A DNA stretch of 64,000 nucleotides from Amphiura filiformis (Eukaryota; Echinodermata; Ophiuroidea; Amphilepidida; Amphiuridae): assembly GCF_039555335.1 (NCBI RefSeq), contig NC_092628.1, positions 81,308,315 to 81,372,314 on the forward strand, given 5' to 3'. Each line of letters opens with the position of its first letter. Positions within the stretch are counted from its first letter, which is position 1. Of this stretch, positions 1 to 64,000 are shown in pieces. Both the position numbers and the translations under genes were made by a program. Under the pieces are notes generated by a model. The model was given only the letters and a program-made list of their open reading frames with translations, ran no database searches and was not told the DNA's origin.

Positions 1-1236
1 TGTGTATAACCCTATGGGGCTCCCCCGACCCGGCTCCCCCGACCCGGCTGCTCCATTGACACATCTTTACATATTGAGGTCTAAATCTCAAAGTTGTTGT
101 CCAATTGACTTAGGAGTTTTTGTATTTGAAAAAGAACACAATTATCTACAAAATGACACCAAACTTTCTACAATAGGTATTACACTTTTAGAATAAACCT
201 AAGTTGAATTGAAATGTGACAAAAGCGTTTTCATGTTACGGCTGCTCCATTTTTGGGTGACCTATTTGTGACATGCGACCTTATACATTTCTTATAATAA
301 GATCATTTTTCAACTAATAATGGGTATTATAACGACAACATTTGCCGTTTTAATCCTTTAAATTTTGCAGAATTTTGCCTTGAAAATATTTGTTGCAATT
401 TGAGGAAAAATACGCCAAAAACATACAATTTAAAACTTTTCTTACAATTACAGTCACAAAATTCAAAGACTTATATGAGTCTAAGCATTCAAAATTGATG
501 CTATTAAAAAATAAAAAGTTTGCTCATAATTTTAATATTTTATGTTAATTCTCTTAAAGGAGTATTTCGTGATCCTAGCATCCTCTATTTATGTCATTTT
601 TTATTAGATATCCACGAAAAAAACCTATTCCCAAAATTTCAGTTGATTCTGATTTTGCGTTCGCGAGTTATGCGTTGTAATTTCGTTCTGGTGCACCAGA
701 ACGAAATTCAAATTTCACGATATCTTTGCTAAACGAATTAATCTGCAAGAAATATTTTGTACATAAACATTATGTAGCCAGAGGTTTCCAGTGATATAAA
801 AATCTCAACTTTTTTGAGAAAAGTGGGGGATGAGGCTGTGGATCACGAAATGCCCTTTTAATTGGTTATCATAGATTTTAGAAAGATCATAGTAAAAGAT
901 AGTATGACGAAAAATGCATATTTTGGTCCTCATTTAAAAAAAAATATTAAAATTTGACTTTTATTGCCAGTTAGAACTAACTAAAGGATTGGAATTTAGC
1001 TGCAAAAACATGATAGTATTTTTAATCCCAAAAAATAGTACTGAATTCTTCTATATAGAGCATTTCCAAAACGCCTCAAATTTCAGCTTAATTTAATTTG
1101 TCCATCGGAATAAATTCTATTCATTTTTGGGCCTAGAGAGTGATATAATATATGGCACTCATTGCCACCAAACATAATAGCAGTATAGCACTACAAACAT
1201 GTATTAAATACGTAAAAAAAATATAGGTAACAAATT
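1..1236. other. AT-rich non-coding sequence, no gene seen
   Basis: Apart from the palindrome at 679-708, only short A/T-rich stretches with no coding bias or recognisable element are seen. The first 52 bases contain a doubled CCCCCGACCCGGCT unit that may be the edge of a repeat lying outside the window. Confidence 0.6.
679..708. repeat. Perfect 30-bp palindrome
   Basis: The 15 bases AATTTCGTTCTGGTG are followed directly by their exact reverse complement, centred on TGCA. The flanks do not extend the symmetry. No gene is adjacent. Confidence 0.9.
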
Positions 1237-1420
1237 CGTAGTGAATTTGCTCTCAATGAGAGAAGACACAACTTATTTTGCTCTGAGTTTGCTGTCTTAT
1301 TTTGCTACTTATTTCAATTTTAACTTGCCGTAGTGAATTTGCTCTCAATGAGAGAAGACACAACTTATTTTGCTCTGAGTTTGCTGTCTTATTTTGCTAC
1401 TTATTTCAATTTTAACTTGC
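1237..1420 (+). repeat. Two-copy tandem repeat, period 92 bp
   Basis: The unit starting CGTAGTGAATTTGCTCTCAA and ending TTTAACTTGC occurs twice head to tail (1237-1328 and 1329-1420) with essentially no difference, so the duplication is recent. It sits directly upstream of the Penelope-like remnant. Confidence 0.9.
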
Positions 1421-1970
1421 CTTCAATTTTTGACTTGAATTTGTTTTTAAACTACAGCATGTAGTTCTTGTTGTTTGCTTTATATATTGTTGTCTGTCCC
1501 TGAAGAAGAGCAGTTTATCTGCTCGAAACGTCGGTTGTTTTTTGTCTGTTAAGTGTTTCACTGCTATGTACACAGTGATTTTCATCACTTCCAGTGTACT
1601 GTTTTCCTGACACTTTTGTGGGCTCTGGAATTGGCAATTTTTTGCCATCGCACTTTGCCTGTTTTGTGCCTACTCTGGATGTTTGGTTTAGCGTGTCTGT
1701 TTATATGCACAGTGATTTTCATCACTTGATTTTCATCACTTGTTCTAGTGCAGTTTTGTATTACCATTGATCCTCTTGTTGTTTTTGCAGGTTCAGCACT
1801 TACTTCTGTGGGCCTTGGAACTGGTAATTTTTGGCTATCGAACTTTGCCTACTTCTTCTGCCTACGTCTGATGTTTTTGTCCCCCTGCATACTGTCTAGT
1901 CTGTATTTTACTTGTTTCCCCACATCATGTTGGTGTACCTTGCTTTTTTTCTTTCCCATAGGTAACAACA
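1421..1970 (+). mobile_element. Probable Penelope-like element 3' end / pseudo-LTR remnant with hammerhead-like motif
   Basis: CTGAAGA (1500-1506) is followed by a hairpin (GAGCAG, TTTAT loop, CTGCTC; 1508-1524) and then GAAACGTC (1525-1532). This is the arrangement seen at 3' ends of Penelope-like elements, where a CTGANGA-stem-GAAA hammerhead core is known to occur. A segment beginning CACAGTGATTTTCATCACTT recurs (about 1570 and 1709) with a diverged downstream part (ATTTTTTGCCATCGCACTTT / ATTTTTGGCTATCGAACTTT), indicating an internal duplication. No reverse transcriptase or endonuclease frame remains here. Confidence 0.5.
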
Positions 1971-2127
1971 TTTAATTTTGTATTGGCTTAATTTCCATAT
2001 AGAGGGCGTGACACAGTCTCGTACACTAACCACACAATGTATTGTAATAGAGTATGGGAAAAGCTGACCAAGGATACGTTGGAGAGTTTGTTCAGGATAC
2101 ACTACCGTAAATTTCCCTCATGATAAC

Positions 2128-2430
2128 GGCTGGGCGCCGTGGCGTGCGTCTGTAATCCAGCTACTTGGAAGCCGGGGTTGGTGGATCGTTTGAGCTCGGG
2201 AGCCCTGTTGGTAGTTGCTCTATGGCGATCGGGCGTCCGCACTAAGCTCGGCATCGATATGGTTGGCTCGGCGGAGGCTAGGACAACCAGGTTGTCTAAG
2301 GAGGGACGAATCGGCCCAGGGCGGAAACGCAGCAGGCAAAAGTCCCCATGTGGAGCAGTAGTGGGATTGCGCTCGTGAATAGGTAGCTGCTAGCAGCCCG
2401 GACAATATAGCGGGACCCAATCCTTTTTTT
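2128..2430 (+). ncRNA. 7SL RNA gene (signal recognition particle RNA), complete
   Basis: A stretch of about 300 bases aligns by eye from end to end with metazoan SRP (7SL) RNA. The 5' end reads GGCTGGGCGCCGTGGCG, followed by the Alu-domain segments TGTAATCCAGCTACTTGG and GGATCGTTTGAGCTCGGGAG. The S domain then follows, with GCGATCGGGCGTCCGCACT, the helix-6 region with a GGAG loop, CCAGGTTGTCTAAGGAGG and the SRP54-binding helix 8 (GGCCCAGG, a GGAA tetraloop, AGCAGG). The 3' half of the Alu domain closes with GACAATATAGCGGGACCC. A T-run at about 2424-2430 is a typical RNA polymerase III terminator. Length matches the roughly 300-nt family norm. The RNA scaffolds the SRP that targets ribosomes to the ER. 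No poly-A tail or flanking duplication is seen, so a true gene is more likely than a retrocopy, but a pseudogene cannot be excluded without comparing all copies in the genome. Confidence 0.93.
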
Positions 2431-2749
2431 CTGTTTCACCCCAGATTTTTTTTCTTCCTCCTTTTTATAACCCCATTTATCCTTTGAAACTAAAATTTCT
2501 CTCCAGTTTTAATTTTCAATAGTTTTTGTTCACTTTTTTTCTCCACATTTTATTCAAGAAATAGCCCCCCCAAAAAAAATACTCGCATGGTAACAGGCAG
2601 GAAATTTTGCCTATTTGAACCTTTGCAGAGAATTTAGCTGCTAGAAGATGCCCGTAACGTAAGTGTGTGCCAAAAATTGTCCCCAGACATGCTAAAATCT
2701 TACTAACTAATGGCCTATGCTTGATGCATCTGATTAACAGTCCGAACAA

Positions 2750-3130
2750 AGTTCAGTCGTAATTTTCTCAAAACACCAAAAAATGTAGGTCTTTTGGGGA
2801 AAAAATGTATATCTTCAATATGAAAGGTCACAATTTTCAATTGATGGACGGCTTTTCATCCCAGCTACATACACGTTAAGTACATGTCATTAGATGTATA
2901 AAGTTTGCTTTGTCTTTGAGGACTGTTCAATATCAAAAATATTAAAAATATCAAATTTTAATAATTTGCCATAAAATTTGTATTATATCGCGAATTTCGA
3001 AAAATCAAAATTATTTGATATCAGAAGGACATTCCTCATATTCAGAATACAATTCGATATGTCTGATGTGCTTTCAGGTCCTACAACAAAAATACTGTGC
3101 AAACATTGCTATCCGATTCCTTAAACCCTT
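2750..3130 (+). repeat. Dispersed MITE fragment, same family as 13797-14390
   Basis: The run GGGGAAAAAATGTATATCTT ... GGCTTTTCATCCCAGCTACA ... AATTCGATATGTCTGATGTG recurs in the oligopeptidase intron at 14030-14360 with about the same spacing. This copy has only one terminal arm. Confidence 0.7.
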
Positions 3131-3175
3131 TTGTTGTAAAAACTTGATGAATAAAAGTACTACGTAAAGACCTTT

Positions 3176-3556
3176 TCCTGAAGGAAACCTTTTGATTTTC
3201 TAACCATGCATCATGTTTTTGAGACCTTTTTCTTTTTGAGACCTTTTTGAACCATTTAGCCTCACATATTGCATTGCAAACTATTAATATTGATCAAAAC
3301 AAAAGGTACATTAAGATATTCCAAATACTAGTAGCAATATAAAATCCCATTTAGTATAATATGTATTCCAAGTAAAACAGCATTGTCTGAAGGAAACCTT
3401 TTGATTTTTTAACCACGCATCATGTTTTTGAGAACTAGTAGCGACCAATCTTATTTAGTTAATAAATTAATATGCATTCCAAGTAAACATGGTTAAACAG
3501 AATATTTTCTGAAGGAAACCTTTCACTTTTCTAACCATGCATCATGTTTTAAGACT
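3176..3556 (+). repeat. Three dispersed direct copies of a 45-bp unit
   Basis: A unit reading GAAGGAAACCTTTTGATTTT, then CTAACCATGCATCATGTTTT, occurs near 3180, 3390 and 3510 with small differences. Each copy is followed by sequence starting GAGA or AAGA and by partly similar AT-rich spacers containing ATTCCAAGTAAA. Confidence 0.75.
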
Positions 3557-4026
3557 TGTACTCAAAAATATCTTTTCCTTTGGTGTCTTATTTTACCAAA
3601 TTTTACGGTAAATTACAGTATTTTACTGAAAATTACCCGGTAAAATACCAGGGGTTTATTTTACTTACCGATTTAGAACACTGCCTATATGGGAGGTAAT
3701 AAGAAAAATGAGGAAAAGTACATGTAGATAGCAACCAGCATATTAAATGTTCCCTTTCGGGTCCATTTTTGTGGGATTCCAGTTGGGGAAGAATCTGTGG
3801 AAGGATGTGACACACCGTGGTAGGGTGAGGGAATAATTTAGATTTCCTGGAAGAATAGACACCCCTGGGCAGGGGATGTTTTAATAGACTAAATACTGTG
3901 ACTTGTAATTCAAGATGTCCAATTAATGATGATGAAAAATGGATTCAACTATGTTAACTTTCATCTTTAAATACTGCTCCAACATATCTTTCCTCTACTC
4001 TCAGATTACCTTCATGCAATCTGTTT

Positions 4027-4475
4027 AGGGGCTGTGCAATAATTGTGTGTATCCACACGGTGGTAAATTCTCAAAATGGTCTGCCAAAAATCGCTTGCCC
4101 TCCCTCTTTGGTCGTGCCAAAATCTTTGCCCACCCTTTTTGACATGCCAAAAACCTTTTCCCCCCTTTTGATGTGCCAAAAATCTTTGCCCCCCTATACA
4201 TGTAAGATTTTGGGAATCAGAATTTAAAACCTTAAATTGTCTTTATCATAATAATGCTACCGCAGTGAGCAGGAAATTTTGCATATTTGAATGTGTTCCC
4301 AACGTTTTCCTACTTTTTAGGGCGTAATATAGAAATGGTACCCAAAATGTCTGTGCCAAAAATCACTTACCCCCTTTCGAACTGCCCAAAATTGCTTGAC
4401 CCCCACCCCTTTCAACCTGCAAAAAAATGCTTGCCCCCCCCCTTTTTGTGGCCTACCAAAATATCTTTGCCCCCC
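4027..4475 (+). mobile_element. PIF/Harbinger-type MITE copy (GGGGCTGTGCAATAATT family), degenerate
   Basis: It begins TTA-GGGGCTGTGCAATAATT, the terminal sequence of the complete copy at 43325-43755, and contains many GCCAAAAATCTTTGCCCCCC units typical of the interior read on the opposite strand. The right terminus is not clear. Confidence 0.65.
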
Positions 4476-4696
4476 ACTAGTATAATATTGCCACTATATT
4501 TTACTGTAAAATGTTGATACCCGGGGATCATACCATTGTACACAGAGATGTCATGTAAATTAGTTTTAATTTATATTATTGTACAAATCTGCATCACACA
4601 TTCCTATATTGTTTTAATTATGTTATGTACTTGCAGGGACTCCTTGGAAATCAGTGCTTTGTCATTGAAGTGGCTACCATGCCTAAAGAAATTTAA

Positions 4697-4912
4697 CCCC
4701 CTGAGTACTACCTGCCGATCTAACATTGCCTCTGATTGGTCAATTACATGATATCTTCACTTTAATCACCAATCAGAATGGAGCTTTGCAAATATATTCA
4801 CTCCAATTTTTTTGCATGGTGAAATTATTCTAACAATGTTGTTGATTTGGCCAATTGATAATGAAAATTTCTCTTTGACCAATCAGCAGGTAGTTGTCAT
4901 GGGGTCATGGGG
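4697..4912. mobile_element. piggyBac-like MITE with TTAA flanks
   Basis: A foldback with ends CCCCCTGAGTACTACCTGC and its imperfect reverse complement (GCAGGTAGTTGTCATGGGG) is flanked on both sides by TTAA (4693-4696, 4913-4916). That is the target-site duplication used by piggyBac elements. No coding capacity. Confidence 0.7.
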
Positions 4913-4966
4913 TTAAAATAAATTTATCAATTTACAGCTGGAAGTAGCATCCACAAGTTGTTCCAA

Positions 4967-5205
4967 TACCATAAAAATTCGATAATAAATATAGTTTGTT
5001 AAACTTTTTCATTTTTTCCTTTTAATTCACAAATATCTGTAACACAGATATTTCTGTAACACAAATATCTGTATTAAAACACAGATATTTGTAAATTTAA
5101 AGGAAAAAAATTATTGAAGTTTAACAAACTACCGTAAAAATTTGTTCCTGTCAGAACAACTCGTTAGTAGGCACATATGTTTATTATCAAATTTTTACTG
5201 TACAT
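4967..5205. repeat. Nested foldback (hairpin) element
   Basis: ATAGTTTGTTAAACTTTTTC near 4991 pairs with GAAGTTTAACAAACTA near 5116. Inside, repeated ACAAATATCTGT units pair with ACAGATATTTGT. Outside, AAAATTCGATAATAAA pairs with TTTATTATCAAATTTTT near 5180. Confidence 0.75.
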
Positions 5206-6840
5206 CACATGGACTGGAATTGACAGCGTCATCACCAGTCAATAACAATGTGCATAATAATAAAGGTAGGGATAAAATAACATTTTGATTTGTTAATACT
5301 CACAATAAAATTAAGCAAACACACAAAGACAAAATATTGACAACACAACAATAATAATATTGTTATTTTATTCATCTCGTCATCAAACATGAGATTGGTA
5401 CAATTGAATACGCTTAACTTAATACATTTTAAGAAAACTGGCATAAATTTAGTAATCTTTGCCCATCATAAAATAGAAAATCTGGTCAGGCCCTGTCTGA
5501 ATATTGACCCTTTGCACAGTTAGATCAAAATAATGTTCTACCCCACACACACCGACATCGCCTGGCTAATAATTACTTGGTATAGCAGAGATACTAAAAT
5601 AAATACCCGGGATCGATACACATGAATGTGCTATGCACGATTTTGATATTCAGACGAAAATCTTTGGATACCGGGGTAGAAAATGATGAATATCTTCCGT
5701 AAATGATTTCGTCTAAAGAAGCCAGATGTGGTTCCTTGCACTTGGATATATATGTTGAACAGATATGATAGTCGTTAGCTTGCACTTGAGAAAGAAGCTT
5801 GCGTCTTGAACTCAAAAACAGACAATAATTCTGATTTTATTTGTGCTGAACTATATATAGCGCAGTGTATAGGCCAATCGTGGAGGTAGTCTAAAAGCAG
5901 ATGACATATGGCGTACCATGTTTCCATGCACACAGCGAGGTCAGTCACCGAATAATTGTAGCTTATTGTTAGTAGCCTTAGTCAGATGTCCTTCGGCCCA
6001 TTATGCGTCTAAAAACTATTAAACAGGTCGGAACAAAATGGCCATGCGTGGTGGTGGATTCAACCTACCATGGCGATTTCTGCCATGAAGATATCGGGGC
6101 CATGACACTATGCCACAGTGCATGTTGTGTATGCCTTTCATACTGCTTTGCTTAAGCTTTCCGATGCGTTTTTGTTGCTAGGAAGTGCAAAGACAAAATT
6201 GCGCATGCATCCACAGGGAGAACCTTGTTTTATGAGCAAGATGGCAGTTCCATGCAAACAGCCAATTATGGCCAAGGTCTACATTGAAAAGAATATCAAT
6301 AAGCATAATTTTGGCTAAATTTGAATCAGTCCATCCTGATAGCTGTGGCTAAGAACTGACTCACTTTTGAGAAGGGAAAAATACTATGTTTTTCACACCT
6401 ATTTCGTACACAACTCTATGGAATTGTCATTTTGTGAAATGATAGTATGGTTCCTGTATAAATCCCAATTACTTGGTGGACATATAAATTGACTTTTAAA
6501 CCATTCCTTATAGCTTGCAACTTGAGGGGCACCTAGGGTGGATCAGTTGAAACCTTTCACAATCAGACAGCTTTAGGCCAGTGGTCGACAATGAGATATT
6601 CATACCAAGTTAAACTACATGTAATGTTTGATAATTATAAATGAGTCTATTGTTGTACAGTACAATTGCAGAAAATAGTGAAAGAGGTACCCAAATTTAC
6701 CAATATTTTTATTTTTTTGATAGGTAACAAACATAAATTTTGGTTTAAATTAAAATGACACAAAAACTTTTAACAACACAAACAAAAAGGGTGATGTTTT
6801 TGATCCAGTTTTATACAAATATCATCTGTTGAGTGCACCA
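5206..6840. other. Non-coding stretch, nothing recognised
   Basis: No exon-like, RNA-like or repeat structure could be supported. Open frames here are short and without family resemblance. A CAATAATAATATTGTTATT inverted stretch near 5348-5366 is low complexity. Confidence 0.5.
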
Positions 6841-7413
6841 TGTGATATGGTATGCCAAAAGGAGGCACTTCTGCGCGGTGGTCAATTTTGAGTTTTTAAC
6901 ATATGTGACTCCTCGCCACAACTGAGCCGGATGTCGCCAATCATCATTTTTGAGATATTCAACCAAAATATTCTGCTTGAAATTAGCTTTAAAATGATGT
7001 ATATCATGTCTATAGTACTTGACATTTAAGTAGTGAAAAATCAATAAAACAGTCAATAAATCCTTTCTTTCCTATTGTTTATTGTTAAGTTCGATGGAGC
7101 ATATCTCAATAGTGGCACTGGCGACATCCGGGCTCAGTTGTGGCGAGGAGTCACATATCATTAAAATACAGATAATTTCCTTTTCAACGCTGCTTTTTTA
7201 TTTGAAATCAGATATTCCTAAGTTATAGAATTACAAAGTTGGACTGTCCTGAAAGTCACAAATGAGATATCATCCTTTGAAATTCAATGTTTTGTGGCAA
7301 AAATGATCAAAGTTTACATCTTAAAGTGTCCAGAAATGCAAGTAGCATATGAAATGTCAGTCTCCTTTCATGATTGTGCCCAGAAGTGCCTCCTTTAGAC
7401 ATACCATGTCACA
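6841..7413. mobile_element. MITE of the TGTGACATGGTAT family, carrying a nested MITE
   Basis: The ends TGTGATATGGTATGCC...AGGAGGCACTTCTG and the reverse complement CAGAAGTGCCTCCT...ATACCATGTCACA form terminal inverted repeats of about 35 bp. The relative at 16219-16619 has matching ends. A second element occupies 6904-7155. Confidence 0.8.
6904..7155. mobile_element. Nested TA-target MITE (TGTGACTCCTCGCCACAACT ends)
   Basis: Terminal inverted repeats TGTGACTCCTCGCCACAACT...GGATGTCGCC pair with GGCGACATCC...AGTTGTGGCGAGGAGTCACA. TA lies on both sides (6902-6903, 7156-7157). It resembles the 53560-53815 element in having TGTGAC ends and an internal GGATGTCGC. Confidence 0.85.
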
Positions 7414-7565
7414 TGTGCCTTGCTTGAGGATGTAGCATATTAATCAAATGTAAAAACACTTCCAAAGGAAAAGTTTGATAATAATTTCAGGAATCAAATG
7501 CTGTCTCACATCAGCAAACCAAAAATAAAGTATACAGATAAAGCCAAACTATAAAAATGTTAATA

Positions 7566-7882
7566 CAGTCCAACCTCTCTTATCCGGACCTCTTTTATAT
7601 GGATCTCTCTGTTATTCGGCTGTGAAATTTTCACAGAAAAACATGTTTTTGATGATTTAACACCTTAATTCCATGCTCTGAAATTATGCTTAGAATGACA
7701 TCTATATTGCACAAAGCACTCTAAAGCCATCTTTTAGTGCTATTAGCACAATCTTTTGTTGTCACAATTTCAGTCCTTGGAACTTTCATTATACAGAATT
7801 ACATGTAATTCACTTATCCGCATTTTTCACTTATCCGGACAATGCTTGGTCCCATCATGGCCGGATAAAAGAGGTTGGACTG
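7566..7882. mobile_element. pogo/Tigger-type MITE with TA target duplication
   Basis: Ends CAGTCCAACCTCTCTTATCC and GGATAAAAGAGGTTGGACTG are inverted repeats flanked by TA. CAGT...CCTC...TATCCG ends are typical of Tigger-like elements. The body is non-coding. A second copy lies at about 23816-24145. Confidence 0.85.
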
Positions 7883-8167
7883 TACTGTGAAAATAACATA
7901 CATTACAGTATTTATATTATTAAATACTACGAAGCATGATATTTTCACAGTATTAAAATTTCACGTTTTGGAGAGAACTCATGTCTCTTTGACGTGAAAT
8001 TTCACGAAATAGCACATTACCCCAGAGGCCTATAGGAAGAAAAAATAATTTACATACAGGAAAATTTCACCAATTAACTGTGCACTTGTAAAATTCGTGA
8101 AATTTTCATGGGCACAAAAATTTCTTGCTTTACAGTTGTTCAAAGCATGAGATCAAAGCGGATGAGT

Positions 8168-8490
8168 AAGGGACACATTGGTGCAGCGGTACGGGCTCTG
8201 CGTTGTTAGTAATCGGTGGATTGTGAGTTCAAGTCCCGGCGGTGCCATTGTGTTGTGCTCTTGGGCAAGGCATTTTACCTTACTTACCTCTCTCTACCCA
8301 GGGGTGAAATAGGGAGCTGTTATGAATATTGTTCATTGACTGCTGCCCAAAGGTATGAGCACGCCTTGGGCATTGTATGGCAGCTGACATATTCTAACGA
8401 CAGCAGAATAAATGTAAAGTGCTTTGGTACATGTGCACATGTGAAATGCGCTGTATAAATACCAACATTTAGGCCTATTTGTTATTATTA
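8168..8490 (+). mobile_element. tRNA-derived SINE, full length
   Basis: The head carries an A box (TTGGTGCAGCGG, 8179-8190) and a B box (GAGTTCAAGTCCC, 8225-8237) at tRNA-like spacing, followed by a conserved body (TTGGGCAAGGCATTTTAC, AATGTAAAGTGCTTTG, GCGCTGTATAAATACC) and a TTATTATTA tail. Confidence 0.85.
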
Positions 8491-8712
8491 TGAGGATCCA
8501 GTGGGTGTGAGGATCTACAGGATCCCAAATGACCAACTGCTTTGGATATTTTTATGAGCCTAAGGTTATATGAAATTTTCCAAAAATCCTGAAAAAAATT
8601 CAATGTGATTTCTGAAACAAAATTGATGATAAATATACTGGTACATTTAAATCTAAAGTGACGTAACAATTATTTTTCCACAAAATAATACTGATGCTTT
8701 TAGAAGGCATGT

Positions 8713-11700
8713 TCATAATCCGTATGTTTTGAGTAGCGCTTCTGGAGATGGTTCTCTACCTCGAAACTGTTTGAAGACATCCATTGGATGTGTACCACCC
8801 CCTAGTGATAGTACTGTGTCACGAAACCTGTAACATACAAATAAAAAGAAAAAATCTTGAATAGGTTAATGTGCTTCATATAGAGACATTCTTAGGTAAA
8901 AAGTATACTATGGGACTCCATATTCAGAAATGAGTTCTAATCAGTGGCAGAATTTTTGATCAAAATTGCTCCAAAAAGTGGGAAATTTCCTAATTTTGGG
9001 TTTTACTGGGGAAAACTGGGGGGGCAAGAGTTCTGACTGGGGCATTTTCCTCCCATGCCCCCACCTCCGGCGGCGCCACTGGTTCTCATAGTTGTCACGG
9101 TTGTCACACAAATGAGTCTGATGTCAATCAAAACCAAACTTCAGTTTTCTATTTTATTACACGGGCCATTCACAGAGCTTTAATTTTCTGAACTACATTA
9201 TAATTAGACTTATGGTTCCAGAGATATGGTCATTTTAAAACTACAAAGGAAGTTGAATACTATCTCAAATCAGTATTCCTGACATCAATTGCTTGATCTC
9301 ATAACAAATGACTAACCATTATTTTCACATTACAACACTTTATCATTTAGTAGACATGAATACTTTAATTCCATTACATGCGTGCGTCTGTGTAACATGA
9401 CTCTCGCGATATCCTAAGTCTCGCGCGCATACTTCATGCGCGACATGGCTACACTGTTAAAAAAGCAAAGAATAAACTGGTCTACTTTTCAGTAAGATTA
9501 TCGAACTAAATTCCAAAAAGTTTACGAACAAGTCGGAGGATAATATAATTTATGTTCACAAAGGATAAAATTGTTACCCCGTTTGTTCTCATGAAATACA
9601 GGAAAATATCTACGGTCTATCTAGTATCCACTTTTAACAGCAGCTGTCCATTCACTATAATAAAAGTACAATATCTGTGTAATATGAGTGGGAAATTAGG
9701 TTCTGGGCACAATTTGTCAATTACCTTGCATTGTAGGTGGAGGCAAGAATTTTTAATACATGTCACCAAAATACACCAGATCCAAATGCATCTCCCAAAA
9801 TTTTCAAGATGTTGACCATGAGCCAATCAAAAATGTATATATATATATATACAGGTCGAAGTTCTGCGTGACGCTGGTTATTTATATGGTCGACAGTTGG
9901 GTAAACAAAGTTTGGCACAGCGCCTGATAATAATGTAAAATACATTAAATTACACGACGTTTCGGGTCTAACCCTTTTACAAGTGTGAGCAAATGCAATG
10001 ATACCTTACAGAAGCAAGCACAAAATGTGTGAGGCCATGAACAAAGGGAAGAAAAAAAACCCATTGGTGATGACCAAACACTTACATAATGAGATAAAGA
10101 AAGAACAAACCAAGCAAAAAGGAGAAGAAAACATCCTTTGTGCCTGACAGAACTTGTATACAAAAACAGTGGTAAGTGAGAAAATGATTACAACTACAAA
10201 AAGTAGTACAGCGGATACATGATAAAATAAAGCAAAATTGTCTAGAGCCGCAGATACATGAAAAACAATGAGTCATAAGCTAAAAGTGTCAAATTTGCTG
10301 TTTAAGCCACCAGGCTGAACAGTGCCGAGCTTGAAAATGAGTTTATGTTCTGCCATAATGAGATCCTTGTTGTTTCCTCTGGCATTGATGGCAGCGGTTA
10401 CCTTGATGTCGTTGATGGTACATGTGGAAGGGGTTAAAATGCGCGCTACAGGAAAACCATCAAAATTGCATTTGATTGACCGCAGGTGTTCAGTGAAGCG
10501 GTCAGCAAGTCTTCTGCAGGTTTCCCCGACATAGAGGATGTTGCAACGGGTGCAGATAATGATATAAACTAGACTACAAGAAGTGCAAGTGAAAATTTCA
10601 AAAATTTCAAGACTCTCCAATCTGATCCCACCACGTCAGAGATCTTCAAGGATCCTCCGGTCACTGCTTTCAGAAGAGCTCGTAACATTTCGAACCATCT
10701 TGTTAGAGCATCTCATCCGCTCTGCCCAACACCGCACACTACCAACATCGGCACATACCGCTGCGGCAGACGTCGCTGCAACACTTGCAATTATGTCACC
10801 ATGGAATCATACCATCAAATCCAGGGTCCCTCCGGACACTTCAACATAGCCAACCATTTCACTTGCACTTCTTGTAGTCTAGTTTATATCATTATCTGCA
10901 CCCGTTGCAACATCCTCTATGTCGGGAAACCTGCAGAAGACTTGCTGACCGCTTCACTGAACACCTGCGGTCAATCAAATGCAATTTTGATGGTTTTCCT
11001 GTAGCGCGCATTTTAACCCCCTTCCACATGTACCATCAACGACATCAAGGTAACCGCTGCCATCAATGCCAGAGGAAACAACAAGGATCGCATCATGGCA
11101 GAACATAAACTCATTTTCAAGCTCGGCACTGTTCAGCCTGGTGGCTTAAACAGCAAATTTGACACTTTTAGCTTATGACTCATTGTTTTTCATGTATCTG
11201 CGGCTCTAGACAATTTTGCTTTATTTTATCATGTATCCGCTGTACTACTTTTTGTAGTTGTAATCATTTTCTCACTTACCACTGTTTTTGTATACAAGTT
11301 CTGTCAGGCACAAAGGATGTTTTCTTCTCCTTTTTGCTTGGTTTGTTCTTTCTTTATCTCATTATGTAAGTGTTTGGTCATCACCAATGGGTTTTTTTCT
11401 TCCCTTTGTTCATGGCCTCACACATTTTTTGCTTGCTTCTGTAAGGTATCATTGCATTTGCTCACACTTGTAAAAGGGTTAGACCCGCCACGTCGTGTAA
11501 TTTAATGTATTTTACATTATTATCAGGCGCTGTGCCAAACTTTGTTTACCCAACTGTCGACCATATATATATATACACATATCTATCTATGAAGAACTTA
11601 TTTCCACCACCATATGTGTGATGTGTCCCAGTTACTTTGACAAGTTTGACATTAGCAAAAATGAGTTGTACCATCAACAAGCCATTATTTACCACAACAA

Positions 11701-14700
11701 TGCTGCATAACAATAAGCAGACTATTGTTCTCATTTGGGAAACAAAGGCCTCACATAGTATTGTTACTGTTCATGCATCCATCCACTATTTGCTTTGTAA
11801 TGGTGCAACCAACTGAAATCATAATCACAACCCATTGCAATATCGCACAGGAAAATCAGAAACATGGGTTTGTGGACTTAACACGGTTTGGAAATAAGCT
11901 CTTCATATATAGATTTAACATATTTTTATCCATAGGGCATATTTTGCTTACCTACAGCCTATGTTAATATCTTACCTTTTCCCAACAAGAGCTACTTGTT
12001 CTCTGTTTTCAAGTCCTACATCTTCAAAGGCACTGAAGGCATCTGCTGCCATTACCTGAATTACATAATGACAGGATTAGATTGATGATAGTTACAATAT
12101 AATTATAAAGTCTGCATTGGTTGGTACAATATATTTGAAAGTTTAACTTCTTGTTTTATTAAAATTAGACACAACCAATTCACTCAATGGAAACTATACT
12201 ATACACAAGATAGTAGGAAAACTCATGAACATGACTCAACATAAATTATATTTGACCCGATCTGATCCACTCAGGCTAAAGTAAGATATTTTAAAAATTG
12301 AGTTACTACCATTACTAACTTGCTCAATACCTACACTTACTGATATTGAATCCCCAGGTCTCTAGAATACTTATGTTATGAACCTTTTATATATCCATTT
12401 TCGTATGTTTTTTTCTCCTCATTTTTGCCTACATCTCAGTTTCATTATTGCCGACTTTCGCCTGATTGGACCAGATCTGGTCACATACAGGGTGTCCCAG
12501 AAAAAAATTACAGAGCGAATAAAATTGAACGTAAGTCGAGAAATAGACATCAGAATCAAAAAATTTAAAATGTAACGCATAGCTTATTTTGTTGTGCATC
12601 ATATACGAAAATTTTATTTGATTCGGTTGACTGGTTGCGAATAAATGAACGATTACACAATGCCTGCATCAATGCAGTTCATTCCAAGTTTGATCAACAG
12701 GCGCTTTTTTTCATACTCGCTCACCGCTTCCTAAAGTTTGTGAATCTCATTAAATTTAGTCCACATTATCTATTTTATAATCCGGCGATGTTATGTCATT
12801 CATGCTTTCACTTAAGATGATAACAGTTTGTCCGAGAATACTTTGATTTCTGCAATTGGAAGCTTTCCAACTTCAATTATGTATGTTGTGCAAAAATGTT
12901 ATATTTTAACTTTCCAAAGAACATTTGAGCCAAGAATAACAATGATCAAGTGCTTACAGCTTTACGCGTGATTTTTGATACCATGCAACATTAATGTTGA
13001 AGTTTTAAAAGATTTAAACTTGGCATTACAATTTCTTTGAAATATTCCAAAAACATTATGTGTGTGAGAAATTTTTTAAGCCAGCTGGAATTCTTTATGC
13101 AATAATTCTTTATGCAACATTTATATCAACATTAACGAAAAAATATATTTACAAGAACCGAGCATCATCTCACATGCAAGCTTTCATTTACAATATCGTG
13201 CAGGTTTCCAAATTTGAACAAAACCTAATTAAATGTTTTGCAAGAAACAGATTGTATAAAAAGAACGAAAAGGATTTCACAGAGCAAAATATGAAGCCCA
13301 TTGACAGTTAACCACTAGCGACTAGTCTAGCGTGCATTGTGTTGAATGATGTTCCTTTCAAACTTGGAATGAAGTGAAATGACGCATGCATTATGTAATC
13401 GCTCATTTCTTCGCGATCAATCAACCGATTCCAGTAAAATTGGCGTATAAGATGCAGAATAAGATGGGATACACGCTGATGTTTAGATTTGTGGATTCTG
13501 ATGTCTAATTCTCGACTTACGTCCACATTTATTCGTCCGGTAATTTTTTCTGAGACACCCTGTATAAAGGTGTATCAAAATAAGCCGTTTACCTCTGCCC
13601 ATTTGTAGGAGTAGTAACCTGCAGCATATCCACCTGCGAATATATGGCTAAATCCACAAGGGAATCTGTCTTCAGGTAATGGATGTAGTATGGTGTATTC
13701 TGATGCTGCTCTCTTCATTACATCTTGCCATGGATCAGTGCTGTAAACAAAGCAATGTGAAACTATTACCAAGGAGATCAATTTAAAGAAAGGAGCGATT
13801 GGAAAGTAATTTTGTGGGACATGAGAGCACATCAGACATATCAAATTGCATTCTGAATACGAAGAATGTCCTTCTGATATCAAATAATTTAGAATTTTTT
13901 TTTAATTTGCGATATAATGCAATTTTATGACAAATTATTAATTAATGATAATTTTTAAATGTTTGATGTATAACAGTCCTCAAAGTAAACTTAATAAATC
14001 TAACGATATGTACTTAAAGTGTATGTAGCTGGGATGAAAAGCCAACAGTCAATCAAAAATTTTGACCTTTCATATTGAAGATATACATTTTTCCCCATAA
14101 GACCTAATTGTTTTGGTGTTTTGGGAAAAAAATTTCTGTGTGTTTTGGGGAAAATCCATATCTTCAACACGAAAGGGGTGAAAATTTTCAATTGATCGTT
14201 GGCTTTTCATCCCAACAACATACACTTTAAGTACATATCATTAGATTGATTAAGTTTACTTCTATAACATCAAAAATAACAATTTTTAATCATTTCAAAA
14301 AATCAAAATATTTTATCAGAAGGACAATCAGAATGCAATTCGATATGTCTGATGTGCTCTCATGTCCTACAAAAATACTGTTGAAACGCTCATACCCCAC
14401 CCTTTAAGAACAAAAAATGGGCCGCTTTACAATACAAAGGACTGTACTCATTATTTTAAGCCGTAATATGGTTCACTGAACTTTACCACACATCATAATA
14501 AGTCTCAAAATCAATTGTAAGAGCTGCATCAAAAGTTCTATTTCTCAAATGCTATTTACAATTGGTAAGTATTCTAAGTAATATCATTGACTGCATCACA
14601 TACTGTCATATCTCAAAAGGCTGCCTTGTATGATTTTTTTTATTATGTCATCCAATTGTGATGAAATACACTGTAAAATTAACTTTATATATTACTTTTG

Positions 14701-17700
14701 AGGTATTATCATAATATTACAATCTCATGTCCATTCATCAAAGAAAAAAGCATGCTGAAATACAAAATAACAATATGAAATACAGCAATGATAATAAAAA
14801 TCACACAAGGCAACCTTTTGAGAAACGACAGTATGTAATGCAGGCGACAATCCATAAAGTTACGATAGGCAAAGAGTGCTTGTAACTTTATTCTTGTTGC
14901 CTAACAGGAGGATATTGGATTGAGGAGGTATAAAACAAAGCTGCAAAACACACCATCCTTCTTGCTGAGGTCACACATTTGGCACAGGAGATAAAGCCAT
15001 ATATTTCTTTCACACCCTCAAAAAAGGGCAGAATCTCTTTTCATTTGATTCTTCCACCACTGTACATAGGGTTCCCGCACCTGGAAGCCTTTAAAATTCA
15101 AGGACTTTTCGAGGACTTTCAAGATCCAAAAGCATGATTTTCAAGGACTTCCCACAACACAAAAATCATGATGCGGCTCTCCATGCAGCACATATTAACG
15201 AAAGTGACAGCTCCTCTCCACTCCCCAAATGTTGTTAAAATTATACTTTAGGTATATTCCAATTTTCAAGGACCTTGTGCAAATTTCCAGGACTTTCAAG
15301 GCCTTGAAAAGATGTTTTCAAATTCAAGGAATGCGGGAACCCTGTACTGTACATACTGACTTTACCCTGGTCTGGTTTTTACCTTGTGTGCATTTCCATA
15401 TCTAATGCTGAGAAGTAGAGTTGTCTTAACATCCCAGATCCAGCCATGTACTTGCGTGCTGTCAATGATATAAAAATTTAAATAATATTTATTACAATGG
15501 AAGAACAGTGCCAAAAATATATTTCTTTGTTTGAAGTAGCTAGTGCAACACACATACCACAAAATTACAAAAACTTGAGTTTTGTACCAATTAATCAAGC
15601 TAGATTTTACATAATTTTATTAAGATATATCTCAAAACCAACTTGGTAATATCTAAATAATCATTTTGACAACTAAGAAATGCTATATTATAACGAAAAT
15701 ATCAATAAATTGGCATACACAGTGTATATGACCTTCACCTGCCAATATATTGGATCTTTTCAAACAAATTGTATTTTAGTGCAAAAAGTTATTACTTTGA
15801 ACTCAAAAATGTGTGCAATTGCCATAAAGAAGTTATTTTTTATTTTCTATGCATCTGAAACTCAGGGAGTACAGATTATTTGCATGTAACAAGGTATATT
15901 AGCTAAATTTTTATGTGATAAAGCGACCGTCCTTACCGTTGACTAGTTGTTGGAATAGTTGATTTGGTATAGTTTCTCCTGTTTGATAATGTCCAGTGAC
16001 TGTTTTAATAGTTGAGCTATCATAGAGCCAATTCTCCATGAATTGTGATGGTAATTCAACTGCATCCCATTCAATGTTATTGATACCAGCAGCACCAGAG
16101 TATGGCATGGTGGTTAACATATGCTGTAAACCATGACCAAACTGACAAAATAAAAAGAGATAAAAAGTTCAAACTAGTGCAGGAGACTTCTTCAACTCTA
16201 CTAAATGCTATGTAAATATGTGACATGGTATATCAAAAAGAGACATTTTGGGGCAGGTTATCAATTTTGAGTGTTTTACATATCTTAAATATAGAGATAT
16301 TTTGCTCCACAACGCTGTTTTCCGCAATGAAATCGGACATTCCTAAGTGAAGATATTGAGTTGCTAAGTTATGGTATTATAAAATTGAAAATTGAGATAT
16401 CAGCCTTTAAAAATATTATTGACAATGTTGAGAGTAGGAATGACCTTGAAAAATGTAATATACTGTGCTGAAACCATCAGACAATATTTTAAACATTATT
16501 AACATCACAAATTTGCAACAAACCCAAATTGTGAAAAAAATCATCCCCAGGCAGATTTTTTGCTATTCTCCATTTACAATCCCGCCCAAAAGTGTCTCCT
16601 TTCGATATACCACGTCACATATATACAAAATGTAATTTTTAAAATGGATGTCAAGGCACTGCAGTGGAGTGCATACAGCTAGAACGCAACAAGGTCCTGA
16701 AAAGACAGGACATGATTATGTAAAGATGTTCAAAGTCAAAATGCCATAGGGAAACTAGAGTATGGAGAAATACCTTGAAGGACAAGTATGGAGCATGTCC
16801 TACCTTACATGGCTAACCACTGTTGAAGAGTACTTGACATCGTTTTGATAGCATGAACATATGAGGTTGTATAGAACTAACCTCATGAAATAATGTCTCA
16901 GCTTCCCTGAATGTCATCAATGAAGGTCTGTCTTTGAGGGGTGGAGTTTGGTTGCATATTAGATAAGCTACTGGGTTCCGCTTTAACAATCGGCTCTTTC
17001 CTGAATCAATAAAAGAATACAAGTCAATGGTGAGCAATAAAAAGGTTAAGGGTGGACGAGGTATTGTTGGTCGAAGCAACCAAAAAATTGATTGTCATTA
17101 TCTAAATCAATATATTATTGAAAAATAGCACTTCGATGTTTTGCAAGAGTGCTTTCTACAAATCATATACTTTGAAAACTTGCTTAATTTATTGTTGCTA
17201 ATGAGTTATGTACATTTTACAAAAGTGTTGTTGTTTCAGCCCTTTTTACAACATAACTCAAGAACCACAAGATCTACAAAAGTATATCTGTGATATTTAA
17301 ATTCTTCAACACGCTCGCTATGAATTGAGCAATGCAATTTATGCCAATCCTCACTACCATTCGCAAGATGCTGTGAACTACCAAATCGCAACAATTTAAA
17401 ATAGTGGCTAACCTTAAAGCAACATTTACCACAGATACAACAACAACAACAACATCAGCTTACTCATCTGTCAACCTCATGTAATCGTAACAGCCTAATT
17501 TTTGTTGCTTTGTTAACATTTGTAACATTTTTAGGCTGTAATTGTAACATTTATCTTATTTCTACACATTGCTGACACTGAGAGAACTAAGTAATGAGTC
17601 AAAATCATTCAAGTCATTTCCAAATATAGCATATGTTAATTTATGATATGTATGATGTCTATGTAAGAATGTCTTTGTAAGATCAACTTGTGAACTTAAT

Positions 17701-20700
17701 AACAAGCAAAGTTAAAGTTCAAAATTGGCAAAGTGGGAGCAAATACATGCATGAAAATTACTACTAGCTACCAAACAAAAACTCACCTTGGCAGGTATTC
17801 ATCCACGCACCTCCATTTTTCTCAGCAGGTCTTGTGTATGGGTCCAAGAAAAATGATGCTATGTGCTTACCTGAAGATTATATATAATACAATATGTTGT
17901 AGTTATCAATCTTGGTTAAGTATCGGACGACTGGTTTCATGTTCCCTTATAATAAATATGACTGATAAGACAAACCAAAACTGTATCGCATTGGGACAAT
18001 TTATAACATTAAATGCCAGGATTGTCCGTCACAGAATATCGGTGAAACTGAGCTTCCACAGTCCAAGTGAGTGTCTGAACACGAACGCGAAGCGCCACCA
18101 GTATGTGCCCACATGAAAGCAGTCAAACACACATTCCATCCAAAGGAAGTTCAAATTTTACACTAGGTCCCTAGATGGTACCAGAGGGGAAGAGGCCATT
18201 TACATCACAGCTGTGAATATGGACATCAACAAAGACTTAGGCAGCCAACCCCTCCTTCCACCTACAAGAAGCTTATCAGGATCTTTCCCAACTCACCCTT
18301 ATCATTCAGGATATCAAAGAATCCGACATCTTCATGCCAAACCTCTGCTGCACCATCTGCAGGCTGAAAGAACAAATTGAAATATAAAATAAAGCATTAA
18401 TCTATACATTTGAACCTAGAAGTTACACTAGTTACATCAGCCTACAAATTAATTGCAAACATGGTGAAAATTATGTTTATTATTAAAATTCCTGTCGATC
18501 AGAACAACAAAGACAAAGACCTACTTATAAGGGGATATATGGACAAGCGGATACATGGACAAAATACAGTAAGCCAAATAATTAAGGTACCAGTTACGTT
18601 CACCCCCTGTATACCCTAAACAAAGGCAGATATGTCATAATTGGAACCAACAGCCAATAGCTGCATCTTTTAGCTCGGATTTAAGACCTCATTCGTTGAA
18701 ATTGTTCAAGAAATAAAGACATGACGATCAAAAAAACCAAAGGAAGATGCAAATGTAAAAGTCGCAGTTTGCCACATTGCACGCCCTATTGATTTGTACA
18801 CAAAGCGTTCACGAACAAGATAACCAGCGCCGTGCTTTCATTGATTAGCACAGAAAACTAGCGTCGTGCTTTCATTGATTAGAACACAAAAGTGCAACTT
18901 TTTATTTCGTATCTTCATTAGGTTTTGGATCACCGTTTCTTTAATTCTCAACCAATTTCAACAAATAAGGTCTTAAATTAGAGCTAAAGAGTACCGGCGT
19001 CGACTGCTTGTTTTAATTTTGACACCTGTATCTTTATTTAGGATATACAGGGGTGAACACAACTGGTACCTTAATTCTTTTGCTAACTGTAGAGGAGGAA
19101 AACAACCATCATTCAATCATCATTAAATACTTACCTTAATAGTGACACCAAACAGAAATGATGTTAAGTTGAACATACCCTCTAACACTCTTGGTAGTGG
19201 AAAGAATGGTCTCAGATCTTCATCATTAAAGCTGGAAGTATAAAGCCAATATTTATCATATTCATTACTGAAAATCATCAAGTCCCAAAGTAATCAGGTT
19301 TTTATTTATTTTATTCAAATAAATGAAATTGTTTCATGGTGATGGTGTAGTTAATTTAAAAGCCCAAAAGTGTAAAAGCAACTTCCATAGGGTACAATAT
19401 GATATTTTCTATTCTTGCTCATATCAACTGCTCAGTGCCAGAAGTGGGTAAGTACAATAGCTGCCATGTGTAGATGGGTATAATATACTGTGGGTAAATT
19501 GCAAAATGTTCACAGGGCAGCTATTGCACTTACCCACTTCTGGTACCGAGCAGTCAATATATTAGATTAATATCAACTTACTTGAAGAGTTGTTCCCTTT
19601 GTCTTTCTGACCAGAATCCGACATCCCATAATTGTAGGTCACCAGCAAACCCATTGGATGTAGCAAAAGATTTCAGTTCATTGAACTCCCTGGATAGTTT
19701 AAAAGTAGAAAAGATCACATGTCAAAGAGGTCTAATGTATGAATAGCAGAAAATATGCAATGATGTTAGTTGCTAATTATATAATATTGGATGGCATTGA
19801 GGGTTGTTTGAGAATATACTGCACGTGCCATGAATGATATTCAACGAGCCGGGCTCAGGCATTCAACGTCCAGGCAGTGTTGCCTTCATATTGTCTGTTT
19901 CGTTTACGCTATTGGCTGTTGCCGCATTAAATGACTGTCGGCCACCATCGTCTGGTCCCAGCAGCATATATGAGGACCAATTGTTCCATGAAGTATGAAA
20001 TATGAAAGTGCTATGTCCATATCCCATTTTTTGCACGCAACAAGAAGGCATGCAATTCTATAGCATAAATGCGAAGGCACAGAATGTGTGCGTATATGTT
20101 CAATGGAACGATTGGCCGCATGAATATGCAAGAATGCTCATTGCATACAAAGCACTGTCTATGTGTTATTTCACTGAAATATCACATCCTGCTGGCAAAA
20201 TATCATATATATGTGGTCAACGTTGTGCCTTGGACATTAAGCAAGTAAGCAGGTAGAACAGTGCACTGCCCAATGGTATGTTTCATCCAGTAATATCAGA
20301 CGCAATAATAATTTTTCAATCATTCTATATTAACTTTACCTTTGTGCTGCTTGTTTACTCTTCTCCTTGAGACCATGAATTAACTGCCACACATTGTCCA
20401 CCTTGCCGGCCATCTTGGTTGATAATGACATCACTGCAAAGTTATCATATCCTAGCAACTTGGCTTGCTCTTGCCTAATAAAAATACAATCGGTTTTCTG
20501 TATGTCATTTTACTATGTATAATGCAGGTTGCTTCCTTCTGTAATTCACTATTTAAGAAATACATAATCTAGCCAGTATATATTTTACAGTTAGATGCAC
20601 TGTTTGCTAGGACACTTCTAAACATCACTGTATAAATGCATATAACATAATATGAATCTGTAATTATTCATCTGATATGATTGGCTGACTCTACTAAGCT

Positions 20701-23700
20701 TTTTCCCTTGAACAGACTAGTGAAATAACCTGGTTGAAGGCATGTGCTTCAGCCATCAACATAACAAGAGTACAACCTTTTCATTAGAACCTATATAATA
20801 ATGTGATACAATCAATGAGAGGGCAGGATGGCACAGCAGTGCAGGCCTCAACTCTTTATCACAAGGCTATACAAGTTTGAACCCCGGTAGTGCCATTGTT
20901 TTGCACTTATTATGGCCTCTTCTTAACCTCATTATCTCACCAGCCAAATGTCTGGCTATCTCCAGCCAATCTCTCAGCTCCCCATTCTTGCAGTGTCTTA
21001 TGTCTACACTATACCTTAGTTTCCTAATTTCTTCAATGATGCCACTGTTATCATGTTCCCCACTAGATGCCCTGGCTATATAGGCTCTGTACACCTGCTC
21101 CCTAAGCTCCCTATTTTTGCTGTGTCTCATGAAGGGGTCATAACATGGCATGTCAAGGCTCACTTGCCATGGACCATTCACTGGATCAGCTCTGAAATTC
21201 AAGATAAAAGATTTTATAGAAATGTATTATCCATAAGTTTGGTGGTAATGTTATGTTATTTACTTACTCTGCATTTTCCATCCTTGTGCAAATTGTCTAC
21301 AAAATATTGTTGACATAAAAACTAGTGCAGCATTTATTTGATTTATTTTATATTTCTTTATGAGCTATTCCAGATGAATTCTGCATCCATAATCCAGAGT
21401 AGTTCCATTCAGTGTTTACTTTTAGAGTTGTGAAATAAGATATTTTGATTTGAATTCGATACAAAGTAAGATTGGCAACTTATGTGGTTGACAGTGGAAA
21501 GGCAGTTCCACAACTGTTCTGCTCATACATGAAAAGGACAATGATCTGAATTATACTTAGGAACATACGCGGCAGGGTTCGCAGGTTTTTGCTGCAGGTG
21601 GAAAAAAACGCAGTTTTAACCAGTTTTATTTTGCCAGCAAAAATGGCAAAAACTAAAAAAGCGATTAATAGTTCAGTTTTTTCATCGCAAAACAAATTAT
21701 TAAGTTACCAAAATAATTTCATCTTACTATAAATAGGGGAATGTTGTATGTATCTATGTATCTATGTATCTATCTATGTATGCCTATAAAGGCTCCGTCA
21801 GTTTCGATCCAAATGTCGCCAAATTCATACGGGAGATCGATGAATATACGGGAACGTGTTTAAACTTTATTTGGTCGAAAACGGTCAAGAATTGGCTGCA
21901 AAAACATTGAAAATATGGTTAAAAACGGTTTTTTTGTTATGAAAATCGGTTGTCGGCCTACGCGTCACTGCAGCTGGCCGGCAGCGCGTCGGGCGCCGTG
22001 GCGTAACGCCAGACTACGCCAATGGCGTAAATGGCGCAGAGCCACGCGACTGCGAGCCAGAGACCAGTGGACATGATAATACGGAAAGAAGGAAAAAGAA
22101 AGGACAAAAAGGTACATGGACGGGTCACGGATTATGATAACGGGTGAACACGTCCATGAACACGCTTATATGAGAGGACGAATAAATACGGAAAAAGATG
22201 TTTGTTGTATAAACAACATGAAGCGGTACTATAAAGAAAAATAAAATTAAAATGAGGACAAAAAAGTACGAATAATAGGCCAACGGGTTAAAGTAACTAA
22301 ATGAAACGGAACGAAACAAAGAAGGAAAGAAACTAATCAGGAAATGTAAGAAAAAAGAAGCTAAAATAATGAGAACAGAGATAAATAAAAACATGGAAAC
22401 GGGAAATCACAAGCAGCAAATAAACAAAGAAGTTAAAGGAAATGTAAGAAAGAACAGATTTAGAAAAATAAAATGTACCTTTTCAATGATTCTACCTGTT
22501 CAGTATAAATTATTCCTGTTATGGTGAACGCTCCCATCTAGCGGGGACCCGCGCGAAGCGCGGGTATCCCGCTAGTGAGTGTAACAAGGCAAGAATTTGC
22601 ATTTTTTAAATATTTTATAAGTAATATATTAAGAAATTAAAGGCATGCGTTTTCTTTGCTCAAGTGCATTTAACCGAAATGTGGCACATATCATATTCAA
22701 AACTTTTTCATTGACATTTTAAGGACATAAAATATATTTGAGTGACTATATGTGTGTTTTTGCCATTTTTTGCCATTTTTGCTGGTTTAAACCAGGCAAA
22801 AACTGTTTTTGCCCCTTTCACAGCAAAAACAGGTTTTTGCCGGCAAAAACCAAACCCTGATACGTGGCATGTCCCAGCAAACCAACATAACAGCATCACA
22901 TTTCAACAGTCTATTATAAGTCTCACAAGTTTTAGGTTAAATATACTTTCCTTAAATAAATGATGACAAGTATGTCTTGAAAACTATAACAACTACATGC
23001 ATAAAGTCTCCTGTATCTTGAGCATATTTTTAGGTGGATATGTGCACTTACTTTACTTAACCTTGGTCCTATAATACAATCAATTAAAGTTGCAAAAATG
23101 TACATTGTAATAAATACATGTTGTGCAAGTGTAGCTCCAGTTACATATACTTACTTTGTGGGGTCATCTGCTCCATTTGCTGCCATCAATTGCAATAAAG
23201 AGTCAGGAAGGCCCTCAACATCCTTTTTGTCTGTTAGCAACAATTTAAATGCCTTTGTGGAATCTAGCACATTATTGCTGAAATATGAAACAAATTATAA
23301 CAAATATAAAATAAATTATTAAGTTTGCTTGCATATTGTCATACATATCCAGAAATGCACAAATACAAAGCCCATCTTGCATGCACTGACGACTCACCTG
23401 AAATTGTTGGCAAGTTTGGCTCCTTGCAGAAGCATTTCATTGAACCTTTCTTTGGCTGTTCCAGTTAGTTCTACTCCTCCAAGTTTTGCTGATCTTAGTG
23501 CTGTATCAAGGAGTCTTTGTTGAACACCATCCAAATCTGATCTGGTTTCATTCAGTTTCTGAAAAAAAAACCCGTAACCACAAGTAAGTACATTTATCTG
23601 GTAACTTTTTTTACTCACGGCAGACCAGGGCTCTCAAAATTGGTGTCTTAAATATAATGTGCTTTTGATCAGACTTGTCTATTCAATAAAATTGGATGAG

Positions 23701-26344
23701 TCAGTATGACATATTTTATATAGAAACTAAGGTTAATATTTTCTTTGCTTTGAGTCTAAAACTGTTGTTCACATCATTATATGAAACAATATTCTGCCAA
23801 CGTAAGCCCTTTATACTGTCCAACCTCTCGTAAGTATCTGGCCATGATGGGACCACCGACCAAGCATTGGCTGGATAAGTGAAAAATCAGGATAAGTGAA
23901 TTTACATTTAATTCTGCATTAAATGTCTGAAGTTCTAACATTGAAACAGCAAAAGGTTCCTCAAAATGGGGTAAAATAATAACACCGAAATATGGTATTT
24001 GAGTGCTGCATGCCACAGAGTTATGTCCTTTTAAATGCTTCAGAGCATAAAATCAAGCTCTCAAAGCATTAAAAACATGTTTTCCTATGACGATCACATA
24101 ACAGAGATCCATATGAAAGAGGTCCAGGTAAGAGAGGTTGGAATGTGATGGGTCTATCTTCACTTTTCCTTCAACAATCAACATTACTATGGACCACAAT
24201 GGCCTCATCCCAAAGGCATAGTTCAATAACCTCAATTAAACAATCATAGTGCAAAATTTGACCTCAAGTTTCAGAGTATGAGTTTTTGTACCCAAATTTT
24301 CAAAGGTCATGTAATGAATGTGCAAATGTATAAGGGTTAAAGAACTGTGCCTTGATAGATGAGCATGTTGTGGATCCTAGTGCTTGTCATTTGTGTGACC
24401 TCTAAGAACTTACCTTCATAGCACCATATAACGGCAGACTCTGTGTCAGTGTAGTCGTTACCTTGACAACATTAGGCTGTACTTGCTGATAGGCTTCTCT
24501 CAATTCTGGACTATTCTTGACAGAGTTGAGGTGGCTAACAACGCCCCAACCATATTCTAATGGTGCCTCCATCTTCTCTAGTGGATCTGAGATAGATGAC
24601 CAGTTGACCTTGTGATCTGGAGCTAAGAAAAAAAAAGAACATTGTGGATAGCTTATGTGTTAACACTAGATTTGAGAATAGCCAAGTTTAGTCCACGAAT
24701 GTGACTTGTGATGCTTAATATTTTTTGTGCTAATATAAATGGTAGTTTATTTCCCATTTATCAACATGACTAATACTATGACCACAACCAAAATCCAAAA
24801 CTAGTTGTAGCTAGTGTTTACTGGATTTAAGTTCAATAATTCTAGATTAATCAAAAAATTGGCTTACGACTCTTGTGAAATATGAAATTATTATTAAATC
24901 ACCAAATCAAATCTGAAATGAACACTGAAATGAGTAACACAATATGAGTAATGAGTAACCAATAATCACTGAAATGGTCACTGACACACCACTGACAATT
25001 TGATCATTTCAGTAGAATAAGTGAGTTTCAGTGTAATTTATTATAATCCCAATGAAATGATCAAATATTCAGTAAGAGTGTTTCAGTGATCATTTCAGTG
25101 ATTATTACAGTGTTACTCAAGTTCATTTCAGATTTTAGTGATTTTATTTCATAGTGAATTAATGGTGCTGAAAGGGAGTGGTTAGTGGTAATGCATTTTC
25201 AAATTCCTGCAGCAAAATGCTCTTATAAATAAAAGTGAGGATGCTTTTAAAGTCTCCTGGACAAAATTTTACCACTGACTGTTTTTGTATTTATAAGTTT
25301 TTTTGTTCAAGCTAACTTGGGGTCTAGTACACGGTATGCTGCATCCCATATTGATACAAAAATAATTTAATTCCTGTGGTCATTATGACTGCTTTAGGGC
25401 AGCCTTGGGAAAACATTGATCAATTTTTTTTTTTTAAATCTTCATAAGGCATAATCAAAGTTAAAAACAAATACCTTGCAATTTTGTTTCAAAATCCTTG
25501 ACCCCTTGTTCAAAGTCCGACACAAGTTGATTGACTCCGGGTACTACATGCTTGGCATTGATTGATGTGAATTCAGGTAATCCATCTTGTCTTAGTAGTG
25601 GATTATTTTCTGGATGCTGGTGATCAGGGGCTGATGCTGTTGTGCAATAACCTCTTAATGTGGATTGTGCATTTATATATCTGCAATGAAAAAAAATGAA
25701 AAGAAAGAACTGAATGCTTTATCATAAAATTGAATCGCTACTAAGTCAATGTCAAAACAGTTGAAAACATGTGATAATAATGAATAGCAATGACTTTTGC
25801 AATGGTGGTTGATGAACGTCTACTTTGTTCAGCTGATTCGGGTTATTCCTTCATGTAATTATACACAAAATTAGGGCTAGGGTTAGGCTTAGGATTAGTG
25901 TTAGGAATAGGTTAGGGTTAGGATTAGCTTACACAAAATAATTACATGAAGGATCAACCGATTATGCCAAGATTAATGATTTGAAAAATGATAAAATTTG
26001 AAATAATAATGAATAATTTCAGGGCCTAGATTTGGACAAGAATCACAGAATCGATTCTCGTAATGATTCTCATAAGATTTGGTTGCGAGAATCAACTTCT
26101 CTCATTGTATCATACAGGAAGTGCAGTGACTATGATGGATTTTGATTCTCACACACCAAGACGAAATCTAGGCCATAACAATGTCTAATGTAGAGCTCCT
26201 TTCCAGTGTTTGTGGCTTATTGTGGTTGAGTCATACCTGTAAAATATGTTGCTCGGAGCAGGACAAGATGATGATGATGAAGCAGCGGTTAATGTAAAAT
26301 GGATAAAAGCCACCACAACCACCACCACAAGAGTCACTTGCAAT
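8713..26344 (-). CDS. M3-family zinc metallopeptidase, oligopeptidase A (PrlC/OpdA) type, 17 coding exons, first exon not found
   Basis: Exons in plus-strand coordinates, listed from 5' to 3' of the gene: 26237-26344, 25475-25680, 24414-24622, 23398-23558, 23155-23277, 21015-21191, 20340-20474, 19582-19689, 19135-19231, 18297-18363, 17787-17870, 16882-17000, 15937-16141, 15383-15458, 13593-13740, 11976-12055 and 8713-8827 (stop TGA at 8713-8715). Every junction has GT/AG and compatible phase, giving about 739 residues; bacterial OpdA has about 680. Diagnostic blocks include [12 protein letters not shown], a FFLDPYTRP...GGAWMN block, the zinc site [13 protein letters not shown] (HEXXH, split by the intron between 16141 and 16882), [50 protein letters not shown] and the C-terminal [12 protein letters not shown]. 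The family cleaves oligopeptides in the cytosol or organelles. The most upstream exon found (26237-26344) encodes [18 protein letters not shown] and has no methionine in frame, so a further 5' exon is needed. This leader and the basic, acid-free segment after it suggest a secretory or mitochondrial targeting region. Confidence 0.93.
8941..9085. repeat. Small foldback MITE in the last oligopeptidase intron
   Basis: CAGTGGCAGAATTTTTG at the left and CGGCGGCGCCACTGG at the right form degenerate terminal inverted repeats around a G/C-biased centre. No target duplication could be fixed. Confidence 0.45.
10273..10620 (-). CDS. GIY-YIG endonuclease domain of Penelope-like element, left copy, 5'-truncated
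   Basis: An open frame of 115 codons has the motifs [21 protein letters not shown] and [17 protein letters not shown], then the downstream [11 protein letters not shown]...GGLN. The VYII...LYVG core is the GIY-YIG motif; the arginine in RFTEH and the glutamate in AEHK are the expected active-site positions. Penelope-like elements join this domain to a reverse transcriptase, which is missing here. The frame is intact to its stop. The first about 9 residues come from the junction and do not match the right copy. Confidence 0.88.
   Translation of the reverse strand: MESLEIFEIFTCTSCSLVYIIICTRCNILYVGETCRRLADRFTEHLRSIKCNFDGFPVARILTPSTCTINDIKVTAAINARGNNKDLIMAEHKLIFKLGTVQPGGLNSKFDTFSL
10621..11178 (+). 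pseudogene. Penelope-like linker plus GIY-YIG endonuclease, right copy, frameshifted twice
   Basis: This copy extends further upstream than the left one and includes the zinc-like linker ([13 protein letters not shown] ... [14 protein letters not shown]) found between reverse transcriptase and endonuclease in Penelope-like elements. Relative to the left copy it lost one G in the run at about 10922 (GTCGGG versus GTCGGGG) and gained one C in the run near 11020. The middle of the domain is therefore read out of frame, and the frame is restored at the end ([12 protein letters not shown], stop near 11178). Confidence 0.88.
12488..13562. mobile_element. mariner/IS630-type non-autonomous element with TA target duplication
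   Basis: Terminal inverted repeats of about 75 bp start CAGGGTGTCCCAGAAAAA on the left and end TTTTTCTGAGACACCCTG on the right, with TA on both sides (12486-12487, 13563-13564). The inner part (GACGTAAGTCGAGAA, GACATCAGAATC) matches at both ends. The 0.9 kb interior is AT-rich and has no transposase. It lies inside the oligopeptidase intron, ending 30 bp from the exon at 13593. Confidence 0.88.
13797..14390. mobile_element. Foldback MITE, same family as 2750-3130
   Basis: GGGACATGAGAGCACATCAG at about 13817 and its complement near 14353 lie at the ends of arms about 170 bp long, which include GACATATCAAATTGCATTCT and GTCCTTCTGAT. The interior carries a second internal duplication (TTTTGGGAAAAA...ATATCTTC units) and GGCTTTTCATCCCAACAACA. 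Confidence 0.8.
15067..15345. mobile_element. hAT-type MITE with 8-bp target duplication
   Basis: Ends TAGGGTTCCCGCACCTGG and GAATGCGGGAACCCTGT are inverted repeats. The octamer ACTGTACA lies immediately on both sides (15059-15066 and 15346-15353). The interior repeats TTCAAGGACTT-like units. It sits in an oligopeptidase intron, 37 bp from the exon at 15383. Confidence 0.85.
15937..17000 (-). other. Catalytic zinc-binding core of the oligopeptidase, split across two exons
   Basis: Exon 16882-17000 ends with the codons for LFHE and exon 15937-16141 begins with [16 protein letters not shown]. Joined in phase 0 they give the HEXXH gluzincin motif HEFGH. The general-base glutamate and first histidine come from one exon and the second histidine from the next. 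The downstream [20 protein letters not shown] block in the second exon supplies the third zinc ligand region in M3 peptidases. All the residues one would look for are present, so the enzyme should be active. Confidence 0.88.
16219..16619. mobile_element. MITE of the TGTGACATGGTATATC family with TA flanks
   Basis: TGTGACATGGTATATCAAAA at the left pairs with TTTCGATATACCACGTCACA at the right, each flanked by TA. It is related to 6841-7413. Confidence 0.82.
18582..19074. mobile_element. Foldback MITE (TTAAGGTACCAG ends)
   Basis: Long imperfect inverted arms start TTAAGGTACCAGTTACGTTC and end AACTGGTACCTTAA, and include CACCCCCTGTAT / ATACAGGGGTG. The inner parts (GGATTTAAGACCTCATTCGT and the AAGGTCTTAAATTAGAGC region) also pair. 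Two direct copies of GCGTCGTGCTTTCATTGATTAG-like sequence occur near 18830-18890. Confidence 0.78.
19427..19556. repeat. Hairpin element of about 130 bp
   Basis: GCTCAGTGCCAGAAGTGGGT ... AATAGCTGCC pairs with GGCAGCTATT ... ACCCACTTCTGGTACCGAGC. Confidence 0.85.
20826..20905 (+). repeat. tRNA-like SINE head fragment
   Basis: An A-box-like GGATGGCACAGCAGTG and a B-box-like AAGTTTGAACCCCGG, followed by TAGTGCCATTG, resemble the head of the SINE at 8168. Only about 80 bp is recognisable, about 110 bp from the exon at 21015. Confidence 0.55.
21769..22575 (+). mobile_element. Probable non-autonomous Helitron
   Basis: The 3' end shows the Helitron signature: an 8-bp stem hairpin ACCCGCGC-GAA-GCGCGGGT (22547-22565), ten bases, then CTAG (ending 22575) followed by T. 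The 5' end begins A/TC in a TATC-repeat and reads TATGCCTATAAAGGC, a common Helitron start. The interior has no Rep/helicase frame. The 5' boundary is uncertain by about 20 bp because of the repeat. Confidence 0.75.
23816..24145. mobile_element. Second, degenerate copy of the pogo/Tigger-type MITE
   Basis: CTGTCCAACCTCTCGTAAG at the left and TAAGAGAGGTTGGAATG at the right, with GGCCATGATGGGACCACCGA and AAGCATTGGCTGGATAAGTG inside, match 7566-7882 in opposite orientation. Confidence 0.8.
24890..25150. repeat. Foldback of about 250 bp built from TTTCAGTG units
   Basis: AATCTGAAATGAACACTG ... ATGAGTAACAC at the left pairs with GTGTTACTCAAGTTCATTTC at the right. Inner CACTGAAATG and CATTTCAGTG units also pair. 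Confidence 0.78.
25838..25966. repeat. Inverted repeat enclosing telomere-like TTAGGG units
   Basis: TTCCTTCATGTAATTATACA pairs with ATAATTACATGAAGGATC. Between them lie degenerate TTAGGG/TTAGGA units at about 25871-25926. Confidence 0.75.
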
Positions 26345-26654
26345 CTGCGCAGGAGAAAATGCGATTAATTAGTGGAATGGAGACTGTATTTTAGCAACAT
26401 GTTACCTTGATGAATGATGAAAAAGAGAGCACAGAGTGTAAAAAGTATATCCATCAAATGTGTCATCGACCCTCAGACACACACACAGGCATTTATGCCT
26501 GTTCTGCAGCAGCCTATTTTGTTGACATTTTTATACTGTTTACTTTTATTTGAGTGCAGAGGTATCGACGTGTTACCGGAGGATTCAGTGAGAGTGTAAC
26601 TTTTGATGACTGCAAAAATGCATTTGTAAATTGTAGTCCATTTCTACCCACTAA

Positions 26655-26998
26655 ATGTAGATATTTAATAAATGTAGATATTTATATAGCGCTTTATGCC
26701 GTAAACAGCCTGAAAGCGCTTTACATTTATTCCGCCATCATTAGAATATGTCGAAACCATGTTTGCAGCCTACAAGTGGCGCAGGGTCCATCAGTACAAT
26801 GACTGTGACTACCCCTAACAGCTTCCATTAGCATTGCACCTGGGTGGGGTGAGGCAAGCGAGGCAAAGCGCCTTGCCCAAGGGCGCAACACGGTGGTGGG
26901 ATGGACGGGGAATCGAACCCACGCACGTCGAGCAAGCTCTCAGATTATGAGTCCAAGATTATGAGTCCATGGCCGTAACCACTGAGCCACCGTGCCCT
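26655..26998 (-). mobile_element. tRNA-derived SINE, full length, reverse orientation
   Basis: On the minus strand it starts AGGGCACGGTGGCTCAGTGG (A box), has a B box GGGTTCGATTCCCC, then CGCCCTTGGGCAAGGCGC and the 3' body GGCGGAATAAATGTAAAGCG, ending in CTACATTTA. A 13-base unit GACTCATAATCTT is duplicated between the boxes. The 3' half is almost identical to the fragment at 56996-57150. Confidence 0.88.
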
Positions 26999-27000
26999 CT

Positions 27001-27890
27001 CAGTATACGTCGAACAACCGAATACAAGCACAACGTACGGACCAATATATTTTTGTAAACATTTTAGGCCTATAACAAAATGTATATTTCGTACAAACTG
27101 TACAACTAAAGTTTCTACCCTGTGACCTATAAAAGTTACCTGTTATCAAAGTGTCCGCAAAAAACTGGTCATCGCAAGTATCTTTGATGCTGAAAAATAA
27201 GGATATTCACGCAGGGACAGGCCAAAAACCTTACCTCGATCGTAAAATCCAGCCGATGCATGTGACAGCATGTCATAAATAATTCATTATTCCATTGTGT
27301 AAATGACAGTGATTGTGTCCATGTATTGCACCTGCGATCTCGTGCGAGCAGTTGTCAAGCTGAATTTAATAAATTACTTGATCGCTGGATCACCACGTGA
27401 ATTCGCCTCTCGAAAACCTCTACAAGGTTGTTGCATCGAGCACGCTGACTGGCTTAGCAATTATCAAAGTAACTTAGCAATTACTTTACTGGCGAGTCAC
27501 ATTAATTAATACCGTAAAAGGCTGTCGCGTTCATTGATTGGCTTACGATTTCAAAGAATGGCTTTTGCAACCAATCACAATACAGGTTATATGACGTCCG
27601 TCGGAAATTTTGCATACGTCCATGATGACGTCATGCCCCAGCGCCACGAGGCTGGCTTTTCTGCGAGTGGTATAAAGTCAGTTTCACACCTGTGATTTAA
27701 TGGAGCACATCCACAGCGCATTTGACAGATAAATGAAATGGGCAATTCTGAGCAACAGGATTCCATGAAATGGACGATTATGTAAGTTATTCTACAGGAT
27801 CGGTAATAATTAAGAGCTGGTCTGCTGCATTTGAAGTGCATATTGAAGTTTGTAAGTTTGTGACTTCGTATGTTATGCATGTATTATATC
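27001..27890. other. Likely 5' flank of the oligopeptidase gene, no firm feature
   Basis: On the minus strand, an ATG-containing stretch MHRLDFTIE ends at a good donor (GAG/GTAAGG, plus 27235-27240). Its phase does not fit the exon at 26237-26344, so it is not accepted as the first coding exon. A TATAAA on the plus strand near 27671, with a donor-like TTAT/GTAAGT near 27780, could mark an unrelated short transcript. Confidence 0.35.
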
Positions 27891-27894
27891 CAGG

Positions 27895-27928
27895 CTGGAC
27901 ACATCACACTACCGTGTGATGTGTCCAG
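27895..27928. repeat. Perfect hairpin, 15-bp stem, 4-base loop
   Basis: CTGGACACATCACAC, loop TACC, GTGTGATGTGTCCAG. No T-run follows, so it is not an obvious Pol III end. Confidence 0.9.
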
Positions 27929-28599
27929 TTCGTCGCCGAACTCGCATATAACATGGAGAGCTTAGCATAACGGCCTGCCTATTTACGCTTCCTGAAAACA
28001 CTCTTGCACACAAGGTCTTAGCCAGCCATACGTCCACCAGTCTTTAAGACGGCCTAATCTAATTTTAGACGGGTGGATTTAATGGATTTTACAGATGTGA
28101 TAGCTCTAAAACAGGTGATTTTAAGGTTATATGAACTTGAGACTAATTCAGAGTGACATGTAAAGGCCAAATCAGGACATATTTGACCCTAGTGACCCTT
28201 CTATGGGTATAGACAAGTTGTTTTATATTTGAGGGTCAAATTTTGGTGTCTGCTTGGACGGGTGGTTTCTGATTTCTGGCTAAGACTCTGCTTGCACATA
28301 ACATACAAAACCACAAATTCACTAACTTCAACTTGCACTACCGACACCATGAAAAATATTTTAATTATTACCGATCCTTCAGAATACTTGCAAATATTGG
28401 CAGTTTCATAAAATCCTGCTGCTGAAAATCGTAAATTCCACAATCTTCTGTCAGATCCAGGTCAGTAATCACAGGTGGGCGAATCTACCAGCGTGACAAG
28501 ACCAGAGATAAAAGGATGAGAGGCCACGCCTGCATACAAATAGCTAGCCTGATTGGCAAGCGTCGTCGCTGGCCAGATCTTCTACGGTCGTGTATGATG

Positions 28600-28635
28600 A
28601 GTAGAGACCATAGAGCCCTATATAGGGCTCTGTGG
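28600..28635. repeat. Palindrome around AGAGCCCTATATAGGGCTCT
   Basis: A 20-bp perfect palindrome, extended imperfectly by CCAT and GTGG. It contains TATATA at its centre but no gene start is evident. Confidence 0.88.
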
Positions 28636-29690
28636 AAGAAACGGTTCCTAATTTTGAAGCCATGGATAATATATTCATTTATACGAGAACCATATTTTTT
28701 ACCAATCACAGAACAGAATTTCACTTAACTCACAGCTGTCAATCATTCTTGTGAAACGTAAGCTCCGCCTAGTATCAAGGTCTTCTTCTGCGCATTGGTT
28801 GTGCGCATTAACTAGCCTCCAGCACAAATCCTGTGCACACGATCAGGTTGGATGGGCGGTTTACGCCTGGTTTACACAACAGGAACTGCGATGCATCCTA
28901 AACTGGATCGTCTCCGTGTATTCGCATTGCATGGTGGGTAATCGCCTGCCAATTTATGCGTAGCTCCACGCTCACAACAGTTTAAAATCAACACAGGTAA
29001 ATCCATATAAAAATTAACATGGACACAAAATTGACATAGCTTATGTAATTCAAATAATAAAATAATAAAATGTAATATTATCATGATAGATGCACGCTTT
29101 TATTAAAACTTGAAAAGATTATTAAGTCCAATAATTTGTTTGTGTTAGCTTGCACGAGTCACAAAATGGCGACCCATCACGCATTTTCTGCATGTGCCGA
29201 CATTAGTAACTCATAGTGACTGTCCTCAAACTAGCGCCAGTGTGTCTCAGGCCTGATAACGACCCCAGGTAATTTAATGCAGAAAGTTTTCTTGCGAACA
29301 GCTGCAGGTGACAATTAAACAATGAACACGGCTTGTTTATGTACATGCGTGGGGAGGCTTGTACGTCAGCTGACGTGTTTTGGACATGTTCCGCGTAAAA
29401 AGTGTCGTTTTCTTCATGAAAAATACCAGCGATGACCAGTTTTTGTGGGCTATTTGATTTACAGGTATGTCGGTTCGTCATAGGGTAGAAATGATAGCTG
29501 TACAATTTGTATAACATACAGTTTAACATAGGCCTAAACATTTATGGGCACAAATCGACCTTCCGTATTATGCACAAGTATGTGGAAGTGGCAGGCATAT
29601 GCATGTATGTGCAATTGATATTATAGGAAGCTTAAATTGGCAGGCTCTCATGCAATGTATCTGTCTCTTCCGAACATATATGGACGTTCA

Positions 29691-29720
29691 GGGCAAGTCA
29701 TACTGAAGTATGACTTGCCC
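29691..29720. repeat. Palindrome, 14-bp arms with 2-base centre
   Basis: GGGCAAGTCATACT, GA, AGTATGACTTGCCC. A TATGGACGTTCA before it and AATACGTTCATAT about 35 bp after it suggest a larger imperfect foldback. Confidence 0.88.
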
Positions 29721-31902
29721 ACACAGGGTATACCCTCTCAGTGTAACAATACGTTCATATTTTTTTATATTTTTTACACAAATAATGAAATTTTTCTGAA
29801 ATAATGAATTTTTCAATACTGATATATTTTTTTATGGAAATGTTACAGTATGGCTTCAATTTATTTTAAGAATTACAGATTTTGTCAAAAATACATCCAT
29901 GCAAAGGTGACGAATTCGACACTCGCTGGCTTTATTTTAAGCTAAAAACACCTAAAAACGGACAAGGTTTTCTTGAATTGCAATTTACCTTTTAATAGAG
30001 CATGCTCTTCGAGCGTGTCTTCGACACTCATATCTACACAGAATTCTCGTTACTGATGAACTCATTTTGCGACAAACATGCACAAAAGTTTCAGCAAAAA
30101 ATGTCACGAAGGCAAGACTTCGCTGAATTCGGCACCTTGTCTTTTTAACCTTTGACCCGTCAAGTGAAAGCAAAATTATATGGTTTTATTTATTTTTTAT
30201 TCAACAAGTATCGTGTTTAAAATTATTGAACATAACAAAATGGTGAAATATATAAAAATATATATGTTTTGCATGTAATTTATTTAAATTTAAGTCTATT
30301 AAAATACATCAAATAATAATAATATTTTAAAAAGAGCGAGTGAGGATGTTTTGCTGCCAATCATCCCATCATCCTGACCAAGGAAGATGAATAGAGCACG
30401 AAGTGCGATGGAATTGCAACTCCGATCATCGATGTGAGGTCAGCGATCGTCACGCTTGCAACATGTGGACGTAGATGGCAGCAGCATTTTTCTTTAATTA
30501 GCATATTCGTGACGTCATGTTAACGTAAGTCTCCACAGCACTACGCATATTTTTTTTAGGTAGCTTTTAGTACTATCGTGGTGGCAGCAGCATTTTTCTT
30601 CACTTTTCTAAAATGGCGGCGCCCAGGGTTTAATGACAAATTCTTCAATTTATCAATATTTCATGAAAATTTACCAAACAAACGGATACAGTAATGACAG
30701 CTAATATTTAAAGTACATGTATAAATGGTCACAGTTATAAAAGAAAGAATATAAGAAACATAAACAAATGAATTGTAGCAATATTCAATATTAATGGCAG
30801 CACCGCTGTTCATATCGCCCCACAGCGATAATTCAGTTATAGCGCCGCCGTAGACTTATCCGTAAATGCGCAGTCGTTTATACTATCACGAGAGGGCGGG
30901 TACAACATGGCGATATCCTTGTAACAATGTAAACACGGAAGAGAGCAGACAAACAAGCTGCAAACTTCAGTTTTTCGTCATTTTAGCAAAAGTTACTTGA
31001 TATACTGAAAAGAATACATTTCAAGCAACTAGTCAGTATATTTGGTTTCGATGTGGGGATAAATTTTTGCAAATGTGATCGGTCTAATTTGCGCCAAGTC
31101 CGTATGCATCCACCATTGCCGGTACACAGTAACGCTACACATTCGTCGATACTCGCGGTACTGACTGATTGATGGTAAGTTTTTACTACCTTGCGTGGTT
31201 TACATTTCATATCTATTTGTATTAAATAAAAATTTAACATATAAACAAGCTTGTCTATAAGCTGAAATCAGGGTAGCAGATTATTTATGTTCTCAAATAA
31301 GCGTGTATATTAAGGCATTATTTTAGCACAAAGGTAAAGTTTCCGAATTTTGCAACCTTGTCATTAATACGGAAAGGCACAACATAAACCGAATTTAATT
31401 TTGAATTAACATTAAATTGGATAGTAAGCATTAAGTTTATATATATTTAAACAATTCTCATTGTAAAATCATTAGGGTAGTAGCATTATTAAAGCATGAT
31501 ATTCAGATTTTGTAACAAAAAACCATATAAAAAATATAGTACATTGTAGGCCTACCGTACGTATATGTTCATGTGTTGAATCAGTTCAAATTTCAAACGT
31601 TTGAGGAGTGTGAGTTCCAATTAGATAATGCTGTATAATCCCTAAACAGGATATTTATGTGATGAAGAGTGACCAACACTTACTCTCAGTTCAAGTATTT
31701 TGCTTTAGTTTTAGTATCGGTATTGTAAAAGTATCCAAATCCAAAAAGTAGGCCTACAGTAAAATGAGTAAATTTTTGATTGTCAAAGTTGTACGCTGAT
31801 GATAGATTTTGATTTACATCTTTGCATCAGTCACAGAATGGTATTGCTAATTTGTTCTTTTTTTTTACTTTGCAATTACTTATCAGATACTTATCGATTG
31901 AG
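29721..31902. other. Upstream region of the RAG1-like gene, possible non-coding first exon
   Basis: Mostly AT-rich. Near 30840-30920 the base composition rises in G+C (GCGCCGCCGTAG, GAGAGGGCGGGTACAACATGGC). A strong donor (GATG/GTAAGT) lies at 31174/31175, consistent with a 5' UTR exon spliced to about 31887. A doubled GGCAGCAGCATTTTTCTT (30478 and 30583) is the only repeat noticed. Confidence 0.4.
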
Positions 31903-32436
31903 ATGGAGGAGCATCGTAAAGCACTCAAATACTGTGCCGCATATGCGCAAACGTTAGTGAAACAGCCATTGGCGAAATATTACTTCGGGTACGACAAGAA
32001 GAGCTACGATGTCAGAATTAAGGATGTTTATAATATAGACATTACCCTTGATAACGCCCTAATTCACCCCAAATATATCTGCAAAACATGTGTCGCTTCA
32101 TTGAGTCGTCCTAGTTCGTCAAAATTCATTATGCAATGGGAGCCTCACACAGATTCATGTGTAGCATGTAATTTAATCACAACCACACAGCTGGGTGGTC
32201 GCCCACCCAAGCCGCAAGTAGTTGCAGCTAAGAGGAGAAAAGCTACAAAAAAGCATCAAGATGAGATGGACAATCTAGAATCAGCATGCAATACCATAAT
32301 GAACTACCAACAGCAGCATGCACTACCAACAGCAGCTGAACCCACAAAAAAACTCAAACTTGTGGCTACAAGCATCATCAAGGGAATTATACAGTCAACA
32401 AATTCTGAAACCGTTGAACTGCCAACAGGTGGTCCA
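31903..32436 (+). CDS. First coding exon: RAG1-like zinc-binding N-terminal module plus basic linker
   Basis: This 178-codon exon begins at ATG 31903, just after a probable acceptor (polypyrimidine then ATCAG near 31886). It ends at CCA before GTAAGT at 32437. Residues about 15-60 are KYCAAYAQTL...VRIKDVYNIDI, then IHPKYICKTC, then MQWEPHTDSCVACN. Four cysteines and two histidines are spaced as in the part of RAG1 just before and within its zinc dimerisation region. The C-terminal half is rich in K/R (GRPPKP, AAKRRKATKKH) and suits DNA binding or nuclear import. A plausible non-coding first exon ends at a strong donor (GATG, then GTAAGT) at 31174/31175, so the mRNA may start near 30.9-31.1 kb. 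Confidence 0.82.
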
Positions 32437-35400
32437 GTAAGTATACTGTGCTTGTAAATTGTGTCAACTAAATGGGTTCAAGTCACAATATTATCATAAA
32501 ATTGCTTCCCCCTTTTCAGCCTGCCCCTCTTGTCTTGCCGAAATTGCTTGCCCCACCCCCCCATTTTTTTTGGCTCATCAAAATTTCTTGCTCCCCCAAT
32601 TTAACCCTCCACCAGGGCTCATAATTATTGCACAGCCCGCAAGATCTATTTTATGTCATTTATTTTCTTATGTTGTGTTTTTTTTACTGTCCTCTACCAT
32701 AGACAACAGACAGGTCTAAATACTTTTAGTAGTGCAGACGCACCGGGACTCAGATTCGACCAGAATCGATTCTCGTAATGATTGCTATATACTAGAATCC
32801 ATTTCTTTCATTGAATCATGCAGTACCGTAAGTAAAGCGACTGAGATAGGAAGTTTTTAAAAATTCAAGTACCGGTACTAACTAGCCCCTCCCTGATTAT
32901 ACTGGAGTGGTTACATCTATATATTTACCAGCAGGTAAAATATAATTGTTTATAAATTATTTGCAGAAATTTGTGCTGAAAAAGGTGGTAAAGCCTAAAG
33001 TCGCGAGCAACAAGGCCAGTCAACAAACAGTGAGGGACAGGAGGAAGAGACTGGAACGAGATATTCAAGATATAAGCAGTCCAACGAAAGATGACGCAGA
33101 GGCTGCCACATTCCAGCTTGCAGCGCTACTTAAAGGAAAAACGAATCAGGAGCTAAAGGAGATGATGATAGAATACGGTCTCCTGAAAATTAGAATCCCC
33201 AGTGGCCACGAATTAGCCTTAAAAACCCAGATGGGATGGAGCTGGGATGAGCTTAGGAAGCTCAAAAGGTATTTGCTGTATTTTCATTCAGAGCAAAATT
33301 AAATGCATTTATATAATAATTTTCAAAACGTACAATGTGCTGTTGATAATGAATGAAAAAATTTGATATGAGGCTGACGAAAAAAGAAAACCCTATTACG
33401 GGTCCGACTGACCCAGATTTTGAACAAATTGGGGAACAAATTTTTCCTGTACAAATGAATGCCGACCCAAATTTCAGAAATTTTAGGAACAAATTTTTTT
33501 TTTTTGTATTTTCTCAAATTGCAAATTATTTAAAGATTTTAGTTGGTCATTTCAAAAAAAAAAAAAAAAAGGCTGACCGGCCGACCCAACTTGAAAGGTC
33601 CACCCACCCGTAGAGCAGGATTTCTTTTTTTCGTCGCCTTACTGTAAATACCTTCCATCTTCAAAATAGACAAATAAAATATACCGTATATATGATTTAT
33701 ATGAAAAGTGAAAACTGTACTTGTAACTGAGCAATCCATTTGATCTCCAGTATGCAGGCATCATACATTACACAATGTACAAGTACCTTAATTTTTGATT
33801 TATGTTACAGATGGTTGTGTGCTTACAAAATTCACATGCAGTGTGAGGCCAAAACTAGACAAGCAAAGAAAGATATTTTACAGGGTGAGTACTACACTTT
33901 ATAAAAATAGCTGATAATAATCATGGCTGCCAAAAAGACACTATGAATGATTTTGAACTATAGATTGATGAATGTTTAATAATGTTATTTTTTAATCAGA
34001 TCCTGGAGACCAAAAAACCTTGTTCTATAGGCGGAAGGACCAGTTCTTCATTTTTATTTTTTAGCAAATGCATACACAATATTTTATGATTTTAATAAAA
34101 GTGGTTTTTTTTTCATACAGGGTGTAACATACAGAAAGAGATGCTACCTTTCTTTTTTATTTTAAATTACCAAGAAACCAAGAAAGATGAGACTATTACA
34201 AAACTGGCCCCATGGTTTCCATACCAGATCTACAAGACCACATCACACACACACTTGATGAGCTAGACAGGTTAGTTGATCAGCTTTGTTGTTGTTTTAT
34301 TATTTTAAGCCTTTTTTAACTGCTCTGGAAAGTACATTGTAAGAAAACATCTCTCCTCTCTTTTTCTCCTACCCTCTTTCAGTATCCCTAGCTCTCTTGG
34401 ATAACTTTACATTTATCATACCGTATAATATTATATCCTTTTTTTTTAAACCAGGGTTGATCTTCTTACATGGGATGATGCTATACCAAACGATGAGATA
34501 TGGGTGAAGATAGGTGGAGATGGTGGCGGTGGAACAACTAAATTCTACTACCAGATTCTAAACACAGAGAAGTGCAACTCCAGAAGAAACAGCACAGTAT
34601 TCTGCGCATATGCAGCGGATGAATCACTACCAAATCTGCACATAGCATTGGACAGGTTTGTGAATCAAGTTAATGGACTGCTGACTGCTACATGGAGGTA
34701 ATAATTCATACTAAGGCGTAAAAAAAAATTTTGATTGGCGTAATCCGACCAGCACTAAAATATGTCTGACCCTGACTTTTTGTTTTTTTGCAAAAAAAAA
34801 AAAAAAAAAAAATGTTCCAAGGCCAAGGCCTTTATTAATTGCAATTTACAGCTTTAAGAGTAAAAAAAATCCTACCTACTTACCTACCTAAATGTTTTTA
34901 ATGTTACACCAATCAAACAATTTTTAAGGCCTAATTGACTGCCTAGATTTACACACTCACATCCCCTCATGAGCTAACGGCCTAACGCAGGTAAATATTT
35001 ATACTGTCAAGTCAATGCAGTTCAAAACATGAGAGTTAGCGGTTGCCATCTTTATGTGTCTGTTTTATTGTGAAAGGTAACTTCCAGAACATGCACACAT
35101 TTATTGTATTAAAATAAAATAAGAAAACAATTCCCAAAGATATAAAAATTGATCCAAATTTATGTTTCTTTCAATTTTTCACATCACAGAGACAAGAAAA
35201 TCGTTCCATGGTTGTGTGCCGACTACCTCCTAATATGCAAACTTCTTGGATTGCAGGGTGCTTCAGGTAAGACATTATCATCTGAGATGTATAATTTGAC
35301 CAATGTACAGATTAATACACCAACTTGATAATGAACAGCGCAATTCTTGTTTTTAAACTTAATGGTATTTTCACTCAATAATGCTTTATTTATTTCAGCA

Positions 35401-37830
35401 ACATATCCATGTATGTTGTGCCATGCCAAGAGAGGGAAGCTAGACGAAGCAGAAGAGGATGAACAAAGATCTCTGGAATCAATTCATACAGATTTTGAAA
35501 GAGTGGAAGCAAAGGCATTTACAGTAGAGGCCAAACAACAGAACCATAGCGTATCACACCAACCCTTCTTCAAAATTCCCCTTGAGCAGGTACATTAATT
35601 TTGAACACTGCATGAGATGAAAAATGAGATACCGTACTTAAAAGTGATCGTATCATCGTATGTTGACTATGTTCGTCATTGTTCGATCTATTGTAATATT
35701 AACTTATAGTTATACCATATATTTAAAATTCTGCAGTTCATGTTAAAATTACAAATTTTTACAATGTACATGTTTGCTTGTTTGGTCTGGAACAGTAGAC
35801 TCATTAATTGCCAAATGTGACTGTCAACTTTTATTTTAATATCTTTTTACAGGTTTGCATACCAGGGCTACATGTAAGCTTGGGACTATGGAATAAGTTT
35901 TACAGCCTGCTAGAAAATGATGTGGGGAAACTTGGAAACCTGATTGTTGATAAACTTGCTGAAGAGGATGAGGTAGGTATCACACATAATACATATAACT
36001 GGTGTTGTATGTATTTTTTGTTGTTGAAAAAAATGAAGTCAATCATTAAATGAGCAACAAAACCTGACCAAGTTAGGAAAATATAATTGTACCGGTACAT
36101 AATACCAAGCCAGCACTTGTCAAATGTCATATAAAATCATACAAAAATCAAACAAACCGAACACTACATCAACTTATTTGAAAAATGATGTTGTTTCTCT
36201 CCATCATAGGGTTGGCATGATAGCTCAAATAAATACATTTTATGCCATGCACCTGGACATTTAATTTATTACTTAAGTGTTTATTTAAAACAAAATATTT
36301 ATATTTATTCAACAGAATTCTGAAGAAGAAAAAAACCAAGTTTGGCAAACATGTCAAGGTAACCAGGGAGTTACTGAAGCAAGTTAGGAGCAAAGAAGAT
36401 GAAGCTCAGAAGATAAGAGAAGAGTATATTGACTTGGAATGTCAGCTTGTGTATCAGTCTTTGAGTTCAACAGTATCACCCACACAAGAGCAAAATAAGG
36501 CCATATCCAAACTGCACAGTCAGGCTCAGAAATTGGTAAGGAAAGAGAGAAATAGAGGGAGAGAGTCAGGATGAAAGAGTGTAGGAAAGAGAAAAAAACA
36601 AGATTTATAAAAGTAGGCCTACATTACTAACCCATTTTTATTCATTTATATTATATAATTTTACAGGAAAAGGAGGCTGAAGATATCAAGCTGGCAAACA
36701 AACTCGATGAGGCAGTAAATCCACTGATGAACAAGATGGATGAGAGCTTAAAGAAATTTAAGGTTCGAAGACAAGCCTGGTACTCGGGGACATTCGTGGG
36801 TAACCACGTCAACAAGTGTTTGAAGGTATTAAAACAAGATTACTTGCTATAAGGTGAAAATAAATAATTTTTTTTGGCAAATTAATAAAAATCCCCAAGA
36901 TCTGTAAATTTATACTTTGAAAATGTATGTTGAAATACAAAAAAAAAAATTCTGATGATAAAGATCCATGTCTGAATTTTAATTGCAGAAGGAGAACTAC
37001 AGTCAACTACTAGATGACATATGCATTGCTGCTAAGGAGATCTGCCCTGAGGACGAGGTCATTGACTTTGCCGAAATGATCAAATTGAAGTACACACGAC
37101 TGTTTGAGGCCTTCAGCTTGTGCCACCAGGGCTACAGCAAATCTGAGTCAATCTCCACTGCAGATCTGTCCAGACTTGGTTGGTACATTGCATACTGGTA
37201 GTCATTATATAAGTTTATTTATGGCCCCCCAACAAGTGTTTGTGAACGGTCCCTTATGATCCAAAATTGGAACATTTTTGGAAAGTATGTTTTGCCAAAA
37301 AAATCTTTGGTGGCATTTTAGGGTACAGTAATTTTAGCCTCCAGAGAAGAATACAAAACACATGACCAACCAACCCTACTTGAAAGGTCTGTCCTCCCAT
37401 AAAATATTTTTTGTTTTTTGTTTTTTTTCATTTCCTTACATGTGTATTAATTTTTTTAGTGTGGCATCTGGACATTGTAGCCCTATCTACATTTAACATA
37501 TTTATCAATGATCTATTTACTTTTGCAGAAATCAACATACACAACTTAGCTGGCTACTACAAGGATACATTTGGAGGTGGCAAATTTACACCAAAATTCC
37601 ACCTGCTGTTACATCATGTAACAGATTTTATTCAGAGAACAGGAGTTGGATTGGGAAGATGGGGAACAGGGTGGTGAACAACTGCACCACAATTCAATGT
37701 AATTGGCAGAAGAATGCAAGGAGTCAAGAATGTGAAGGGGGAGGATCCAGAGCTGCATCATTTAGGTAGTGTGATGGAAGAACATCTCATCAAGGTCAGC
37801 CCGGTAACACGCAAAATGATTGAGGAGTAA
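31903..37830 (+). CDS. RAG1 N-terminal-like / DDE transposase-like gene, about 12 exons, probably decayed in two places
   Basis: Exons read by splice sites: 31903-32436, 32967-33268, 33811-33884, 34121-34270, 34455-34697, 35190-35266, 35399-35589, 35853-35972, about 36326-36535, 36667-36825, 36989-37178 and 37529-37830 (TAA). This gives about 850 residues. Exon 1 carries IHPKYICKTC and, about 20 residues on, MQWEPHTDSCVACN, matching the IHP-CxxC and MEWHPHTPSCxxC zinc region of vertebrate RAG1. A basic GRPPKP AT-hook-like stretch follows. Later exons give WVKIGGDGGGG (candidate first acidic residue), YPCMLCHAKR (CxxC, compare RAG1 CTLC), IPGLHVSLGLWNKFYSLL, GTFVGNHVNKCL, and PKFHLLLHHVTDFIQR. 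Exon 34121-34270 is one base out of phase (or begins at about 34192). The last exon has an in-frame TGA at 37675-37677 inside the motif that should read EQGGEQLHH in another frame, after which the original frame resumes to TAA. Sea-urchin and molluscan N-RAG type transposons are the known relatives. A domesticated gene or a decaying transposon are both possible. Confidence 0.8.
32497..32638 (-). mobile_element. Partial PIF/Harbinger-type MITE (GGGCTGTGCAATAATTATGA family)
   Basis: Read on the minus strand it starts GGGCTGTGCAATAATTATGA followed by GCCCTGG and G-rich GGGGGCAAG / AATTTTTGG units, as in the complete copy at 43325. It lies in the first coding intron of the RAG1-like gene. Confidence 0.8.
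34715..34931. mobile_element. PIF/Harbinger-type MITE (TTTGATTGGCGTAA family), copy 1
   Basis: Ends GGCGTAAAAAAAAATTTTGA and CAAACAATTTTTAAGGCC are inverted repeats, with TAA on both sides (34712-34714, 34932-34934). It lies in an intron of the RAG1-like gene. Copies 2 and 3 are at 50788 and 54141. Confidence 0.8.
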
Positions 37831-37879
37831 ATTGATACAGAACAACTACTTTTTAGACAGGTTTTTCCTTTTTCATGTG

Positions 37880-38640
37880 TGACTGTATGTTAATTTGAAT
37901 ATGATGTATAATATATATTATTTATATGTACATGTATGTATAATGTAAATAACTTGTAAATAAATGAAAAATGTATAAATATGTATATAGCACTTGTATA
38001 AAAGTAATGTATTGGTATGAATGAAATAAATACATGTAAATAATGTATAGTGATGTATTGTATAATAATATATAATGTATGCAATGTATATAATATTAAA
38101 TGTATATAATCATATTTTTGTATGTATATAGCTATAATGCAATAAATACATATGTATATAATGTTTATAATGTATAATAATAATTAATGTATACATTTAC
38201 TGTATAATATTAATAATGCATAATAATGTATAGCCTAATGGACGCACTAAATATTATAAATATACAGGTATAAATGCATGTGTATACAAATGTATGTACA
38301 ATTGTAAATATTGTTATTGTAGAAACTGTAATTAATAATGTATATATCTTTATGTAAATATTTATATCATAAGCATTTAGGCCTATAATTGTAAGCATAT
38401 TTATGTAAATATTTATTTGTATATCCTATAGGCCTCAATAGAGATTTATATTGTAAGATAATAGAATGTACATGCACATGTATATAGTGTAAACAATGTA
38501 CATACAGAACATATTATTATACATTTCTTTATTATGTATTATAATAATAATAATGATAAATAATATTGTGTATATTTGATGTAAAGTTTCACCATGATTG
38601 TATTTTTGCCAAATGTATAATACTATTATAATTATAATTA
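37880..38640. repeat. Low-complexity AT-rich tract (TGTATATAATGTA-like)
   Basis: About 760 bp made almost entirely of TGTATA, TAATAATA and ATGTATAAT units with no clear period. It follows the stop of the RAG1-like gene by 50 bp and may include its 3' UTR. Confidence 0.8.
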
Positions 38641-39036
38641 ATTGGCATGTTGAAATTTTTAATAATATTTTTCAAACTTGACAACAACAAAAATGCACTC
38701 TTTTAATTGATACTTATTAAAGCTTACGTTATGTCATGGTTTTCTATCTTTCCCCTTTTCAGCCTTGAACCATGGCCATATCCAATGTATTTTTAGGTTA
38801 ACACAGTTAAAACGGTATTCCCCTCCCCCCTTCAATTCAATATGTCAAAAATGATGACACCCACATAAGTTTTTGTGAAGGCAGGAAAAAAGCCTCCAGT
38901 TGAAAGTTCTTTCAAAGGTCCTAAAAAGCAACATGACAGCCTCAAAAAATATTTTCTACTTTATACCATTGCATTGATCAGCATGAGTCATTCAAAGTCA
39001 TGAGCATGTATTAAATAATATGAGCCCCGAAAATTC

Positions 39037-39390
39037 CAGTTTAAATGATTATTCTGGTCACTTGAATCAATTGGAAATCTCACTTGAGGTTATCCACGGG
39101 CTGACATATTCCATTTCCTTAAAATGATTGTGACCACAGCTATTATCCTGATCACTTGAATCAATTGGAAATCTCACTTGATGAGGTTATCCACGGGCTG
39201 ACATCCAATTCCAGTTAAAATGATTGTGACCACAGCTATTATCCTGATCACTTGGGAGTCTTGAATCAATTGGAACTTGAGGTTATCCGGGCTTATCATC
39301 CAATTCCATAATCATGACCACAGCTATTATCCTGATCACTCGACACATGGTACTTCAAATATTACTTGTCTTGAATCAATTGGAAAACAT
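39037..39390 (+). repeat. Tandem repeat, about 3.5 units of roughly 95 bp
   Basis: Units contain CTTGAATCAATTGGAA, TCACTTGAGGTTATCC, GGGCTGACAT and GACCACAGCTATTATCCTGA in the same order, with small deletions in later copies. Confidence 0.85.
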
Positions 39391-40721
39391 GAGGTTACAT
39401 CCCCGGGTTGCATATTCATATGCCTTTATTAATCTGGGATTATTCCTAGCACAGGTAAAAACTAAGCCTTTTTATCCCGTTATGCACTGCACTCGAGTCG
39501 AATCCATACATTCAACAGGTTCAAATATTCATCACGTCCATGGCATGCGATACTTGACTTTCCACACTTTCCAAAAAAAGCAGTAGGCAAACAAACTTTT
39601 CCTTTTATGAAGTAAGTTCCCCGGAGCATGTTTACTGCAAAAATTGCGTTTAAGACAGGTTTATCTTTCTGTTAAATCAGCATTCAGTTATATTCCGTTC
39701 AGAAGTTCACCAGCAATCACCCAACATGGCCAACAGCACGATCGTGTTGCGTTGTTTAACACCGCGCCGTCACGTCTACTGTGCAAATATTAACTGTAAC
39801 ACATGTGCGCGTCTGTTCGGTAATAAAGTTTGCAACATGGACCAGACACTCTTCTCTGATTGGCTGCAGGACCGTGCATAACCCATCAAGTACGTACATG
39901 AGCTCACATGACTAGCATGTAGCATCAGCAATAATATAAACAATCAACAATAATAATACAGAATAAATACTGGGATTAGTGATGACGGTAAGTTTTATAA
40001 ATCATGAAATGGCGTTTATACGTGCGGCATGCGGGTAAATGAGGCCTGAGGATCTAAGACTCGTACAAGAAAATAAAATCTGCTACCCGGATTTCGTAAA
40101 CTGCATTGTGAAGTTGAAAGGATGTTTTAAATGAAAACTTCAAAATTTATTCCGGCTAAACCACGCCAATAATTAATTTAAAGCGATAAATACTGTGCTT
40201 TTGGTGCAAAAATATCAAAAAAAAATCAACAAATCCTTCTTTTCAAAGGGAATATTAAATATCAGAAAGTTTATGAAGTAAAAAGATATAAGCCAACAAA
40301 CTTCAACAATTATATAACCATTTTATTGATAAAAAAAAAATATAGCCGGTAAAACGCAATTCCGAGGCAAATTCAAGTTATGAGATATGATCCGATGCTC
40401 CCTGTTTATGACTGTGCGTCACTTTTAGCAACATAGCGATCAGTTTGCGCGGGAAAATAATAAAGCGGATGTGACGTCACGCGTGAACTCAGTTACGGGT
40501 CGAGAACAGCGGTGCAGCGGCCGTGACTTATCAATGGCGCTGGCGGGTATTCGGTAATACACGGGGGAAGCCGACGGTGTCGCCACCTTTTTGCATTGCG
40601 CTGGTATACGAGTTGCAACGGCCTGTCCTGACCTGAAGAAAATTGAGGAGTGTGATGAGTTGACATCAATAAAAAATATCAAGAAATTCCTCTAAATTGA
40701 AGGTCAACCTGCTAGGAAAAA
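39391..40721. other. Upstream region of EMRE
   Basis: No exon with family support. A donor-like GACG/GTAAGT near 39987 and a G+C-richer block at about 40430-40620 (GTGACGTCACGCGTG with a CRE-like TGACGTCA, CGGCCGTGACTTATC) make the latter a reasonable promoter candidate for EMRE, 100-290 bp upstream of its ATG. Confidence 0.4.
40470..40485. promoter_or_regulatory. CRE-like palindrome TGACGTCA in probable EMRE promoter
   Basis: GTGACGTCACGCGTG contains the perfect CREB/ATF site TGACGTCA about 245 bp upstream of the EMRE start codon. Function is inferred from position only. Confidence 0.4.
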
Positions 40722-41499
40722 ATGGCATCAGCTGTGCAGAAAGTTCTTACACCTGTCCTACGTTTAACATCTGTAAGTTTGACATTTTAGAACAATAAAT
40801 CAAGGACAAGGTTCTGTGTATGTGTGTAACTAAAATGTAAGCTTACTCACTGTTTAGGTATCCCAGGCGGGATCCCAGGCAAACCTTAACACATTTGCTA
40901 GTCAGCGAAATTCGCCGAAACCGGGGCCCAAACACAATGCATATTTACATAGAAATTTGAATTTTTTTCAAGAATAGGTCGGTGAAGGAAACCTACATAA
41001 ATATGTTTTCTATATTCCACTTGGAAACAGGACGGTTCGCACCCTTTCAATTTCGGACCCGTGCACTTTCGCCCCCTTTCAATTTCGGACCCGTGCACTT
41101 TCGCCCCCTTTTTAAATCGTGGGTAATGTGCTGCTGTTGATTGATGATGCACGATCGATCGCTTCAACTCCGGCGGTACAGTGGGGTGTTGTATGTGTAT
41201 TGTATTGGTTGACTGTTTAGTGTTGATTGTCTGTGTTTGCAGTACCGGTACTGAGTCCAGCGTGTACAAAAGCAAATAGTATGTTTTGTTTACCCGGGAT
41301 GTTGATGGACAGGCTATGGACTCTCGGTTCGATTGAATTTAATAGGCCTATATTATTACAATATATTAAATGTGCTTCGACTGAAGATTGGTATTCATTA
41401 TGTTTTTGATTTGTTATTTTATTTTACTTAGGCATATTTTATTTCATTTCTATTTTATTTTATTTTAGGCCTATTTATAATTTTCATATAATTATTATA

Positions 41500-41533
<34 letters not shown>

Positions 41534-43034
41534 TATTATTATTATTAGAATTATGTTACCTTATTAGCACTTCATTAATAGCTTTATAATTTAGTGTTAA
41601 ATTATTTAAAGCCTATAAAATTTATATAGGGCATAATATTGATATGGTCAAAAATGTGATGGCTTATAATTTATAATTTTATCCCGTCTTTATGTTGCCG
41701 AATTGATCTTCTTTGACATGAAACTAATGGGAAAAAATATTTAGCAAATTTCTCAAAGACAAATGCGCACAAGCAAAACAAACGCCTGGCAGCAGCTTTG
41801 CGATAATGCTGTCCTGACTTTCGCCACCTTTCTTCACCGCGAGTATTAGCTGCCACTAGTACGCGAAAGCGCCGGGCGTGACATGGGTTCAATCAATGCA
41901 ATGGTAGCCTACGGTGACAAGGCAGTAGCACGCATATATTCGTCCCAGACCATACCCGTGCGGATCGATTGCTTGACAAGTCTCCGGGCACGCGCGCCGC
42001 GTGACTGTATACATAAGGTGTAACTTCTTCAACCCATTATGTAATGAATGACTTACGGAAAGCGCCGGGTATGGTGTGGGTTCAATCAATGGTACCGAAA
42101 CAGACACGCAAAAGTGCCATATGCCTAGTGACGCCCCGGGGCCGCGTGCCGGTATAAACTTGTCAAGAAATACAAGCATAGAAACTTTTGAAAGATATTT
42201 ATTTATGAACAATATGTTACGATTGCACATTGAGAAATATTACAATTGCATCCATATTCTTTGCCAAATATAAAATATTATTAATCAGGAAAGTTTTCTG
42301 TTAGTTTAATGAGAAATGTAAATAATGAACCAAATGTTTTAACTTTTATGTCTTTTAATGAATGATGTATTTTGTCTGTGTTCTTAATTAATTTAATATA
42401 GATATTTCTACAAGTGTTACGAAAATTGTATAAAACAAAGAAATGTAAATACTTTTAATGAATTTTGATATATTTGATGTATGATTTTTTTTTGTTTATG
42501 TTTTAAAAAAATTCTTACATATATAGGGCCTATGTATAATTCTACAAATTGTTATGTATATTGTTTTCATGACACAGGGCCCTGTAATAGCAGATTTATC
42601 TGAAGGGTAACCCTGTATAAATATGGTTTTAATAAGTAAATAAACAAATTTGTGGAAAAAATGCTATCCAATTCTGCATTGTAAATGATTCATTTTGTTT
42701 ACCGGCCTGTCAATCACGGACTCATTATGACGATGCTTCATTAACACCACGGCATATCTTACGCGGTATCTTAATCCGCTAAATACTCTATGCCGACAAT
42801 TTTAAGGCAGGATGTTTGAACTCAAAGATGTCAATAATGTAATAGCATCTATTTCTTAGATATTAATAAAGAAGATCGTGTAAAGGGGATGTCTTTTGAA
42901 ACATGTCTTGTTTTTGGATGTTGCTGCACATAATAATTTATTTCTATCAATTAGATTTGTTCAGTTCATCTTAATTTCTTTGTATTTAGGTTTTTTTCTT
43001 TTTTTTCTTTTTCTTTTTCTTTCTCTTTCTTTCT

Positions 43035-43106
<72 letters not shown>

Positions 43107-43109
43107 TTT

Positions 43110-43157
<48 letters not shown>

Positions 43158-43764
43158 TGTTTTTCTTTCTTCTTTCTTTCTTACACATTAAAGTATTTAT
43201 TTTGGAACTTAGCTACAAATATTATGAATTGCAACTAAACGCTATATTCAATTTATTATTATTTAATAACTATTATTGTTATTATTACTGTTATTATTTA
43301 ATATTATCATCATTGTTATTATTAGGGGCTGTGCAATAATTATGAGCCCTGGGGGGAGGTAAAATAGGGGGGGCAAGAATTTTTTGGCGAGCCGAAAGGG
43401 AGGAGGCAAACAATTTTTGGCCTGTCGTGAAGGGGGGGGGGCAAGTGATTTTTGGCACACATTCATGTGGCGCCTTTTAAATAAAAGCGCTCTAAAATGC
43501 ACAGGAAAACAGTACGGAAATGCTTTAATATGCAATTATCCTGCTCGCTCCACTGCAACATATATCTAGACCATTTTAAACCTTAAAAGGTTTGAAAATT
43601 GGGATCCCAAAAATTTGGCATGTGTAAGGGGGGGGGGCAAAGAATTTTTAGCGGGAGGGGGGGGGCGATTTTGGCAGGCCGAGAGGGGAAGCGATTTTTG
43701 GCGGGCCGTTCGGAAATTAACCCCGGGGTGGGGGGAATAATTATTGCACAGCCCCTTATTATCA

Positions 43765-43795
<31 letters not shown>

Positions 43796-43877
43796 CATAT
43801 TATTATTATTATCATCATATTATATTTTTAAATTAACTTTGTTTATATTGTTATCCCTATTATTATTATTATTATTA

Positions 43878-43917
<40 letters not shown>

Positions 43918-45917
43918 CATCATCATATTATTATCATCATATTATATTATTAAATTAACTTTGTTTATATGTTTTGTGTTACTCTCCCATTGGATTTAGT
44001 GTCATACTTTCATTGTTTTTAATTTTATCAATTGCTTGTTGACACTTGTATCCTTTTGGATCCATCCTTTGGTCGTCAGTTGGAACAAAGTTCCCGCTTT
44101 TATACATATTATAATTAATAATTAAATATAAATTTATTATTATTACTATTTATTGTTATTACTATTTTTATCATTGAATTCTAATTATTTCATTATTTTG
44201 GGTAAGCCTGCTACTAAAATATCTGGCCTGTAATATATTCTGAGAAAAAAAAATCGTTCCTCTATTTTGTTTTAAAATATCCTTTCTTTCCTTCCTTCCC
44301 ATGTTTATTATGACTTAATAAGTGCATGCCCGACGGCCCAGTACTATAAACATACTACGCCGCATTGCCGGGAGTTCAAGCAATCGATCGTGCATCAATC
44401 AACAGCATGACAGCAGCACAATACCATGGTATAAAAAGGGGCGAAAGTGCACGGGTGCGAAATAGAAAGGGGCGAAAGTGCACGGTCCGAAATTGAAAGG
44501 GTGCGAACCGTCCAGCATTCCTTCACTTGACCCAAATATAATGATTTTTATGGTGATAATCAAGTCGCACATGGAATTTTAGAGGATTTTGATAGCAGTT
44601 CCATTAAAAAAAGCTGCTATCGCCATGAGACTAAGATCTAGAAACACCCCTAAATGCCGTTTTGGGGAATTTTGCTAGCAGAATCTTTTTGATGAAAGTC
44701 AATCTTTGACAAGCTGTAACTTTGTTACAGAAAGTGCTATGACAAAAATGTTTTCAGTTTTGGCTTTCTTTACTCAAGGGCTTTAATTTGATATGTAAAA
44801 TGATGCAGTTTGATGGCAAATTTGAATTCACCTAGCATACCTACACTGTTTTACATTACTCTCAATAAATTCAGTGAATTACCGGTATTATCTTTTGCAA
44901 AATTTCTTCGCAGTTTTTATTTTTGTGCAATTTGTGGCGTAAACATGAAGTCAGGTTCTGATTGGCTAGTTGAAACATGTCATCAACACATCAGCACATC
45001 ATCATTCACTGATCTATCGCGTGACGCATCACGCAGGCCTGCGTGAATAAGCAAGTTCGATAATTCAGAACAGAGTGCATTGTGGGTAAAAGTCTGTCGG
45101 GATATCACAGCCAGGCCTCGCACAGTATTTCAATGGTGACGAACTTTGCACTTTTAAAAAAACCTTTTTAATTTTTTTTTTGCCAGTTGTTGGGTCTGAT
45201 TGTCCCCATAGAACTTTTATATAACAAACAAAGATAGTTAGAACCTACGGTACCTTGGAAGTACCAACTTTGTAAATGACAAATAAAATCACAGGAATTT
45301 CCGATCAGTCAAAGTCCATTCCCACAGCCGTCTATGGGAGGATTGTGTTATTATATCCCCAAGACTGTCCAAGAATATTACCCACAATGCACTCTGTTCT
45401 GAATTATCGAATTAGCTTATACAAGTGTACAACATGTACGAGGTGTGAAAAACTGCAAAGGATCTTTGCAAAAGGCTGTACTGAAACTTCTAAACTAGTG
45501 CTGTTGTCGAGTAGAATTTTACATCGTCAAATCTCAAGATCCGACATGTCTGACATCAGCAATACATCAATAAAGTCATTTAGTCATCGAGTTAGTGTGA
45601 TTGTTTTTAAATCATTTCAGAAACTTTCATTGTAAATTTTGTAAATCGACTCCGGGATCGACTCATAAAGATTTGTGTTGCATTTTTGTTTTTATCTCTG
45701 TGTACAGCTAATAAGCCGTCCAAGCCACCAAATTGTTAGGACAAAAGTAACCACATCAACCGGGGCAATTTTACCAAGTCCATATGTCATGAGATTTGGA
45801 ATTCCTGCAGTGTGTTTATTCATCTCACCATTCATATATTTAGGGGCTACCATGAGTAAAGAAGGGGCAGCATTTCTAGAAGAAAATGACATCTTTGTTC
45901 CTGATGACGATGATTAA
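40722..45917 (+). CDS. SMDT1: EMRE, essential MCU regulator of the mitochondrial calcium uniporter, two coding exons
   Basis: Exon 1 (40722-40772) encodes MASAVQKVLTPVLRLTS and ends at GTAAGT. Exon 2 (45708-45917) follows a TGTACAG acceptor, in phase 0. The 86-residue product matches EMRE in length and order: a basic mitochondrial presequence, then TSTGAILPSP (vertebrate TRSGAILPKP), a single membrane span (CLFISPFIYLGATMS) retaining the GxxxS motif, then EENDIFVPDDDD, the acidic tail. EMRE is an inner-membrane protein that links the MCU pore to the MICU1/2 gatekeepers and is required for uptake in animals. The start has a good context (AAAAAATGG). Just after the stop, AAA/GTGAGT at 45918-45919 and TTACAG near 46250 suggest a 3' UTR intron. 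The 4.9 kb coding intron is filled with repeats. Confidence 0.94.
41495..41550 (+). repeat. (ATT)n microsatellite
   Basis: About 17 near-perfect ATT trinucleotides. Confidence 0.9.
42990..43184 (+). repeat. (TTTC)n microsatellite, about 195 bp
   Basis: Nearly pure TTTC tetranucleotides with a few interruptions, giving spurious F/L/S-rich and K/E/R-rich open frames on the two strands. Confidence 0.95.
43325..43755. mobile_element. PIF/Harbinger-type MITE, complete reference copy
   Basis: Terminal inverted repeats GGGGCTGTGCAATAATTATG and AATAATTATTGCACAGCCCC are flanked by TTA on both sides, although the flank is itself an ATT repeat. The interior has G-runs followed by GGCAAG-ATTTTTGGC units. 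Related pieces are at 4027, 32497, 56305 and 57313. Confidence 0.85.
43760..43960 (+). repeat. (ATT)n/(ATC)n microsatellite tract
   Basis: Two blocks of TTA/TTATCA repeats separated by a TTAAATTAACTTTGTTTATA segment that occurs twice. Confidence 0.9.
45056..45412. mobile_element. Foldback MITE in the EMRE intron
   Basis: TTCGATAATTCAGAACAGAG, then TGCATTGTGGGTAA, at the left has its exact complement at the right end (TTACCCACAATGCA, CTCTGTTCTGAATTATCGAA). It lies about 300 bp before EMRE exon 2. Confidence 0.85.
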
Positions 45918-46260
45918 AGTGAGTACATGTATAAAGTTGATTTGAAGTTAATATTTGAAGGTATAATAATTACATTAATCTTGACAATATTTTAATATTG
46001 CTAATTGGCTGTACAAAATTGAGTTTTTCTTTCAAATTCTCAAATTCTGTATATTTTAAGTCTTACCTCAACATATTCTTCTGCTGCATGTTTGCACCAC
46101 TAAAAGTTTAGATTAACAGCCAACAAACTCTTTAGGGAAAAACATGAATTAAAATAGTAAGGATACAAACTTACACAAATGCCTAATGCACAGATGTAAT
46201 GAATCAAAATGTTCTTACTCTTTTTTATTTTTTCATATATTTAACTTACAGGTTGTATAC
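45918..46260 (+). other. Probable 3' UTR intron and final non-coding exon start of EMRE
   Basis: The stop codon is followed at once by a donor (AAA/GTGAGTAC, 45919) and an acceptor TTAACTTACAG/GT lies near 46250. The sequence after it has no open frame. Confidence 0.4.
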
Positions 46261-46437
46261 TGACTACAACAGCTACATCAAGATGTGATCAACACACAGC
46301 ACTAAGAAAATAGTTTGTTTATATTTCACTCGTAGACTTCTTAGAGACTTATGTTTCTTTGGAAGACCAGAATTCTTCTCATCTAATATTTACTCAACCC
46401 TTCTTTGACAAAAGGTTGTATTTAAATACTTACTTCC

Positions 46438-46801
46438 ATTGGGCTATTCCAGAAATTAATGGCACCCCCTAGAGAAGATATGTAAGTTTGTACCATAAAT
46501 TTTTTGGAACCAAAATTTTATCCAAAAAAATGGGAATTCCCATTTTGACAATAAAATGATTTAAAAAATTGGGAATTCCCAGTGTCCTTAAAGAAGACAG
46601 GCAAATTTTTGCCAAAATTTTTGGCAATTCCCAAGCCTAAAATAAAAAGATGTCTTTTTCTTGGGAATTCCCATGTCTTCTTTAGGGTTGTGAAAATAAT
46701 GACCATTTCTATTTTGGGAATTCCCAGAGCAAAAAATGGTGAAAATTTTGGGAATCCCATGTCTTCTCTCTAGGGTGCCTTTAATTTCTGGAATAGCCCA
46801 T
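46438..46801. mobile_element. Foldback MITE with repeated GGGAATTCCCA palindromes
   Basis: Ends TGGGCTATTCCAGAAATTAA...GGCACC and GGTGCC...TTAATTTCTGGAATAGCCCA are inverted repeats. Between them the palindrome GGGAATTCCCA recurs about five times with AAATTTTTGG-like spacers. Confidence 0.85.
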
Positions 46802-46917
46802 TATATTTACATGTACATCATGCTTTCCTTCAGTATTGATCTGCAATTATCACATAAATCTGCATAAGTCCAAGTAGGTCTGGAAATAAAGGTCGACCAG
46901 TCTCACTCGATAAATTT

Positions 46918-48636
46918 TCTATTGTCTGTCCAATTAACTTAGACACCCAGTTTTTGTTACTTATTTGAAAAAATATCCACTTTCAAAGAAAGTTATGAAA
47001 GAAAGGTGTTAACATTCGCTGAGACCTAACGGGATTTTTGTGTTTCCAAAGCATTGAGTGAGAGTTTACCATTAATTCTATTGAAATTGGAAGGTTTTTC
47101 TCAACACTTTAAAAATAATCCGGTAGAAGTTGGGTACCATTATTTTGGAAGGTCTCATTATACAGATTTGTAGGTATTGTGATTTTGGATAGTGAATGGA
47201 TGAATAGTAAATTAATTATACTCCTCACCAAAAACATTTTATAAAAATGAAAAATATAATTCAGTTCATAAAATGCAGACAGTGTTTCTAATTGGCATAT
47301 TTATTCTTAGTGTATTAACTCAGTGATCCAAGCTGTCCCTCAACCAATTACAACAATTCGGCGCGGTATTTGAATCTTGTTCTGTGCATGCTTTTGGCTT
47401 GGCCCAATTCCAAGAAAATACAAATTGTATGCTCTATGAATGTTCTGATGTTATTGGTGAGGAGTATAATTCACAATACACTCCAGACACATAGTAACTT
47501 GCCCTATCATTTGTTATAGTGCACCAACTATGACATCTTTTGAGTTATAGAGGCCTTGCATGTGACGTATCATCCCGTAAATATGGCGGACTACTCAAAT
47601 GCATTCAACAAAAGCAGCATAATTGCAATCTACCGTGACAGTTCGTCTCACACACATAACCCTGCACTACGATCAAATAGGTTGATGACAACATTTGATT
47701 GAATGGACTGCACTCCGCCATAACTACGGTGAAGGACACGGTTCAAATCCTTTGTTTGGAGCCAATCGATAAAATGATGCAGGGCCTCTATACGCTGGCG
47801 AAGTTACGTAATAATCGGATTAACTACCATAGCAATAGGTGAAAACAAATTTTGAATATACCGCGCTGCACTGGTACGTTCACCGGTACCTCTGCATTGA
47901 ACCATATCATGCTGATCACTTGCACCTGTAAGATTAGTATCTTTGAAAAGACAAGTATTGTAATCAATCTATGATTGCAGACATACACAGGTGATGAGTT
48001 TAACCTGCTCATAGTGCAGCGCGATATGTTCAAAATTGTTTTCACCTATTGCTATGGTAATTAATCCGATTAATTACGTAACTTCGCCAGCGTATAGAGG
48101 TTGTGCATGAAATTATTGATTAGCTCCAAACAAAGGATTTGAACCGGTGTCCTTCACCGAAATCATGGCACAGTGCAGTCCATTCAATCAAATATTGTCA
48201 TCAACCTATTTGATCATAGTGTATTTTTTATGCGTGTGAGACGACCTCTCGCGGTAGATGCAAATGTGCTTTTGTTGAATGCATTTGAGTAGACCGCCAT
48301 TATTGTGAATTGGTAAAAGGATCAAAGAAAAAAGGGTGGCATCACTAATCAATATGCATGTTCAAACACCCCTTACTGTAAATAGATTATCCCATCAAAA
48401 GTTTCAAGTCATTAGGAATATTCGGCTGGACCCAGATATCTTGCTGTAAATCGATCAAAATTGAATAAAAGTAGACAAGGAAGAATATTTTTCATCGCCT
48501 TACTAATAATTTCTGTTAGGTCTGACCGTGTTTAGCAACTTTTCTTTCATGACTTTTTGCCAAAGTGAAAACTTTTCGAAATATATCCTAAAAACCGGGT
48601 GTCTAAGTTATTTGGACAGACAATAGTCTTGTGTGA
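46918..48636. mobile_element. 1.7 kb inverted-repeat element containing a second large foldback
   Basis: CTATTGTCTGTCCAATTAAC, then TTAGACACCCAGTTTTT, at the left pairs with AAAAACCGGGTGTCTAAGTT, then GGACAGACAATAG, at the right; arms are about 120 bp. The interior includes the foldback at 47560-48310. No transposase frame. Confidence 0.82.
47560..48310. repeat. Foldback with arms of about 310 bp
   Basis: The left arm (47560-47880) contains ATGGCGGACTACTCAAATGC, GAATGGACTGCACT and GGCGAAGTTACGTAATAATC; the right arm (48010-48310) contains their complements in reverse order. The spacer is about 130 bp and AT-rich. Confidence 0.88.
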
Positions 48637-49980
48637 TCAAGTACGGTACTGTCATTTACATTTCAGAGTATTTACAAGATTGCCCTACCCCAACCATAAA
48701 CCCTAACCATAACTGGACTCAAGTCAAGCGAATTGTACCCAGTCCCACAATTGTACAGGTCTACATTTCTTTACAGTACATGTAGCTTGTATTTAGTGAA
48801 GCAAGGTACAGGAATGAAAGTGGCAAACTGTTGCAGTAGGAAATATGGTATGTTTAAAAACATACATTTGTCATAGAAGGGTCTTCTTGTGTAGTCAAGA
48901 TTTAGTGAGTGTTTTCATTTTCAACCATGATTGTTAAAATGAAACTTTACCTGAATGATTTTGCTGTAACCATGTTGCTGTAAATGTCATGAAGAATATT
49001 TTGTTTCCTGTTACATACAGGGGTGTAGTTCTAGCAGAGTTTGAGTGCCAAACAGCAATTTACATAAGCAATGATATTTTACCAATACTGGACACGTCAA
49101 GGATAATTTTAGTAAAATACACTGTAATGTTGTTTGAGTGGTGGCTCCAGTATTGAAATCAACCAATAGTGGTAGGCTCTAGAAGTTGGTGGTGGGCTCC
49201 AACACTCACCATAGCTACAACCCTGGTGACATCATATCATTGTTGAAAATGAAAATATGAAAAAAAAATCATTGATATTGAGATGTATTTAGCACCATGT
49301 ATAAATCTGTGTATATTATAGCAATTAAATAATATTATTAATTATGTACAGTAAAAGCTAATCAAATTTGATTGTTGATATGCAACTATTTATTAAACAT
49401 TTTGAGATGATTATTGTATCTGATATGCTGGTAAAGAAAAACTAAACACAGGTTTGTTTTTATATAACATGATTATATGTGACCCGCTCTGACAAAACTA
49501 GGAACAAGTCGCATTTTTGACATTTCATAATTTGAATAAAAATGTAAGCACTAGACAATAAGCTTTAAAAATGATACCAAAATTATATGATTAGCATCAA
49601 TACTTTTCAAGATATGGATAATTTTGTAAATGATAACCTTGATATTTTTGCTAAATTGCTACACAATTTTATCAATTTGCTACACAATTTTGGAGTTGAG
49701 TAGCATTTTATGCCATAGTCTTACACACTGAAGTATGTGAATGTACAAATGTACCAAGAGAAAAGTAATGAAATTTTGCTACGCATAAAAAATGCTTAAT
49801 TCCAACACTGTTAATGGGCCAATTAGTTTCCTGTCTTACACAGGATTGAATGGGGATTATCATAGTTCAACTGTTATATATTGATTAAATAAACCTCTAT
49901 TTAAGTACCGTATTCGTCTGAGTATAGTCCCACATTCGAGTATAATCCCACCCCCCATTTTTCGAAAAATTTCAGAAATT
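48637..49980. other. Non-coding, no supported feature
   Basis: No exon or element could be recognised. CTACACAATTTTATCAATTTG is partly duplicated near 49660-49690. Confidence 0.5.
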
Positions 49981-50002
49981 GTAAAAAAAAAAAAAAAAAA
50001 AA

Positions 50003-50163
50003 TCAAGATATTTTGTAATATGAAAATTGATCATTTGCATTCATGTCATACTCTATTAATGATTTCAAAATGCATTGAATTTGAATGCATTTTGAAATCA
50101 TTAATAGAGTATGACATGAAAACAAAGTATCAATTTTCATATTAAAAATACAAAATATCTTGG
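50003..50163. repeat. Long hairpin with a 36-bp perfect stem
   Basis: TCATGTCATACTCTATTAAT...TTTCAAAATGCATT is followed by a 7-base loop and the exact complement. A further imperfect stem (TCAAGATATTTTGTAATATG / CATATTAAAAATACAAAATA) extends it to about 160 bp. A pure A-run of about 20 bases precedes it. Confidence 0.9.
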
Positions 50164-50787
50164 AATTTTTTATTTATTTTTTTATTTATTTATTTTTTTT
50201 AGGTCAACCATGAATGATCCTAGCATCTAGGTCTAGGTCCAGGGACACTCCAAAACCGGAAAAAAATAAACTTAAAAAAAAATAAAAATACCAATACGGT
50301 ATTTAATAATAACTTTCAGGGATTTGAAAGTCCACTTAGTACCACAGTCAAATACTATGAAATTAAGAATTCCAAAATTTTTTTTTTTTTTTTAATGGGA
50401 ATGTCATCTTTAAAGGCCTATAATTCAAAAACATGTCTGGCGATTTGTTCTGGGTTTTGTTAGAGCTGGTCTCATATAGCTTTCTATGATGTTGTCGTTG
50501 GAGAAAAGTAAATGTGACTTGCATAATTGAGAAGATATCAACTGTAAATGTAAGATGGATGGCCAAAGTGTTGAAATTTGAGTATATTTTTTATGGTACA
50601 CACACCATGCATACAAATTAATTGTAACAGCCATTGGCCAATCAATCTAGTGGTGAAAACTGATCATTATTACAGACACTTTTAACTAGAAATTTGGTAT
50701 GTGCATAGTGTGCATACTTCAACAAGTTAGGGTCATGTTTTGATCTAATCTCATGTTTTCAACTGAGGTATAGTTTTTCTGCATTTA

Positions 50788-51039
50788 GGCCTAAAAAAAT
50801 TGTTTGATTGGCGTATCATGAAAAAAATTACGGTAGGTCAGTTGGCAATTTTGTTCTTTAAATTTTTTTTTAAAAACACATTTTAAGCAGTAAATTGCAC
50901 ATGATAAAGGCCTTGGAACTTTTTCATTCCCTTCTTTTTTATTTATTTTTTTTATTTTTCTAAAAGAAAAAAGTCTAGGTCAGGTCAGGCCTATTTTTAG
51001 GTAGGTCAGGTTACGCCAATCAAACAATTTTTTTAGGCC
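50788..51039. mobile_element. PIF/Harbinger-type MITE (TTTGATTGGCGTA family), copy 2
   Basis: GGCCTAAAAAAATTGTTTGA and TCAAACAATTTTTTTAGGCC are perfect ends, flanked by TTA at 50785-50787 and 51040-51042. Confidence 0.88.
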
Positions 51040-51569
51040 TTATGCTATTTAATAAGAAGTACGAAATTAATAACTGTGATTGTCCAGTATTTATGCTATT
51101 TGAATGAATTATGCTTTGCATTTTAAGGTCTTGAATTTCACCATTTCGCAGTAATTGTAGTGATAGAAGTATAAATATAAAAACGGTAAAAATAATGTTC
51201 TATAAAACTTAAGGTGAATTGCAGTCACATCATACATTATTCCTACATGGAATAGTACACATGTAGTAAGGCAGAAAATCAAACTGAATTACTGTGTGTG
51301 TTCAGATATGTTCTCTACCTTACATGGATGCCATTGCCAATCACCCTATATTCTTATTACTAGACAAATAATTTGTTCTAGTGATTTAGATCCGAGGCCA
51401 AACTCGCTCACCCTTAATCAGACTATTGGTGTTTGAGATCCTTGGGCACGCTTTATGAAATTTGTTGTCTTGTGCGGTATTTTTAACTTTTTAATCTCTT
51501 TTCAACTTTCACACAAACCCAGGAAATCTACTGTTACTTTGCTTTAACATGACATCAATGACAGGTATC

Positions 51570-51935
51570 AGTGGCGTACCGTGGCCGCCCCAACCCCGGG
51601 GGGCTGAAGAAGAAACAATTTTGCCGCCTTCCTTAACAGCCCGAAAAGGTTGACCCAATTTTTTTCACGGTCGTTTTAAAAAGTGAAGAGCAAAAAAAAA
51701 AAAAAAAAAAAAAAAGGATTTTTTGCACTAGCGCCCTAAAAGCAACGTTTTTCAAAAATGTTTATGCTTTTTCAATTTTTTGCGCCCTTTTTTCTTTGCT
51801 AATTCGTTTTTCCGCCCCCTTCGTTTTTGCCGTCCCTGTTTTTGCCGCCCTTCTTCTTCCGCCGCCCTTCGCTTTTGCCGCCTCTACTTTGACCCCGGGG
51901 GCTGGCGCCCCAAACCCAAAATACGCGCATGGGTA
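51570..51935. mobile_element. Degenerate MITE (CAGTGGCG... ends)
   Basis: CAGTGGCGTACCGTGGCCGC...CCCCGGGGGGCTG at the left and CCCCGGGGGCTGGCGCCCC...CGCGCATGG at the right are imperfect inverted repeats. The centre is rich in TTTTTGCCGCC units. Confidence 0.6.
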
Positions 51936-52119
51936 TATACAAAAGAGGACTACCACTTATTATATAGACTAGAATTGATGCTATTACTATGTGTGCATTT
52001 ATTAGAGTACTCAACTGTTTATCATGTTTTGCAGGTTTGGATTAAATGAGAAAATTGTTGTATCCAGTTTAATAACCTGGTTATGTGAATATAAATCGAT
52101 GTGTATTTCAGAACTAGTA

Positions 52120-53478
52120 GACCTGGGAGCGATTTTTTTTTCCACGACAAGGATGCGTAATAGGACTCTCATACACAGGTATATAGTATACGCTCTACAT
52201 AGTTGAGTGACCACCACTGTACGCATAGTATTCGTACAAGAGACTCACCATGCTCACAACGATACCATGCAGTGGTATTATAGTGCAAGTGGAGGGGAAA
52301 CACGCTGACCGCATGTAAGAATGTCTATTTATTTATATAGGCCTAAATAGTCACAACACTCATGCGATTTAATACTCAACAAATTAATATTTAATAATTG
52401 TATTGCTAAAGAGAGCTAACATTGATCCTATATAATGTGAAATCAAAAGGTAAACTAAAATCTGGAAGTATTTGTAATATTTTTGGGAAAAGTTGCAAGA
52501 AAAATCATCCCAACTTCATCTATGCGTGCTGCAGTGCAGACTTGTGCAGCAACCTTGATAAATGCTGTTTTGATGTAAATACTGGAGCCATAGAACTTGT
52601 GACCATGCATGTATTACTATTTATGCCATGTATTACTATTTATATTAAACTCAATTATATTTACATCTATCCATATTCGTTCTTTCCCTTCTTTCTTCAA
52701 CTGGGTCTTCAACCTGTTGAGTTAAGTTGAGTTTATTTATGGTATAACAGCAACAATGAAGAAAACAGCAACAATGAAATGTTACAACGACGATCATTCG
52801 CTGAGCCCCTGCATTGGCGCGATATTGGTGCTTGGTCGTATAAAAATCTACGATGAGCATGCACGAAGCGATGAAAAGTTGACCTTACGACAACAACGAA
52901 ATGCTCCATAGACTTGTGTGCAAAATTTCATCGTTGTCGTTAAGTTTCATTGTTGTCGTTGAATATCCGATACGGCTTGCGGTACAAACATGTAGGTACA
53001 CCCCAACAATCACAACAACAACAACGTCCTATTGCTACATGTACATGTATCTCAAAAGTATTAACTGGAAGAATACCATCACATTAAATCTGTAACACTT
53101 ATCAAGATTGTAGAGACATAGGCCCTGGTATTATGATATATTTAACGGAAACATTTTAAGAATGATCTAAATAAAAACCTCATTTAATTTTCAAAGTATA
53201 TACACAAATGCTTCGGCCTGTGGGTGTGTGTCATGATACTACTACACATACAACTTGTATTACAAGTCACAGCGATGTCAATGTGTGATGTTGATACGTG
53301 GTAGCGCATGGGATATTCTCCACTGGTATTGCTGTGAGCATGGTGAGTCTCTTGTACAAATACTATGCGTGCAGTGGTGGTCACTCAACTATGTGGAGCG
53401 TATACTATATAACTGTGTATGAGAGTCCTATTACGCATCCTTGTCGTGGAAAAAAAAATCGCGACCTGGGACTAGTAG
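52120..53478. mobile_element. 1.36 kb element with highly similar inverted ends of about 150 bp
   Basis: The left end (CTAGTAGACCTGGGAGCG, CCACGACAAGGATGCGTAAT, GTGACCACCACTG) is mirrored at the right end (CAGTGGTGGTCAC, ATTACGCATCCTTGTCGTGG, CGCGACCTGGGACTAGTAG) with only a few differences. The interior holds one short cysteine-rich open frame (52422-52730) and no transposase. Confidence 0.83.
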
Positions 53479-53559
53479 ACCTGGAACTGAGTTGCAGGGT
53501 AGTACGTTTATTTTAAAATTAAATTAATCCAGGAATTCTGACATGTGCATTGATCATAT

Positions 53560-53815
53560 GTGACACGATCAAGGGAAATGAGTCGGATGTCGCTAATATT
53601 GTTTTTGAGATATTGGCAAAAACAGAGTTGAAATTCTTTTGTTTTATATTGTTTTTAGCCATTGATATACTGCTCATAACTCGGTAACCAGATGTCCGAT
53701 TTTGATGGGGTTAGCACCCAAATGTAGCATTTGTAAGCTGCCAGAAAGTGATGTAAAAATTTTCTAGTTGAAAATTGCCGACATGGGACTCATTCCCCTT
53801 GATCCTGTCACATAT
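53560..53815. mobile_element. TA-target MITE (TGTGACACGATCAAGGGAA ends)
   Basis: TGTGACACGATCAAGGGAAA, then TGAGTC, pairs with GACTCATTCCCCTTGATCCT, then GTCACA, with TA beside each end. GGATGTCGC near the left end links it to the 6904-7155 element. Confidence 0.85.
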
Positions 53816-54140
53816 ATGTTCAACCTTGAAACTTGAAAGCAAAGTTTATCAACTACTGGGGTTGCTGATAATGTACATTTCCATCATAATAGAAAATAAA
53901 AGTTTTTATTGAAATGAAAATGGATACTGTTTAATAAGTTATTGAGGAGTTGCATTGTTAGCAGTTAAAATTGTAAAATGCTTAATTCCAACACTGCCTG
54001 ACTTGTCCCACAACCCCCCCCCCCCACCCCCATTGTGCTGGCCTAATTATTGTGATCATATAGGTAATATAACAACAGTAAACAGAAAGTTGTGCATTAT
54101 TTGAATACTCCACATATTTGGGACAAAATAACAATAATTA

Positions 54141-54378
54141 GGCCTCAAAAAATAAATTGTTTGATTGGCGTAACAAAAAATTAGGGTAGGGAGGTCATGA
54201 TTTTTTTTTACTTTTTAAGCTGTAAATTGCGTTCAATAAAGGCATCTTTTTTAAAAATTTATTTTAATTTTTTAATTTCTTTTTCTTTTTTTTTTTTTTT
54301 TTACAAAAAAGTCTAGGGTCGGGCCTACTTAAGGGTCGGTCGCGTTACACCAATCAAACTATTTTTTTTTTTGAGGCC
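54141..54378. mobile_element. PIF/Harbinger-type MITE (TTTGATTGGCGTAA family), copy 3
   Basis: GGCCTCAAAAAATAAATTGT and TATTTTTTTTTTTGAGGCC ends, flanked by TTA (54138-54140, 54379-54381). Confidence 0.85.
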
Positions 54379-54814
54379 TTAGGTGATCAGTGATGAGAGA
54401 GAAAAGTAGTTGGGCTCTGCATGCAAAAGGCAAAACATGATCAATTTACACTTGACAGATGTAAATAACAATGTGCATAGCTATAAATACTTCATTGTAA
54501 GGGTCTCTTGTCACTCATCATGTGGTGTACCATTCTATTGCGCCCAAATTCCCCCAAAGGAGTTTCTATAATTAGCTTGTAATGGCTTACTGACAATGTT
54601 TTCACGCCCCCATTTCACTCCCAAACATACAATCAATCAAACAGGTTTACTTCCGGTATATGACGTCATGGCCGGGTGTGGTATGGTTGGGTTATCAGTG
54701 TTGCCAAGTATTCGTATTTGTCGCACAAACACAGGTGTCGGCCAGGGGATAGCTATAAAGAATGTGCCATTGCAGCTAAGATTGTTCCAGAAGAAGGGTG
54801 CCTGACTGCCTGGT

Positions 54815-55375
54815 GGCGGCCCGGGGGGGGGGGGGCCCTTCCATGACAGATGGGCCTCGGGATAGACCCCCTTTTTCAAACTGGCTTGTACCCAATGACC
54901 CCCTTTTTTGTGTTATGGTCCTACCTATTACCCAATGACCCCCTTTAAAAAAATTCATGTACTCAATGACCCCCTTTTTCTATTTCCTGCTATACCCAAT
55001 GACCCCCCTTTTAATTACCAAATTTAGGTGGTATTTGTGTTCTCCTCCAGAAATAATGAGATTTTTCTCATTTCCAAGGTGGCCAAGTTGTTTTACACAG
55101 TTTGGCACTTATTTATGTGTACTTAATGATACTCTTTTGGCAATCCTGTACTCAATGACTCCCATTTTACTTTTTGTTACCCCAATGACCATCCTTTTTT
55201 CAAAGTTTCATACCGAATGACCCCATTTTTATTCAGGTTGTGTACTGAATGACCCCATATTTTTGTTTTTTTACATATGACCTGAATGCCCCCTACTTTT
55301 AACATGGCCGAGGCACATCCCTGCCATTTCAGATAGGGAGTGCCCCCCCCCCGGGGTGGCGGGCCTGGTGGTAAC
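54815..55375. repeat. Foldback element with CCAATGACCCCC minisatellite
   Basis: GGCCCGGGGGGGG near 54817 pairs with CCCCCCCCCCGGGGTGGCGGGCC near 55350. Between them a CCAATGACCCCCTTTTT-like unit recurs roughly ten times at irregular spacing. Confidence 0.7.
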
Positions 55376-55659
55376 AAAATGCCCCGCAAAATGCCTATAT
55401 AAATATCACGACATGCAATATTTTTATCGTAAATCATTTTTGTAAAATCAGGTGGTTTTGAGAAGTCACTTTTAAGTGAAGCAAAATTGACACAAATAAA
55501 GTACAAAAAAATATTGGCAGTGGCCCACACGGGGGCACTATAAAAAGGAATCCGCTATAAAATTGGTTGTGTTTGTAGGACACAATTCAGGAGACTAGAC
55601 AAAAGAAAGTTGTGCTTGTATATGGTTGAGGCATTCCATGAGTTAATGTTTGTATCCCA

Positions 55660-56138
55660 CTCAGGCCTGTAACCAGGATTTATTTGGAGGGGGGGGGGCT
55701 GAATCTGTAAAAGTGGACCTTTTTTTCCAAAATTTGGACTGGGAGCGGATTTTGAAAAAGTGGACTTTTTTTTCAAAAATCTCTTGACCAAAAAGGCATA
55801 AGGGATTGTTCACAAGCACTTGTTAGGGGGGCCTGATGCCAAAAGGGGAGGAGGCCTGAAAAAAATGACCACAAAATTTCCTGGGAAAATTTAGTTTATA
55901 TGCTTTTCAATGGGGTAGACCCATAATTTTCATGTCAAAAAGGGGGGGCCTGAAATTTTTGAGGTCTGTAAAGGGGGGGGGGCCGAAATATTGAAATTTT
56001 TTTCATCAGGGTCCCCTTACAAGTGTTAGTGAACGGTATTTTTGTGAACCTTATTTTTTGCTCGCTCTACTCGCAAATGGGACTTTTGGGGGATGAGGGG
56101 CCTCCGCCCGCAGCCCCTCTGGTTACGGACCTGATCCC
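55660..56138. mobile_element. MITE-like foldback (CAGGCCTGTAACCAGG ends)
   Basis: CAGGCCTGTAACCAGGATTT, then GGAGGGGGGGGGGC, pairs loosely with CGCCCGCAGCCCCTCTGGTT, then ACGGACCTGA. The interior has repeated GGGGGGCCTGA-like and AAAAAGTGGAC-like units. Confidence 0.65.
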
Positions 56139-56304
56139 TGTTGATTTTGGATGTAGTGTATTCCTATGACTCAGATACAAAGATTGGTAGTGTTGCTGGG
56201 AGGGGGCAGTGCCCTGACAAAAAATGAAAGAGAAAATCGGGGAGGCAAAGAAAAAGGAAAAGAGCGGAGCCCATTCACCAAAATTCACCCTGATTATTCT
56301 AAAT

Positions 56305-56702
56305 AGGGGCTGTGAAGCGGCCCTGGCTGGTCTACTAAAATCGCTCCCCCTTTTGATGTGCCAAAACACCTCCCCCCTTTTTTTGATGTGCCAAAAATCT
56401 TTGCCCCTCCCTTTGCACATGCAAGATTTAGGGAGCCCAAATTTAAAAACTTAAAATTGTCTATAATGTGAGTGCAGCCAGCAGGACATTTTGCATATTT
56501 GATCCGTTTTCCTATTCCTTTTTAGGACATATAATATAGAAACGGTGCCCAAAACCTACCTGTGCCTATCATGCCACCCACATCAATGTGCTAAAAATGG
56601 GACCAAAAATTGCTTGTCCTCCCCTTTTGGCCTGCAAAAAATCTTTCCCCCTATAATTCTCCATCCGGGTCTCAGGATCACACAATGCACCACCCCTAAG
56701 TC
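56305..56702 (-). mobile_element. Degenerate PIF/Harbinger-type MITE copy
   Basis: The left end AGGGGCTGTG and repeated GCCAAAAATCTTTGCCCC units, with GGACATTTTGCATATTTGA and CTATTCCTTTTTAGGACAT, match the 4027 copy. The right end is decayed. Confidence 0.65.
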
Positions 56703-56995
56703 AAGTGGAATACCTCAAGGTTTGGCATTGGGCCCTCTACATTTATAATGATATTCACATGCACGGCTATGGCTATGTGAAAGGTGCCTGGGGAAAGAAG
56801 GTGTTATACATTGTTCTTCTCAGGTGCCTAATTTATTGTCACTGATCAATTCTGAGGCAGATGAAGGATCACGGGCTGATATGGCCACAATAGTTGGGCT
56901 CACTGTAAAACAACATTGAGGGGAGGAGTTGATGTTGAGGGGTGGGCCAACTTTGTCGTCAAAACTAACTGGCAAAAAAGGTATGAAACCCAGGT

Positions 56996-57150
56996 GCTAG
57001 TCACAGTCATTGTACTGATGGACCCTGCGCCTCTTGTAGGCTGCAAACATGGTTCCGACATATTCTTATGACGGCGGAATAAATGTAAAGCGCTTTGAGG
57101 CTGTTTACAGCATAAAGCGCTATATAAATATCTACATTTATTTATTTATT
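56996..57150 (+). mobile_element. 3' fragment of the 26655-26998 SINE family
   Basis: CTAGTCACAGTCATTGTACT through GGCGGAATAAATGTAAAGCG to TATAAATATCTACATTTATT matches the 3' half of the reverse-orientation SINE with only a few differences. The tRNA-like head is missing. Confidence 0.85.
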
Positions 57151-57312
57151 TATTTTAAATATTGCATGATCATTGTTAGGCTAAGTACTAATTTTCCATT
57201 GTAAAAGTTTGGCTATACTGCAAAAAAAGAAAAAAAAAGAAAAGCTGCATGGAGCTTATAAATTATGGGCTTGGAAATGGGCACTAGGGTGAGTGCAAGC
57301 GATTTGGCTTAT

Positions 57313-57625
57313 TTAGGGCCGTGCAATGATTATGAGCCCTATGTGGGAGGGTCAAATGGGGGGGGGGCACAGATTTTTTGGCAAGCAGAGAAGACAAGTT
57401 TTGGAAGGCCAAGAGTTGGGGGGTACAAGCAATTTTGGCACACATTTATGGGCCACCTTTTAAATAACATACTCTAAAAAGGCGTAGGAAAACACTACAT
57501 TCTAATATGCAAAACGTCCTAATAATTATGCGAAATTTCCAACGCGCTATAGCTCGCATCATCTAGACCATAATAAAGTTTGCAAATTGGGAATTACCCA
57601 AAAATCTGGCATGTTCAAAGCTGAG
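57313..57625 (+). mobile_element. Partial PIF/Harbinger-type MITE copy
   Basis: TTA-GGGCCGTGCAATGATTAT, then GAGCCC, starts it; the G-run/GGCAAG units and CACCTTTTAAATAACA (reference CGCCTTTTAAATAAAA) follow. It fades out near AAATTGGGAATTACCCAAAA. Confidence 0.7.
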
Positions 57626-58044
57626 ATGAAAATACCTCGTCGCAGTTTTAAATAAAATGCTCTGGTGAATATCTTTTTGTTTATTTGTTGTATGTAATAT
57701 GTTTTAACAACTCAGTCCAGGCAGACACACACCCTGACACACACTTGGGTCCTAGTAGGACCAGGCTCAAGCCTGGTGATGGAATGAAGAGAAAGAAATA
57801 ATATGATCAAGGAAAAGAGAATTTATTTATTTTTATTTTTTATTTATTTTTATTGATTGATTAGTTGATTGATTTATTGATTTTTTTGATTGAGTCAGTT
57901 GGTCAGTCAGTTTTAATATCCAGCATGTCATTTTTTAAATTTTAACACTGCAATGTTGGGAGCACAGAACCCATGTTGGGAGTATTTGATCAATGTTATT
58001 CTGGCAACACCGAACTTTGCGACTCTTCGTGTAGTAGAGTCAAG

Positions 58045-58503
58045 ATGGCGGGTCCCTTGTCATGCTGTCTGACCACCGATCAACAAAATGCAGCAAGTAA
58101 AAGTAAAGCTATCGACAAGGAATTAAACAAGCAAAAGTCTTACCTTCGACGAGAAATCAAGGTGCTTCTTCTTGGGGCCGGAGAAAGTGGAAAGAGTACC
58201 TTTTTGAAGCAAATGAAGATTATACACGGTCAAGAATTTAACGACGAAGAGATCCGTGAGTTCCGCACTATAATCTATGGGAACATTATCAAAGGCCTCA
58301 AAGTGTTATCCGATGCCAGGGACAAACTTAATATCAAATGGGGCGATCCTCAGAATGAGCAGCATGCTGCGAGGATTATGAGTTGTGACAATAGTGTCAT
58401 TTTGGATCCAGGTGCCTTTTTCAATATTGTAGCAAGTTGTAAGGCGTTGTGGAAAGATGGGGGCATTCAAGATGCGTATGACAGGAGGAGAGAGTTTCAA
58501 CTG
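58045..58503 (+). CDS. GNA13: G protein alpha subunit, G12/13 class, first coding exon only
   Basis: This is a 153-codon exon ending FQL before GTAAGC at 58504. It contains the Ras-like P-loop GAGESGKSTFLKQMKIIHG and the helical-domain blocks EFRTIIYGNIIKGLKVL and DARDKLNIKWGD. It also has ALWKDGGIQDAYDRRREFQL. The last block is characteristic of G alpha 12/13, which signal to RhoGEFs, rather than Gi, Gs or Gq. The N-terminus MAGPLSCCL has two cysteines suitable for palmitoylation and lacks the MG-x myristoylation motif of Gi. I chose ATG 58045 for its context (CAAGATGG); an in-frame ATG at 57973 would add 24 residues unlike the family. Switch I and II, the NKxD motif and the C-terminal helix are missing. 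They must lie in later exons, not found up to 64000. Orthology to GNA13 versus GNA12 is not resolved, because most invertebrates have a single G12/13 gene. Confidence 0.92.
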
Positions 58504-59491
58504 GTAAGCACTATTCATGACATGTACATGGCCGGGCATGTAAACATTGTGGCAATCTTTGGTTTTAGGTCAGGGTTTTAAAATTTAGATGGAATAATAA
58601 AGTGGCATGTACTGCTACTGACATGACTGGCAATGCACATGTGTGACTTACTCGTATAAAGTCTGAAAGTAAACGTAAACAACAACAATTGACAACAACA
58701 ACACATTAAATTATAGGCACAATCCATTACCGGTACCTGCAGTCAGCAATTCTGATATTATGCTTCCTCTATTCTCAGTGATGTAATGTCTGTGTATACA
58801 TGAATAAATAGACTACTGAGTTTCTTTTTGTCCAAGACTTTACATAGCCGTATAACTTTTAAGGTTACCATACAGGCCTGAGCTGAGGGGTTTACTCAAG
58901 TACATCATTATTACATTGTACGTTACGCATTTGATGCTGAGCCTGAGAGTAATCAGAGTATGCATTATCGTTTTTCAGTCGGTCAGCGTTGCCGTTGACA
59001 TTTTTTGCAACAGATGTTATTTATTCTGTTAAAATGTTGAAATTTGGATTAAATTATTTTGTTGAGGCAACTACAGTACATGTATGATCTTTTTAGTACG
59101 GTAAAGGTTGTCTATTTTGGACAGCAACATTTTGATGTGATTCGACAGTCGTAATATCAGCTGTGTCTGAACTTCCATTGCTTGTATACACAGTGTCATC
59201 ATGCTTCGGGAAATCTGACTAGATTACAAATGTGTATGTATAGGGTGCATTTAACGCCCCTCATGGCATGCATATAATGCAGGTTTTTTCTACCTAGTCT
59301 TAAAATGTGCCATTGGGCTAGAAAACACCCTGTGTAAAATTTGAAAAAAATTGAAGGTGGTCAAGGGTGGCCTCGGTGGCGTTGAAGTTGCGAGGTATTG
59401 AAATTGCCTGTGCTAACATACTAACATTGTACGAGTCTAGGTTGTTTGATAGACTTGGTGCGCATACTACAATCTCTTCGAAAGTACGGAA
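58504..59491. other. Intron of the G alpha 12/13 gene, no feature recognised
   Basis: No exon resembling the GESVKYF or switch-region blocks of the family was found. Confidence 0.5.
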
Positions 59492-59710
59492 CAGGGTTGT
59501 CACTACACTGGTCGGTGCCGGTCGGTAGTAACCAGCACTCAGGCAGACCAACCGGCACTCAAGGGAATATGAGGATTTGCCAACCGGCACTAAAGTAGAG
59601 AAATTGTACTTTTTACCCTAAAAAACAGCTGGAAAGTGACGCATTAAAGTATTTTGGACAAATATCATGGACATTTAGCCAGCACTAAATTCAGTCTAGT
59701 GACAACCCTG
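59492..59710. mobile_element. hAT-type MITE with perfect 8-bp target duplication
   Basis: Ends CAGGGTTGTCACTAC and TCTAGTGACAACCCTG are inverted repeats. The octamer GTACGGAA lies directly on both sides (59484-59491 and 59711-59718). The interior repeats ACCGGCACTAAAG-like units. Confidence 0.92.
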
Positions 59711-60555
59711 GTACGGAATTTCGGTACGACATATTTTTGCCTGTACGAGAGACTAAAGAGATACCTGCCAACACCAGAAACCCTAAAAGTGGAACACATA
59801 TTGCGAGGGAGCACTTGTGCGACCGAACACGTAGCGGCGGGGGTCCAGGGGCGGGGGTCGAGTGGACGAAGCCCCCGAAGCCAGAGGGTTTCTACCGGGT
59901 TTCTACACATTTTACACAACAGGAGACACCATTTCTGAGGGGAAAATTACATTCAAATTAAAAAATAAGGTTATTTTGAGAAAACAAGCCTAAATAACAT
60001 ATTTATGATATTCTTCAAGGCTGTTTAATATCTTGGCTTGCTTTCTCAAAATTATACCATAAATTATGCAAATTAGGTACCTAAGCCCAGGCGATTTTAG
60101 CAGATTTAGCACCCCAAAAGAAACCATTTTTGACATAAAAACCTGTTATATTAGACTTTTTTTGAAAAAATGCTTCCTTCATTCTAAAAAAGTGTAAATG
60201 TTCAGTTTCCTATACTTTTGTACATGAGAGACATTCTTCAAAGTTTTTTGCCTAATAACATGGCCTACATGACTGAAATTGATAGATAATGTGCAATATA
60301 AAAACAGTGATTCATCCAATTTTTGACCCCCTCGGGTATGTGAGAGGGGGCCCACATGGGGGGGGGGGGTACTAATGATACATTGTACTTAGAATACATT
60401 GTATGATAAGAGTAATCTGTAAAATTCGGTACTGTATGTTTTAAACATACAGAGTGATGTCACTACAAATTAAAATAGTAGGCCTATCCCGAGGGAAATA
60501 CATACACACACTCACCCACCACCACCCAACCTCCAACACCTCCACCACAAGGCCA

Positions 60556-62037
60556 CAGTGTTGTAGTCGAGGACCTCATGTCCGAGGCCAAGGCCAAGGC
60601 CAAGGACTTGGTGTCCGAGGCCAAGGCCAAGGACACAGTGTCCGAGGCCAAGGACAACCCTCCGAGGCCAAGGACTTTTGTCTCCGAGGCCAAGGCCAAG
60701 GACCAAGGACTTTCATAATAATGAACCATACTAAACCACGCCCAATCGGGGGTCATATTGTCAACATAAGGCAATTTTATGCACTTTTATACCGCTCCAC
60801 AGTAAACCTATCTATAGAACTTTATAAAATAAACATGCCTAAAATGGACTCTTTATCCTAGTTTCAACCAACAAAACCCAACTTGTTCATTACATCGATT
60901 TGTTTCTTAGTCTTAGGAACAACCCAAAAGTTTGATGAAGTCCTATAAACGAAAGTCCTTTCGCTAGAACGCTAACCCTTCCACCCTCCCCTCTCACGCA
61001 AATGTCAAATATCGAAAACTCCAACCTGTAGGCCTATGCATAGGATACAGTGCCGTCGCTATGGTGGATGGGGTGCGACAATGCTAGGATATTGATCACG
61101 TTTATGGAAGAAACAAATATTCTATTTTATTGTAAAATATTTTCAAATAAAAAAGAATCAGCTGCTCACAAAATTAACTTACAAGTTGCAGGTTGCGAGT
61201 AATGTACACTTTATTGATTTAAAATCATTCAGTAAATACTGAAATTTTATATTAAATCCTTAAAAAAGATCAACTTTGACCGATGTTTTAACGACTTTTT
61301 TTACAAACGTAATCTGACTTTTCGACTCCCTCCCTCCCTAACGCAAGGACTTTTGTTAATAGGACTTCATCAAACTTTTGGGTTATTCCTTTATCTAGAC
61401 AAGTAGTGAAGATTATAATATAACACACTTATGTGTTTGATCCGCATTTAATTCTGTGAGCTGATGAGATTAACCCAAAATAGATGAAATTAATTTGATC
61501 ACAGTTAGGCCTACCCGGTAATCGCAACATGTCCTACAGTATAGTAGCGTCCAATGAGTTTCTTAAAATATCTAAAGAACCTCTTGTGTCTATTCGATAT
61601 TCCTATTTTAGGAATCATATTAGCTGAGTGGAATTTTAATATAAAACCACATATTTGGCCTCCATGTGCATGTTTTGCAAAGAGCAAAGATGATAGTTAA
61701 GAGTGCACCAAAATATTGACAAACTGTTTTGTATACAGGTACAATAAAAAGCTATCCTTGTCATGTTTCTCTAAAAGTTTTAATTTAGAACTAAACAGCA
61801 GATCATGAGATTGTACTCTTTCACTCTTTAAACATTTGCCTGCATTTTTGATGATTTTGCCTGTCCTTGTCCGGTCCTTGTTGTCGAGGACCAAGGACTT
61901 TGAGGTCCGAGGCCAAGGCCAAGGCCAAGGACTACACGGCCAAGGCCAAGGACTACATGTCCGAGGACCAAGGACTTCAAAACCTGTCCTCGAGGAGTCC
62001 TCGAGGCCGAGGACAGTACTCGAGGACTACAACACTG
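60556..62037. mobile_element. 1.48 kb hAT-type non-autonomous element with perfect 8-bp target duplication
   Basis: Ends CAGTGTTGTAGTCGAGGAC and CGAGGACTACAACACTG are inverted repeats. CAAGGCCA occurs immediately outside both (60548-60555, 62038-62045). Subterminal arrays of AAGGCC/AAGGAC hexamers (60575-60715 and 61885-61980) lie inside each end. A second foldback (60913-61392) is nested in the middle. No transposase frame is present. Confidence 0.92.
60913..61392. mobile_element. Nested foldback inside the hAT-type element
   Basis: AGGAACAACCCAAAAGTTTG, then ATGAAGTCCTAT, pairs with ATAGGACTTCATCAAACTTT, then TGGGTTATTCCT. AACGAAAGTCC and its relatives follow inward. Confidence 0.85.
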
Positions 62038-62331
62038 CAAGGCCACCCCAACTGATGGCCACACAAAGCCAAAGGATACAGCTAAAAGGTTCATTACCGA
62101 CCGGTATCAAACCTTTGACCCAAGTTTGCTTCCATTTAGAATGACTTGATATAGGCCTATACGCATCAGTCCAGCATAATCTCAAACGTCATCGTTCATT
62201 AATTCACATTACATGTATACATGTACACATGTACTTCTTACTAGGGTAATATTCATTGAGGAAAAAGAGATGAGTTTTTGAATGCAAAACCCAACTAACC
62301 AAAAAAAAAAAAATTCAAAAGTTTTCAAGCG

Positions 62332-62870
62332 ACTTTGGAGAACCACTGGAGTCACTGGACCTACCGTATTGTCTGTAATAAACAATCCCCCTCTGATAAA
62401 CGCCCCTCCAATTTTTCAATGAAAAATTGACAAAAATGCAAACATTTCCAAATTCCATGCCATATCGTTTGACTTTTGAGTAAGCTTAAAACTTACATGA
62501 TCAGTCATTTCATTGGCGATCGCTAAATTCAATTGCATGGACTAATTATATAAACATACTACGACTCAAAGTTCCATCCATTTCATTGCCTAATAATGAT
62601 AGAATTTCACCAGATTATTGCTTGATGATGCACTTAGGTTTAAATTTGTTGTATTATATCATTAACCATGCTGTTCGGTGGGCACCGCCATAATTAGGTT
62701 CTTGCAAATCCCTCCTTTCTACAGGAGCACCATCGGGAAATTTAATCTGATTTTAAAGTTTTTTTCACTTTTTTCAATTAATTTCAATAAAACGCCTTTT
62801 GAAACGTGCAACGCCTCCAGGCGCTTATTACAGGCAATACACGTAGGTCCAGTGGTTCTCTAAAGTTTGT
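62332..62870. mobile_element. Foldback MITE of about 540 bp
   Basis: ACTTTGGAGAACCACTGG... GGACCTACCGTATTG pairs with CAATACACGTAGGTCC...CCAGTGGTTCTCTAAAGTTT. Inner arms (AACGCCCCTCCAATTTTTCA / CAATAAAACGCC region) also pair weakly. Confidence 0.78.
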
Positions 62871-64000
62871 TATTTTTTTACGTTTAAACAGTTAGTGATT
62901 TTCCTTAACGGATAGTGCATTTAACGGTCGGTTAAACATGAAACGTGTAAACGAGGACACCCCTAAACCCAACACAATCAGTATAACATGCTGGTCTGAT
63001 AATGGACCAAAATTCATCAATTTTGGGCATGAAAAGGTGTTCTCAATAATATAAAAGATTTGACTACATGCATGTTAAATGAGTACCATTATCTAGCCGA
63101 GTCATCTAGTCAGGGTTCTAAAGAATTTTCATTTTAAAATTGGAAATATATGAGTCCAGAAAGGAGGCTTAAAGGCATTCCTACAATGCACTATGATTGG
63201 GAAATTTGATCAATATAACCTAATTTTAAAGGCAAAGTCCCCATTGCCACACACACAAAATGGTAATTTTAAAACTGCAGCCAACGAGCTAATAGTTGAG
63301 ACTTAGGAATGATATTTGATTTTCTTACAGGAAACATTCATATTGTCCCACTGCATTAATTTTATTCCTAAGTCTCGATGATTTGAATGTTAAATAATAG
63401 GATGAAAACACCAGATATTTGCACACAATTCCAATGCAAGGTATGATCCACTGTACTACATGTGTACAAAAGCCAGACATACAAGGTCAGAAACCCCATT
63501 GGGTTGTGGGAATGTCTTTAAACATCCTCTGTCTTTTGATTAAGTTCCGACTTTTTCTTAAGAAAATCAGAACGTTCCGCTTTTTACCGACTTTGAGGTT
63601 TAAAAATCGGAACAGTTCCACCAAAATCGGAACGGTTGGCAGGTATGCTAAAGGTTAGTCTCAATTGCCAGTCATATTTTTTAAGAAATGAAGAAAGACG
63701 TGCCGATTTTTGCGTATTTTACAAATAATGAATTATTTTTAAATAATGAATTATTTGACCCGGCAGTCAAATCTGACCCGGCCGGCAACAGGAAACTCAA
63801 AATCAATTGCAGATGGCCTAATGGTATTCAATGTGATTTTATGTTTGCTCTAATTTTGGTGCATACAATTTTTTTTGCTGTGCATGTAGTTTTTTGGGCT
63901 GCATGCACCAGTGCTACACCTACATGTATAATTCCATTACCTATAAATATTACAAACAAAATCTTACAGTACGAAGCTGTTGCACATGCATACAATACAT
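62871..64000. other. Non-coding, no supported feature
   Basis: Three units resembling AAATCGGAACGGTT / AAATCAGAACGTTCCG occur at 63565-63640, and AAATAATGAATTATTT is doubled near 63723-63758. No exon of the G alpha gene is seen. Confidence 0.5.

Follow-up and report, generated by a model that had tools for sequence, protein, structure and literature searches.

The gene at positions 31903-37830 of the window (the whole 64-kb stretch of DNA that was analysed) most probably belongs to a cut-and-paste DNA transposon of the Chapaev superfamily (CMC/CMCT group), present here as a copy or a remnant, and encodes a transposase with a Chapa domain. We put the probability of this assignment at roughly 0.85.

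The gene lies on the + strand and has 12 coding exons, with 2562 coding bases and a product of about 856 residues. The presumed start ATG of the transposase is at 31903. All 11 introns between the coding exons have GT-AG borders, with lengths from 131 to 542 bases. At the base composition of the window, around 59 stop codons are expected by chance across 856 codons. No in-frame stop is observed in the coding exons apart from those that lie behind frame breaks. The codon phases agree at the exon junctions, with the exception of the exon 8/9 junction when the acceptor at 36315 is used. The next AG acceptor (36324-36325) restores the phase and places the start of exon 9 at 36326. A further intron on the same strand probably interrupts the 5' untranslated region (31173-31886; donor after 31172, acceptor before 31887), and an untranslated 5' exon would end at 31172; both are predicted from the sequence only. 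The seven peptide blocks quoted in the sequence-only reading of this locus are all located in open frames. That reading had counted about ten exons after the first, where the count is eleven.

Coding exon 1 (31903-32436) contains a zinc domain of the RAG1 N-terminal (Chapa) type, with the pattern C-x2-C ... W-x-PH ... C-x2-C. The block IHPKYICKTC (32062-32091) is followed by MQWEPHTDSCVAC (32131-32169), and these by the AT-hook-like motif GGRPPKP (32194-32214) and a basic stretch. The RAG1 profile search that had been proposed for this exon gave a significant match to Pfam PF12560 (RAG1_imp_bd, RAG1 importin binding), with E = 1.5e-8 and 35 bits against a cut-off of 23.3. With the whole protein as the query, the same profile is matched with E = 7.7e-8. 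The Chapa domain is scored here by this RAG1 profile and not by a Chapaev sequence. In a PDB search with exon 1, all three rows up to E = 10 were RAG1 (best E 0.0044), and a trimmed piece of the exon also gave RAG1 in 3 of 3 rows (best 0.0036). The AlphaFold2 model of exon 1 alone had a mean pLDDT of 39, which is too poor for a fold search.

The exon 1 alignment spans residues 153-213 of mouse RAG1 (6oem_A) and within it C175/C178 and C210/C213 have counterparts. By eye, there is no counterpart of the RAG1 pair C110/C113 in the predicted exon 1. Residues 87-217 of RAG1 are described as the central non-core domain, in which two zinc ions are bound, and residues 265-380 as the zinc dimerisation domain (PMC3124419). 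The match to residues 153-213 therefore lies in the central non-core domain and not in the dimerisation domain. The first blocks had been assigned to the RAG1 region before and within the zinc dimerisation domain; the alignment agrees with "before" (153-213) and contradicts "within" (265-380). According to the same source, the central non-core domain binds double-stranded DNA without sequence preference and aids nuclear localisation (PMC3124419).

The later exons had been read as a DDE-transposase-like body, and the profile searches bear this out. The whole protein matches PF06918 (DUF1280) over residues 262-429 with 61.4 bits (E = 1.3e-16; cut-off 25), and the body piece alone matches it with E = 1.4e-14. 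DUF1280 is reported to correspond to the Chapaev transposases, which fall in one clade with RAG1 (PMC3985635). Matches to the RAG1 core itself are weak. PF12940 (RAG1 recombinase) reaches E = 0.0018 on one body piece, with 17 bits against a cut-off of 25, and 0.0015 and 0.1 on two smaller pieces, both below the cut-off. Chance matches to Pfam come close to these E-values of PF12940, with Thaumatin at 0.0031 for the exon 1 piece and SNAPC3 at 0.0077 for a reversed control. When the complete protein is scanned against Pfam, PF12940 does not appear at E up to 1, and neither does any RING or zf-RAG1 profile. The RING zinc dimerisation domain is described as absent from some RAG1L proteins too (PMC7204232).

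The DUF1280 match starts in exon 2 (32967-33268), an open frame with GT-AG borders that forms the linker to the catalytic body, and takes in exon 3 (33811-33884; GT-AG borders). Exon 4 (34121-34270) has one reading-frame break, between 34203 and 34209. The candidate first catalytic Asp is in exon 5 (34455-34697), in the block WVKIGGD (34501-34521). It was assigned by its position in the DUF1280 match and was aligned to RAG1 in no search. Exon 6 (35190-35266) contains the candidate second catalytic Asp (ADYLLIC), exon 7 (35399-35589) the C(2)C motif in YPCMLC (35404-35421), and exon 8 (35853-35972) the LH motif in PGLHVSLG, which is aligned to the RAG1 stretch ALHCDIG. Exon 9 (36316-36535) keeps the frame when it starts at 36326, exon 10 (36667-36825) holds GTFVGNHVNKCL in its frame, and exon 11 (36989-37178) has GT-AG borders. 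The last exon, exon 12 (37529-37830), contains the H(4)H motif FHLLLHH (block FHLLLHHV, 37597-37620) and, in a different frame, the block EQGGEQ (37664-37690) with the Glu that is presumed to be catalytic. The motifs C(2)C, LH, and H(4)H thus all occur, and in this order (YPCMLC, PGLHV, FHLLLHH).

We take D600, D708, and E962 of RAG1 to be its catalytic residues, and C727, C730, H937, and H942 to be zinc-binding. A phmmer row aligns the second Asp (ADYLLIC) with mouse RAG1 residue 708 (chain 6oem_A). The first Cys of C(2)C is 19 residues past this Asp, in this protein and in the aligned RAG1 alike. FHLLLHH aligns with residues 937 and 942, and 962 is matched by the Glu of GGE, which lies in a different frame and is preceded by an X in the piece searched. 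In the PDB search with the body, 15 of 18 rows were RAG1, with a best E of 0.01; the next protein was at 0.46, and the best stretch is in exons 6-9. With the middle piece, RAG1 took the top 3 of 11 rows (best 0.045), haemoglobin coming next at 0.095, and a separate C-terminal piece gave RAG1 in all 15 rows (best 0.055). Taken singly, these matches are weak, but the pieces come from different exons and lead to one protein, RAG1, with the order kept. A match to RAG1 or DUF1280 was obtained with none of the three reversed control pieces. Pattern scans for relatives in collections of viruses and prokaryotes, with patterns from one sequence and thus with little bearing on animals, confirmed none of 27 stretches (viral contigs, body piece), 9 stretches (viral contigs, exon 1), and 137 stretches (genome contigs, body).

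The hallmarks given for Chapaev transposons are 3- to 4-bp duplications, 5'-CAC/GTG-3' ends, and the DDE, C(2)C, LH, and H(4)H motifs (PMC4079192). The locus has in common with Chapaev transposons the DUF1280 core, the candidate DDE residues, the C(2)C, LH, and H(4)H motifs, and the Chapa-type N-terminal domain, to which candidate CAC...GTG ends and a 3-bp duplication may be added. It differs in two respects. Chapaev3 transposases are described as mostly single-exon, with two families that have two exons (PMC4079192), whereas the present gene has 12 coding exons. Two Chapaev subgroups have been printed with a RING (PMC4411706), whereas the protein described here has no RING profile.

The candidate element spans 30801-40514. 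Its putative left terminal inverted repeat is CACCGCTGTTC (30801-30811, + strand), with CAG directly before it, and the putative right one is the reverse complement of CACCGCTGTTC (40504-40514, - strand), with CAG directly after it. The pair has CAC...GTG ends, 11 bp that match exactly, and a 3-bp CAG duplication. In a shuffle control (dinucleotide, 6-kb flanks), an exact 11-mer with a CAC head and a 3-bp duplication appeared in 2 of 200 shuffles, and with a CA head in 5 of 200. The whole window contains only two CA-headed pairs that lie 4-15 kb apart and have a duplication of at least 3. The ends were picked after the fact, with the pair standing 10th of 47 in the CAC list by matches over 22 bases and chosen for the exact agreement of its first 11 bases, and several settings were tried; both repeats are therefore suggestive only. 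The duplication, which is as much a candidate as the ends themselves, is CAG and not the TWA printed for Chapaev3. An alternative inverted pair of 19 nt (31264-31282 and 40077-40095; 18/19 matches) also flanks the gene. It has no CA head and is retained as the less likely choice of ends. Among the remaining long inverted pairs shown, many are A/T-rich.

By analogy with RAG1 and other DDE enzymes, the following mechanism may be proposed. The single spliced gene would give a transposase in which the Chapa-type domain of exon 1 is joined, without a RING or zinc dimerisation domain, to a DDE core of the RNase H type that carries RAG1-like candidate zinc ligands. Nuclear entry and DNA contact at the element ends would be aided by the zinc domain at the N-terminus, together with the basic AT-hook-like stretch. 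The DDE core, presumably braced by a zinc site of the C(2)C and H(4)H residues, would cut at the CAC/GTG ends, and strand transfer would follow. Insertion would leave a target duplication of 3 to 4 bp.

The reading frame is broken at three places, one in exon 4 (between 34203 and 34209) and two in exon 12 (around 37660 and around 37690). Both breaks in exon 12 bracket the presumed catalytic Glu. With three breaks, two of them around this residue, the copy as assembled is thus inactive or mis-sequenced. The breaks suggest decay or sequencing error, and the data would fit either. Three of the 12 introns (numbers 1, 5, and 11; the untranslated one is counted in the total) and none of the 12 exons hold repeats that also occur in other parts of the window, beyond the candidate element. 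Such repeats inserted into the introns suggest that the insertion is old. No second copy of the element is present within the 64-kb window. The copy is probably now both old and immobile.

An immobile Chapaev transposase could also have been kept for a host function, for example in a DNA-binding or nuclease role. We consider such a domesticated gene unlikely. The absence of another copy in the 64 kb, the intact GT-AG sites of all 11 introns that separate coding exons, the restriction of the repeats to introns, and the lack of in-frame stops except behind the frame breaks would all fit it, and the sea urchin RAG1L genes are a described precedent (PMC9885083). Against it stand the three frame breaks, with two bracketing the presumed catalytic Glu, and the presence of candidate inverted ends. 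The introns do not help to decide. Amphioxus ProtoRAG is reported to have multiple exons (PMC9885083) and is described as retaining transposition activity (PMC8355894), and for maize CACTA transposases up to eleven exons are reported (PMC4158355). Since such mobile relatives have introns, intron richness is no evidence of domestication, and an argument for it from introns alone was rejected. The introns had earlier been taken to suggest long residence and perhaps domestication; long residence is upheld in part, by way of the repeats in the introns, and domestication does not follow from the introns. Little in these data speaks positively for domestication.

The Chapaev copy could instead be intact and perhaps still mobile, with the frame breaks as assembly errors. 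The breaks are isolated single-frame shifts, and all splice sites and motif residues are kept, as would be expected for such an element. The repeats in the introns suggest age, however, and pieces of the neighbouring genes showed no noticeable frame break, a comparison that is weak and biased because the pieces were picked as open frames. The neighbouring proteins behind this comparison have 363, 86, and 211 letters. A Poisson sum for zero breaks in 631 neighbouring codons gave 0.05 to 0.11; it is not relied on, since 631 is a rough estimate and the pieces were selected as open frames. We regard an intact element as quite improbable, and an old Chapaev copy or remnant remains the preferred reading.

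An element of the RAG1L/TransibSU type would be a direct relative of RAG1 rather than a Chapaev transposon. The N-terminal RAG1 match and the aligned RAG1 residues would agree with this, and the locus has in common with RAG1L, ProtoRAG, and TransibSU a RAG1-like N-terminal domain with a DDE core and a multi-exon gene. However, its core is of the DUF1280 type, with 61 bits for the whole protein compared with 17 bits for PF12940 on a piece, the latter profile being unlisted for the whole protein. TransibSU cores are reported to be more than 30% identical to the RAG1 core over approximately 600 aa (PMC4411706), and far stronger matches would be due. The candidate duplication measures 3 bp, against 5 bp in that type. 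Among the few ORFs scanned, there is no paired RAG2L. Membership in Transib/RAG1L was rejected on the profile scores, with PF12940 below its cut-off, and we hold this origin to be very remote. A chance resemblance was rejected in view of the open frame, the splice sites, the two profiles above cut-off, and the order of the motifs.

Vertebrate RAG1 has in common with the Chapaev-type protein described here a stretch of the central non-core zinc domain (mouse 153-213) and the counterparts of residues 708, 727/730, 937/942, and 962, in the same order and with similar spacing. In contrast to RAG1, the locus has no counterpart of C110/C113 (by eye) and no zinc dimerisation or RING profile, and the similarity of the cores is weak. 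It also differs in that no kelch (RAG2) match came from the few other ORFs scanned, seven out of the 126 listed with a length of at least 75 aa. The N-RAG-TP element of Aplysia was reportedly described by Panchin and Moroz in 2008. It is likewise a mobile element with RAG1 N-terminal-like sequence (PMC8355894, PMC2996935). As described, N-RAG-TP consists entirely of N-terminal-like sequence (PMC8355894), whereas in the present gene the domain is joined to a DDE core.

Two scenarios for the origin of the RAG1 N-terminus are in print. In the first, a Transib element recombined with a separate N-RAG-TP element (PMC8355894). In the second, the N-terminus was inherited from a common ancestor of Chapaev and Transib that already had the Chapa domain (PMC4411706). 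There, the domain is named after Chapaev and treated as part of the RAG1 N-terminus, and its union with the catalytic core is argued to have existed already in the ancestor shared by Chapaev, Transib, and RAG1 (PMC4411706). A single multi-exon gene that splices a Chapa domain in frame onto a DDE core of the Chapaev type agrees with the second scenario. The fusion of a RAG1 N-terminus with a DDE body is not new: Chapaev transposons with a Chapa-type N-terminal domain have been in print since 2015 (PMC4411706). The present gene is thus one more data point and not decisive, and serves as an example of the joined Chapa-core form without a RING. If the host did keep this Chapaev-derived gene, with its RAG1-type N-terminal zinc domain and RAG1-like catalytic residues, it would represent a second, independent domestication of the RAG1-type architecture, from the Chapaev side. 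This is doubtful, but if true, the role of the RAG1 N-terminus would become open to study outside V(D)J recombination.

The gene has protein-coding neighbours on both sides. Upstream, on the - strand, six exon pieces from approximately 25.7 to 13.6 kb are part of an M3-family oligopeptidase (PF01432, 3.4e-34). Downstream, on the + strand, an exon of a DDDD-family protein ends at 45914 (PF10161, 2.1e-22); we take this protein to be EMRE, which is small and mitochondrial. The presumed first exon of this gene is at 40722, and the candidate right end of the element lies around 200 bases ahead of this presumed start, a point against the proposed ends. Farther along, a G-protein alpha subunit gene begins at about 58 kb (PF00503, 8.2e-38), and a metazoan SRP RNA is located at 2129-2426.

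The transposase gene lies between the two arms of a 19-nt inverted pair (31264-31282 and 40077-40095; 18/19 matching), which is without clear duplication. A 94-base tandem unit is present in approximately three copies at 39048-39340, 3' of the gene and within the candidate element, the putative transposon at 30801-40514.

Other tandem repeats are observed in the window. The short arrays at 41036-41111 and 44431-44507 are in opposite orientations, and their units look related to each other. Tandem repeats rich in AGGCCA are located at 60570-60712 and 61910-61976.

Two almost identical stretches in opposite orientation occupy 10276-11502, and one of them contains a GIY-YIG match (E=7.3e-6). This pair is perhaps a retroelement fragment present as an inverted pair. 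A full-length match to the metazoan SRP RNA (264.8 bits), which is either a gene or a pseudogene, is found on the + strand at 2129-2426.
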